From Nitrospinota bacterium (GTDB lineage: Bacteria > Nitrospirota > Nitrospiria > Nitrospirales > UBA8639), in the NCBI GenBank assembly GCA_022572725.1, contig JACZVJ010000017.1, forward strand, positions 1 to 38,842: 38,842 nucleotides of DNA. The letters run 5' to 3'. The position numbers and the translations under genes were made by a program. The stretch's first letter is position 1. Every line of letters starts with the position of its first letter. Of the stretch, positions 1 to 38,842 are shown in pieces. The notes beneath the pieces are model-generated. The model did no database searches and was not told where the DNA came from. It was given only the letters and a program-made list of their open reading frames with translations.

Positions 1-58
1 TTGGTCAGATGGAATTGGCGCTTTGAAAATTTTGAATTATTCAACAGTCCCTTACAGG

Positions 59-424
59 TTATCTGTGGCTGTTGACCAGGCGGGACCACTGCGTGCTTTC
101 AAACTGCTCCCTAACGGCACGCAGGACCGCTGCTGTAGCTTGGAGGTCCTTCTCCGTGGCGGTGATGGGTAACTTTCCTAAAAGCTTGGCACTCCGACGA
201 TTCATCTGATCTAACAGATCTTGCCCTTTTCGCGTCAATTGAACGAGTGGAGATCGTTTATGGGCAGGATTGTCTTGGAATTCAACCAACCTCTCTGCGA
301 CCAATCCGTTCACCAGTGTTTGAATGTATTGGCGGAAGACTGGTCGTGCACGGGCCATTTGTGGAACCGCCTGGGGACCGGCACGGCCGAGATCGTTGAG
401 AATGCCCCACCGGCCGGAGGACAT
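59..424 (-). CDS. MarR-family winged-helix regulator (short N-terminus)
   Basis: About 121 residues from ATG at 424 (a TTG sits directly before it). The segment with a helix-turn-helix-like stretch followed by LVAERLVEF, the wing residues around NPAHKRSPLVQLT and the RKGQDLLDQM helix match the MarR winged-helix DNA-binding domain, with a C-terminal helix for dimerisation. The usual first helix of about 20 residues is missing; the frame is closed by a TAA just upstream at 455-457, so either the protein is naturally short or its 5' end is damaged. No good Shine-Dalgarno is seen. It is divergent from the alcohol dehydrogenase at 588, the usual arrangement for a MarR repressor and its target; that link is inference. 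Confidence 0.7.
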   Translation of the reverse strand: MSSGRWGILNDLGRAGPQAVPQMARARPVFRQYIQTLVNGLVAERLVEFQDNPAHKRSPLVQLTRKGQDLLDQMNRRSAKLLGKLPITATEKDLQATAAVLRAVREQFESTQWSRLVNSHR

Positions 425-468
425 CAAACTGTGGGAAAAAGAAGAAGACTTCAGTTATGGGAAAAGTG

Positions 469-500
469 TTGAACGGTGGTATGCTATTCCATAGATCACC
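469..500 (+). promoter_or_regulatory. candidate promoter/operator between MarR gene and alcohol dehydrogenase
   Basis: TTGAAC (469-474) and TAGATC (492-497) are separated by 17 bases and face the dehydrogenase. The same stretch holds a loose dyad with GGTG at 475-478 and CACC at 497-500. Both hexamers are imperfect, so this is only a candidate site at which the divergent MarR protein might act. Confidence 0.28.
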
Positions 501-587
501 TGTTTTTTCTTTTCCCCTTATGCCAAGGCACCAACACCATCCAATAGGTTTTGGCTGGTCTGCGAAGACGAAACGGGAGATGGCCAG

Positions 588-1589
588 GTGAAAGCCATGA
601 TCCTGGAAAACGACGCCGATGTCGGCACCAATCCCTTGAAGTGCCAAGAGGTTGATGATCCTCAGCCCGGGCCAGGGCAGGTGCGTGTGCAGGTCCAAGT
701 GTGCGGGGTGTGCCGGACGGATCTCCATGTGGTGGAGGGGGAGCTGCCCCCATCGACTCGTCCGATCATTCCCGGGCATGAAACCGTGGGGATTGTGGAT
801 CGCGTGGGGGCCGGAGTTCGGAAGGTCAAGGAAGGGGATCGGGTGGGGATTGCCTGGCTCCAAAACACCTGCGGGCAGTGCGAGTTCTGCCAAAGTGGGC
901 GAGAGAACTTGTGCGCCCAGGCCACTTTCACGGGCTACCACGTCCATGGAGGTTATGCCGAATACGCTCTGGTGTCGGAGATCTTCGCGTATCCTATTCC
1001 TTCCACCTTCAGCGATGAAGAAGCCGCGCCCCTGCTCTGTGCAGGGATCATTGGCTACCGCGCGTTGCGTCGAAGCCAGGTGAAACCCGGTCAGCGGCTA
1101 GGGCTTTATGGGTTTGGGGCGTCAGCCCATATCACCATCCAGGTGGCCTGCCATTGGGGATGTTCGGTTTACGTCTTTTCACACCGGGAACAACACCGCT
1201 CACTCGCGCGGGAACTCGGGGCAGTGTGGGTCGGGGGTTCAACCGAGATGCCGCCCGACAAATTGCATAGCGCGATTATGTTTGCTCCAGCCGGCGAACT
1301 TGTCTCGCCTGCTCTTCAGGCCTTGGACAGAGGGGGCACTCTGGCCATTGCCGGTATTTATATGACCCCGATTCCGTCGTTGGATTACGACCGCGACTTG
1401 TTTCAGGAACGGACCCTCCAAAGTGTCACGGCCAACACCAGGCAAGACGCGATCGACTTACTCCAAGAAGCCGCCGTGATTCCCATCCGAACTCATACGG
1501 AGCCGTTCCCGCTGGAAGAGGCCAATACGGCCCTTCAAAAGCTTAAAGCGGGGTCGATTCAGGGCGCAGGGGTGCTCAAGATTGGTTGA
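588..1589 (+). CDS. zinc-dependent alcohol dehydrogenase (MDR superfamily)
   Basis: 333 residues, normal for the family. Oxidises an alcohol or reduces an aldehyde with NAD(P)H. Catalytic zinc ligands are C39 (CGVCRTD), H64 (GHE) and C151; the structural zinc site is C95, C98, C101 and C109 (CGQCEFC...NLC). A nucleotide-binding glycine motif GFGASAH lies near residues 175-181 at the start of the Rossmann fold. The start is GTG at 588, preceded by GGGAGA at 575-580; ATG at 597 is an alternative. It is divergent from a MarR-type regulator, so induction by substrate is plausible. The physiological substrate cannot be told from sequence. Confidence 0.92.
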   Translation: MKAMILENDADVGTNPLKCQEVDDPQPGPGQVRVQVQVCGVCRTDLHVVEGELPPSTRPIIPGHETVGIVDRVGAGVRKVKEGDRVGIAWLQNTCGQCEFCQSGRENLCAQATFTGYHVHGGYAEYALVSEIFAYPIPSTFSDEEAAPLLCAGIIGYRALRRSQVKPGQRLGLYGFGASAHITIQVACHWGCSVYVFSHREQHRSLARELGAVWVGGSTEMPPDKLHSAIMFAPAGELVSPALQALDRGGTLAIAGIYMTPIPSLDYDRDLFQERTLQSVTANTRQDAIDLLQEAAVIPIRTHTEPFPLEEANTALQKLKAGSIQGAGVLKIG

Positions 1590-1842
1590 GACGGAAGGAC
1601 AGCAGTTTTTGATGGAAACTGAATAGAATTCTTTGCCCTTCCTTGGGTGGTAGTTCCAGAGGAATATTGAGAAACAACCCTTTCGAGGAACCCACACAAC
1701 TGAATGGTCTGTGGAGCATTTTCACGCAACTCTTCAAATTCCCCTTTGAAAAGCAAGTCGTTCTCTGTGAGTGTCGATATTGGAAAACAAGAGGCAAAGA
1801 ATCATTGACTTCCTCTGACGGCAAAAGTTTTTTACCCCTTGG
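1590..1842. other. gene-free spacer between alcohol dehydrogenase and IS element
   Basis: No coding potential, hairpin terminator or RNA was recognised. Short open frames here are unlike any family known to me and lack ribosome-binding sites. Confidence 0.4.
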
Positions 1843-1862
1843 ATTCAACTCGCCAGTGCAAC
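1843..1862 (+). repeat. left terminal inverted repeat of IS30 element
   Basis: 20-base end repeat; pairs with 2888-2907 with three mismatches. The transposase stop codon (1845-1847) and its last six codons lie inside this repeat. Confidence 0.8.
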
Positions 1863-2810
1863 CGAGGGTTGAGTGTAAAATACTTCAGTTGGGGTGCGAA
1901 ACCCGAGCGCCTTGCGAGGGCGATGATTGAGTGTGTGCATGACCCCTTCCACTTCTTGCTGGGTGATGGTCGCGAACCGATGGTGCTTGGGGAAATATTG
2001 CCGGACCAACCCGTTGGTGTTCTCATTGAAGCCCCGTTCCCATGAAGCATAGGGATGCGCAAAGAAAAAGGCCGCATCCAGCTCCGAGGCGATGCGCTCA
2101 TGGTCGGCAAATTCTTTGCCGTTATCCGACGTGAGCGTATGCACCGTCGAGGCCAGAGGAGCCAGGAGTGCTCGCACCGCTTCACGGACTTTGTCCGCCG
2201 TCTTCCGGACCACTTTCTGGAGTAAGGTCAGCCGGGAGCGGCGCTCGGTGAGCGACACAAGAGCCTGCTGAGGCCCGCAGCCAATAATGGGATCGACTGC
2301 CCAATCGCCGAGCCGACTCCGGTCGTTCACGATTGCGGGACGGGCGTCAATACTGACCCGGTTGGCGAGCTGACCGCGCCGTTCATAGACGCCGTATCGC
2401 TTACGGCGACGCTTACGACCCCGTAGATGCCGATGGAGATCCCCACCGGTGGCTTTATCCTGCAGGATATGCTGATAGATCCATTCCGGGGTGACCGAGC
2501 AGGCCTGCTCCCGTTTCAGCCAACCACTGATTTGTTCAGGACTCCAGTCTTCTCTAAGCTGGGGGTCGATCCCGCGCCAGGTGGCCACGGCAATCCGAGG
2601 AATCGCTTTGCCCTGCCGTCGCTGGAGGGCTAGGCGATGAGCTTGGTGGGGCCGGTAGCCCCGCTGGACTCGGTTCCGCCGCACCTCGCGGGAAACCGTG
2701 GACTTATGAACGCCCAGGACTTGGGCAATCGTGGTCTGAGTCTGCTGGGTGTGCAGGAGGGCAGAGATCTGATACCGTGCTTCTTGGGTGAGCTGGGTGT
2801 AGGGTCTCAT
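1845..2810 (-). CDS. IS30-family transposase
   Basis: 321 residues. An N-terminal helix-turn-helix (about residues 8-50, TTIAQVLGVHKSTVSREV) binds the element ends. The DDE catalytic core follows: D173 (WAVDPIIG), D229 (TSDNGKEF) and E263 (FNENTNGLVRQYF), with the 33-residue D-E spacing typical of IS30. All three are present, so the enzyme may be active. The start is ATG at 2810, behind AAAGGAGC; an upstream extension to 2879 in the same frame has no such site. The last codons overlap the terminal repeat. Confidence 0.93.
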   Translation of the reverse strand: MRPYTQLTQEARYQISALLHTQQTQTTIAQVLGVHKSTVSREVRRNRVQRGYRPHQAHRLALQRRQGKAIPRIAVATWRGIDPQLREDWSPEQISGWLKREQACSVTPEWIYQHILQDKATGGDLHRHLRGRKRRRKRYGVYERRGQLANRVSIDARPAIVNDRSRLGDWAVDPIIGCGPQQALVSLTERRSRLTLLQKVVRKTADKVREAVRALLAPLASTVHTLTSDNGKEFADHERIASELDAAFFFAHPYASWERGFNENTNGLVRQYFPKHHRFATITQQEVEGVMHTLNHRPRKALGFRTPTEVFYTQPSVALAS

Positions 2811-2887
2811 GAGTGCTCCTTTGATTGGCTGATCGAAAGGGACGGTGCAGAGCCTACCGCAGCTCGCCCTTAAGACCAACTCTCAAA

Positions 2888-2907
2888 GTTGCACTTACAA
2901 GTTGAAT
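2888..2907 (-). repeat. right terminal inverted repeat of IS30 element
   Basis: Partner of the repeat at 1843-1862; same core on the opposite strand, lying upstream of the transposase start. Confidence 0.8.
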
Positions 2908-2979
2908 TCACGCCCTCAACACTTGTTTCCATAATTGATAAAGGCTAATTTGGCCGAAAAAATACTAAGGGGGAGAGCT

Positions 2980-3540
2980 ATGGTCTATTCTGGGATCATA
3001 TGGAAAACGGGATATCTAGGCAGGGGGGACAGGAACCAACGTGAGAAAAAAGAAGGAAAGGCCCTGGTCCTAATCGGGCTGGCTTTTAGCTTTTTCCTAT
3101 GGGGCGCAGGGGCAAAGGTGATAGCCGAACCAGCGGCTAGTGGGATTCAGGTGGTGGACACGATTGAAATTCACCGCCCAGGGGACGCTTCCTCCTTCAC
3201 TATCCCCGTTTATCAAGTTGGAAACATCCGGTTCATAAGTGCTGGAGTCGGATTAGAGGAACGCCAAGCCACCTATCCTCCCTTTCCACTGAAACTAGTC
3301 TTCGCAGAAGAGTCCGGTGCCTATGTGACCGGAGTATCCGTGACTATTCTGGATTCAGACGGGAAGATGGTACTGGAGGTGCCGAAAGACCAAGTCACCG
3401 GTCCGTGGCTTTTCATCGACTTGCCGCCAGGCACCTATACCGTGACGGGGGCTCGGGATAATCAAACTCAGACTCAGAGGAATGTCCGAGTCAAAGCGTC
3501 CGAGACCAGAGAGGTGCACCTCCGCTGGCCCAAATCTTAA
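2980..3540 (+). CDS. exported protein with carboxypeptidase-regulatory-like beta domain
   Basis: 186 residues from ATG at 2980, chosen because AGGGGGAG sits just upstream; the frame is open back to 2935. A long basic N-terminal stretch is followed by a hydrophobic segment (ALVLIGLAFSFFLWGAG) that looks like a signal peptide or anchor. The C-terminal part, with VSVTILDSDGKMVLEV and LPPGTYTVTG, has the pattern of the prealbumin-like carboxypeptidase regulatory fold (PPGxYxV). No catalytic residues are seen. It begins about 70 bases beyond the IS right end and converges with the HEAT-repeat gene. Its function is unknown. Confidence 0.72.
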   Translation: MVYSGIIWKTGYLGRGDRNQREKKEGKALVLIGLAFSFFLWGAGAKVIAEPAASGIQVVDTIEIHRPGDASSFTIPVYQVGNIRFISAGVGLEERQATYPPFPLKLVFAEESGAYVTGVSVTILDSDGKMVLEVPKDQVTGPWLFIDLPPGTYTVTGARDNQTQTQRNVRVKASETREVHLRWPKS

Positions 3541-3569
3541 GGATTATTGAGGGCTGTTGCTTGGGGCAA

Positions 3570-3932
3570 TCAATAGCCCCCTCCCCCTTCCAGAAATGTG
3601 TTCCACCACTTTTGCCACCCCTTGGGGTCCTGGCCGTAGTTCTCCCCCGTGAGCTTGACCAAAGCTCCTTCGGCTTCATCGCGGACCTCGGCTTTTTGGT
3701 CCTGGAGTGCGGTAATGAGAGGATCAATGGCATTTTCGGCTGCATAGAGATCTCCGAGCTTCCCCAAGGCCTCCGCGGCTTCCTTGCGTGCCTCCCATTT
3801 CTCATTCTTTAAAGCGGCAACCCAATGATCGACCGTCGGCTCTTCCGCCTCACTCCGGAAAGTACTCGTGACCGCGAAACCTACCGCTCCCATAATCAGT
3901 AAGGAAATAATTACCCTTCGAGCCCTATTCAT
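3570..3932 (-). CDS. small exported HEAT-repeat protein
   Basis: 120 residues: an N-terminal signal-like helix (RRVIISLLIMGAVGFAV), then two HEAT-type helical repeats (HWVAALKNEKWEARKEAAEALGKL and PLITALQDQKAEVRDEAEGALVKL, each shown with its typical A/L spacing) and a Trp-rich tail. HEAT repeats bind protein partners; no enzyme function is implied. The start ATG at 3932 has AGGAGAAGG just upstream. The gene ends face to face with the gene at 2980. Confidence 0.8.
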   Translation of the reverse strand: MNRARRVIISLLIMGAVGFAVTSTFRSEAEEPTVDHWVAALKNEKWEARKEAAEALGKLGDLYAAENAIDPLITALQDQKAEVRDEAEGALVKLTGENYGQDPKGWQKWWNTFLEGGGGY

Positions 3933-4129
3933 AGTCCTTCTCCTGCTCTTCCTCTAAAGCCCAGGACCTCTCGCTGAGTTGGTCCGGATCCGTCCCACAA
4001 TCAACTTGCCGGCTGATCCAGACTGTAACATTCAGGGGGCAAGCACAACCGGTTGTCTGTTCAAAGTGAAACCAACTCGGGAGCCCCTCATCACCTCAAA
4101 GGTGCGAAGATCCCAATCCCGCGATTTCC

Positions 4130-4426
4130 TCACGGCTGGACTTTGGCAATGACCCCCTTTATTTCATCTTCGGTAAAGGCTCGAAGGGTCTCTGTACGAA
4201 CGTTGCCCAGGGAACATCCGCTCATCATCACCGCCGCCGCCGTGGCGTCATCTGGGGCTTCGAACACGATGACGCCATCGTATCGACCCATGGTCCAGTA
4301 AAAATTTTTCACCGATCCGCCTGCCTTTTGGATTGAGGACTTGAATTTCTCAGCCCGTTTGGCCGTGTCTTTCACGGTCCGAATTCCCTGGTCGGTCCAT
4401 CCAAATAGGGAGATAAACGTTGGCAT
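4130..4426 (-). CDS. GYD-domain protein
   Basis: 98 residues, almost exactly one GYD domain, a small ferredoxin-like alpha/beta fold often found in nitrogen and stress contexts but without an assigned reaction. Diagnostic positions are the N-terminal YxxLxxWTDQG-like segment (FISLFGWTDQGIRTVKDT), the central MGRYDGVIVFEAPDD that gives the family its name, and a C-terminal RTETLRAF strand. The start ATG at 4426 is set by AAAGGAGGT; a GTG directly before it is too close to that site. Cytoplasmic; probably monocistronic. Confidence 0.85.
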   Translation of the reverse strand: MPTFISLFGWTDQGIRTVKDTAKRAEKFKSSIQKAGGSVKNFYWTMGRYDGVIVFEAPDDATAAAVMMSGCSLGNVRTETLRAFTEDEIKGVIAKVQP

Positions 4427-4459
4427 CACCCACCTCCTTTGTTGAAAAATTGAAATTTA

Positions 4460-4487
4460 TCTATAATCAATGCTCTGTGGATTTTAA
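4460..4487 (-). promoter_or_regulatory. candidate promoter for GYD-domain gene
   Basis: On the minus strand TTAAAA (4482-4487) and TATAGA (4460-4465) are 16 bases apart, in an AT-rich stretch about 35 bases upstream of the GYD start. The fit is moderate and no start site is known. Confidence 0.33.
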
Positions 4488-4526
4488 TAGCCTTCTTTCG
4501 ATTTCCGAAAGGGCTCCCCACAACCA

Positions 4527-5075
4527 TTATTTCTTCCCTGAGGTGATTTCCTTGGCTCCGATTTCCGCTAACCCCGCCTGAGCACAGGCCTCATCGAGGT
4601 GACCGCCAGGTGCTCCGCCGACTCCAATGCCGCCAACAGTTTCCCCACCCATCTCAATGGGCAGGCCTCCTCCTAGGATGAGAATTTTCTCGTTCATGTC
4701 TCGGAGGCCCTGTATGGATGGGATTTTCGTGATAAGTTCCGCCAGGTGCATGGTGGACCGCCGCAGGCTCGCCGAGGTATAAGCTTTCCTGGTGCTACTG
4801 TCCGTCGTGTGGGGACCCGCGCCGTCTCCCCGCAACAGCACCCTAAGGTTCCCGCCTCGATCCACCACCGCCACACTCACGTGGTATCCCCCTTCCTCAC
4901 ATTTGACCAGCGCGGCGGCGGCAGCTTTTTTCGCCAGAGCTAACGGCAGCACTGTCTCCCGCGGCAGGTCCTGGGCTCCAACGGTACCCCAGGAACTTAG
5001 CACAATGAAGAACGAGCCCCATATCCCTATAAGCCAATGACTCCATAATCCTCGACCCCATTGCCCACCTTCCAT
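4527..5075 (-). CDS. exported GlcG/HbpS-family haem-binding-like protein
   Basis: 182 residues: a signal peptide (hydrophobic IGIWGSFFIVLSSWG, cleavage near VGAQD) followed by a GlcG/HbpS domain. Family features are LALAKKAAAAAL, VSVAVVDRGGNLRVLLR, the RKAYTSASLRRST helix, and the glycine-rich GGGLPIEMGGETVGGIGVGG ending in a DEACAQAGL helix. HbpS-type members bind haem or degraded cofactors outside the membrane; ligand and role here are unknown. ATG at 5075 has GGAGG a few bases upstream. It lies between two genes on the same strand and is probably exported to the periplasm. Confidence 0.85.
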   Translation of the reverse strand: MEGGQWGRGLWSHWLIGIWGSFFIVLSSWGTVGAQDLPRETVLPLALAKKAAAAALVKCEEGGYHVSVAVVDRGGNLRVLLRGDGAGPHTTDSSTRKAYTSASLRRSTMHLAELITKIPSIQGLRDMNEKILILGGGLPIEMGGETVGGIGVGGAPGGHLDEACAQAGLAEIGAKEITSGKK

Positions 5076-5125
5076 CTTTTCCTCCTTCTCTTCTTCTCTT
5101 TACCTGGCCCCGTTTATAGTCACCC

Positions 5126-5878
5126 CTAGGGGGGAGTTTGGCCTTGGGCTTCCCCAGTCATGGGTACAAAGGCAACGGGGAGCACGGTGGTTTGTTCGTA
5201 TCCTTTTTCGGTACGGCGAATGACTACCAGGTCTTGCTGGAATTTTCCAATAGGGAGAATCAAACGGCCACCGATCGCAAGCTGCTCGAGGAGGGGTTTG
5301 GGAACATGGTCCGAGGCGGCCGTGACAATAATCCCATCGAAGGGCGCCTCCTCCGGCCAACCTTGATAGCCATCGCCCGTCCGCACCGTGACATTGTCAC
5401 AGCCGACTTCCTTGAGGGTTCCCGCTGCCCGCTCTGCCAAGGGTTCGACGATTTCAATGGTGAACACCTGATGGACGATTGTGGCCAGCACGGCCGCTTG
5501 ATACCCGGAGCCGGTTCCAATTTCGAGCACCTTTTTTTTACCCTGGAGCTGGAGGGCCTCCGTCATAAATGCCACGATGTAGGGTTGGGAAATCGTTTGT
5601 TCATATCCGATAGGCAGTGGACGGTCTTCATAAGCCATTTCAGCCTCTGCTTCTAGCACGAACCGATGACGTGGTATCCACCGTAAAGCTTCGATCACCG
5701 CCGGATCCTTGACACCCCGTGCCACGATTTGATCGTTCACCATTCGGTCCCGCTCTGCCTGTCGATCAAAGGGACGCGGGGATGGCCCAGTGCCTGTCCC
5801 TTGGCCAGTCCCCGGAAATAATAGCTGAATGCCCAAAAGAGCTGCGATCCATGATTGAACATGCCAACCTGCCAACAT
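5126..5878 (-). CDS. pcm: protein-L-isoaspartate O-methyltransferase with hydrophobic N-terminus
   Basis: 250 residues. Methylates isoaspartyl residues in aged proteins with S-adenosylmethionine so that they can revert to aspartate. Family motifs: MVNDQIVARGV near the start of the domain, PLPIGYEQTISQPYIVAFMTEAL, the SAM loop VLEIGTGSGYQAAVLA and a later GGRLILPIG. An extra segment of about 35 residues with a hydrophobic stretch (WIAALLGIQLLFPG) precedes the enzyme; it resembles a weak signal or membrane anchor but has no basic residues before it. GTG at 5881 is an alternative start; AGGAG lies upstream of both. Neighbours on the same strand are also exported. Confidence 0.88.
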   Translation of the reverse strand: MLAGWHVQSWIAALLGIQLLFPGTGQGTGTGPSPRPFDRQAERDRMVNDQIVARGVKDPAVIEALRWIPRHRFVLEAEAEMAYEDRPLPIGYEQTISQPYIVAFMTEALQLQGKKKVLEIGTGSGYQAAVLATIVHQVFTIEIVEPLAERAAGTLKEVGCDNVTVRTGDGYQGWPEEAPFDGIIVTAASDHVPKPLLEQLAIGGRLILPIGKFQQDLVVIRRTEKGYEQTTVLPVAFVPMTGEAQGQTPP

Positions 5879-6100
5879 CACAGAATTCTCCTGCTTTTCC
5901 AGCGCCAGTGTAGGGAAACCCGAGCTAAATGGCTAGTGGGCCAGTGCCTCAATAAATTGGGGAGGAATGGCACCGTTCTCCCCCATTGGGAGCCCTCCAG
6001 CCTTTGAAGGATTAGGGTTCGGTTTCCCTTTAGAATGAAGGTTTTTTCCGCCCCGATAGCTATGACCGGGAGTAATGAGGCAGGGGGGAAAGAGGGAGGC

Positions 6101-6820
6101 TTACTGTACCGCCCGGGCGACCAGAAGCGGTTGCCCGGTAAGCCCGTAATAGGCCTTATTCAGGGATTTAACTGGGGACACGTGCATAAGGAAAGGTGTC
6201 CGCCAATCCCCATCTCCAATATCCTGTTCTTCCGGAATGAAGATTCGATTGAGATGCTCAGAATAAGCCGCATTGATTTTTAGGGGGACCCCTCCAACTT
6301 TTCCGATAGTTCCCTTTTCGGTGATGGTCCCAGTAATAGACCGACCGTAAAAAATGGGATCACCCTTGGCCAGCGCGACAACGGTTAGTCCTACCATCGC
6401 CGACAGGCTATCCCCGAACATGGTGACTCCCGGGTAGGGGAACGTTAATTGGATGGTCCAAGAATCTGTCCTCAGGTGGGCGGCTTGGGATACCCGGGTA
6501 ATGGCTTGCTCAACGGCCTTCTGCGCAATGGGTGAGAATTGCCCTGGAGTCTTCAGGAATTGAACCTGCAGCCCATGGTGGTCTGCTCGTTCACGAAAGT
6601 TAATCACAACTTCCGTGACGACTCCAACGGGCTGATGCTGTTCATTGAGCGTCACTCCAAGGATGGGAACCGTTAGCTCACCAAACCAAGGTGTGAGGGT
6701 TGCCGGGCTGGCAAAAGTATCCGACCCTAAACACAGCACCACCGTAAGAAGTACGAGTATCTGTGTGAGATGAATTCTTACAGTCTTCATGTCCACTTGT
6801 TTAGATGATTTTTTCTTCAT
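6101..6820 (-). CDS. exported stand-alone Lon-like (S16) protease domain
   Basis: 239 residues. After a signal peptide (IHLTQILVLLTVVLCLG, cleavage near TFASP) comes a domain like the proteolytic part of Lon. The Ser-Lys dyad appears intact: S140 in GDSLSAMVGL aligns with the Lon nucleophile, and K181 in GKVGGVPLKINAA aligns with the catalytic Lys of the Lon GGxxxK motif, after the conserved TGTITEKGTIG strand. No AAA+ ATPase or PDZ domain is present, so substrates must reach it without ATP-driven unfolding. ATG at 6790 is an alternative start that gives a cleaner signal peptide. Upstream lies TATAAT. Substrate unknown. Confidence 0.75.
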   Translation of the reverse strand: MKKKSSKQVDMKTVRIHLTQILVLLTVVLCLGSDTFASPATLTPWFGELTVPILGVTLNEQHQPVGVVTEVVINFRERADHHGLQVQFLKTPGQFSPIAQKAVEQAITRVSQAAHLRTDSWTIQLTFPYPGVTMFGDSLSAMVGLTVVALAKGDPIFYGRSITGTITEKGTIGKVGGVPLKINAAYSEHLNRIFIPEEQDIGDGDWRTPFLMHVSPVKSLNKAYYGLTGQPLLVARAVQ

Positions 6821-6831
6821 GACTTTACACT

Positions 6832-6862
6832 CATTATACCAAATGGCCGCTATGATTTTTCA
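6832..6862 (-). promoter_or_regulatory. candidate promoter for the Lon-like protease gene
   Basis: On the minus strand a perfect TATAAT (6832-6837) lies 19 bases after TTGAAA. Transcription would start only a few bases before ATG 6820, which favours the alternative start at 6790. The TAA of the candidate small gene upstream is part of the TATAAT, so this may be coincidence. Confidence 0.35.
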
Positions 6863-7106
6863 AGCAAACCCCATGCCCAAACGGAGACCGTGTAGAGGGA
6901 TGTATTCCCCTATGGTCCCATCCAAAAGATTTCGCAACAGCCCACAAAGCTATCCAAGGCCTATTGACTTCGGTCCACCAATGCCCCAAACGTACACTTC
7001 GGCGTTCCCAACGCAGGCACTGAAACACCAGGACACCCAAAAGGCATAGGCCGACCCAAAGGCTTAACCCGGGAGCATCCCAATCCTTTTCAAGCGAGAA
7101 GGCCAT
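6834..7106 (-). CDS. possible small membrane protein, unrecognised
   Basis: 90 residues from ATG at 7106 (AAGGAAAG lies about 10 bases upstream). One likely membrane helix, LSLWVGLCLLGVLVFQCL, is followed by a basic, Trp-rich region. No family is recognised. It ends 13 bases before the Lon-like protease gene and could be co-transcribed with it. Its start region lies next to the oppositely oriented gene at 7139. It could equally be a chance frame. Confidence 0.3.
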   Translation of the reverse strand: MAFSLEKDWDAPGLSLWVGLCLLGVLVFQCLRWERRSVRLGHWWTEVNRPWIALWAVAKSFGWDHRGIHPSTRSPFGHGVCLKNHSGHLV

Positions 7107-7138
7107 CAATAGACTTTCCTTCACTCGTTGGTCCACGC

Positions 7139-8707
7139 ATGGCACAGCAGACTGACCACTCCGGATTAATCCAGGCTCTCCAAAACACCTCGCTCTACGA
7201 TCATCCGGTCGAACGCTTCGAAGTGCTAGAGACCCATCTTTCCTGGATTCTCCTGACTGGCCCTTACGCTTATAAAATAAAGAAGCCTGTGTACTTTGAC
7301 TTTGTGGATTTTTCTACTCTCGAAAAGCGACGGGTGTCGTGTTTTGAGGAAGTCCGCCTCAACCGACGCCTTTCGCAGGATTTCTACCTTGATGTCATTC
7401 CCCTCACCGGCACTTTCGACCACCCGGAACTAAACGGCGAGAGCCCCCCCATCGAGTACGCCGTCAAGATGCGGCAATTCCCCCAACAAGCCAAACTCGA
7501 TCAAGTTCTTACTCGCCACGAATTACAACATACCCACTTGGATTCGTTAGCCCGGGGAATCGCGGACTTCCATAGGGGAATTGAAGTGGCTGGTCCGGAC
7601 ACCCCTTTTGGAGAGCCAGAGGTCGTCTACCGTCCGATCGTGGAAACCCTTGGCCAAATTCCTTTTGAGGGTGAGACGACTCATGTCAGGGACCTGAGAA
7701 ACAGCTTACAAGCTTGGATGGAGCATGAACATGTATCCCGCATAAAGGAGTTCACCCAAAGGAAAGAACAGGGGTTCATCCGGGAATGTCACGGGGATCT
7801 CCATTTGGAGAACATCGCTTTGATTCATGATCAAATCCTGGTCTTCGATTGTCTTGAGTTCAATGCATCCCTTCGTTGGATCGATGTCATCAGTGAAGTC
7901 GCCTTTTTGGTGATGGATCTCACTGCCCGAGGACGATCGGATCTGGGAGCGCACTTCCTCAATGCTTACCTTGAACATACCGGCGATTATGGAGGGTTGG
8001 TGGTCTTCCGGTTTTACGAAACTTACCGAGCCCTGGTGCGGGCCAAAGTCGCGCGTATCCGTTTGACACAAGGCTGGTTAGAGCCGGAGCAGGAATCGCA
8101 AATACAGCAGGAATTCCAAGGGTATGTAACCCTCGCGGACCGGCTCACCCGCCAAGCCTACCCAGCGCTGATGATTACTCATGGAGTATCCGGTGCAGGG
8201 AAAACCACAATTTCCCAGACACTTTTTCAAACCATGGGAGCCATTCGAATTCGGTCTGATATCGAACGAAAACGTCTGTTTGGGCTTCCCCCCGACAAAC
8301 GGAGTGAACGAGCAGCCAAAAGCGAAATCTACGCCCACCATACTACTCACGCCACATATAAACGGTTGGAGGAGCTGGCAAGAATCCTACTTCACGCGGG
8401 TTTCCAGGTGATTGTAGATGCCACGTTTCTCCAACGCCAACATCGAGACGTTTTTCGAGGGTTGGCTTCACAGTTCAAGGTGCCATTTCTCATTCTTGAC
8501 ATGCAGGGCCCGAAGGCCCTGCTGCGAAAACGAGTCGTAGCCCGAGGGGAGAAGGGCCGGGACCCTTCTGAAGCAGATCTAGCGGTCCTTGAGCAGCAAT
8601 TAGGCAAACAGGATCGATTGGAGGAGGACGAATGGCCTCGTGTTTGCCCTATCGACTCCGAACAACCGGTGGACATTGAACGGATTACGAGAGCCTTGAA
8701 GACCTAA
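7139..8707 (+). CDS. aminoglycoside phosphotransferase-like / P-loop kinase fusion protein
   Basis: 522 residues, the usual length of this two-domain family. The N-terminal two thirds is a small-molecule kinase fold of the APH/choline-kinase type, with YKIKKPV (ATP Lys), the catalytic HGDLHLENI near residue 218 and FDCLEFN as the metal-binding Asp strand. The C-terminal part is a P-loop kinase with Walker A GVSGAGKTT near residue 350 and an IRSDIERKRLFG segment like shikimate/gluconate kinase-type enzymes. The true substrate is not known for the family; it should not be called an antibiotic resistance gene. ATG at 7139 has no strong ribosome-binding site. Confidence 0.88.
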   Translation: MAQQTDHSGLIQALQNTSLYDHPVERFEVLETHLSWILLTGPYAYKIKKPVYFDFVDFSTLEKRRVSCFEEVRLNRRLSQDFYLDVIPLTGTFDHPELNGESPPIEYAVKMRQFPQQAKLDQVLTRHELQHTHLDSLARGIADFHRGIEVAGPDTPFGEPEVVYRPIVETLGQIPFEGETTHVRDLRNSLQAWMEHEHVSRIKEFTQRKEQGFIRECHGDLHLENIALIHDQILVFDCLEFNASLRWIDVISEVAFLVMDLTARGRSDLGAHFLNAYLEHTGDYGGLVVFRFYETYRALVRAKVARIRLTQGWLEPEQESQIQQEFQGYVTLADRLTRQAYPALMITHGVSGAGKTTISQTLFQTMGAIRIRSDIERKRLFGLPPDKRSERAAKSEIYAHHTTHATYKRLEELARILLHAGFQVIVDATFLQRQHRDVFRGLASQFKVPFLILDMQGPKALLRKRVVARGEKGRDPSEADLAVLEQQLGKQDRLEEDEWPRVCPIDSEQPVDIERITRALKT

Positions 8708-8748
8708 ACACAAAATTCGAAGTGAGGTTAGGAAGGCGGGGCAGACGG

Positions 8749-10143
8749 TCAAGGCTTGCGCTGTTTGACAATATCGAGCGCGGCCACCCGGTAGGCCTCG
8801 CCTAAGGTGGGAAAGTTAAAGATATTTTCTACAAAACTGTCTATCTCCATCTGCGCGAGGAGTCCCATTTGACCGATATGAACGAGCTCGGTCGCGCCTT
8901 CCCCTACAATGTGAACCCCCAGCAACTTTTTCCCACATGGATCGGCAACCATTTTCAGGAGGCCATCGGTCATCCCTGAAATTTGTCCTCGAGCGATTTC
9001 GTTGAATCGCGAACGCCCAACTATCGCCCCACCAAATCGGGTGACGGCTTCCTCCTCACTTATTCCCACACTCGACATTTCGGGGACCGTATAAATTCCC
9101 ATAGGAACGGTCTCAGGGGAACCCCCCGGATCAATCCCCAGCGCGTGACAGACCGCCCGGCGGCCTTGTTCCATGGAGCAAGACGCCAGCGACGGGGGAC
9201 CGATGACATCCCCGACGGCGTAAATGTGGGGCACGGATGTTCTACAGTGCTGATCGACAGGGATCAAACCTCGGGGCGTAGGCTTCACTCCGGCCGCCTC
9301 GAGGTGAAGGTCTTCAATGTTGGCCACCCGCCCGAGGGCCATCAGCATTTTCTCCCCTTCGATAACCTCCCCATTTCCGAGAACCGTTACCACTTTGGAT
9401 AGTCCGTCCCACTTGGCCTCAGCTATGGTTTGATTCCCGTGATACGTCCCTCCATCAGCTTCAAAGGCCTGTACAAACCCATCGGTTAGTTCCGCATCCA
9501 TAAATCGCACGGGGCGGTCGGCCTGATCGATCATTGTGACTTGCACGCCCAGCAAGGAAAAGAACGACGCATACTCACTGGCTATGACCCCTCCCCCCAG
9601 GACGGTCAACGATTTGGGAAGGTAGGTTAGGGAGAGGATGGAGTCACTATCGAGGATGTGCTCATGGTCCACAGGAATATTGTCCGGCTTCCGAGGTCGT
9701 GACCCTGTCGCGACGACGATGATGTCCGCGGTCAACCGTTGAATGGTCCGGTTGGTCATGGATACTTGGACCTCCCGGTCTGAAAGAAAACGTCCCCGGC
9801 CATGGTAGCGTGTCACTCCATTTCGGTGAATCTGATCTGCTATGAACCGTGAGTGGGCTTTAACCACATGGTCCAATCGCTGCGTGAGACTTTTCACCTT
9901 GAGGTCATCCCGAAGCTTGAAATCAAAAACCCCTGCAGTTCGCTTAAGGCGAAGCATATTCAAGGCGCTTTCACGGAGCGTTTTACTGGGGATGGTCCCA
10001 TGATGGACACACGCTCCACCCACCTCCAGATCCCGTTCGATCACTGCTACCCGCTTCCCGGCTTTGGCACCTTGGATAGCTGCCTTTTGCCCGGCCGGTC
10101 CGCTCCCAATGATCAGGATATCGTAATGCAGGGTTTCACTCAT
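8749..10143 (-). CDS. sthA: soluble NAD(P)+ transhydrogenase
   Basis: 464 residues, the expected length. Flavoprotein that exchanges reducing equivalents between NADPH and NAD+ in the cytoplasm. Shows the FAD loop IIGSGPAGQKAA, the second nucleotide loop VLGGGVIASEYASFF and AVGDVIGPPSLA near the FAD ribityl site. The redox-active disulfide of lipoamide dehydrogenase relatives is absent: only C45 remains in GGACVHHGTIPSKT, with T50 in place of the second Cys, which is the mark of SthA. Its start overlaps the stop of the HDOD gene by four bases, implying translational coupling. Confidence 0.93.
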   Translation of the reverse strand: MSETLHYDILIIGSGPAGQKAAIQGAKAGKRVAVIERDLEVGGACVHHGTIPSKTLRESALNMLRLKRTAGVFDFKLRDDLKVKSLTQRLDHVVKAHSRFIADQIHRNGVTRYHGRGRFLSDREVQVSMTNRTIQRLTADIIVVATGSRPRKPDNIPVDHEHILDSDSILSLTYLPKSLTVLGGGVIASEYASFFSLLGVQVTMIDQADRPVRFMDAELTDGFVQAFEADGGTYHGNQTIAEAKWDGLSKVVTVLGNGEVIEGEKMLMALGRVANIEDLHLEAAGVKPTPRGLIPVDQHCRTSVPHIYAVGDVIGPPSLASCSMEQGRRAVCHALGIDPGGSPETVPMGIYTVPEMSSVGISEEEAVTRFGGAIVGRSRFNEIARGQISGMTDGLLKMVADPCGKKLLGVHIVGEGATELVHIGQMGLLAQMEIDSFVENIFNFPTLGEAYRVAALDIVKQRKP

Positions 10144-11015
10144 AAGGGCATAGAATCGAGGGTTTTTAAAATCGGCTCACCCTGTTCCAATAGGGAACTC
10201 ACATCCTCGGAATACAAATTCATATCCTGGATCACGGGGAGGGCCAAGAGGGTTTCCTCATCCATGAGAGTAGGTTCGAGGAGGTAGGACGCCAAATGAT
10301 CAGCCAGGCAGGTGATAAGGGCCACTTTAGTCGGAGAGGGGGCATGTTTATACGTATGGTCTTTATAATACGTAATGGCTTCTTTTACCTGATCGGGTAA
10401 TTTCCAGTTTTCTGTCAACAGATTTCCCACCGAGACATGAAACTCCTCCATAAAATCTCGAATAGAATTCCAGGGTAAGTGAAGATCTTGCAGTTTCTGA
10501 ATTTCAATCACGTTATGAAGGATCACCGGTTTTCCCACCGCATGAAGCAATCCACAAAGGAAGGCATTTTCTACGTTGTGCCTGCCCAGACGGGCAATCT
10601 CCTTGCCGAATAGACCGGTCGCCAAGGCGTGGCGCCAGAGAGCTTTGACCTCCGCCTCAAATCCCTGCACCCGAAATACCCCACTTTGAATAGACACCAT
10701 TAAAGCCATGTCCGCCAAGTGTTTCATCCCTAACCACGCAACGGCCTGTTGTAAGGAAACAATGGGCGACCTGGGCATGTAGGCCGGGGAATTGGCTACA
10801 CTCAAAATTTGGCCGGCGAGGGCTTGATCCTGCTGGATGAGAGAGGCCAAGCGGGTAACATCAGAATCCGGATCGTTTGTGAGGGTCATGACCTGGTGGG
10901 CGACCTGAGGAAGGAGAGGGAGACGAAGTTCCCCCTTTTCAATCCGATCGACCAACAGGGACCGGACCTGTTCTACTGGCTCCAGATCAACGGAGGAGGC
11001 AAGTAGGGGACTCAT
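10140..11015 (-). CDS. HDOD-domain signalling protein
   Basis: 291 residues, nearly all one HDOD domain, a catalytically degenerate relative of HD phosphohydrolases used in bacterial signalling. Typical segments: LPLLPQVAHQVMTLTNDPDSDVTRLASLIQ-type N-terminus (residues about 32-60), the ILSVANSPAY helix, VSLQQAVAWLGMKHLADMAL, and FLCGLLHAVGKPV, where a true HD enzyme would have a metal-binding His-Asp pair. No output domain is fused. It forms a two-gene operon with sthA. No clear Shine-Dalgarno precedes ATG 11015. Partner unknown. Confidence 0.88.
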   Translation of the reverse strand: MSPLLASSVDLEPVEQVRSLLVDRIEKGELRLPLLPQVAHQVMTLTNDPDSDVTRLASLIQQDQALAGQILSVANSPAYMPRSPIVSLQQAVAWLGMKHLADMALMVSIQSGVFRVQGFEAEVKALWRHALATGLFGKEIARLGRHNVENAFLCGLLHAVGKPVILHNVIEIQKLQDLHLPWNSIRDFMEEFHVSVGNLLTENWKLPDQVKEAITYYKDHTYKHAPSPTKVALITCLADHLASYLLEPTLMDEETLLALPVIQDMNLYSEDVSSLLEQGEPILKTLDSMPL

Positions 11016-11885
11016 TCATCAATATCCGTCATTTAGGGGTTTGGCCTGGCAAGCAACATTCCCAGACCGCTTGTGGAAATTTGGCTCTATTTCTTACAGG
11101 TTATTATCGGGTTTGCGAAAAAAAGCTTTACTCGCAACAGGATAAAGATTGCCCACCTACGGCAACCCATCCATCCTGGGTTTGGTCCAAGCCGACGCAA
11201 AGGAATTGGGGGGTAGGAAGCCCAAGGAAAAATCCTGAAAAAATGTCAACATCGGTGTTGTGCGGAGTGGGGGACTGCCTAACTTTGCACGAATCGGAAA
11301 AAATTCCCTAGGCCACCACATTGCGTGACCCAGGCAATCCCCATTCGCCCAGCTTCCCCTTCCGCCAGACGGTAAGTGAAATCTGCCTTGGCGTCATCCA
11401 GTTCTATAAAAAAATAACCGAAGAATACGGTAAGGACCCTTAGGATGGCCGCATGGACGGACTTCCCAATATCATCTGGCCGATGGTCGTGCAGTGCGTA
11501 TTTATTGGCGCCCTGCAGGGCGGGCCGGACCCTTCAAGGTTCGCGTACGAACCGATCAGTGTTGAGCCCTCCACTTGTTTTTTTGTCACCTACATTCAAA
11601 ACCAATCCCTTATCCTGGAACAAGGGCACCAGCGCGTGGAAATCCCCCTACCCGAACAGGAAGGATGGCATAGGCTTCGCTACTCCTGGGGTTCGAGTCA
11701 TGCGATGATTGGTCATCGACAACTGCCCGTCCGCCTGGGACCTACCGGCTTCTACTAATATGTGGTCGGCAATCAATCAGCCATGGAAGAGTCCGCGGTG
11801 GGGTGAAACGGTCTATTCGAGGGGAAGGCTCGGTGCATCCTCTGTTGCAATGGGCCGAACTTCACAAACAACCAATTCCACAATT
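11016..11885. other. gene-poor interval upstream of HDOD gene
   Basis: About 0.87 kb with no recognisable gene. A plus-strand frame at 11453-11758 has a fragment that could recall a concanavalin-like/LamG strand pattern (EGWHRLRYSWG), but it has no good ribosome-binding site and no known relatives that I recognise. It may be decayed coding sequence. The promoter of the HDOD-sthA operon should lie near 11016-11110; I cannot point to clear hexamers. Confidence 0.4.
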
Positions 11886-12083
11886 TAGCAGGCTGTGGAA
11901 AAAGCCTGCGTGGGGGATGCCCGAAGAGAGCAAGGCGCAAAGAAGCAGCTTACTCCCCCCTTCGACCTGTCTGCCACGTCGCAGAAGGCGACGCAGACAC
12001 CTGAGGGCGTGAAGCCTCTGGGAATGCAGGGTATTGGGGTTTCTCTCGCCACGCTGGGGACAGGCTTCAACACACAGCTGGGA
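11886..12083. repeat. MITE/REP-like palindromic repeat element
   Basis: About 200 bases with imperfect inverted ends: left end around 11890-11915 (CAGGCTGTG...AAGCCTG...CGTGG) and right end around 12051-12081 (CCACG...CAGGCTT...CAGCTG) pair with gaps. The left end itself folds as GCAGGCT/AGCCTGC (11889-11909). The centre holds a strong hairpin at 11968-11999, TGTCTGC...GTCGC over GCGACGCAGACA with a 3-base bulge. No coding content. It sits downstream of the CBS gene and looks like a non-autonomous mobile or REP-type repeat; other genomic copies would prove this. Confidence 0.5.
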
Positions 12084-12099
12084 GTAGACGAGCAGCCGA

Positions 12100-12867
12100 C
12101 TAGACAACCCCCGAGTAATATCGTAGGACGTCGGAGACGGAGATCACCCCGACCACCTTCCCACTCTCGGTGACGGCTACATGACGAGTGGCCTTTTCCT
12201 TCATTAAATTCACAACTTCCACAATCGTACTACTGCTTTCGATGGTGAGGATGGGTTCCCGCATGCATGTTTTGACCGTGGTGGTCGAGGGATTGACTCC
12301 GGTGGCGATCACCTCTCGACTCAACTCTGTCTCTGTAATACTGCCCACATATTCACCCTCACTTTCGACTAGGAGCGATCCAATTTTCCATTTGTGTAAC
12401 AGGGTTCCTGCTTCACGAAGAGTCGCGTCCAAAGAGATAGACCGAATCGTTTTGCCCATGTAGTCCGCAACCTTAGGGCCTGCAGTTTTCTTAACCCGAG
12501 TTCCTGAACCGGCTTCGGCCCGCCGGGCTTCCAAATCCGCCACGCAACTTTCCAATACCCGCTGGCGCTGGCGGAGATTCTGCCGATCGTGATCCAGGTT
12601 GGCCCCTTCAGGCGCCTCTTCTGTCAAGTTCACCAACCCACCCGCTTCGCCAAACTGGGCGTATTCATAGGCCTCGACCATCACCGATGATCGCCCCAAT
12701 ACCTCCAAGATCAATTCTTCCGTCGCCAAGTCAAATTCCTCAAGTGACGTATTGGGTTGGTTCCCCATGAGAAATGTCTTGAGAGTGGCCAGTCGCTGTC
12801 GAAACCGTTCGATATCCCGGTCAAGCGTGGACTTTTCCCCCTGTCGGGGGTTCGCGGTCTTCTCCAT
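12100..12867 (-). CDS. CBS-domain pair protein with N-terminal helical region
   Basis: 255 residues from ATG 12867, fixed by AAAGGAGGT upstream (an in-frame extension to 12957 lacks one). The N-terminal half is polar and helical (predicted coiled-coil character around RQNLRQRQRVLESCVADLEARR). The C-terminal half is a CBS pair (Bateman module): VADYMGKTIRSISLDATLREA... and MREPILTIESSSTIVEVVNLM..., each ending in a VGxIxxxDvL-like strand (GVISVSDVLRYY). Such modules bind adenine nucleotides and act as energy sensors. No attached enzyme or channel domain. Target unknown. Confidence 0.85.
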   Translation of the reverse strand: MEKTANPRQGEKSTLDRDIERFRQRLATLKTFLMGNQPNTSLEEFDLATEELILEVLGRSSVMVEAYEYAQFGEAGGLVNLTEEAPEGANLDHDRQNLRQRQRVLESCVADLEARRAEAGSGTRVKKTAGPKVADYMGKTIRSISLDATLREAGTLLHKWKIGSLLVESEGEYVGSITETELSREVIATGVNPSTTTVKTCMREPILTIESSSTIVEVVNLMKEKATRHVAVTESGKVVGVISVSDVLRYYSGVV

Positions 12868-13057
12868 TGTACCTCCTTTGTTTAACAGAAGGATGGATGG
12901 TACCCTAGGATTCTCCAGGTAGGCAAGGAGGAAGGAAGAGAGGGGGAGGGGCGCCAAATTTTCAGTTTCTTTTCCACTCCTGGGTGTGCCAAGCTTTTCC
13001 TGGAAATAAGGAAGGACTTTGGCACGGAATCTGTAATTCTTTCAATAGGAGGTTACC

Positions 13058-13417
13058 ATGGGACCGACCAAGGTTATTATAAAAAATGAGGCACTCTATG
13101 ACGTGAAAACAGGGAAATTGATCCAGGATGGTTTGAAGACCCATAAGGAAATTGAAGACTTCGCGAAGCACCGTTACATCACCCTTCCTGTCGTCGATAA
13201 GCAATGTCGTCCCTGGTTACTCGACGAGCAACCGGTTTACTGCCTGCGGGGCAGCCGTTACGAAACCATGGACGATAAGGTGGTGCATTTGGCAAGGTGC
13301 CCAGACTGTGGAGGGATGGGCATCCGTGATGACGAAACTATGGTCGAATCGGATTGCATCCGGTGTATCTCCTGCGGGCACGAGTTTGATACGAGGCTTG
13401 AAATGATGGAGAGCTAG
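13058..13417 (+). CDS. zinc-ribbon protein of unknown function
   Basis: 119 residues. The C-terminal third carries CPDCGG and, 18 residues on, CIRCISCG, which together form a likely four-Cys zinc ribbon. The N-terminal part (residues 1-75) is mixed alpha/beta and unrecognised, with a further isolated Cys pair region around DKQCRPW. A strong AGGAGG lies just before ATG 13058. It lies between the CBS gene (divergent) and the HPF-cold-shock gene (same strand), a neighbourhood of stress and ribosome-associated functions, which hints at nucleic-acid or ribosome contact; that is inference only. Confidence 0.75.
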   Translation: MGPTKVIIKNEALYDVKTGKLIQDGLKTHKEIEDFAKHRYITLPVVDKQCRPWLLDEQPVYCLRGSRYETMDDKVVHLARCPDCGGMGIRDDETMVESDCIRCISCGHEFDTRLEMMES

Positions 13418-13471
13418 AATCTCCTTTTGCATTTCTTGATTTCTTGAGGTCGTTGCCTTTGCAAAAACCCC

Positions 13472-13500
13472 TTGACACATGGGCCAGGATTATCCAATTT
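13472..13500 (+). promoter_or_regulatory. candidate promoter for HPF-cold-shock gene
   Basis: A perfect TTGACA at 13472-13477 is followed after 17 bases by the weak CAATTT (13495-13500), in an AT-rich stretch about 85 bases before the start at 13585. The -10 is poor. Confidence 0.33.
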
Positions 13501-13584
13501 AAAACAAAGAAAGCGCTTCCTGAGAAGAGCGGGAGGGTTTGAGTGAGGGGGCAGTGGAAAAACATTGGACAGTGAGGAGGAAGA

Positions 13585-14124
13585 ATGGATCTAAAGATCG
13601 ACAGCCGCAATGTAGGAATGACTCCCAACTGGAAAACCGAGATAGAAGAGCGAATGGCTGCCTTAGAGATGGAGGAGAGCAATATTACTCATGCACGGGT
13701 CACCCTCACGAAAAATGCTCACCACAAAAATGGAAGCCACAACGCCGAGGCCCTGATTGTCTTGACCCTTCCTCCCCGTCATACTATCACCGCCAGAAAA
13801 GATGCAAAAAGCTTCGAAGAGGCGATTCGTGCCGCCTTCAGCGCGGCCGAAACCGAAATCAAGAAATTTCGAGAAAAACCTTCGTCCCATCATGTTTCCA
13901 AAACGCCCGGACCCTACCATGGCGTCATATCTAAAATTTTTCCCCAGGAGGCTTATGGATTTATCATTCAGGATGGTGGTGGGGAGATATATTTTCATCG
14001 AAACGCCGTCCATGATTTTTCGTTCGAGGAACTCGAAGATGGAATGGAAGTGAGTTTTAATATGGAGCAAGGGGTAAAGGGACCCCAAGCCACAACGGTC
14101 AATCCCCAGCCAATTCTTTTCTAA
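13585..14124 (+). CDS. HPF/RaiA-type ribosome hibernation factor fused to cold-shock domain
   Basis: 179 residues. Residues 1 to about 100 have the HPF/RaiA fold that binds the small ribosomal subunit and silences idle ribosomes: beginning DLKIDSRNVGMTPNWKTEIEERM, with a later ARKDAKSFEEAIRAAFSAAETEI helix. From about residue 110 a cold-shock domain follows (HGVISKIFPQEAYGFIIQDG, then EIYFHRNAV, equivalents of RNP1 and RNP2), an RNA-binding beta barrel. GGAGGAAG precedes ATG 13585. The fused cold-shock domain replaces the usual long-HPF C-terminal dimerisation domain. It probably acts in stationary phase or stress. Confidence 0.9.
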   Translation: MDLKIDSRNVGMTPNWKTEIEERMAALEMEESNITHARVTLTKNAHHKNGSHNAEALIVLTLPPRHTITARKDAKSFEEAIRAAFSAAETEIKKFREKPSSHHVSKTPGPYHGVISKIFPQEAYGFIIQDGGGEIYFHRNAVHDFSFEELEDGMEVSFNMEQGVKGPQATTVNPQPILF

Positions 14125-14768
14125 CCAAGACGTCTCTGTTTTCAGCTCCTGGGGCCTGAAAAGAATCGCTCAAGAGGGTCTAAAAGGTCAGCGGAGCCTG
14201 GAGGCCCGACCCTCAAGGATTAACCTTCACCACATCCCCGAAGCCTTACCTCTATCTCCCACGCACGCCGACTAGATTGTCGTAGCCACTTTGTTCATTG
14301 CCCTTGAGGCAAGGGGAGAAGAATAAGGGGGTTGGCTGTAAGAGCGTACCCTTAACTCACAGTGTAACCCTTCCAGTTCCAGAATCTCTTTGGGGATCGG
14401 TCCTTCACCCACCAAACCTCACAAAGCTGAACCCAAAACTTTCCCATTCCGAGAACTCCCACACCTGAAAGTAGCCCGAGTCTTATCCCTGTACTGCCAA
14501 TTTCCCGTAGGCCCACAGGATAAAGGCCGGTTGATCTTAGTCGGGACTGGTGCCAGGCTGAATTGGCAACTCATCGCCAAGGGGCCAAGCGATGTAGAGC
14601 GAAGGTGGGAGTGGCCCTGAAGCGATGTTGGCTGGTGAGTAAGGATCCATTTCGGAAAGTGTCAGTCCAGAGAAGATTTCGAGCGACCCGCCCGCCCTTT
14701 CTCGTCTGCTCTTCCCTTTATCTTCCTCCCTCTCTAGACAATGTCGAAAATTGAATATGGAGGTAGAA
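14125..14768. other. gene-free interval upstream of RRM gene
   Basis: About 0.64 kb. Short frames here look non-coding. No clear terminator follows the HPF gene. A long leader for the RRM gene is possible, as RRM and cold-shock type genes often have structured leaders, but I see no defined fold. Confidence 0.35.
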
Positions 14769-15194
14769 GTGAATCAAAAGATCTATGTTGGCAACTTGTC
14801 TTACTCAACAACCGACCAAGATTTGCATGAGCTGTTTGCCCAGCACGGCGGCGTCGAATCCGCAAGCGTGGTAACCGACCGTTATACGGGCCGATCGAGA
14901 GGGTTCGGCTTTGTGGAAATGACCAGCTCTGAGGAGGCTCAAAAGGCTATCACTGCCCTCAATGGCACCGATTTTCAGGGAAGAAATCTTGTCGCCACGA
15001 GGCACGGCCGAAGGAGAAAAATTGGCCTCCGGCTGGGAGGTAACCTCATTCACGGTTCACATACACACGAAGAGTTGGAGCAATCTACCTTTATGGTATT
15101 TGAGGCCGGAGAAGCAGGGTGCGCCACAAACCCTTTCAGGGCTGGAGGTCTCGGGCCCGGTCCTCTTTGTTTTTTGGGACTGACCTTGTTTTGA
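14769..15194 (+). CDS. RRM RNA-binding protein, C-terminal tail apparently frameshifted
   Basis: Start GTG 14769, set by GGAGGT at 14759-14764; upstream in-frame ATG 14757 and TTG 14751 lie over or before that site. Residues 1-76 form a standard RRM: RNP2 IYVGNL (5-10) and RNP1 RGFGFVEM (44-51), as in the small glycine-rich RNA-binding proteins of bacteria. After GRNLVA the frame turns into ATRHGRRRKIGL... and runs to 15194 with no family likeness, while the neighbouring frame reads HEARPKEKN and stops at 15043, as these proteins normally end. A one-base deletion near 14990-14997 explains this. The RRM core is intact. Confidence 0.75.
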   Translation: MNQKIYVGNLSYSTTDQDLHELFAQHGGVESASVVTDRYTGRSRGFGFVEMTSSEEAQKAITALNGTDFQGRNLVATRHGRRRKIGLRLGGNLIHGSHTHEELEQSTFMVFEAGEAGCATNPFRAGGLGPGPLCFLGLTLF

Positions 15195-15859
15195 GAATGA
15201 GCTTCCCCGGGTCGAAATTTTAAGCCCTGATCCCCAAAATAACCGTCCGCTTCACCCCCCCAATGGCTCGCTATCCAGTTGGAGGGAAGCTTGCCCTCTC
15301 CCACCTTAAATTGCCTAGAATTTGCAGTGGGGAGGCTACTAATCGGCTGTTCCAACATGCCAGTTTGCTGCCCCTTTTCACCTTTTCTTTCAAAATCTTG
15401 TTAGGTAACAAGGTGCTACTCAAAACGACAGGGGATTCGGACCGGGCTCAAAAAAACCTTCTATGGCTCCAATATCGGCTAGGATGAAGAAAAAAGAGGG
15501 ACTAACTTCTATAAAGATCCATACCGGGAAGTAAAGCCTTAACCAATGGAACCGATAAAGCTATTTAAATTGACAATGTTTTAGATTTTAGGAAGCATTC
15601 TGGACTTTACAATACCTCGTTAGGAGGGTATCCTAGGGGGCATCTACCACTCGGTCTTAGGGTGCTGCTCCATATCCCCCGGGATGGTAGAGTTAGCTTT
15701 CCGAGCAGCGCCTTTCTTGATGATCACCTGTAAAAGAGGCATGACTCGGAGAGGGATGGGCTGTAAAAATAGTCCCAATACTTGATACTTGGGCCTTCAA
15801 CCTAAGGGGCTCCGAGTAGGTAGAATTTCCCCCAATCCAAATAAAGGGTATTGTTTACA
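15195..15859. other. gene-free interval upstream of desaturase
   Basis: About 0.66 kb with no recognised gene, RNA or repeat. A TTGACA at 15570-15575 has no acceptable partner hexamer. Confidence 0.35.
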
Positions 15860-16711
15860 ATGACTAGCCAACCATCAGCCTGCATCGAAAGAACACCTAG
15901 AGCTTTTGACTTTCGCAACGCAACTCTTTTTGGCGTGCTTACCCCGGTAACGCTTATTGGGGTTCCAACCTTTGCGTACTTTTATGACTACACCTGGGTT
16001 GACTGGTCGTTGTTTGCGGCCCTGTACGTTGTCACTGGTCTGGGGATTACCGTGGGGTACCATCGGCTCTTAGCTCATAGGAGTTTCACTTGCCCTGATT
16101 GGGTGAAGGCCGCTTTATTAATAGCGGGAGGGTGGGCACTGGAAAATTCTGTTCTTAAATGGGCTGCGGACCATATCCGCCATCACGCACGATGTGACCA
16201 GGAGGACGACCCATACAACGCCAAACTTGGATTTTGGCACAGCCATTGTGGTTGGCTGTTCCGGATAGATCCCCACCGTGATGAGAAATATGCCTCTCGG
16301 CTGAAGCAGGACCGAATAGTCATGTGGCAGCACAAGTATTATTTGCCTATAGTGCTCTCTGGGTTGGCTCTTCCTTTCATCGTCGGCTTCCTCTACAAGG
16401 GGTGGGTGGGGGGCCTTGGGTGCTTTCTTCTCGCCGGGGTCGGCCGGACATTTTTTGTCCTGAATTCCACTTTTTGCATCAATTCCATTTGTCACCTGTG
16501 GGGGGAGCAACCACACGGAAAAGAGAATTCAAGTCGTGATGGTTGGTGGGTTTCCCTGGTCACCTTCGGCGAGGGCTACCACAACTACCACCACAAGTAC
16601 CAGAGCGATTATCGAAACGGCCCCAAATGGTACAATTTTGACCCCTCGAAGTGGTTGATTTATTTTCTGTCCATGATGGGGCTGGCTAGCTCACTTCGCC
16701 GATTTTCATAA
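15860..16711 (+). CDS. acyl-lipid/acyl-CoA delta-9-type fatty acid desaturase
   Basis: 283 residues from ATG 15860 (AAGGGT lies about 10 bases upstream; TTG 15851 in the same frame is too close to it). Integral membrane di-iron enzyme that introduces a cis double bond into fatty acyl chains. The three histidine boxes are present: HRLLAH, HIRHH and HNYHH, together with further membrane helices (ALYVVTGLGITVGY; LPIVLSGLALPFIVGFL). GEGYHNYHH is the third box of stearoyl-CoA desaturase-like proteins. It likely adjusts membrane fluidity and needs oxygen and an electron donor not encoded nearby. It appears monocistronic. Confidence 0.92.
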   Translation: MTSQPSACIERTPRAFDFRNATLFGVLTPVTLIGVPTFAYFYDYTWVDWSLFAALYVVTGLGITVGYHRLLAHRSFTCPDWVKAALLIAGGWALENSVLKWAADHIRHHARCDQEDDPYNAKLGFWHSHCGWLFRIDPHRDEKYASRLKQDRIVMWQHKYYLPIVLSGLALPFIVGFLYKGWVGGLGCFLLAGVGRTFFVLNSTFCINSICHLWGEQPHGKENSSRDGWWVSLVTFGEGYHNYHHKYQSDYRNGPKWYNFDPSKWLIYFLSMMGLASSLRRFS

Positions 16712-17166
16712 CTTCCCAGAGGGAGGTCCCTTACTTTCCTGCCTGGTCACCCTTCCCTGCAAGATACGCATTTCTCCCTATTTTGGGAGAGGCCTGTGGT
16801 GTTCCCCTTCCAGAACCTATCATGATCGGCAACCAAGAAGGGCCCTATGCATACGTTTAAAAACTTAGTTGGAAATTGGTATAAGTGGATGAGCCTCAAA
16901 GAAGGGATTTGACTTTATGCCCTTATAATTAGAGCGACTACCTCTCCCTGTACTAGCATTTCATGCGCTGTTGAGCTAACCCTTCACTCCTTACCGGCAA
17001 CACCTGCCCCGCCCCCTCCTCGGACCCTGCATACGTATGCCCCCTCCCCCCTTTTGGGTAATTGACGGTACCATGGGTTGAAGTAGGACAATGGGGAACC
17101 TGTGTAATTAAGGCAAGGTCCCTAGGACTACGACATTTTCCTGGGCTATGACATGCAGGCTATGAC
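16712..17166. other. gene-free interval with a palindrome, upstream of receiver gene
   Basis: About 0.45 kb. Holds a perfect 12-base palindrome GCATACGTATGC at 17029-17040; half of it (GCATACGT) recurs near 16848. It is a possible binding site for a dimeric regulator. A hairpin TCTCCC/GGGAGA at 16773-16790 has no T-run and is not a convincing terminator. Confidence 0.35.
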
Positions 17167-17529
17167 ATGAAACGGGTTCTCCTTGTAGATGACGAAGTTG
17201 CGGTCCGCCGTACACTTCGAGCCATCCTCGAATCCCATGGGTATGCGTGCGAAGAAGCCGAGCATGGCGCTGCAGCCCTGACCTGGTTGGAAAAAGAACA
17301 TTTCGACCTCGTCGTTACCAACAATCGCATGCCAGTTCTGGGAGGTGTCGAGTTTCTCGAACGCCTTGCCAACAAGCCCGATCCCAAACCACCCGTCATT
17401 TTCTTCACCGGGGATATAAGCGAGGCTGAGAAAGAACGAGCTTTGAAAGCAGGAGCTCGAGCTGTGTTGGAAAAGCCCCCAATTTTCGGGGAAATTATCT
17501 CGGCCGTCACAGAGGCCTTGTCCAGTTAA
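17167..17529 (+). CDS. single-domain response regulator with Asn at the phosphosite
   Basis: 120 residues, one CheY-like receiver domain. Acidic metal-binding pair D8-D9 (LLVDDE), switch Thr in FFTGD and the conserved Lys in VLEKPP are all present. The position of the phospho-acceptor Asp (CheY D57, in the pattern S/T-D-x-x-M-P) is N52 in VVTNNRMP. A receiver without this Asp cannot be phosphorylated in the usual way and may act in a fixed state or bind partners phosphate-independently. No output domain and no histidine kinase adjacent. ATG 17167; ribosome-binding site not evident. Confidence 0.9.
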   Translation: MKRVLLVDDEVAVRRTLRAILESHGYACEEAEHGAAALTWLEKEHFDLVVTNNRMPVLGGVEFLERLANKPDPKPPVIFFTGDISEAEKERALKAGARAVLEKPPIFGEIISAVTEALSS

Positions 17530-18092
17530 CCTGGGGCCAAACCGACCTCAGAGAGCCTCCCAACATCGGGATTTCAAGATTCCCCTTCGTGAATTTCCTG
17601 TAAATTTATCCGGCCTATTTCCACATATTTCCTCCCTATTCAACGGAAGGAGGGAGTGTTTCTTGCCATAACCATAGGGATGGAGTAAGTTGTTTTGTAG
17701 GGCTTTACAGCAACATTTTCCAAATACCAACTGTCTATCCTTGAAAAAGGGGCACCATATTCCAAGTTCCCCGGTACTTCCTTTTTTGCCTCAACTTCCC
17801 TCGGCATTATCATACGAAATCGTTTACGAACTCCCGGGACCCAGCAGGTACCCTAATGGGTTTCCCTGACATTTCCCAAAGTCAGGACGTTTTTGCGCTA
17901 ATTAGAGGTCCCCTTTGGGCCAAGAAGCCGAAAGTCAAAAACCGAAAGAGATCAAGGGGAGTGCTGAAGGAAGTCTCACCGAGTTTTTCATTAGACCAAT
18001 TCCTTGTTTCACAAAGGGCCGTCCTGGTTTATCCCCTAAAAACGGACCCTGTAGGGTAACTCGCAATCCACCCAATTAAAGAGGGGCGTTGT
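17530..18092. other. gene-free interval upstream of aldehyde dehydrogenase operon
   Basis: About 0.56 kb with no recognised gene. A short hairpin CCTCC/GGAGG around 17624-17654 has no T-tract. The promoter of the aldehyde dehydrogenase operon should lie here but no good hexamers stand out. Confidence 0.35.
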
Positions 18093-19577
18093 ATGGATAT
18101 TTCTGGTCAAAACTTTATTGGAGGGAAATGGGTCCCTGCCAAATCGGGCCGAGTGTTTGAGAGCCGAAATCCTGCCACCGGTGAGCTCCTTGCGCAGTGT
18201 GCTGATTCTGGTCCCGAAGACATTGAGGCCGCGGTTGGTGCGGCACGGGAAGCTTGGGAATCCTGGCGTCGCCTGCCGGCACCTCGACGAGGGGAGATTT
18301 TGTTTCGGGTCGCCGACCGGCTCTTCCACGACAAGGAATCGCTCGCGCGCTCCCTCACGAGTGAAATGGGCAAAGTCCTGGTTGAAGGAAGGGGGGATGT
18401 GCAGGAATCCATCGACATGGCCTATTACATGGGTGGTGAAGGCCGCCGCCAGTTCGGCCATATCGCTCCCTCTGAGCTGCCGGACAAGTCCGCCTATGCC
18501 ATTCGAGAGCCATTGGGTGTGGTTGGTCTGATCACCCCCTGGAATTTTCCCATGGCGATCCCCGCTTGGAAGAGTTTGCCGGCACTGATCATGGGCAACA
18601 CCGTGGTGCTGAAGCCTTCGCCTGAAACACCCTTGACCGCCGCCCTATTCATGAAGGCCTTGGAAGAAGGGGGAGTCCCCCCTGGAGTCGTCAATTTGGT
18701 GATGGGGAGCACGCCAGATTTAGGTTCCGCCTTGGTCCGGCACCCGGATGTTGCCCTGATTTCTTTCACAGGGTCAAAAGTAACAGGGGGAAAAGTAGCG
18801 GTGGATGCTGCCACACATTACAAGCGCGTCGCCCTGGAAATGGGGGGCAAGAACGCCATTTTGGTCATGGATGACGCGGATTTGAATCTGGCAGTGGATG
18901 GAATCCTCTGGAGCGCTTTTGGGACGACCGGGCAGCGATGTACCGCCTGCAGCCGGTTAATCGTTCACCGGGCCGTGAAAGACCAACTGGTCACGATGCT
19001 GCTGGACAAAATGGCCAAGCTCCGTGTGGGCGACGGTCTCACCCCTGGGGTAGAGGTAGGCCCATTAATCAATCGAGCCCAATTGGAGCGGGTGCACCAG
19101 TACGTCCAAATCGGACAGGAGGAAGGTGCGCGGTTGCGGGTAGGCGGCCGCCAGTTAACAGAAGGGAACTGCGCCGCTGGCCATTTCTTCGCCCCCACGC
19201 TTTTCGATCAGGTCACGCCCGGCATGCGAATAGCCAAGGAGGAAATTTTTGGCCCGGTGCTGAGCGTCCTGGAGATCAAGAGCCTTGAGGAAGCCATTAC
19301 CTTAAACAACTCCGTGGAATACGGGCTATCGAGTTCACTATACACTCGGGATGTCAACAGAGCGCACCAAGCCATGCACGATCTTCGTACCGGTATCGTC
19401 TATATCAATGCCGGAACCATCGGGAGTGAAGTCCACTTGCCGTTCGGTGGAATTCGGGGTACCGGCAACGGGCATCGTGAGGCAGGGCAGGCGGCACTGG
19501 ACACCTTTAGTGAATGGAAGTCGATTTACGTGGATTACAGCGGACGCCTTCAACGCGCTCAAATTGACACCAACTGA
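18093..19577 (+). CDS. NAD(P)-dependent aldehyde dehydrogenase, probable aminoadipate-semialdehyde dehydrogenase
   Basis: 494 residues, full length. Oxidises an aldehyde to its acid via a Cys thioester. Landmarks: [18 protein letters not shown] (cofactor-binding Asn region), [23 protein letters not shown] (glycine motif), LEMGGKNA (general-base Glu) and [10 protein letters not shown] with the catalytic Cys; [10 protein letters not shown] and [12 protein letters not shown] follow. The start ATG 18093 has GAGGGG upstream. Family resemblance alone would allow succinate-semialdehyde, betaine or aminoadipate-semialdehyde substrates. The downstream VOC gene (19-base gap) and lysine/saccharopine dehydrogenase-like gene make aminoadipate semialdehyde from lysine most likely; that is inference. 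Confidence 0.88.
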
Positions 19578-19596
19578 TATCAGTGGGGAACCCGGA

Positions 19597-20193
19597 ATGG
19601 ACAACAAGGCCAGGCTCGAAAGGCTGGTGGACCATTTGACCCAGGACTACATCTCGCGAAACCGAGCGGCACAAGGACTCAGGGCGGTTCTGGAGGAGAC
19701 TGGGGTGGGACTCAAACCCGTGGTGGATCACATCACCATCCGCACCAAGCGTATTGATAGCCGAGCCGAAGAATTTGTCCAGCTTGGGTATACCTACTCA
19801 GATACCCTCGAGTATGGGGATTGGTTTGCCAAGGTCTATCGCGTTCCAGGGTTCCCCGCCTTATTTGTGGATCAAGCTTATGAAGACGCTCGGGGAGCGA
19901 CGAGTGTGATCCCAGGATGGGTCGAGAAATTTGGGGATCAAACTCTCCATCATGTGGCAATATTGGTGGAGGACATTGAGCGCGCCATATATCGACTTCA
20001 GCAGCAGGGGGTAAAATTCGCTGGGTCCATTGTGGGCGAAAAAGGAGGAGTGCTACGGCAGATCTTCAGCCTCCCTGAGCAAGTCAATGGAGCGCCATTC
20101 TCGGTCCTGGAGCTGACAGAGCGTCATGCAGGCTACCAAGGTTTCTCCCCACCACAGGCCGATGCCCTCATGCAATCCACGGTAAAAATTTGA
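19597..20193 (+). CDS. VOC-superfamily metalloprotein, possible 2-oxoadipate/alpha-keto-acid dioxygenase-like
   Basis: 198 residues from ATG 19597. An N-terminal helical segment (LERLVDHLTQDYISRN) leads into a two-module VOC fold. Likely metal ligands are His in VVDHITIRT, His in LHHVAILVEDIE and Glu in FSVLELTER, the His-His-Glu set of VOC oxygenases. The beginning of the fold (VDHITIRT...) is reminiscent of DUF1338/HglS enzymes, which convert 2-oxoadipate to 2-hydroxyglutarate in lysine breakdown, although HglS is much longer. It lies between an aminoadipate-semialdehyde dehydrogenase candidate and a lysine dehydrogenase-like gene. The exact reaction is not known. Confidence 0.75.
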   Translation: MDNKARLERLVDHLTQDYISRNRAAQGLRAVLEETGVGLKPVVDHITIRTKRIDSRAEEFVQLGYTYSDTLEYGDWFAKVYRVPGFPALFVDQAYEDARGATSVIPGWVEKFGDQTLHHVAILVEDIERAIYRLQQQGVKFAGSIVGEKGGVLRQIFSLPEQVNGAPFSVLELTERHAGYQGFSPPQADALMQSTVKI

Positions 20194-20291
20194 ACATGAG
20201 AAGTTATCACCTCAGAAAATACCCCATCACCTTCCCGAAATCGATTCTAGTTACTTCGGTTGAACTTGGCGAAATGCATCAATCACAATCT

Positions 20292-20326
20292 ACTCTCGCC
20301 CCCTCCGCGGGAGAGGGTGAGGGGGA
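20292..20326. repeat. REP-like G/C palindromic repeat, copy 1
   Basis: CTCTCGCCCCCT followed by GGGAGAGGGTGAGGGGG, an imperfect hairpin of the kind often repeated between genes. A related copy lies at 21668-21708. It separates the VOC and dehydrogenase genes and may form a stem in the transcript. Confidence 0.45.
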
Positions 20327-20359
20327 TCAACGAATGACCTCACCCGGTTCTTTATAACC

Positions 20360-21448
20360 ATGCCCACCGTCCTCATTCTTGGTGCCGGAAAAATCGGCTC
20401 GTTAATAGCCACTTTCCTGGCCGAGACCTCTGAGTACGCCGTCCATCTAGGCGATATTGAACCCCATGCGCCAACCCAAGTCTCGCACCAACTGGTCGGG
20501 CAGGGAATTAAAGAAGCAGTCCTCGACGCGACTGATCCCAAAGAATTGGAGAAGTATATCCAAGCGAACCACCCGGACGTGGTTATTTCGAGTCTCCCCT
20601 ATTACTGCAACCCCACGGTCGCGGAAGTTGCCCGTCGGTGTGACATCCACTATTTTGATCTTACGGAAGACATCGAGGTCACCAACCGAATCCAGGAAAT
20701 CAGTGTCGGGGGTCAACGAGCCTTTGTCCCACAATGCGGGCTCGCCCCTGGATTCATCAGTATTGTGGCCAATGAGTTAATGACCCATTTTGATTCCCTG
20801 GACACGGTGAAAATGCGGGTGGGGGCCTTACCCATCAACCCCAGTAACGTCTTGAAGTATTCCCTGACCTGGTCAACCGACGGCCTAATCAACGAATACG
20901 GAAATGTATGCTACGGGATTGAAGGGGGGGTCAAAATACCCCTCTTACCTTTGGAGGGGCACGAAACCATTGAGGTGGATGGCCTCCTGTATGAAGCTTT
21001 CAACACCTCGGGGGGGTTGGGCACCTTAGCTGATACTTACACCGGCAAAGTGCAGACGATGAACTACAAGACCCTTCGGTATCCTGGCCATTGTGAAAAG
21101 ATCCAATTCCTCATGAATGATCTCAAACTGAACAAGCAACGGGAGATCTTAAAACACATCCTGGAAAATGCCATCCCGAAAACCTTACAGGATGTCGTGC
21201 TGATTTATGTCGCCGTGATCGGAAGGAAGGGCGGGGAGCTCCTGGAAGAAAACTACGTCAAAAAGATTTACCCCCAAACGATCTCGGGAAAGATATGGTC
21301 GGCCATTCAGGTCACGACTGCTGCAAGTCTCTGTAGCGTCGTCGATTTAGTTTTCGCCAACCCTATCCAGCATCAAGGTTTCATTACTCAAGAAACGTTT
21401 TCCTTGCAGAGCATCCTGTCGAACCGGTTTGGAAAATATTTTGTCTGA
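20360..21448 (+). CDS. saccharopine dehydrogenase-family protein, probable lysine 6-dehydrogenase
   Basis: 362 residues, close to bacterial lysine 6-dehydrogenases (about 380) and shorter than full saccharopine reductase. N-terminal Rossmann loop VLILGAGKIGSLIATFLA, then VISSLPYYCNPTVAEVARRC, YFDLTED and VPQCGLAPGFISIVANEL, the typical substrate-side signature of this family. It would oxidise the epsilon-amino group of lysine (or saccharopine) to give aminoadipate semialdehyde/piperideine carboxylate, the substrate of the upstream aldehyde dehydrogenase. It is separated from the VOC gene by 166 bases containing a REP-like repeat. No clear Shine-Dalgarno before ATG 20360. Substrate is inference. 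Confidence 0.82.
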   Translation: MPTVLILGAGKIGSLIATFLAETSEYAVHLGDIEPHAPTQVSHQLVGQGIKEAVLDATDPKELEKYIQANHPDVVISSLPYYCNPTVAEVARRCDIHYFDLTEDIEVTNRIQEISVGGQRAFVPQCGLAPGFISIVANELMTHFDSLDTVKMRVGALPINPSNVLKYSLTWSTDGLINEYGNVCYGIEGGVKIPLLPLEGHETIEVDGLLYEAFNTSGGLGTLADTYTGKVQTMNYKTLRYPGHCEKIQFLMNDLKLNKQREILKHILENAIPKTLQDVVLIYVAVIGRKGGELLEENYVKKIYPQTISGKIWSAIQVTTAASLCSVVDLVFANPIQHQGFITQETFSLQSILSNRFGKYFV

Positions 21449-21845
21449 GAAAAAACCTCCGCACACGCTTCGCACCCTTTTCGGCCTTTCCCAGTTTACC
21501 CTTCGGCTTGGAAACCAGTGAGAAAAAACGACTCTTCCAAAAATTGAAAGGGTATCACGTGCCGATTTCCCTGCCTTTGTCTCACAGATGAACCTTCTTG
21601 AAACCCTACCTTCGTAAGCCAATGAAGCCGGTCCGAGGCCCCGTGACGGAAAGAAGCCTCCTCATTTTCCTCGCCCCCATTGGGGTGGGGAGGTGAAGGT
21701 GAGGGGGGAAGTTCCTTGGAAGGAGAGATCTAGGGGATGTAGACCCCGAGCCGTCCATTAAAGGCCAACCATGGCCCAAGAGGAATCTCATAGCTCTTCC
21801 CCATGGATAGGTCGGTGATCCTCAATTCCTCTATATTCTGGAAAT
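21449..21845. other. gene-free interval with REP-like repeat
   Basis: About 0.4 kb between convergent genes; contains the second REP-like repeat and otherwise nothing recognised. Confidence 0.4.
21668..21708. repeat. REP-like G/C palindromic repeat, copy 2
   Basis: CCTCGCCCCCATTGGGG continuing to GGTGAGGGGGG, similar in design and sequence to copy 1 at 20292-20326, with a slightly longer middle. Confidence 0.42.
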
Positions 21846-22247
21846 TTACTGTATTGGCTGGCGGGCTTGGAGCAAAAAGGCTTGGCCGGAGGTGAAGACG
21901 AATTCGCAGTGCGTCGCTTTTTTAGGGATAGGATGGAGGGCTTTAACCTCGGTTACTTCCCCTGGCGATAAAACCCGAGAATCAAGTACCCCTGGATGTT
22001 CGGTCAACAGTGCCCCCTGGCGGTTGCGATAGGTCACGTCAACTGCCAAATCCTCAATTGTCAACGTGGAAATGTTTTTGACTTGCCCCAAAATTTCCAC
22101 CAGACCCCGTGTCACATCTCGATGGCATTCAACAGACACGAATTCCAGGGCATCTGATTTAGCCAAGGAGTTGGATGGGAAAAATAAAAAACTCAGCCCT
22201 ACTGCCATGAGCAAGCACTTGCCCCACAACCACTGGTTTCTCATCAT
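21846..22247 (-). CDS. exported FxLYD-like domain protein
   Basis: 133 residues from ATG 22247, set by TAGGAG upstream; an in-frame extension to 22382 has no such site. A signal peptide (KCLLMAVGLSFLFFPSNSLA, cleavage near SLAKS) is followed by one immunoglobulin-like beta domain of the FxLYD type: LEFVSVECHRDVTRGLVEILGQVKNIS, then TIEDLAVDVTYRNRQGALL and LSPGEVTEVKAL. Such domains occur in extracytoplasmic proteins with no enzymatic role. Two Cys residues (VECHR, THCEF) may form a disulfide. Function unknown. Confidence 0.75.
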   Translation of the reverse strand: MMRNQWLWGKCLLMAVGLSFLFFPSNSLAKSDALEFVSVECHRDVTRGLVEILGQVKNISTLTIEDLAVDVTYRNRQGALLTEHPGVLDSRVLSPGEVTEVKALHPIPKKATHCEFVFTSGQAFLLQARQPIQ

Positions 22248-22530
22248 GGAATGACTCCTACAGAAATTCTGCATCTCCCGTTCACACCGCTTGGCGTTGA
22301 TTGAATGTTGGAATGAAGCCGGGGTTGTCGCCAGCAGATTGACCGCATTATGAGGAGATTGCTCCAAATCTAGCAAGTTCATCTCTCCTCAGCTTGCTAG
22401 GCGTTTGACTTTATTTGCTTCGCCTTTCATGATCCCCCCAACCCCGTCTCGATTTCCTATGAAGGAAAGTCCCCCGTTATGAGGGCCAATCGGTTAGATT
22501 ATCCCACACACAGGTGCGAGGACTCCTTCA

Positions 22531-23232
22531 ATGACGAGCAATCAATCTTCTGAAGAGCAGGAGGCATTAAAAAAAACTGCCAGTGAGGCGGCATTGCAGT
22601 TCATACGCGACGGGGACGTCGTCGGGTTGGGGACGGGCTCTACGGTCCGTTATCTGTTGCTGGCCTTAGGAGAGCGGGTCAAATCGGGGTTTCGGGTGCA
22701 GGGGGTCCCAACCTCCAAGGCCACTGCGGAACTCGCTCGCAGTTTGGGAATTCCTCTCCTTCCCGAGGAGGAGAATTGGCCCATTGAAGTCGCGATTGAC
22801 GGGGCGGACCAGATCGATGTCAATTTCAGTTTAATCAAAGGTGGTGGCGGCGCGCTTTTGCGGGAGAAAATTGTGGCGGCCGCGGCCCGCCGGTTTATTG
22901 TGATTGTAGATTCTGGGAAATGCTTATCGTGCCTGGGGCATCCCATGCCGGTTCCCGTTGAGGTCAATCGTTTTGGTTGGCGGAGCACCGCCCAACGGAT
23001 TAGAGAGCTGGGTTGGGAGGGAAAAATCCGGAAACGAAATGGAGAAGTCTTTCTCACTGATGGCAACCATTATATCTTGGATGTGGAGATTGAGCGCATT
23101 GAGGACCCAGCCAAGGTGGAAACCCAACTGAACCTCATTCCAGGGGTTGTCGAAAACGGTCTGTTCGTGGGCCGAACCCACACCCTTATTGTTGGAACAG
23201 CCAATGGAGTGGAAATCCGCCGGGCCCCATAG
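22531..23232 (+). CDS. rpiA: ribose-5-phosphate isomerase A
   Basis: 233 residues, full length. Interconverts ribose-5-phosphate and ribulose-5-phosphate in the pentose phosphate pathway. Motifs: GLGTGSTVRYLL phosphate loop, VPTSKATAELA, AIDGADQIDVNFSLIKGGGGALLREKIV containing the catalytic Asp and Glu region, and VDSGKCLSCLG with the conserved Lys. The C-terminal GVVENGLFVGR is also typical. GAGGA lies about 8 bases before ATG 22531. Converges with pgi and belongs to a sugar-phosphate neighbourhood with tkt. Confidence 0.95.
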   Translation: MTSNQSSEEQEALKKTASEAALQFIRDGDVVGLGTGSTVRYLLLALGERVKSGFRVQGVPTSKATAELARSLGIPLLPEEENWPIEVAIDGADQIDVNFSLIKGGGGALLREKIVAAAARRFIVIVDSGKCLSCLGHPMPVPVEVNRFGWRSTAQRIRELGWEGKIRKRNGEVFLTDGNHYILDVEIERIEDPAKVETQLNLIPGVVENGLFVGRTHTLIVGTANGVEIRRAP

Positions 23233-23321
23233 CGGTCAGCGAGCCCTCTCCAAGGTCGGAGCCACATTGCCCCCTCATAGATTATTATATTTTCCCCAAC
23301 GAATGGTCGTAGGGAAAAGAC

Positions 23322-24962
23322 TTAGTCCGCCGAACGAAGGCGGAGGTAGCGACGAAGCAGGATGTTCGTGGAACTGTCATGCTCCAGCTTCGGCTCAACA
23401 TGGTTCGCCAACTCTTGGCTGATCCGGTTGGCCAACATCTTTCCCAATTCCACCCCCCATTGATCGAAGGAGTTGATGTTCCAGATCGTTCCCTGGACGA
23501 ACACCTTGTGTTCATACAGGGCAATGAGCTTGCCCAGCATTTCCGGGGTGAGTTTCGCAGCAAGGATTGTATTTGTCGGGTGGTTTCCTTCGAATGTTCG
23601 GTGGGGAACCAGTGAAGCTGGTACGCCTTCGGCTTCGACTTCTTTGGACGTTTTCCCAAAAGCCAACGCCTCGGTTTGGGCGAAGAAATTGGCCATGAGC
23701 AGGTTATGGTGGGGGCCAAGGGGATTCGTGGACTGACAGAAGCCGATAAAGTCGCAGGGGATTAGCCGGGTGCCCTGATGAATTAACTGATAGTAGGCGT
23801 GCTGGCCATTCGTCCCGGGCTGCCCCCAGATAATCGGGCCTGTATGATAACCAACAACATTCCCGTCGAGATCCACGTGCTTGCCATTACTTTCCATGTC
23901 CAGTTGTTGCAAATAAGCGCTCAGCCGCCACAGGTATTGGTCATAGGGAAGAATGGCGTGAGTCTCAGCCTCAAAGAAGTTGATGTACCAAATGCCAATG
24001 AGACCTAAAAGAACAGGCAGGTTTTTTTCAAAGGGAGTGGTTCGAAAATGCTCATCCATCGCCTGGAACCCGGAAAGCATCCCGCGGAATTGGTCCGGGC
24101 CGATCCCAATCATCAGTGACAGACCTATGGCGGAGTCGTAGGAATAGCGCCCTCCCACCCAATCCCAGAACTCGAACATGTTGGCTGTATCGATTCCGAA
24201 CTTCGCGACCTCCTCCCCGTTGGTAGAGACCGCGACAAAATGCTTCGCCACAGCTTTTTTGTCACCAAGGGCTTTGAGGCACCAGTCACGTGCGGTTTGG
24301 GCATTGGTAAGCGTTTCGAGGGTAGTGAAGGTTTTGGAACAGACAGCGAACAGGGTCTCAGCGGGGTCGAGGTCCCGTGTGGCTTCGGCGATATCCGTTC
24401 CGTCAATGTTGGAGACGAACCGAACGGTCAAGTTCCTATCGCTATAATGCTTGAGTGCCTCATAGGCCATCATGGGACCAAGGTCGGAACCCCCAATTCC
24501 GATGTTGACGACGTTTCGTATACGCTTCCCGGTATAACCTTTCCAATCCCCGCTCCGTACTCGATTGGCGAAGTCGGCCATTTTATCGAGAACCGCGTGC
24601 ACTTCCGGAACCACGTTCGCTCCATCCACAAGGATAGAAGCGTCTTTGGGTGCACGGAGAGCCACATGAAGAACGGCGCGCTGTTCGGTGATGTTGATTT
24701 TCTCTCCACGAAACATAGCCTCGATGCGTGCCCGTATGCCTGAGGTCTCAGCCAGATTGAGCAAAAGCCTCAGGGTTTCATCGGTGATCCGGTTTTTGGA
24801 GTAATCCAAATAAATGCCGAGCCCCTCAACCGACAAGCGCTCTGCCCGATGAGGATCTTCTGCGAATAATGACCGGAGATGCAGGTCCTTAATCTTATGA
24901 TAATGATCTTGAAGGGCTTTCCAAGCAGGTCGTTGGGTGAGCGGGATAATGTTAGCGGCCAT
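23322..24962 (-). CDS. pgi: glucose-6-phosphate isomerase
   Basis: 546 residues, the bacterial long form. Interconverts glucose-6-phosphate and fructose-6-phosphate. Signatures: [35 protein letters not shown] (phosphate-binding Ser/Thr), [14 protein letters not shown] (family signature 1) and [10 protein letters not shown] (signature 2, with catalytic Lys). In the segment that usually reads WGEPGTNGQH, this protein has [10 protein letters not shown]: Gln where E. coli has its catalytic Glu355. The rest of that segment is normal. ATG 24962 has AGGAGGT upstream. Followed on the same strand upstream by a histidine phosphatase gene. Confidence 0.93.
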
Positions 24963-25141
24963 GACAACCTCCTGAGGCTGAAAGTTTGTCCCTCATTGAT
25001 TAAGGAAAAGAGTCAATCATGTCTGGTCATGCTATTCAACAAGCTTCACGACAATCGGCCGATATGCGATACCCGGTTCTCCGGCTTTTCTTCCCTCCGA
25101 GTGGGCAGAGTGCCGAGGTGAAGGCGCAAGGTGACAATCTG

Positions 25142-25737
25142 CTAAGTGCTATGGGTGTCTGTGAGTGGGGCATTCCAAATCTTTACCGCCGGGTACCCTC
25201 TATAATAGCTGAGAATATTCAGCGTGCCTGTATCCAAATGAAAGTTTCGGCCTGCCATGGCAGGAAGGTCCAGCCAACGGGCTACCAACACTCGGAATAT
25301 ATGGCCGTGGGCAAACAGCGCAACATTGCCCTCTACTGCACGGACCTTTGAATGACACGATCCGCCCGGGCCCCAATTTGTTCCGGAGTTTCCCCACCAG
25401 GAGCCCCATCGTTGAATACCAACCAACCTGGGACTGTCTTATGAATTTCCTTTGATGTCACCCCTTCGTATTTCCCATAATTCCATTCCACCAAATTTGG
25501 TTCCACTTCAGCCTTATCTCCTAGTCCCGATAACTTGCAGGTTTCCCTCGCCCGGTGGAGTGGGCTGGTCAGAACTAAAGCAAAGGCCTCGTTGGCCAAA
25601 ACCGGCTGCAAACACTTCACTTGGTTTCTCCCATTCTCGGTTAATGGGATGTCGGTGACGCCGGTATGCTGCCCGCTGATGCTCCATTCAGTCTCGCCGT
25701 GCCTGACGACATAGACTTTCTGTTCACTTTCAGCCAT
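25142..25737 (-). pseudogene. histidine phosphatase (phosphoglycerate mutase-like), frameshifted
   Basis: Two overlapping frames make one histidine phosphatase of about 200 residues. The first (25737 down to 25333) carries the catalytic RHGETEW, SPLHRARETC and WNYGKYEG; it ends after ADRVIQR. The second (to 25142) continues with VRAVEGNVALFAHGHIFRVL, holding the second catalytic His, and ends WNAPL. One missing base near 25345-25350, beside a short CC/TTT run, joins them as IQxVRAVEG. ATG 25737 has AAGGAT upstream. Both halves are otherwise well conserved, so either a recent mutation or a sequence error is possible. Substrate would be a sugar phosphate or similar. Confidence 0.8.
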
Positions 25738-26094
25738 GGTTTGATCCTTGTTAGCTAAAAAGTTTGCAACTATTCAACCCTAGCCTGGTTCTCACAAGGG
25801 GTGTCAACCCTCTTTCTTTTTATCCATCTTCGCGCTCGACGCTGAAGCTTTGGCGCGCAAGCGGCAGATATCCACGGGTGCTCGTCCTGCGCAGTAGTCT
25901 GCTACGGAGGGTGGGTATGGACGTGAGGTCACACGTAAAAATACCAATGAATATATAGTCCAGGGTTTACATTCGGTGTGAACCGCTTTCAGAAAACCCA
26001 CGGCGTTCTATACAATCAATGGCTCTTCCCTCCATAACGAGGGGGTAATATTACCTCTTAGGGTTTTACTCTGCCACCAAAAATTCAATTTCCC
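25738..26094. other. gene-free interval with AT-rich palindrome
   Basis: About 0.36 kb. The only structure noted is the 12-base perfect palindrome GGTAATATTACC at 26044-26055, 40 bases before the truncated HAD gene. It could be an operator. Confidence 0.35.
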
Positions 26095-26658
26095 TTGGTG
26101 AGGCCTCCCCCTTATGAGCGAGACTTTTTCAATAATCCCATCACGCATGATAAATATGATGCTGTCCTGTTCGATCTGGATGGGGTTCTGACGGCCACCG
26201 CGAAGGTGCACGCCGCATGCTGGAAAAAGATGTTTGAGGAGTACTTGCAAAAGCGTGCTGCAAAGGAAGGCACACCCTTTCAGCCCTTCGAGATTGCCAC
26301 AGATTATCGCCTCTATGTGGATGGAAAACTGCGCTATGATGGCGTCAGGGATTTTCTGAGATCGCGAGGGATAGAGTTACCGGAGGGGACTCCGGATGAC
26401 CCTCCCAAGACCGAAACGGTGTGTGGACTGGGAAACCGCAAGAACGAAATGGTCAACGAAGTCATAGAATCCGTCGGGGTTGAGGGGTATGCGGGAACGA
26501 TTGCCCTGGCCCGTCAGATTCGTAACGAGGGAATCAAGATTGCGGTCGTGACATCAAGCCGGAATTGCGACGCAGTCCTTAAGGCTGCGAAGATTGGAGA
26601 CCTCTTCCAAGTCAAGGTTGACGGAAACGCGATCGCTCAGCAACATCTGCCTCTATGA
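26095..26658 (+). pseudogene. beta-phosphoglucomutase-like HAD hydrolase, C-terminally truncated
   Basis: 187 residues instead of about 250-260. HAD motif I VLFDLDGVLT with both Asp residues, the long cap with YRLYVDGKLRYDGVRDFLRSRGIELP and ETVCGLGNRKNEMV (as in mycobacterial Rv3400-type proteins), and motif II VVTSS are present. The protein stops after VDGNAIAQQHLP, where relatives go on with GKPAPD and the motif III/IV acidic residues; these are lost. A palindromic repeat begins 10 bases after the stop. The start is only TTG 26095 or GTG 26098 with no ribosome-binding site, so the 5' end may be damaged too. Probably inactive. In relatives it is often beside or fused to a GH65 phosphorylase, absent here. 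Confidence 0.78.
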
Positions 26659-26667
26659 AATATAATT

Positions 26668-26798
26668 TGAGACTGTTGCAAAATCCTTTCGCGTGCTTCG
26701 ATAGGCTCAGCACGAAAAGGAAATTGCAAGGTTTTCGGGAAAATTGCGGTTTGTCCTGAGGTACTCGAATGATGAACCGCAGGGTTGAAACAGTCTCA
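26668..26798. repeat. small palindromic repeat element (MITE/REP-like)
   Basis: 131 bases bounded by TGAGACTGTTGCAA (26668-26681) and its inverted partner TTGAAACAGTCTCA (26785-26798), 13 of 14 matching. Inside are two further stems: CCTTTCGCGTGCT with AGCACGAAAAGG (left half) and TTGCGGTT with AACCGCAG (right half). The left inner loop resembles the widespread repeat TTCGACAGGCTCAGGACGAA. No coding content. It lies directly behind the truncated HAD gene. Confidence 0.65.
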
Positions 26799-26890
26799 TA
26801 TTAACCCCATGTCTCATATATAAAGGTCAGATTCCCTCCCTTGTAAGGGAGTGTGCAACGGAGGTAAAGTCATTGGCCCAGGCTAACCTA

Positions 26891-26918
26891 TTGAAACAAT
26901 GCCCTTCCTTAATAATAA
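26891..26918 (+). promoter_or_regulatory. candidate promoter for transketolase
   Basis: TTGAAA at 26891-26896 and TAATAA at 26913-26918, 16 bases apart, lie about 55 bases before the tkt start in AT-rich sequence. Moderate match only. Confidence 0.35.
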
Positions 26919-26973
26919 ACAGTAAAGATCATTTTTCAGGCAGTAAAAAATTCATCCTTCATAGGGGAGACCC

Positions 26974-29058
26974 ATGATGGCCAAGCAACAACAGGATCTT
27001 GACCAACTCAGTATTAATACCATTCGCACGCTGTCCATGGATGCGGTCCAGCAGGCCAACTCCGGGCATCCTGGAACCCCCATGGCTATGGCGCCTGTTG
27101 TGTATTGTCTATGGAACCAAGTCCTGCGGTTTGATCCCGATGACCCCATCTGGCCAAACCGAGACAGGTTTGTCCTTTCAATTGGCCATGCTTCAATGCT
27201 CCTTTATTCCCTGTTACACCTTGCAGGGGTCAAAGCGGTGAATCCGAAATATGAAACTCTTGGGCAGTTGTCCGTTACCCTGGACGACATTAAAAACTTT
27301 CGCCAGCTTGACAGTAAATGCCCAGGCCACCCGGAGTACCGGTGGACCTCAGGCGTGGAGACGACCACCGGCCCCTTAGGCCAAGGGGTCGCGACCAGCG
27401 TCGGCATGGCGATGGCGGGAAAATGGATGGCTCAATATTTTAATCGCCCGGACTTTGAGCTGTTCAATTACGACGTGTACGCCCTGTGCGGGGATGGCTG
27501 CCTTATGGAAGGCATTTCCTCTGAGGCTGCGTCTCTGGCAGGCCATCTTAAATTAGCCAACCTCTGCTGGGTGTATGATAACAATCGGATCACCATTGAG
27601 GGGAATACCCAATTGGCTTTTAGTGACGATGTCGCCACTCGCTTTATTGGCTTTGGCTGGAACGTCACCCGGGTTGGGGACGCCAATGATCTCGAAGTCC
27701 TGGCCCGGGCCCTCAACACGTTTCGGGCCACTCCTGATCGCCCGACCCTCATTATCGTGGATAGCCACATCGCTTACGGGGCCCCGCACAAGCAAGATAC
27801 CAGCGCGGCGCATGGAGAGCCTTTGGGAGAAAAAGAAATCCAAGAGACCAAACGGCGCTATGGCTGGCCGGAGGACGCCAAGTTCCTCATCCCCGATGGG
27901 GTCCGTGAACATTTTCGGGAAGGCATTGGGAAACGTGGCGGGGTACTGCGTGGAGCCTGGATGACGAAGTTTGAGGCGTACCAGCGGCAATACCCTACCC
28001 TCGCTGACCATCTCTACAAAATGCAGCAGCGTCATCTTCCGGATGGCTGGGATAAGGATTTACCTGAATTTCCTGCCGATGCCAAAGGCATAGCGGGACG
28101 CGACTCCTCCGGTAAAGTTCTGAATGCTTTGGCTCGGAATGTGCCCTGGCTGCTCGGCGGGTCAGCGGACTTGGCACCTTCAACGAAGACACGCCTGACG
28201 TTCGAAGGAGCGGGAGATTTCAGTGCCCTCGATTATTCCGGGCGGAATCTTCATTTTGGTATTCGGGAACATGCCATGGGTGCGGTGCTCAATGGCCTCT
28301 CCTTGTCAAAGGTCAGGCCTTACGGGTCGGGCTTTCTAATTTTCAGCGATTATGGCCGGGGCCCGTTGCGGCTCGGGGCCTTGATGGAAATTCCGGTGAT
28401 CTATGTGTTCACACATGATTCCATCGGCGTCGGTGAAGACGGCCCCACCCACCAACCCATCGAACACCTGGCTTCCCTCAGGGTTATTCCCGGATTCATC
28501 ACCATTCGCCCGGCCGATGCCAATGAAGTGGTTGAAGCCTGGCGGGTCGTCATGCAATTCAGGCACGAACCGGTGGCATTGATCCTCAGCCGGCAGGCCC
28601 TCCCTACCCTCGATCGGTCGAAATTCGCTCCGGCTTCCGGATTGGCCAAGGGAGCATATGTTCTGGCCGATGCCCAAGGGGGGAAACCGGACGTGATTTT
28701 GATCGGAACGGGAAGCGAAGTCGGGCTCTGCGTGTCGGCTTACGAACAGCTTACGGCCGAAGGAATTAAAGCACGTGTGGTGAGCATGCCCTCCTGGGAA
28801 ATTTTTGAATATTACTGTGGAAAGCACCCGGAGTATCGCGAGAGCGTATTCCCATCATCCGTGACGGCTCGTGTCTCCGTAGAACTCGCATCGACATTTG
28901 GGTGGGAACGGTACGTCGGTTCCACCGGCCGCATCATCGGAATGGAGTCCTTTGGGGCCTCGGCCCCTCTCAAAGTGTTGTCCAAAAAATTTGGGTTTAC
29001 GGTGGACCATATCGTCCATGCGGCAGAGGAGCAGCTTCCAAAAAGTTCGAACCGATGA
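26974..29058 (+). CDS. tkt: transketolase
   Basis: 694 residues. Thiamine-diphosphate enzyme that moves two-carbon units between sugar phosphates in the pentose phosphate pathway (and the Calvin cycle where present). Landmarks: SGHPGTPMAMAP near the N-terminus, TTGPLGQGVATSVGMAMA, the ThDP motif GDGCLMEGISSEAASLAGHL...DNN, the pyrimidine-domain FGIREHAMGAVLNGLSL, HDSIGVGEDGPTHQPIEHLA and the C-terminal EVGLCVSAYEQL. GGGGAG lies just before ATG 26974 (a second ATG follows at 26977). Close to rpiA and pgi, but not in the same operon as either. Confidence 0.96.
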   Translation: MMAKQQQDLDQLSINTIRTLSMDAVQQANSGHPGTPMAMAPVVYCLWNQVLRFDPDDPIWPNRDRFVLSIGHASMLLYSLLHLAGVKAVNPKYETLGQLSVTLDDIKNFRQLDSKCPGHPEYRWTSGVETTTGPLGQGVATSVGMAMAGKWMAQYFNRPDFELFNYDVYALCGDGCLMEGISSEAASLAGHLKLANLCWVYDNNRITIEGNTQLAFSDDVATRFIGFGWNVTRVGDANDLEVLARALNTFRATPDRPTLIIVDSHIAYGAPHKQDTSAAHGEPLGEKEIQETKRRYGWPEDAKFLIPDGVREHFREGIGKRGGVLRGAWMTKFEAYQRQYPTLADHLYKMQQRHLPDGWDKDLPEFPADAKGIAGRDSSGKVLNALARNVPWLLGGSADLAPSTKTRLTFEGAGDFSALDYSGRNLHFGIREHAMGAVLNGLSLSKVRPYGSGFLIFSDYGRGPLRLGALMEIPVIYVFTHDSIGVGEDGPTHQPIEHLASLRVIPGFITIRPADANEVVEAWRVVMQFRHEPVALILSRQALPTLDRSKFAPASGLAKGAYVLADAQGGKPDVILIGTGSEVGLCVSAYEQLTAEGIKARVVSMPSWEIFEYYCGKHPEYRESVFPSSVTARVSVELASTFGWERYVGSTGRIIGMESFGASAPLKVLSKKFGFTVDHIVHAAEEQLPKSSNR

Positions 29059-29319
29059 AGAATCCCAATTTGAATGAAGGCGCCCAAGCCTGCCACCCGG
29101 CCTTCCAGGATTTGATCTCAAGGAGCAGGCAAGCAGGCTGGACGTTTTGAGGATATCACTTCATAATTTCCTTGCTTTCTGGTATGCGTGTTCGGTAATA
29201 CGTTCTGCGGACATCGTGCCACCCTCGGGATAAAAAGATTTTCCCAGCCTGTGGGGGAACTTTTTCTTCAATCAGGCTTTCTTGATTTATTTACCGGGGG
29301 CACCCAAAGGAGGAATCTT
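29059..29319. other. spacer between transketolase and bc-complex genes
   Basis: About 0.26 kb with no recognised gene, terminator or promoter. Confidence 0.3.
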
Positions 29320-29517
29320 GTGTCGTGGCCTGTATTAACCCATGTCCCTCCCATTCACTCTCCTCCTCACCTTCTTCAAATTCAAATTGGAATGCCAACC
29401 AATGAAAAGGTGAAAAAGCCTTTTGGTGTTTCCTCCTGGGAGCAAGTCCCTACGTATGGATCGAAAATCCCCTTGCTCACAATGTGGGAACTGAGAAACA
29501 AAAATCTTCCATTTTGA
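29320..29517 (+). CDS. possible small ORF upstream of Rieske gene
   Basis: 65 codons from GTG 29320 behind a near-perfect AAAGGAGG (29306-29313, 6-base spacing). The predicted peptide begins MSWPVLTHVPP and is proline-rich at first, then basic; no family recognised. It ends 30 bases before the Rieske start, so it could be a leader peptide or small co-translated protein. The ribosome-binding site is the main argument; the peptide itself looks undistinguished. Confidence 0.28.
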   Translation: MSWPVLTHVPPIHSPPHLLQIQIGMPTNEKVKKPFGVSSWEQVPTYGSKIPLLTMWELRNKNLPF

Positions 29518-29547
29518 GTTACATGCCAGGCAGGAGGTGTTCCCCCC

Positions 29548-30102
29548 ATGACCGACCCGTCTAATTCACATGACATGGAATCCGAGGGTGGGATTTTCAC
29601 GCCTGTAGGGTCCAGGCGGACTTTTTTTACGTGGGTGTCGGGAGCCATTGCGGTATTTATCGGGGTGGCACTGGCCGTGCCATTGCTGGGCTATGTCATT
29701 TCCCCCTCTTTTAAAAGGCGGAAAAAGTTTTGGAAGGCCGTGGGCAGAGTAGAGGAATTGCCGGTTGGGGAACCCAGATCCCTGGATTATGTGGTTACCG
29801 AGAAGGATGGGTGGATGGAGACGAAAGCCGTCAAAGCGGTTTGGGCGATTAAGCAGGAGGATGGGGCGGTCACGGTGTTTTCCCCCATTTGTACCCATCT
29901 AGGATGTGGGTTTCGATGGAACCCGGAAGATAGTCAATTCCAATGCCCTTGTCATGGGAGTATTTATGACACCACCGGGAAGGTTCTTGGTGGGCCTGCT
30001 CCCCGACCACTCGACCAGTTGCCTTCCAAAGTCGAGGAAGGTCAATTGCTGGTTCTGTACAAGGAGTTTAAATCCGGGCTGACCGAACAGGTGGAACTGT
30101 AG
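29548..30102 (+). CDS. Rieske [2Fe-2S] protein of cytochrome bc complex
   Basis: 184 residues. Electron-transfer subunit that takes the first electron from quinol. Twin-arginine-type N-terminus (SRRTFFTW) followed by one membrane helix (GAIAVFIGVALAVPLLGYVI), which anchors the protein with the cluster domain outside. Cluster ligands are in CTHLGC and CPCHGS (two Cys, two His; the other two Cys form the stabilising disulfide), then a GPAPRPL loop. GGAGGT precedes ATG 29548. Three bases separate its stop from the cytochrome b gene, so the two are one operon. Confidence 0.94.
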   Translation: MTDPSNSHDMESEGGIFTPVGSRRTFFTWVSGAIAVFIGVALAVPLLGYVISPSFKRRKKFWKAVGRVEELPVGEPRSLDYVVTEKDGWMETKAVKAVWAIKQEDGAVTVFSPICTHLGCGFRWNPEDSQFQCPCHGSIYDTTGKVLGGPAPRPLDQLPSKVEEGQLLVLYKEFKSGLTEQVEL

Positions 30103-30105
30103 ATT

Positions 30106-31431
30106 ATGGCTTCACGACTCTACGAATGGCTGGATAGTCGGCTCCGACTGAAACCCATTGGGAAAACCCTATTGGATGAGCCGATCCCCGGCGGGGCCAG
30201 TTGGAATTATGTGTTTGGTTCCGCGACGCTTTTCTTATTTGTTCTCCAAGCGGTGACGGGAATGTTTCTTACGATGTACTACGTGCCCTCCACCGATCAT
30301 GCCTATGACACGGTGCAATATATCCAGCATGAAGTCATGTTTGGGTGGTTTGTCCGAGGCTTACATCATTGGGGTGCCTCGGCAATCATGTTGGCGATCG
30401 GATTGCATATGCTGCAAGTCTTTTTTGACGGTGCGTATAAACCACCGCGTGAGTTGATGTGGATGGTAGGGATCGTTCTCTTTTTGCTCATGTTGGGCTT
30501 TGGATTTACCGGCTATCTCCTCCCTTGGGATCAGAACGCCTATTGGGCCACCCAAGTTGGGATCAACATGGCTGGGAGGGTGCCCATCGTTGGGGATTTA
30601 ATGGTCAAGGTGCTTCGAGGTGGCGAGACCTTAGGCGCCCTGACGCTTTCCCGGTTTTTCGCTCTCCATGTCTTGTTCCTCCCTTCCATGATTATTTTTG
30701 GGATCATGTTGCACCTGTTCATTCTGCGTCGTGTGGGGCCAGCCGGACCCTGGGATGAAAAAAAGGCCAAGGAGGGAAGCGAGACCTTTTACCCCCGGCA
30801 AGTGTATATGGATGCGGTGGTGATGTTGGGGGTCTTCCTGATCGTGGCAACCTTGGCTGCGACCATTGAGTTTCCCTTGGCTGATAAAGCCGATCCCTCC
30901 GATCATTCTTTTGTACCTGTTCCCGAGTGGTATTTTCTCTTTTATTATCAACTGCTCAAATACGTCCATGGCCCGCTTGAACCTTTTGCAACGTGGATTC
31001 TGCCGGGACTCTTTTTTCTTATGCTGTTCCTTTTACCATTCCTTGACCGAAACCCCCAACGACGCATTTCGAGACGGCCGGTAACCTTAGGTGTGGGCAT
31101 GGTGTTTTTGGTCATTGTCTTTGGTCTCCTAGGAATTTCCTTGCGCGACCTCTACGCCGTTCCCAAGACCGACCCCTCCGTGATTCGTGGCAAGGAGTTA
31201 GTCGTAAAATTTGCCTGTAAGACCTGTCATCGTATTCATGGCGAAGGGGCCGCGATTGCCCCGGATCTTTCCTTTGTCGCCGATCGGCGGCCGGATCGAG
31301 AATGGCATCTACGTCATTTTCGTGACCCCCAATCCGTTTCTCCTGGTTCCTTCATGCCAAAGCTCCCTCTTTCGGATCGTCAACTGAACGATTTGACGAG
31401 TTACGTACTGACCCTAAAGAGTGGAGTGTGA
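30106..31431 (+). CDS. cytochrome b fused to a C-terminal cytochrome c domain
   Basis: 441 residues. Quinol-oxidising core of the bc complex. Four haem-b ligands H87/H101 and H188/H203; the spacing of 14 residues in the second pair is as in b6f and Gram-positive complexes. PVPEWY (about 271-276) is the quinol-oxidation loop, here in the same chain (b6 and subunit IV joined). Eight or so membrane helices, the last around 325-345, are followed by a periplasmic monohaem cytochrome c with CKTCH (371-375) and likely sixth ligand M417 (SFMPKL). So one protein does the work of cytochrome b and c1. Operon with the Rieske gene. Confidence 0.93.
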   Translation: MASRLYEWLDSRLRLKPIGKTLLDEPIPGGASWNYVFGSATLFLFVLQAVTGMFLTMYYVPSTDHAYDTVQYIQHEVMFGWFVRGLHHWGASAIMLAIGLHMLQVFFDGAYKPPRELMWMVGIVLFLLMLGFGFTGYLLPWDQNAYWATQVGINMAGRVPIVGDLMVKVLRGGETLGALTLSRFFALHVLFLPSMIIFGIMLHLFILRRVGPAGPWDEKKAKEGSETFYPRQVYMDAVVMLGVFLIVATLAATIEFPLADKADPSDHSFVPVPEWYFLFYYQLLKYVHGPLEPFATWILPGLFFLMLFLLPFLDRNPQRRISRRPVTLGVGMVFLVIVFGLLGISLRDLYAVPKTDPSVIRGKELVVKFACKTCHRIHGEGAAIAPDLSFVADRRPDREWHLRHFRDPQSVSPGSFMPKLPLSDRQLNDLTSYVLTLKSGV

Positions 31432-31556
31432 GGCGGCCTACCAGATAGGTTAAGTACCTACCCGAGCTCTAAGAAGCCGCATTAATAATAAAAAGTTGGT
31501 CCTAGCAGGTAAAGTCGTGGGACCGATTTCCGACTAGAAGGGGCAAGAGGTATTCC

Positions 31557-32330
31557 GTGTGGCTCAAGTTCCTGAATAAGAACCCAGTGGGTTTTCTTGC
31601 GTTGGTCGGGAGCCTGTGTCTCACCCCCTTGACGGTCCACGCGACCGTGGGCTGGGAAGCAGCAGATCTGATTTTTGATTTCGGGGTCTATCTGGAACCC
31701 GGAGAAAGCCAGGTTCTCGTGGACAAAGCGGAAGTCGGCCAAGCTTTCGACGTGAAGGTGATGTGGAGGTTAAATCCTCAAGACTGTCGGCTGGAAACAT
31801 TTCGTGACCGGGATGGTGACGGCATGCCGGAAGTGCAGGCATTAGTCGATGATCATGCCTTTAAGGGAGATCCGGCCCATTCGGAGGTCTCCCAAATTGA
31901 GTCCTTGGTCCTGGTGGCCCAAAACGGGAGAGGGTGCCGGATTGACCCTGAACGGGATGAGTTCCTTGTTGTTTCAAGTGGGGGAACCAACAGAATAGCG
32001 TCAAATGCCGAGAAACCACCGGCGCCCATGGGAGCTGTGGTGGCTATACTCCGGGCCACATCGTTCTATACTCCAAAGGTGGTCACGATCAAGGCCGGGG
32101 AACGGGTGGTTTGGATTTATGCCGATGGCGCGAAAGAGCCTCACACCGTGACCAGTGGCGGGTGTCGTGGAATCGATTGCTCGGGTGGTGGAAGGAAATT
32201 TGACAGTGGACCCACGTTACATAAGCCGGGGCATATCTTCGAATACACGTTTACATATCCTGGAAGGTTTGAGTACCACTGCGAACTTCATACAGCCAAC
32301 ATGGAAGGGACGGTTATCGTCAAACCCTAA
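31557..32330 (+). CDS. exported cupredoxin (plastocyanin-like) protein with extra N-terminal domain
   Basis: 257 residues from GTG 31557, preceded by AGAGGT. Signal peptide (VGFLALVGSLCLTPLTVHA), then an unrecognised domain (about 30-150) with three Cys and acidic loops, then a cupredoxin (about 160-257). Type 1 copper ligands: H196 (EPHTVTSG), C242, H245 and M249 (YHCELHTANM). A Cys pair in GGCRGIDC lies in the loop after the first ligand and may form a disulfide. It lies 125 bases after the cytochrome b-c gene in the same direction and is a plausible periplasmic electron carrier for that complex; not proven. Confidence 0.82.
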   Translation: MWLKFLNKNPVGFLALVGSLCLTPLTVHATVGWEAADLIFDFGVYLEPGESQVLVDKAEVGQAFDVKVMWRLNPQDCRLETFRDRDGDGMPEVQALVDDHAFKGDPAHSEVSQIESLVLVAQNGRGCRIDPERDEFLVVSSGGTNRIASNAEKPPAPMGAVVAILRATSFYTPKVVTIKAGERVVWIYADGAKEPHTVTSGGCRGIDCSGGGRKFDSGPTLHKPGHIFEYTFTYPGRFEYHCELHTANMEGTVIVKP

Positions 32331-32357
32331 CCCACTGTAACAGGGTTTTTGTGTTTC
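32322..32357 (+). terminator. possible intrinsic terminator after cupredoxin gene
   Basis: AAACCCT (32322-32328, overlapping the stop) pairs with AGGGTTT (32342-32348) across a 13-base loop and is followed by TTGTGTTT. Short stem, but the position fits the end of the bc-cupredoxin group. Confidence 0.42.
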
Positions 32358-32571
32358 CCATCCAAAATCCCCCCCCTCCTTACCTAAATGCTTGGGAAAG
32401 ACTTCGTGATACTCCTGGATATCCAGGACTCTTCCTTCAAAGTCAGATCCTCAATCGGAAAAGAGGTCATACCGACCCTGGGGCCTTACCCTTTGGAGGT
32501 ATTCCTTCATCAGGCTATTTTCTGTAAAGTCACTCGGAATAAGTGAGCAGGGGGTGAACGAGGAGGAAGCC

Positions 32572-32949
32572 GTGGGAACATTCAAGGGCAAGCTAAAAAA
32601 AGCCATGGTGGTCAGCCTTGCCGCCTTATTGGCGCTGGTGTTTTTCGTAGCTGGCGGGTCGAAGCTGGTGAATCCTGAAAGCGCAGTCGAGAGTTTTGCC
32701 CGATGGGGTTATGCCCCCTGGTTTGTCTATGTCACAGGATTTGTGGAGGTGGCGGGGGCCGTCCTGGTACTCGTGGCCCGGGTTCGTTTCATTGGCGCCG
32801 TACTCTTAGGGGTCACCATGGTTGGCGCCTTTGTTACCCACTGGCAAGCTGGGGAAAGTGGAGCCATTCCGGTGCCTTTGGTTTTGCTTGCCCTGATTGC
32901 TATTGTTGGATGGTTAAGCTGGAGATCACCCGATCAGGATCGTGGATAA
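32572..32949 (+). CDS. DoxX-family membrane protein
   Basis: 125 residues from GTG 32572, chosen because AGGAGG lies 5 bases before it; GTG 32554 in the same frame would add six residues. Four hydrophobic helices: MVVSLAALLALVFFVAGGSKL, WFVYVTGFVEVAGAVLVLVA, IGAVLLGVTMVGAFVTHW and VPLVLLALIAIVGWLSW. FVAGGSKL in the first helix and the GFVEVAGAVLVL helix are typical of DoxX/MauE-like membrane proteins, some of which serve in respiration or thiosulfate oxidation. Its role here is unknown; it lies downstream of the cupredoxin gene, beyond the possible terminator. Confidence 0.85.
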   Translation: MGTFKGKLKKAMVVSLAALLALVFFVAGGSKLVNPESAVESFARWGYAPWFVYVTGFVEVAGAVLVLVARVRFIGAVLLGVTMVGAFVTHWQAGESGAIPVPLVLLALIAIVGWLSWRSPDQDRG

Positions 32950-33070
32950 GTATCCAGCACCCAATCGATTTTCTTGATTTCCTAACCACCCAGATTTTTG
33001 GGTTCGAGCAAGAGAAGATCCTGGTGACTGGTAGAAGGGACGTTTGCCGGATCTTGGGATCTCGAGACGG

Positions 33071-33844
33071 TCAAACGTCAGCCAATTCACACCACACGGG
33101 AGTGTGGTCGGAGGGTTTGTCTTTGGCCCGAGGGCCCTTGTCAATTCCCGAGCCAACCAAGCGGTCGGCGGCTTGGGGTGAAAGCAGAAAGTGGTCAATC
33201 CGGAGACCCTGGTCATAGTTCCAACACCCGCCTTGGTAATCCCAAAAACTGTACACCCCCTTTCGCGGGTGATAAAGCCGAACGGCGTCGGTCAATCCTA
33301 AGTGAGAAAGAGTGCGGAACCGTGCGCGGGATTCGGGATGACACAAGGCATCACCGGCGAACCCCTCAGGATCGTACACGTCGTCATCAGTCGGGCAAAT
33401 ATTGAAATCGCCTCCCAGGACGAGGGTTTCTTCATAATCCAACAAGGCGCGGGCATGAGCGGTCAGGCGCTCCATCCACCTGAGTTTGTAAGAAAACTTG
33501 TCCGTGTCCACCGGATTCCCATTGGGGAGATAGAGGGAGGCTACCCGGATGGTGCCGATGATGGCCTCGATGTACCGAGCTTGATCATCCGTGGGATCGC
33601 CAGGAAGGGCCTCCTGTTCAAGCTCGATGGGATGTTTGGACAAGATTCCTACGCCGTTATAGGTTTTCTGGCCGACAATGGCGACGTTAAATCCGAGGTC
33701 TTCCAATTCACTTCGGGGGAAAACCTCGTCTGTGGCTTTCAGCTCTTGGAGCAGAAGGATGTCGGGGTTGGCGGATTTGAGCCAATCAACGACATGGGGA
33801 AGCCTGCTCCTGATTGAATTCACATTCCAGGTGGCCAAGATCAT
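33071..33844 (-). CDS. xthA: exodeoxyribonuclease III
   Basis: 257 residues from ATG 33844. AP endonuclease and 3' exonuclease of base-excision repair. Catalytic landmarks: WNVNSIRSRL (Asn), LLLQELKA (metal-binding Glu), LYLPNG (active-site Tyr), GGDFNICPTDDDV (Asp and Asn), WNYDQGLRIDHFLLS and the terminal SDHTPVW with the catalytic His. The start lies 20 bases after the polA stop on the same strand, with no strong ribosome-binding site, so translation may depend on polA. The pair would carry out AP-site incision and gap filling. Confidence 0.95.
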   Translation of the reverse strand: MILATWNVNSIRSRLPHVVDWLKSANPDILLLQELKATDEVFPRSELEDLGFNVAIVGQKTYNGVGILSKHPIELEQEALPGDPTDDQARYIEAIIGTIRVASLYLPNGNPVDTDKFSYKLRWMERLTAHARALLDYEETLVLGGDFNICPTDDDVYDPEGFAGDALCHPESRARFRTLSHLGLTDAVRLYHPRKGVYSFWDYQGGCWNYDQGLRIDHFLLSPQAADRLVGSGIDKGPRAKDKPSDHTPVWCELADV

Positions 33845-33864
33845 CGCGGGGGGTTCACAAGATC

Positions 33865-36702
33865 TTAATGGGCTTCGTCCCAACTGCCGGCGTATCCGAT
33901 ATCCACGGTCAGGGGAACGTCGAGTTTCAGGACGGGCAGCGTAGCGGATTCCATCACGCCTTTGACCACCTCTGCCGTGCGGTCCAGCGCGGTGAGTTCC
34001 ACCTCGAACAATAATTCATCGTGCACGGTCAGGAGTAAGTGCGCTGCTTGGGAGAGGCCCTCTCGCTCAAGAGCCCGAGGCACTCGGATCATGGCTCGCT
34101 TAAGAATATCGGCGGCTGAACCTTGAATGGGAGCGTTGATGGCTGACCGCTCGGCAAAGTTGCGTCGTGCGGCGTTTTTATCCTGAATGCCTGGGATGTG
34201 ACAGCGGCGGCCGAAGAGAGTCTGGACATATCCGTGCTGCCGGCAAAACTCCTTGGTCCTTTCCATATACGCTTGAATGCCCGGGTACCGCTCGAAATAC
34301 GCCTTCATATAAGCGGCCGCTTCCTCTATGGTGATGCCAAGCTGCCGACCAAGCCCAAACGCGCTAATCCCGTAGATGATTCCGAAATTGATGGCTTTGG
34401 CCTTGCGTCGTATCAAGGGATCCAGGTCCCCGGCCGGCAAGCCGAACATTTGGCTTGCCGTGAGCGCATGAATGTCCTGCCCGTCGCGGAAGGCCTGCTT
34501 CAGCACGCCGATGTTCGCGATGTGGGCGAGCAGCCGCAACTCGATCTGAGAATAGTCCAGGGAGAGTAATTGATGGCCTGGTTCAGCCACAAAAGCATGA
34601 CGGATTTTACGGCCGTCTTCCGTTCGAATCGGAATGTTCTGCAAGTTGGGATCAGTCGAGGACAGGCGGCCGGTGGAAGCGGCGGCCATGGCGAAGGAAG
34701 TGTGGATTCGTTTCGTTCTGGGATTAATTTGCTCAACTAAAGCATCCGTGTATGTGCTTTTGAGCTTGTCTAGCTGGCGCCAATCCAAGACCTTGGCTGG
34801 CAGCGGGTGGCTTTGCGCGGCTAAGGTTTCCAGCACGTCGGCACCAGTGGCATACGCACCGGACTTGCCTTTCTGGCCACCTTCCAATCTCAGCTCCTCG
34901 AAGAGCACTTCACCAAGCTGTTTAGGCGATCCCACGTTAAACGGATGGCCTGCGAGGCCATGGATTTCTTTTTCAAGGGTGGCGAGCCGTTGGGCAAAGG
35001 TCTCGCTCAACTGCTGAAGCGAGGTGGGGTCCACTTTTATTCCTTCGAGTTCCAACTCGGCTAAAACCGGAATGAGCGGGCGTTCCAAGGTCTCATAGAC
35101 CGTAAGCAAGTGCTCGGTGACAAGCCGTGGCTTGAGCACTTGGTGGAGGCGCAGGGTGACGTCCGCATCTTCCGCGGCGTAGGTCAGCGCTTTGTCGAGG
35201 GGGACTTGGGCAAAGGTGATCTGGGATTTCCCGGTACCGGTCACATCCTTGTATTTAATGGTCGTGTGCCCCAAATGAAGTTCGGCCAACTCGTCCATTC
35301 CATGGCCATGGCTCCCGCCATCCAGCACGTACGACATCAGCATGGTGTCATCGACCGGCGTGACCGAAATCCCGTACCGAGCCAGCACGACCATGTCATA
35401 TTTGATGTTGTGGCCGACCTTCAGCACAGCCGGGTTGGCCAAGAGAGGCTTGAAGATCTCTAGAGCCTGGTCCAGTTGAATCTGTGTGGGAGGCCTCTTC
35501 CCGTTTTGGGTATCGGCCTCACCGCTGGTGCTGCCGAAGTCCAAAGTCCCCGGTCCATGGGGGCTGCAATGGCCAAGGGGGATGTAACAGGCCTGGCCGG
35601 GCTTCACGCACAGGGAAATCCCTACCAGCTCAGCACGGCTCTCATCCAACGAGGTGGTTTCTGTATCCACGGCCACCAAGCCGGCATAGCGGGCGCGGGT
35701 TACCCAATCCTGCAGGAGGGGAAGCGTTTGCACGAGTTCGTATGCAGTTTGGGAAGGGGGTGCTTGGGGAGGTGGGGGAACTCCTTCCACATCAGGCAGG
35801 GACTCACCAGCCGCTGCGAATCGATTTTGGACCTTCGCGACGATTGATTTAAAACCTTGGTCATGAAGAAACTTCAGGAGGACCTGCGGATCTGGGTCCT
35901 TGCGGGCAAGGGTATCAAGGGGGATCTCAAGAGGGACGTCTTCACGAAGCCGCACCAATTCACGAGATAGGCGGGCTTTGTCTGCATATTGAATGAGGTT
36001 TTCCCGCCGTTTGGTCTGTTTAATTTCCGAGGCCCGGGCGAGGAGGGTATCCAGGTCTCCGAACTCCACGATCAATTGGGCGGCGGTCTTGACTCCTATG
36101 CCTGGAACACCCGGCACGTTATCGATGGAATCACCAGCCAAGGCCTGGACATCCACGACCTTGTCCGGGCCCACACCGAACTTCTCTTTCACTTCTTCAG
36201 ACCGGATCCGGCGATTCTTGAGGGCATCGAACATCGTGATGCGGTCGGAAACAAGCTGCATGAGGTCTTTGTCGGAGGACACGATGGTGACTTCTGCCCC
36301 GGCGGCCTCAGCTTGGCGCGCGTAGGTCGCAATCAAGTCGTCGGCTTCATACCCTGGCATTTCGATGCTTTCGACGTTGAAGGCCCGCGTCGCCTCTCGG
36401 ACCAAGGGGAATTGGGGAATCAGCTCGTCTGGAGGTTCGGGGCGATTGGCTTTGTAGTCGGGATCGATCTCGTTGCGGAAAGTTTTACGCGCTGAATCAA
36501 AAATCACGGCGATATGACTGGCATCTGTATCGTCGAGGAGTTTCATCAACATGTTCGTGAACCCAAGGACTGCGTTAATCGGAGTCCCATCGGGGCGGTT
36601 CAGGGCAGGTATGGCGTGAAAGGCTCGGAACAAGAAACTGGACCCGTCTATTAAATAAAAGTGTTTGCCGCTTGTGGAGGGGCTATCTTGGCTGCCAGTC
36701 AT
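33865..36702 (-). CDS. polA: DNA polymerase I
   Basis: 945 residues from ATG 36702, with TAGGGA just upstream; an in-frame start at 36768 would add 22 residues. Repair and Okazaki-fragment polymerase. Three domains: 5'-3' nuclease (YLIDGSSFLFRAFHA, GYEADDLIATYA, VPGVPGIGVKTA), 3'-5' proofreading exonuclease with its acidic residues kept (AVDTETTSLD, VGHNIKYD, YAAEDADVTLRLH), and family A polymerase: motif A LSLDYSQIELRLLA, motif B RRKAKAINFGIIYG, motif C TVHDELLFEV. Phe in motif B at the dideoxy-selectivity position is the common bacterial state. Upstream of xthA in one operon. Confidence 0.97.
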   Translation of the reverse strand: MTGSQDSPSTSGKHFYLIDGSSFLFRAFHAIPALNRPDGTPINAVLGFTNMLMKLLDDTDASHIAVIFDSARKTFRNEIDPDYKANRPEPPDELIPQFPLVREATRAFNVESIEMPGYEADDLIATYARQAEAAGAEVTIVSSDKDLMQLVSDRITMFDALKNRRIRSEEVKEKFGVGPDKVVDVQALAGDSIDNVPGVPGIGVKTAAQLIVEFGDLDTLLARASEIKQTKRRENLIQYADKARLSRELVRLREDVPLEIPLDTLARKDPDPQVLLKFLHDQGFKSIVAKVQNRFAAAGESLPDVEGVPPPPQAPPSQTAYELVQTLPLLQDWVTRARYAGLVAVDTETTSLDESRAELVGISLCVKPGQACYIPLGHCSPHGPGTLDFGSTSGEADTQNGKRPPTQIQLDQALEIFKPLLANPAVLKVGHNIKYDMVVLARYGISVTPVDDTMLMSYVLDGGSHGHGMDELAELHLGHTTIKYKDVTGTGKSQITFAQVPLDKALTYAAEDADVTLRLHQVLKPRLVTEHLLTVYETLERPLIPVLAELELEGIKVDPTSLQQLSETFAQRLATLEKEIHGLAGHPFNVGSPKQLGEVLFEELRLEGGQKGKSGAYATGADVLETLAAQSHPLPAKVLDWRQLDKLKSTYTDALVEQINPRTKRIHTSFAMAAASTGRLSSTDPNLQNIPIRTEDGRKIRHAFVAEPGHQLLSLDYSQIELRLLAHIANIGVLKQAFRDGQDIHALTASQMFGLPAGDLDPLIRRKAKAINFGIIYGISAFGLGRQLGITIEEAAAYMKAYFERYPGIQAYMERTKEFCRQHGYVQTLFGRRCHIPGIQDKNAARRNFAERSAINAPIQGSAADILKRAMIRVPRALEREGLSQAAHLLLTVHDELLFEVELTALDRTAEVVKGVMESATLPVLKLDVPLTVDIGYAGSWDEAH

Positions 36703-36768
36703 GTGGTCCCTAGTGCCTCCAACCCCAAGGTAACCCGAAACAGCCAGCTTGAGGGAGCGCTTGGACAC

Positions 36769-37205
36769 GCCTGGGCACGGTTAAGATGTACCCGGCGGTT
36801 TACAGGGTCCTTACATCGTGGACAAAAATGGGTTACCCGATCCCAGGGTGTAGCACAATCGGGGTTTGCGTGGGAAGGATAGGATCACCATCAACTTTCA
36901 CGTGAGCCAACACACTATCTTTTCTTAATATCTATAGACCCATCTAGAAGAATACGTTTTGGCTTCCTAGGCTTTGGAAAGCCCAGATTGTCACGGTATA
37001 TCGTTGCCCTACGAAATACCGTGGACAGTTCAGATACACCTCACTCGCTTCGACCGTGCAATACCGGGAGATGTAAATTCATAACATATTAAAAGATAAG
37101 AGAAATTTTAATATTACGCAGCTCATCAATCTTGGCATCGAATCTGCTTTATTTATGAGTATGACAAACAAGCCGGGTAATCGAATCTTATCCCAGGAGG
37201 ATCCA
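36769..37205. other. gene-free interval between divergent polA and mlaA-like genes
   Basis: About 0.43 kb; must hold the promoters of both genes. The part after 36940 is notably AT-rich. No clear hexamer pair could be fixed. Confidence 0.35.
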
Positions 37206-38168
37206 ATGCGAAGCATATCACATTCTTTGATCATCCCATTCATGGCCGGGTTGATTCTCTTACCGGGGTTTTCGGTGAATGCCGTCCAGGCCGAAATGGA
37301 GGACCAACCTCCCATCCGAGTGGCTTTGTGGGAGCAGCACGACTCACTGGATCGTCAAATCATTCAGCTTGAATCCAGGATTGCTCAGGCCCAGGGCGAA
37401 GTGGAAACTGAGAAAGACCAGTCCTTAGACGCACCGCTTACCATGGCTCGCCTGTTGCCTGAAGGAGAAACCTTGAAAGAAGAGGAGGCAGAAGTCTCGG
37501 TTCTTGAAGAGATCATGGTCCAAGATACCTACCTGGATCCCTTTGAAGAGGAAAACCTGGAAAAAGTGGAAGACCCTTGGGAAGGGTATAATTCCACCAT
37601 GTTCGCCTTTAACCAGGGGGTCGATCGTTATGTCCTCAAACCCGTGGCGCAGGGGTACCATTGGATCGTGCCCGATCCGGCTGAAGAGGCGATTGGCAAT
37701 GCCTTTCACAACATTGGATTCGTTCCACGCGTGGTGAACAATTTACTGCAAGGAAAGGGTTCGCAGGCAGGGATCGAGTTGGGCCGATTCCTCGTTAATA
37801 GTACATTGGGGATTGCCGGCTTGTTCGATGTGGCCGGGGAGGGATTCGGGCTGGAAGCCCCCGAGGAGGAAGACACAGGGCAGACCCTGGCCGTATATGG
37901 GGTGAATCCGGGACCATACGTGGTATTTCCCTTTTTGCGACCAATGACCGTTCGGGATGGGGTGGGGTATCTCGGGGATCTGGTAATGGACCCGCTGAAT
38001 TATGTTCTTCCCTTTGTAGGCCAGTTGGCCCGGCGTGGGGGTGAAACCGTGAACACCCGCTCTCAGAATTTCGACCGGTTCCAGGGTGTGGAAGAAGGAA
38101 CCTTGGATCTGTACGCCGCAGTCCGCGACGCCTATGTCCAGTCGAGAGCCAAAGCCATCCAGGATTAA
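37206..38168 (+). CDS. MlaA (VacJ)-family protein with long acidic N-terminal region
   Basis: 320 residues from ATG 37206, set by AGGAGG 5 bases upstream. Signal peptide (LIIPFMAGLILLPGFSVNAVQA), then a helical acidic stretch of roughly 95 residues, then the MlaA domain: DPWEGYNSTMFAFNQGVDRYVLKPVAQGY-type start, RVVNNLLQGK, GRFLVNSTLGIAGLFDVA, GQTLAVYGVNPGPYVVFPFLRPMTVRDGVGYLGD and a C-terminal DLYAAVRDAYVQSRA. MlaA removes misplaced phospholipids from the outer leaflet of the outer membrane. MlaA is usually a lipoprotein; no lipobox Cys is present here. No other mla genes in the window. Confidence 0.9.
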   Translation: MRSISHSLIIPFMAGLILLPGFSVNAVQAEMEDQPPIRVALWEQHDSLDRQIIQLESRIAQAQGEVETEKDQSLDAPLTMARLLPEGETLKEEEAEVSVLEEIMVQDTYLDPFEEENLEKVEDPWEGYNSTMFAFNQGVDRYVLKPVAQGYHWIVPDPAEEAIGNAFHNIGFVPRVVNNLLQGKGSQAGIELGRFLVNSTLGIAGLFDVAGEGFGLEAPEEEDTGQTLAVYGVNPGPYVVFPFLRPMTVRDGVGYLGDLVMDPLNYVLPFVGQLARRGGETVNTRSQNFDRFQGVEEGTLDLYAAVRDAYVQSRAKAIQD

Positions 38169-38521
38169 TCGGGAACCATGAGTCCTTTTCCGTTGGGCGG
38201 GTTCATCTTTAATTGATAAAAAAAGGTTCCAGAGTCCTGCATATAACATAGCCAATGCCTCGGTCCCCGATTTCGCAGGAGAGATCAGGGGACCCCAGGC
38301 AAAAAATCATAAACGATTTTCCTCCTATTTAAAGCCGGCTCTAAAGAGCGAATCGCCTTCCTAATTCCTCACCCGTCTCCACCACCCCCGAAATTTAAGA
38401 CTTGTAAGATTTGCCGATGAAAAGCTCGTCACTTCCGTTTTTTGGGATTGGCTAAAAAATCCCCTCGTGATAAAACCTATCTGGAAGGGAGGGCGATTTG
38501 GAAACCTCCCTGCTTCCCTTT
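38169..38521. other. gene-free interval after mlaA-like gene
   Basis: About 0.35 kb with several inverted repeats, including GGGAACC near 38170 with a distant GGTTCC near 38226, and the terminator-like hairpin described separately. No gene recognised. Confidence 0.35.
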
Positions 38522-38528
38522 TTAAAAA
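38485..38528 (+). terminator. possible terminator hairpin
   Basis: GGGAGG (38487-38492) pairs with CCTCCC (38505-38510) across a 12-base loop, followed by TGCTTCCCTTTTT. It lies 320 bases beyond the mlaA-like stop and beside the end of the small minus-strand frame, so which gene it serves is unclear. Confidence 0.3.
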
Positions 38529-38767
38529 TCAATGGCTTCTATTTTTGGGCCACGACTTTTCCAGGTCCAACCAGTCGGGAATAGCAGGCTGACTCGGACG
38601 GTTGTTTCTGGAAATGGGTAATCTTTTAAACAAATAGCCGTGGGGTACTCATGAAAAATCAATTTTTCAAAGGACATGGCTTGGGAAATGATTACATCGC
38701 CCTGGACCCGACCGAATTGGACTTCCGGCTCACTCCGCGATCCATCCGAGCAATCTGCGACCGGCAT
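38522..38767 (-). CDS. possible small protein near window edge, unrecognised
   Basis: 81 residues from ATG 38767; a TAA closes the frame eight codons further upstream. Segments such as SFEKLIFHEYPTAICLKDYPFPETTVRV look protein-like (alternating hydrophobic strands), but no family is recognised and there is no clear ribosome-binding site. It may be the end of a broken gene whose front lies beyond the window. Confidence 0.3.
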   Translation of the reverse strand: MPVADCSDGSRSEPEVQFGRVQGDVIISQAMSFEKLIFHEYPTAICLKDYPFPETTVRVSLLFPTGWTWKSRGPKIEAIDF

Positions 38768-38842
38768 CGGGGAGTGGGCAGTGATGGGATCTTAGCCCTC
38801 ACGCCCTCAAAAAAAGCGGACTTCGGATTGCGGATTTTCAAC

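Follow-up and report, generated by a model that had tools for sequence, protein, structure and literature searches.

Among bacteria akin to Nitrospira, a lone Lon-type proteolytic domain without an ATP motor is apparently exported. In the window's branch, its gene is linked to that for a protein-L-isoaspartate O-methyltransferase (PCMT), a repair enzyme of aged proteins, and this linkage suggests that damaged proteins are dealt with outside the cytoplasm. Here, the window is the whole stretch of DNA analysed, the 38,842-nucleotide contig JACZVJ010000017.1. Our whole proposal is that an exported, single-domain, ATP-free Ser-Lys Lon protease and an exported PCMT form a damage-control set, and we give it an even chance of being right. 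Lon is the textbook ATP-driven cytoplasmic protease. A conserved family of exported bare Lon domains would therefore offer a minimal natural system for the Lon active site without the motor.

The window's ORF encodes a Lon proteolytic domain (MEROPS S16 / Pfam Lon_C), as the sequence-only reading had it. On the 239-aa protein, Pfam Lon_C scores 24.1 bits at residues 120–199, above its cut-off of 21.1. The same reading had described the protein as free of ATPase and PDZ domains, and Pfam agrees, finding in it no ATPase, AAA-like or PDZ domain and nothing else of note. The nearest solved proteins by sequence are Lon protease domains, with A. fulgidus LonB the best (1z0b, E 4.7e-8), and a family-profile search against the solved proteins again returns Lon protease domains (best E 9.6e-15).

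The fold leads to the same assignment. An AlphaFold2 model, for which the window protein was input along with 50 relatives, has a mean pLDDT of 90 and its best Foldseek matches are Lon P domains. Against such domains its Z scores range from about 17 to 22. By VIA-align over residues 47–232, they are 21.6 for B. subtilis LonBA (8dvh), 21.2 for the E. coli domain (1rr9) and 17.6 for A. fulgidus LonB (1z0e).

The domain make-up sets the protein apart from the named classes. With no ATPase or AAA-like module in the chain, it stands outside the Lon holoenzyme classes LonA, LonB and LonC, and the NCBIfam Lon models give it at most 33.8 bits where their cut-offs exceed 500. It also stands outside the YlbL/SepM class of PDZ-Lon proteins, since it has no PDZ and the NCBIfam SepM model scores 24.7 bits, far below the cut-off of 200. 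The features of the locus are collected in Table 1.

Table 1. Features of the Lon-type protease gene and its two downstream neighbours in the window.
Feature	Position	Strand	Basis
Lon-type protease ORF, predicted exported, 239 aa	6101..6820	(-)	ORF list, Pfam, relatives
Likelier start, second Met, codon 11	6788-6790	(-)	
N-terminal signal-like segment, residues 1-37	6710..6820	(-)	Sequence; helix 12-31 outside Lon fold in model; signal rule passed
Lon proteolytic domain, residues 47-232	6125..6682	(-)	Model range vs 1rr9 and 6on2; Pfam Lon_C at 120-199
Codon of catalytic serine S138 (sequence-only reading: S140, codon 6401-6403)	6407..6409	(-)	Alignment, conservation, spacing
Codon of catalytic lysine K181	6278..6280	(-)	Alignment, conservation, spacing
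PCMT, N-terminal hydrophobic extension; next gene downstream, 219 bases from Lon stop	5126..5881	(-)	Pfam PCMT 213.1 bits
HbpS-like protein, signal-like N-terminus; third gene of cluster	4527..5075	(-)	Pfam HbpS-like 118.3 bits

The bare domain recurs among relatives. A match is present in 51 of 59 relatives' genomes (own included), some of the matches being ordinary Lon proteins, and in 31 of 36 genomes of the window's own family (own included), with up to four full paralogs per genome. Restriction to the window's genome is thus ruled out by the relatives in the family genomes and in genome_contigs. The window's genome itself holds a second paralog at C210 (L004), 56% identical, as well as two full Lon proteins and RadA.

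Scanning genome_contigs with a profile detected 72 relatives among 102 pattern stretches, all missed by a single-protein scan of genome_contigs (0 relatives in 62 stretches). Nitrospirota-type titles go with 71 of these relatives, including two from Nitrospira moscoviensis (L141 and L145); the remaining one sits in a bin titled Nitrosomonas. Of 148 genomes drawn from the phylum, the 25 that match at E 1e-15 all belong to the window's order. As far as these searches reach, the stand-alone Lon family appears confined to one bacterial order.

The Nitrosomonas-titled relative, L093 (JAJFJH010000229.1), lies on a 3.8-kb contig of a metagenome bin and its nearest rows in the tree are Nitrospirales. 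Its label is probably a binning error. The tree placement of another locus, L085, was not used, its long branch being false and due to a mis-trimmed sequence.

The strongest clue to the substrates is that PCMT travels with the Lon gene in the window's branch and is once fused to it. PCMT is the next same-strand gene after Lon, or is fused to Lon, in 13 of 73 loci, namely the window, L076, L077, L078, L079, L080, L081, L083, L085, L086, L087, L088 and L140. The window's PCMT is near full length, covering positions 5–208 of the 210 in the Pfam profile.

The neighbour table came from crude ORF picking. No target was called at L134, the target slot was taken by an opposite-strand ORF at L129, L142 and L145, and a fused ORF merged PCMT into cluster 0 along with Lon. 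For this reason, tblastn from the PCMT side was used to recheck the link. Among the 30 loci fetched in this way, 10 have a same-strand Lon no more than 1.3 kb upstream and 11 have HbpS downstream.

The Lon-PCMT-HbpS linkage spans four genera (g1, g3, g6 and g7), and the Lon domains there share 57–67% identity with the window's. An extra gene stands between Lon and PCMT in g7 (G012). The outer genes differ between the PCMT-linked groups, which marks the linkage as a conserved cluster and not a by-product of overall gene order. The pairing is nonetheless not obligatory. PCMT orthologues are found in 43 of 57 genomes and those of G001, G009, G025 and G029 come without a Lon-family member, while 60 of the 73 loci, comprising most paralogs, have no PCMT adjoining Lon.

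After HbpS, on the same strand, the window also encodes a HEAT-repeat protein with a signal-like start (3570–3932) and a GYD-domain protein (4130–4429), both named by Pfam. Among the 30 PCMT loci, most of them about 3.7 kb, these two genes are found at the window's own only. A 344-aa ORF at 1845–2879 on the minus strand is presumably an IS30-type transposase, which it resembles.

At L085 (VYFB01000012.1, Nitrospira sp. SB0677_bin_15), Lon and PCMT are joined in frame within one 455-codon ORF. Pfam gives the fused protein 197.8 bits for PCMT and 17.5 bits for Lon_C, the latter below the 21.1 cut-off. Compared with L083 (93.7% identity), the fusion lacks a single block of 328 bases, made up of the Lon stop, the spacer and the hydrophobic N-terminus of PCMT, and no other base is missing. 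The fused PCMT now relies on the Lon N-terminus, as would be expected of two halves acting in one location.

This fusion is seen in one genome only, L014 (genome G023) being the same sequence as L085, and with a single assembly behind it the joint may be an assembly error. Against that, the deletion is the sole gap inside the stretch compared with L083. The fused protein brings the question of a joint Lon-PCMT function within reach of one construct.

Our proposal for the window's paralog is a damage-control set located in one compartment: the Lon protease, an exported PCMT and, often, an HbpS-like protein. The PCMT would methylate isoaspartate in aged exported proteins for their repair and the Lon domain would remove whatever stays unfolded. 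Without an ATPase the Lon domain has no means of unfolding proteins, and its expected targets outside the cytoplasm are stretches that are damaged, unfolded or flexible by nature. The sequence-only reading had named unfolded, damaged or specific exported proteins as the necessary substrates, a reasonable conjecture. The fold, the active-site residues, their conservation in the family, the gene linkage and the one fusion are computational results; protease activity, its substrates, the division of labour with PCMT and extracytoplasmic S-adenosylmethionine are inferred.

A further step is that the exported PCMT and the exported ATP-free Lon act together in Nitrospira relatives as a repair-or-destroy system, once as a fused polypeptide. 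We offer this only tentatively. If true, it would mean S-adenosylmethionine-dependent protein repair outside the cytoplasm.

The chief rival reading, a possible one that we would not favour, is a dedicated processing protease like SepM/YlbL. It would have one or few exported or membrane-anchored targets, its paralogs would differ in substrate, and PCMT would be merely a co-regulated envelope-maintenance gene. Such a division fits the paralog clades, whose conserved neighbours differ. In the family's other branches the neighbours are different ones and do not include PCMT. Loci of the clade of L091-L126 and G000:C210 (L004) have, among others, a HAD-like gene downstream of Lon and an HD-GYP-like gene in opposite orientation, both named from sequence appearance rather than a family search, and another paralog clade has universal-stress-like and glutamate-synthase-like neighbours.

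A precedent exists in YlbL, which, in the excerpted account, requires its S234 and clears a single membrane protein, YneA (PMC6051672). However, Pfam finds no PDZ or other recognition domain in the Lon protein that would select such a target, and no candidate substrate gene is common to the paralog contexts. The PCMT linkage and the fusion also favour damage over a single substrate. Between the two readings, we thus keep damage control as the preferred one for the window's branch.

The catalytic residues can be placed with some precision. The nucleophile is S138, because GDS138LS pairs with GDSAS of A. fulgidus LonB, S138 lying opposite its catalytic Ser in both the sequence and the profile alignments. 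Between S138 and K181 there are 42 residues, or 40 if counted from S140. The excerpted text of a Lon study likewise gives 42 residues between the catalytic Ser and Lys in LonA and LonB (PMC9569914).

In the sequence-only reading the dyad was S140 and K181. K181 keeps its place as the catalytic Lys position and S140 yields to S138, being ruled out as the nucleophile by the LonB alignment, the shorter spacing and its weaker conservation in a wider alignment. That reading had also counted a Ser shifted out of the active site as evidence against itself; by alignment, this is true of S140 and spares the protein, because S138 stands in the active site. The larger claim, an exported stand-alone ATP-free Lon-type Ser-Lys protease, is still the best reading and is strengthened by the family evidence, with its nucleophile corrected.

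The serine is S138 in all 73 family rows, and the lysine is K181 in all 71 rows with a letter there, the other two having a gap (L146, at a contig end, and L147). The Ser-Lys spacing equals 43 in 71 of 71 rows. S140 is likewise kept in all 73 family rows, and T163, in the active-site region, in 71 of 71 with a letter. The wider alignment separates the two serines: in its 68 rows, counted without L014, the duplicate rows L004, L005 and L006 and the fragments of L073, S138 is present in 67, K181 in 68 and S140 in 55. S138 would make the attack with K181 as the base, in a LonB-like Ser-Lys centre.

The RadA and ComM Lon-like domains are idle and serve binding or ring assembly. They are also among the structural matches of our model, but a catalytically idle fold with such a role is improbable here, as S138 and K181 are invariant at the exact Lon spacing and T163 is kept, all of which idle domains are expected to lose.

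One position of the centre varies. Just ahead of the Ser, 46 of the 73 rows have Glu, 25 have Asp and 2 have Lys, whereas LonB invariably has Asp there, as excerpted (PMC9569914). The window protein has D137 and so carries the LonB-type Asp, which holds for this protein and not family-wide. From this variation, the family centre looks like a variant of the LonB centre.

Predicted export of the Lon protein is well supported. Residues 1–40 lie outside the Lon fold. They include basic residues and a hydrophobic stretch, cleavage may occur near 36–37 (after A36 or S37), and M11 is a likelier start than M1. The model sets residues 12–31 apart as a helix, at low to middling confidence, ahead of a Lon fold starting near residue 46.

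A hand-made signal rule, asking for a basic n-region without acid, an uncharged hydrophobic 11-mer and small residues after it, was applied with neighbouring genes of at least 200 aa as controls. The window Lon protein passes, as do 40 of 71 family members versus 67 of 382 neighbouring genes. An earlier version of the rule gave 49 of 65 versus 76 of 504 but treated the starts unequally. By a plain hydropathy test, the N-terminal extension is hydrophobic in 70 of the 72 members with room for it. This test is also positive inside the mature domain, in 34/70 and 70/70 control stretches, and does not discriminate alone. The signal peptide claimed from the sequence draws its support from the segment outside the Lon fold and from the signal rule, and hydropathy by itself does not count towards it.

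The protein could instead be cytoplasmic, or held in the inner membrane by an uncleaved N-terminal helix. Some members do miss a clear A-x-A site, 29 of 72 having one, and 31 of 71 fail the signal rule. Even so, we find this quite unlikely. The extension stays hydrophobic in nearly every member though its sequence varies freely and it is no part of the Lon fold, and anchoring by an uncleaved helix would still place the Lon domain outside.

Export of PCMT is moderately supported as a prediction. The window's PCMT has a hydrophobic extension ahead of the usual start, and a lipobox-like motif follows the hydrophobic stretch in 10 of 30 PCMT orthologues. These N-termini point to putative exported PCMT lipoproteins in several genera. 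Unlike the Lon protein, the window's PCMT and HbpS do not pass the signal rule. The window's PCMT is the only strong one in its genome, with 213 bits where the next match has 37 bits over 55 positions.

Isoaspartate repair may thus be extracytoplasmic in Nitrospira relatives. PCMT requires S-adenosylmethionine, and we know of no supply of it outside the cytoplasm; this need is the main weakness of the Lon-PCMT pairing. The link raises the question of how extracytoplasmic proteins that are costly to replace are repaired or removed, and from where a methyl donor would come there.

Stand-alone Lon domains, ATP-free Lon proteases and exported PDZ-Lon proteins are already known. The archaeal exported S16-type COG1750 proteins are signal-bearing stand-alone Lon domains too, likened here by description only. 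Among open-licence PMC papers, we found nothing under the COG1750 term, and none that describes a bare Lon domain in the periplasm or as an exported protein, or a bacterial PCMT that is exported. One search there brought up only Lon released from dead cells and unrelated matters.

The oddity of an ATP-free Lon outside the membrane is also milder than the sequence-only reading stated, since three precedents are on record in the excerpted sources. YlbL works outside the membrane without an ATPase, on a membrane-anchored protein, and its Ser is required (PMC6051672). MtaLonC degrades unfolded but not folded proteins without ATP (PMC3391209). In a 2008 survey of serine proteases, Lon_C was the sole domain in 39 of 117 Lon_C proteins (PMC2605481).

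The window protein differs from each of its likenesses. A. fulgidus LonB (1z0b, 1z0e) is its best sequence match and has GDS at the catalytic Ser, 42 residues to the Lys and the same fold, but the window protein is without the AAA+ module and the membrane-anchoring insert and is predicted to be exported. The Gram-positive YlbL/SepM proteins also have a Lon domain outside the membrane without an ATPase, as excerpted (PMC6051672), whereas the window protein misses their PDZ and the S234-K279 spacing of YlbL is 45, compared with 43 here.

MtaLonC similarly has a Lon domain without ATPase activity (PMC3391209, excerpted), but it is described as a cytoplasmic hexamer (PMC3391209, PMC9569914) and has a large N-terminal AAA-like fragment, unlike the bare domain here, for which export is predicted. 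The single-domain proteins of the 2008 survey share Lon_C as the sole domain, but its excerpted text mentions no export or PCMT link for them and some may be RadA-like (PMC2605481).

The same order also has more distant, exported-looking Lon domains with GPSAG-like centres. In one distant exported-looking Lon-like protein, L072:3331-4014, Thr replaces the catalytic Ser and the Lys is kept. Two other exported-looking proteins, L069:3636-4550 and L074:966-1961, have a DUF4124-like segment, just below the Pfam cut-off, joined to Lon_C.
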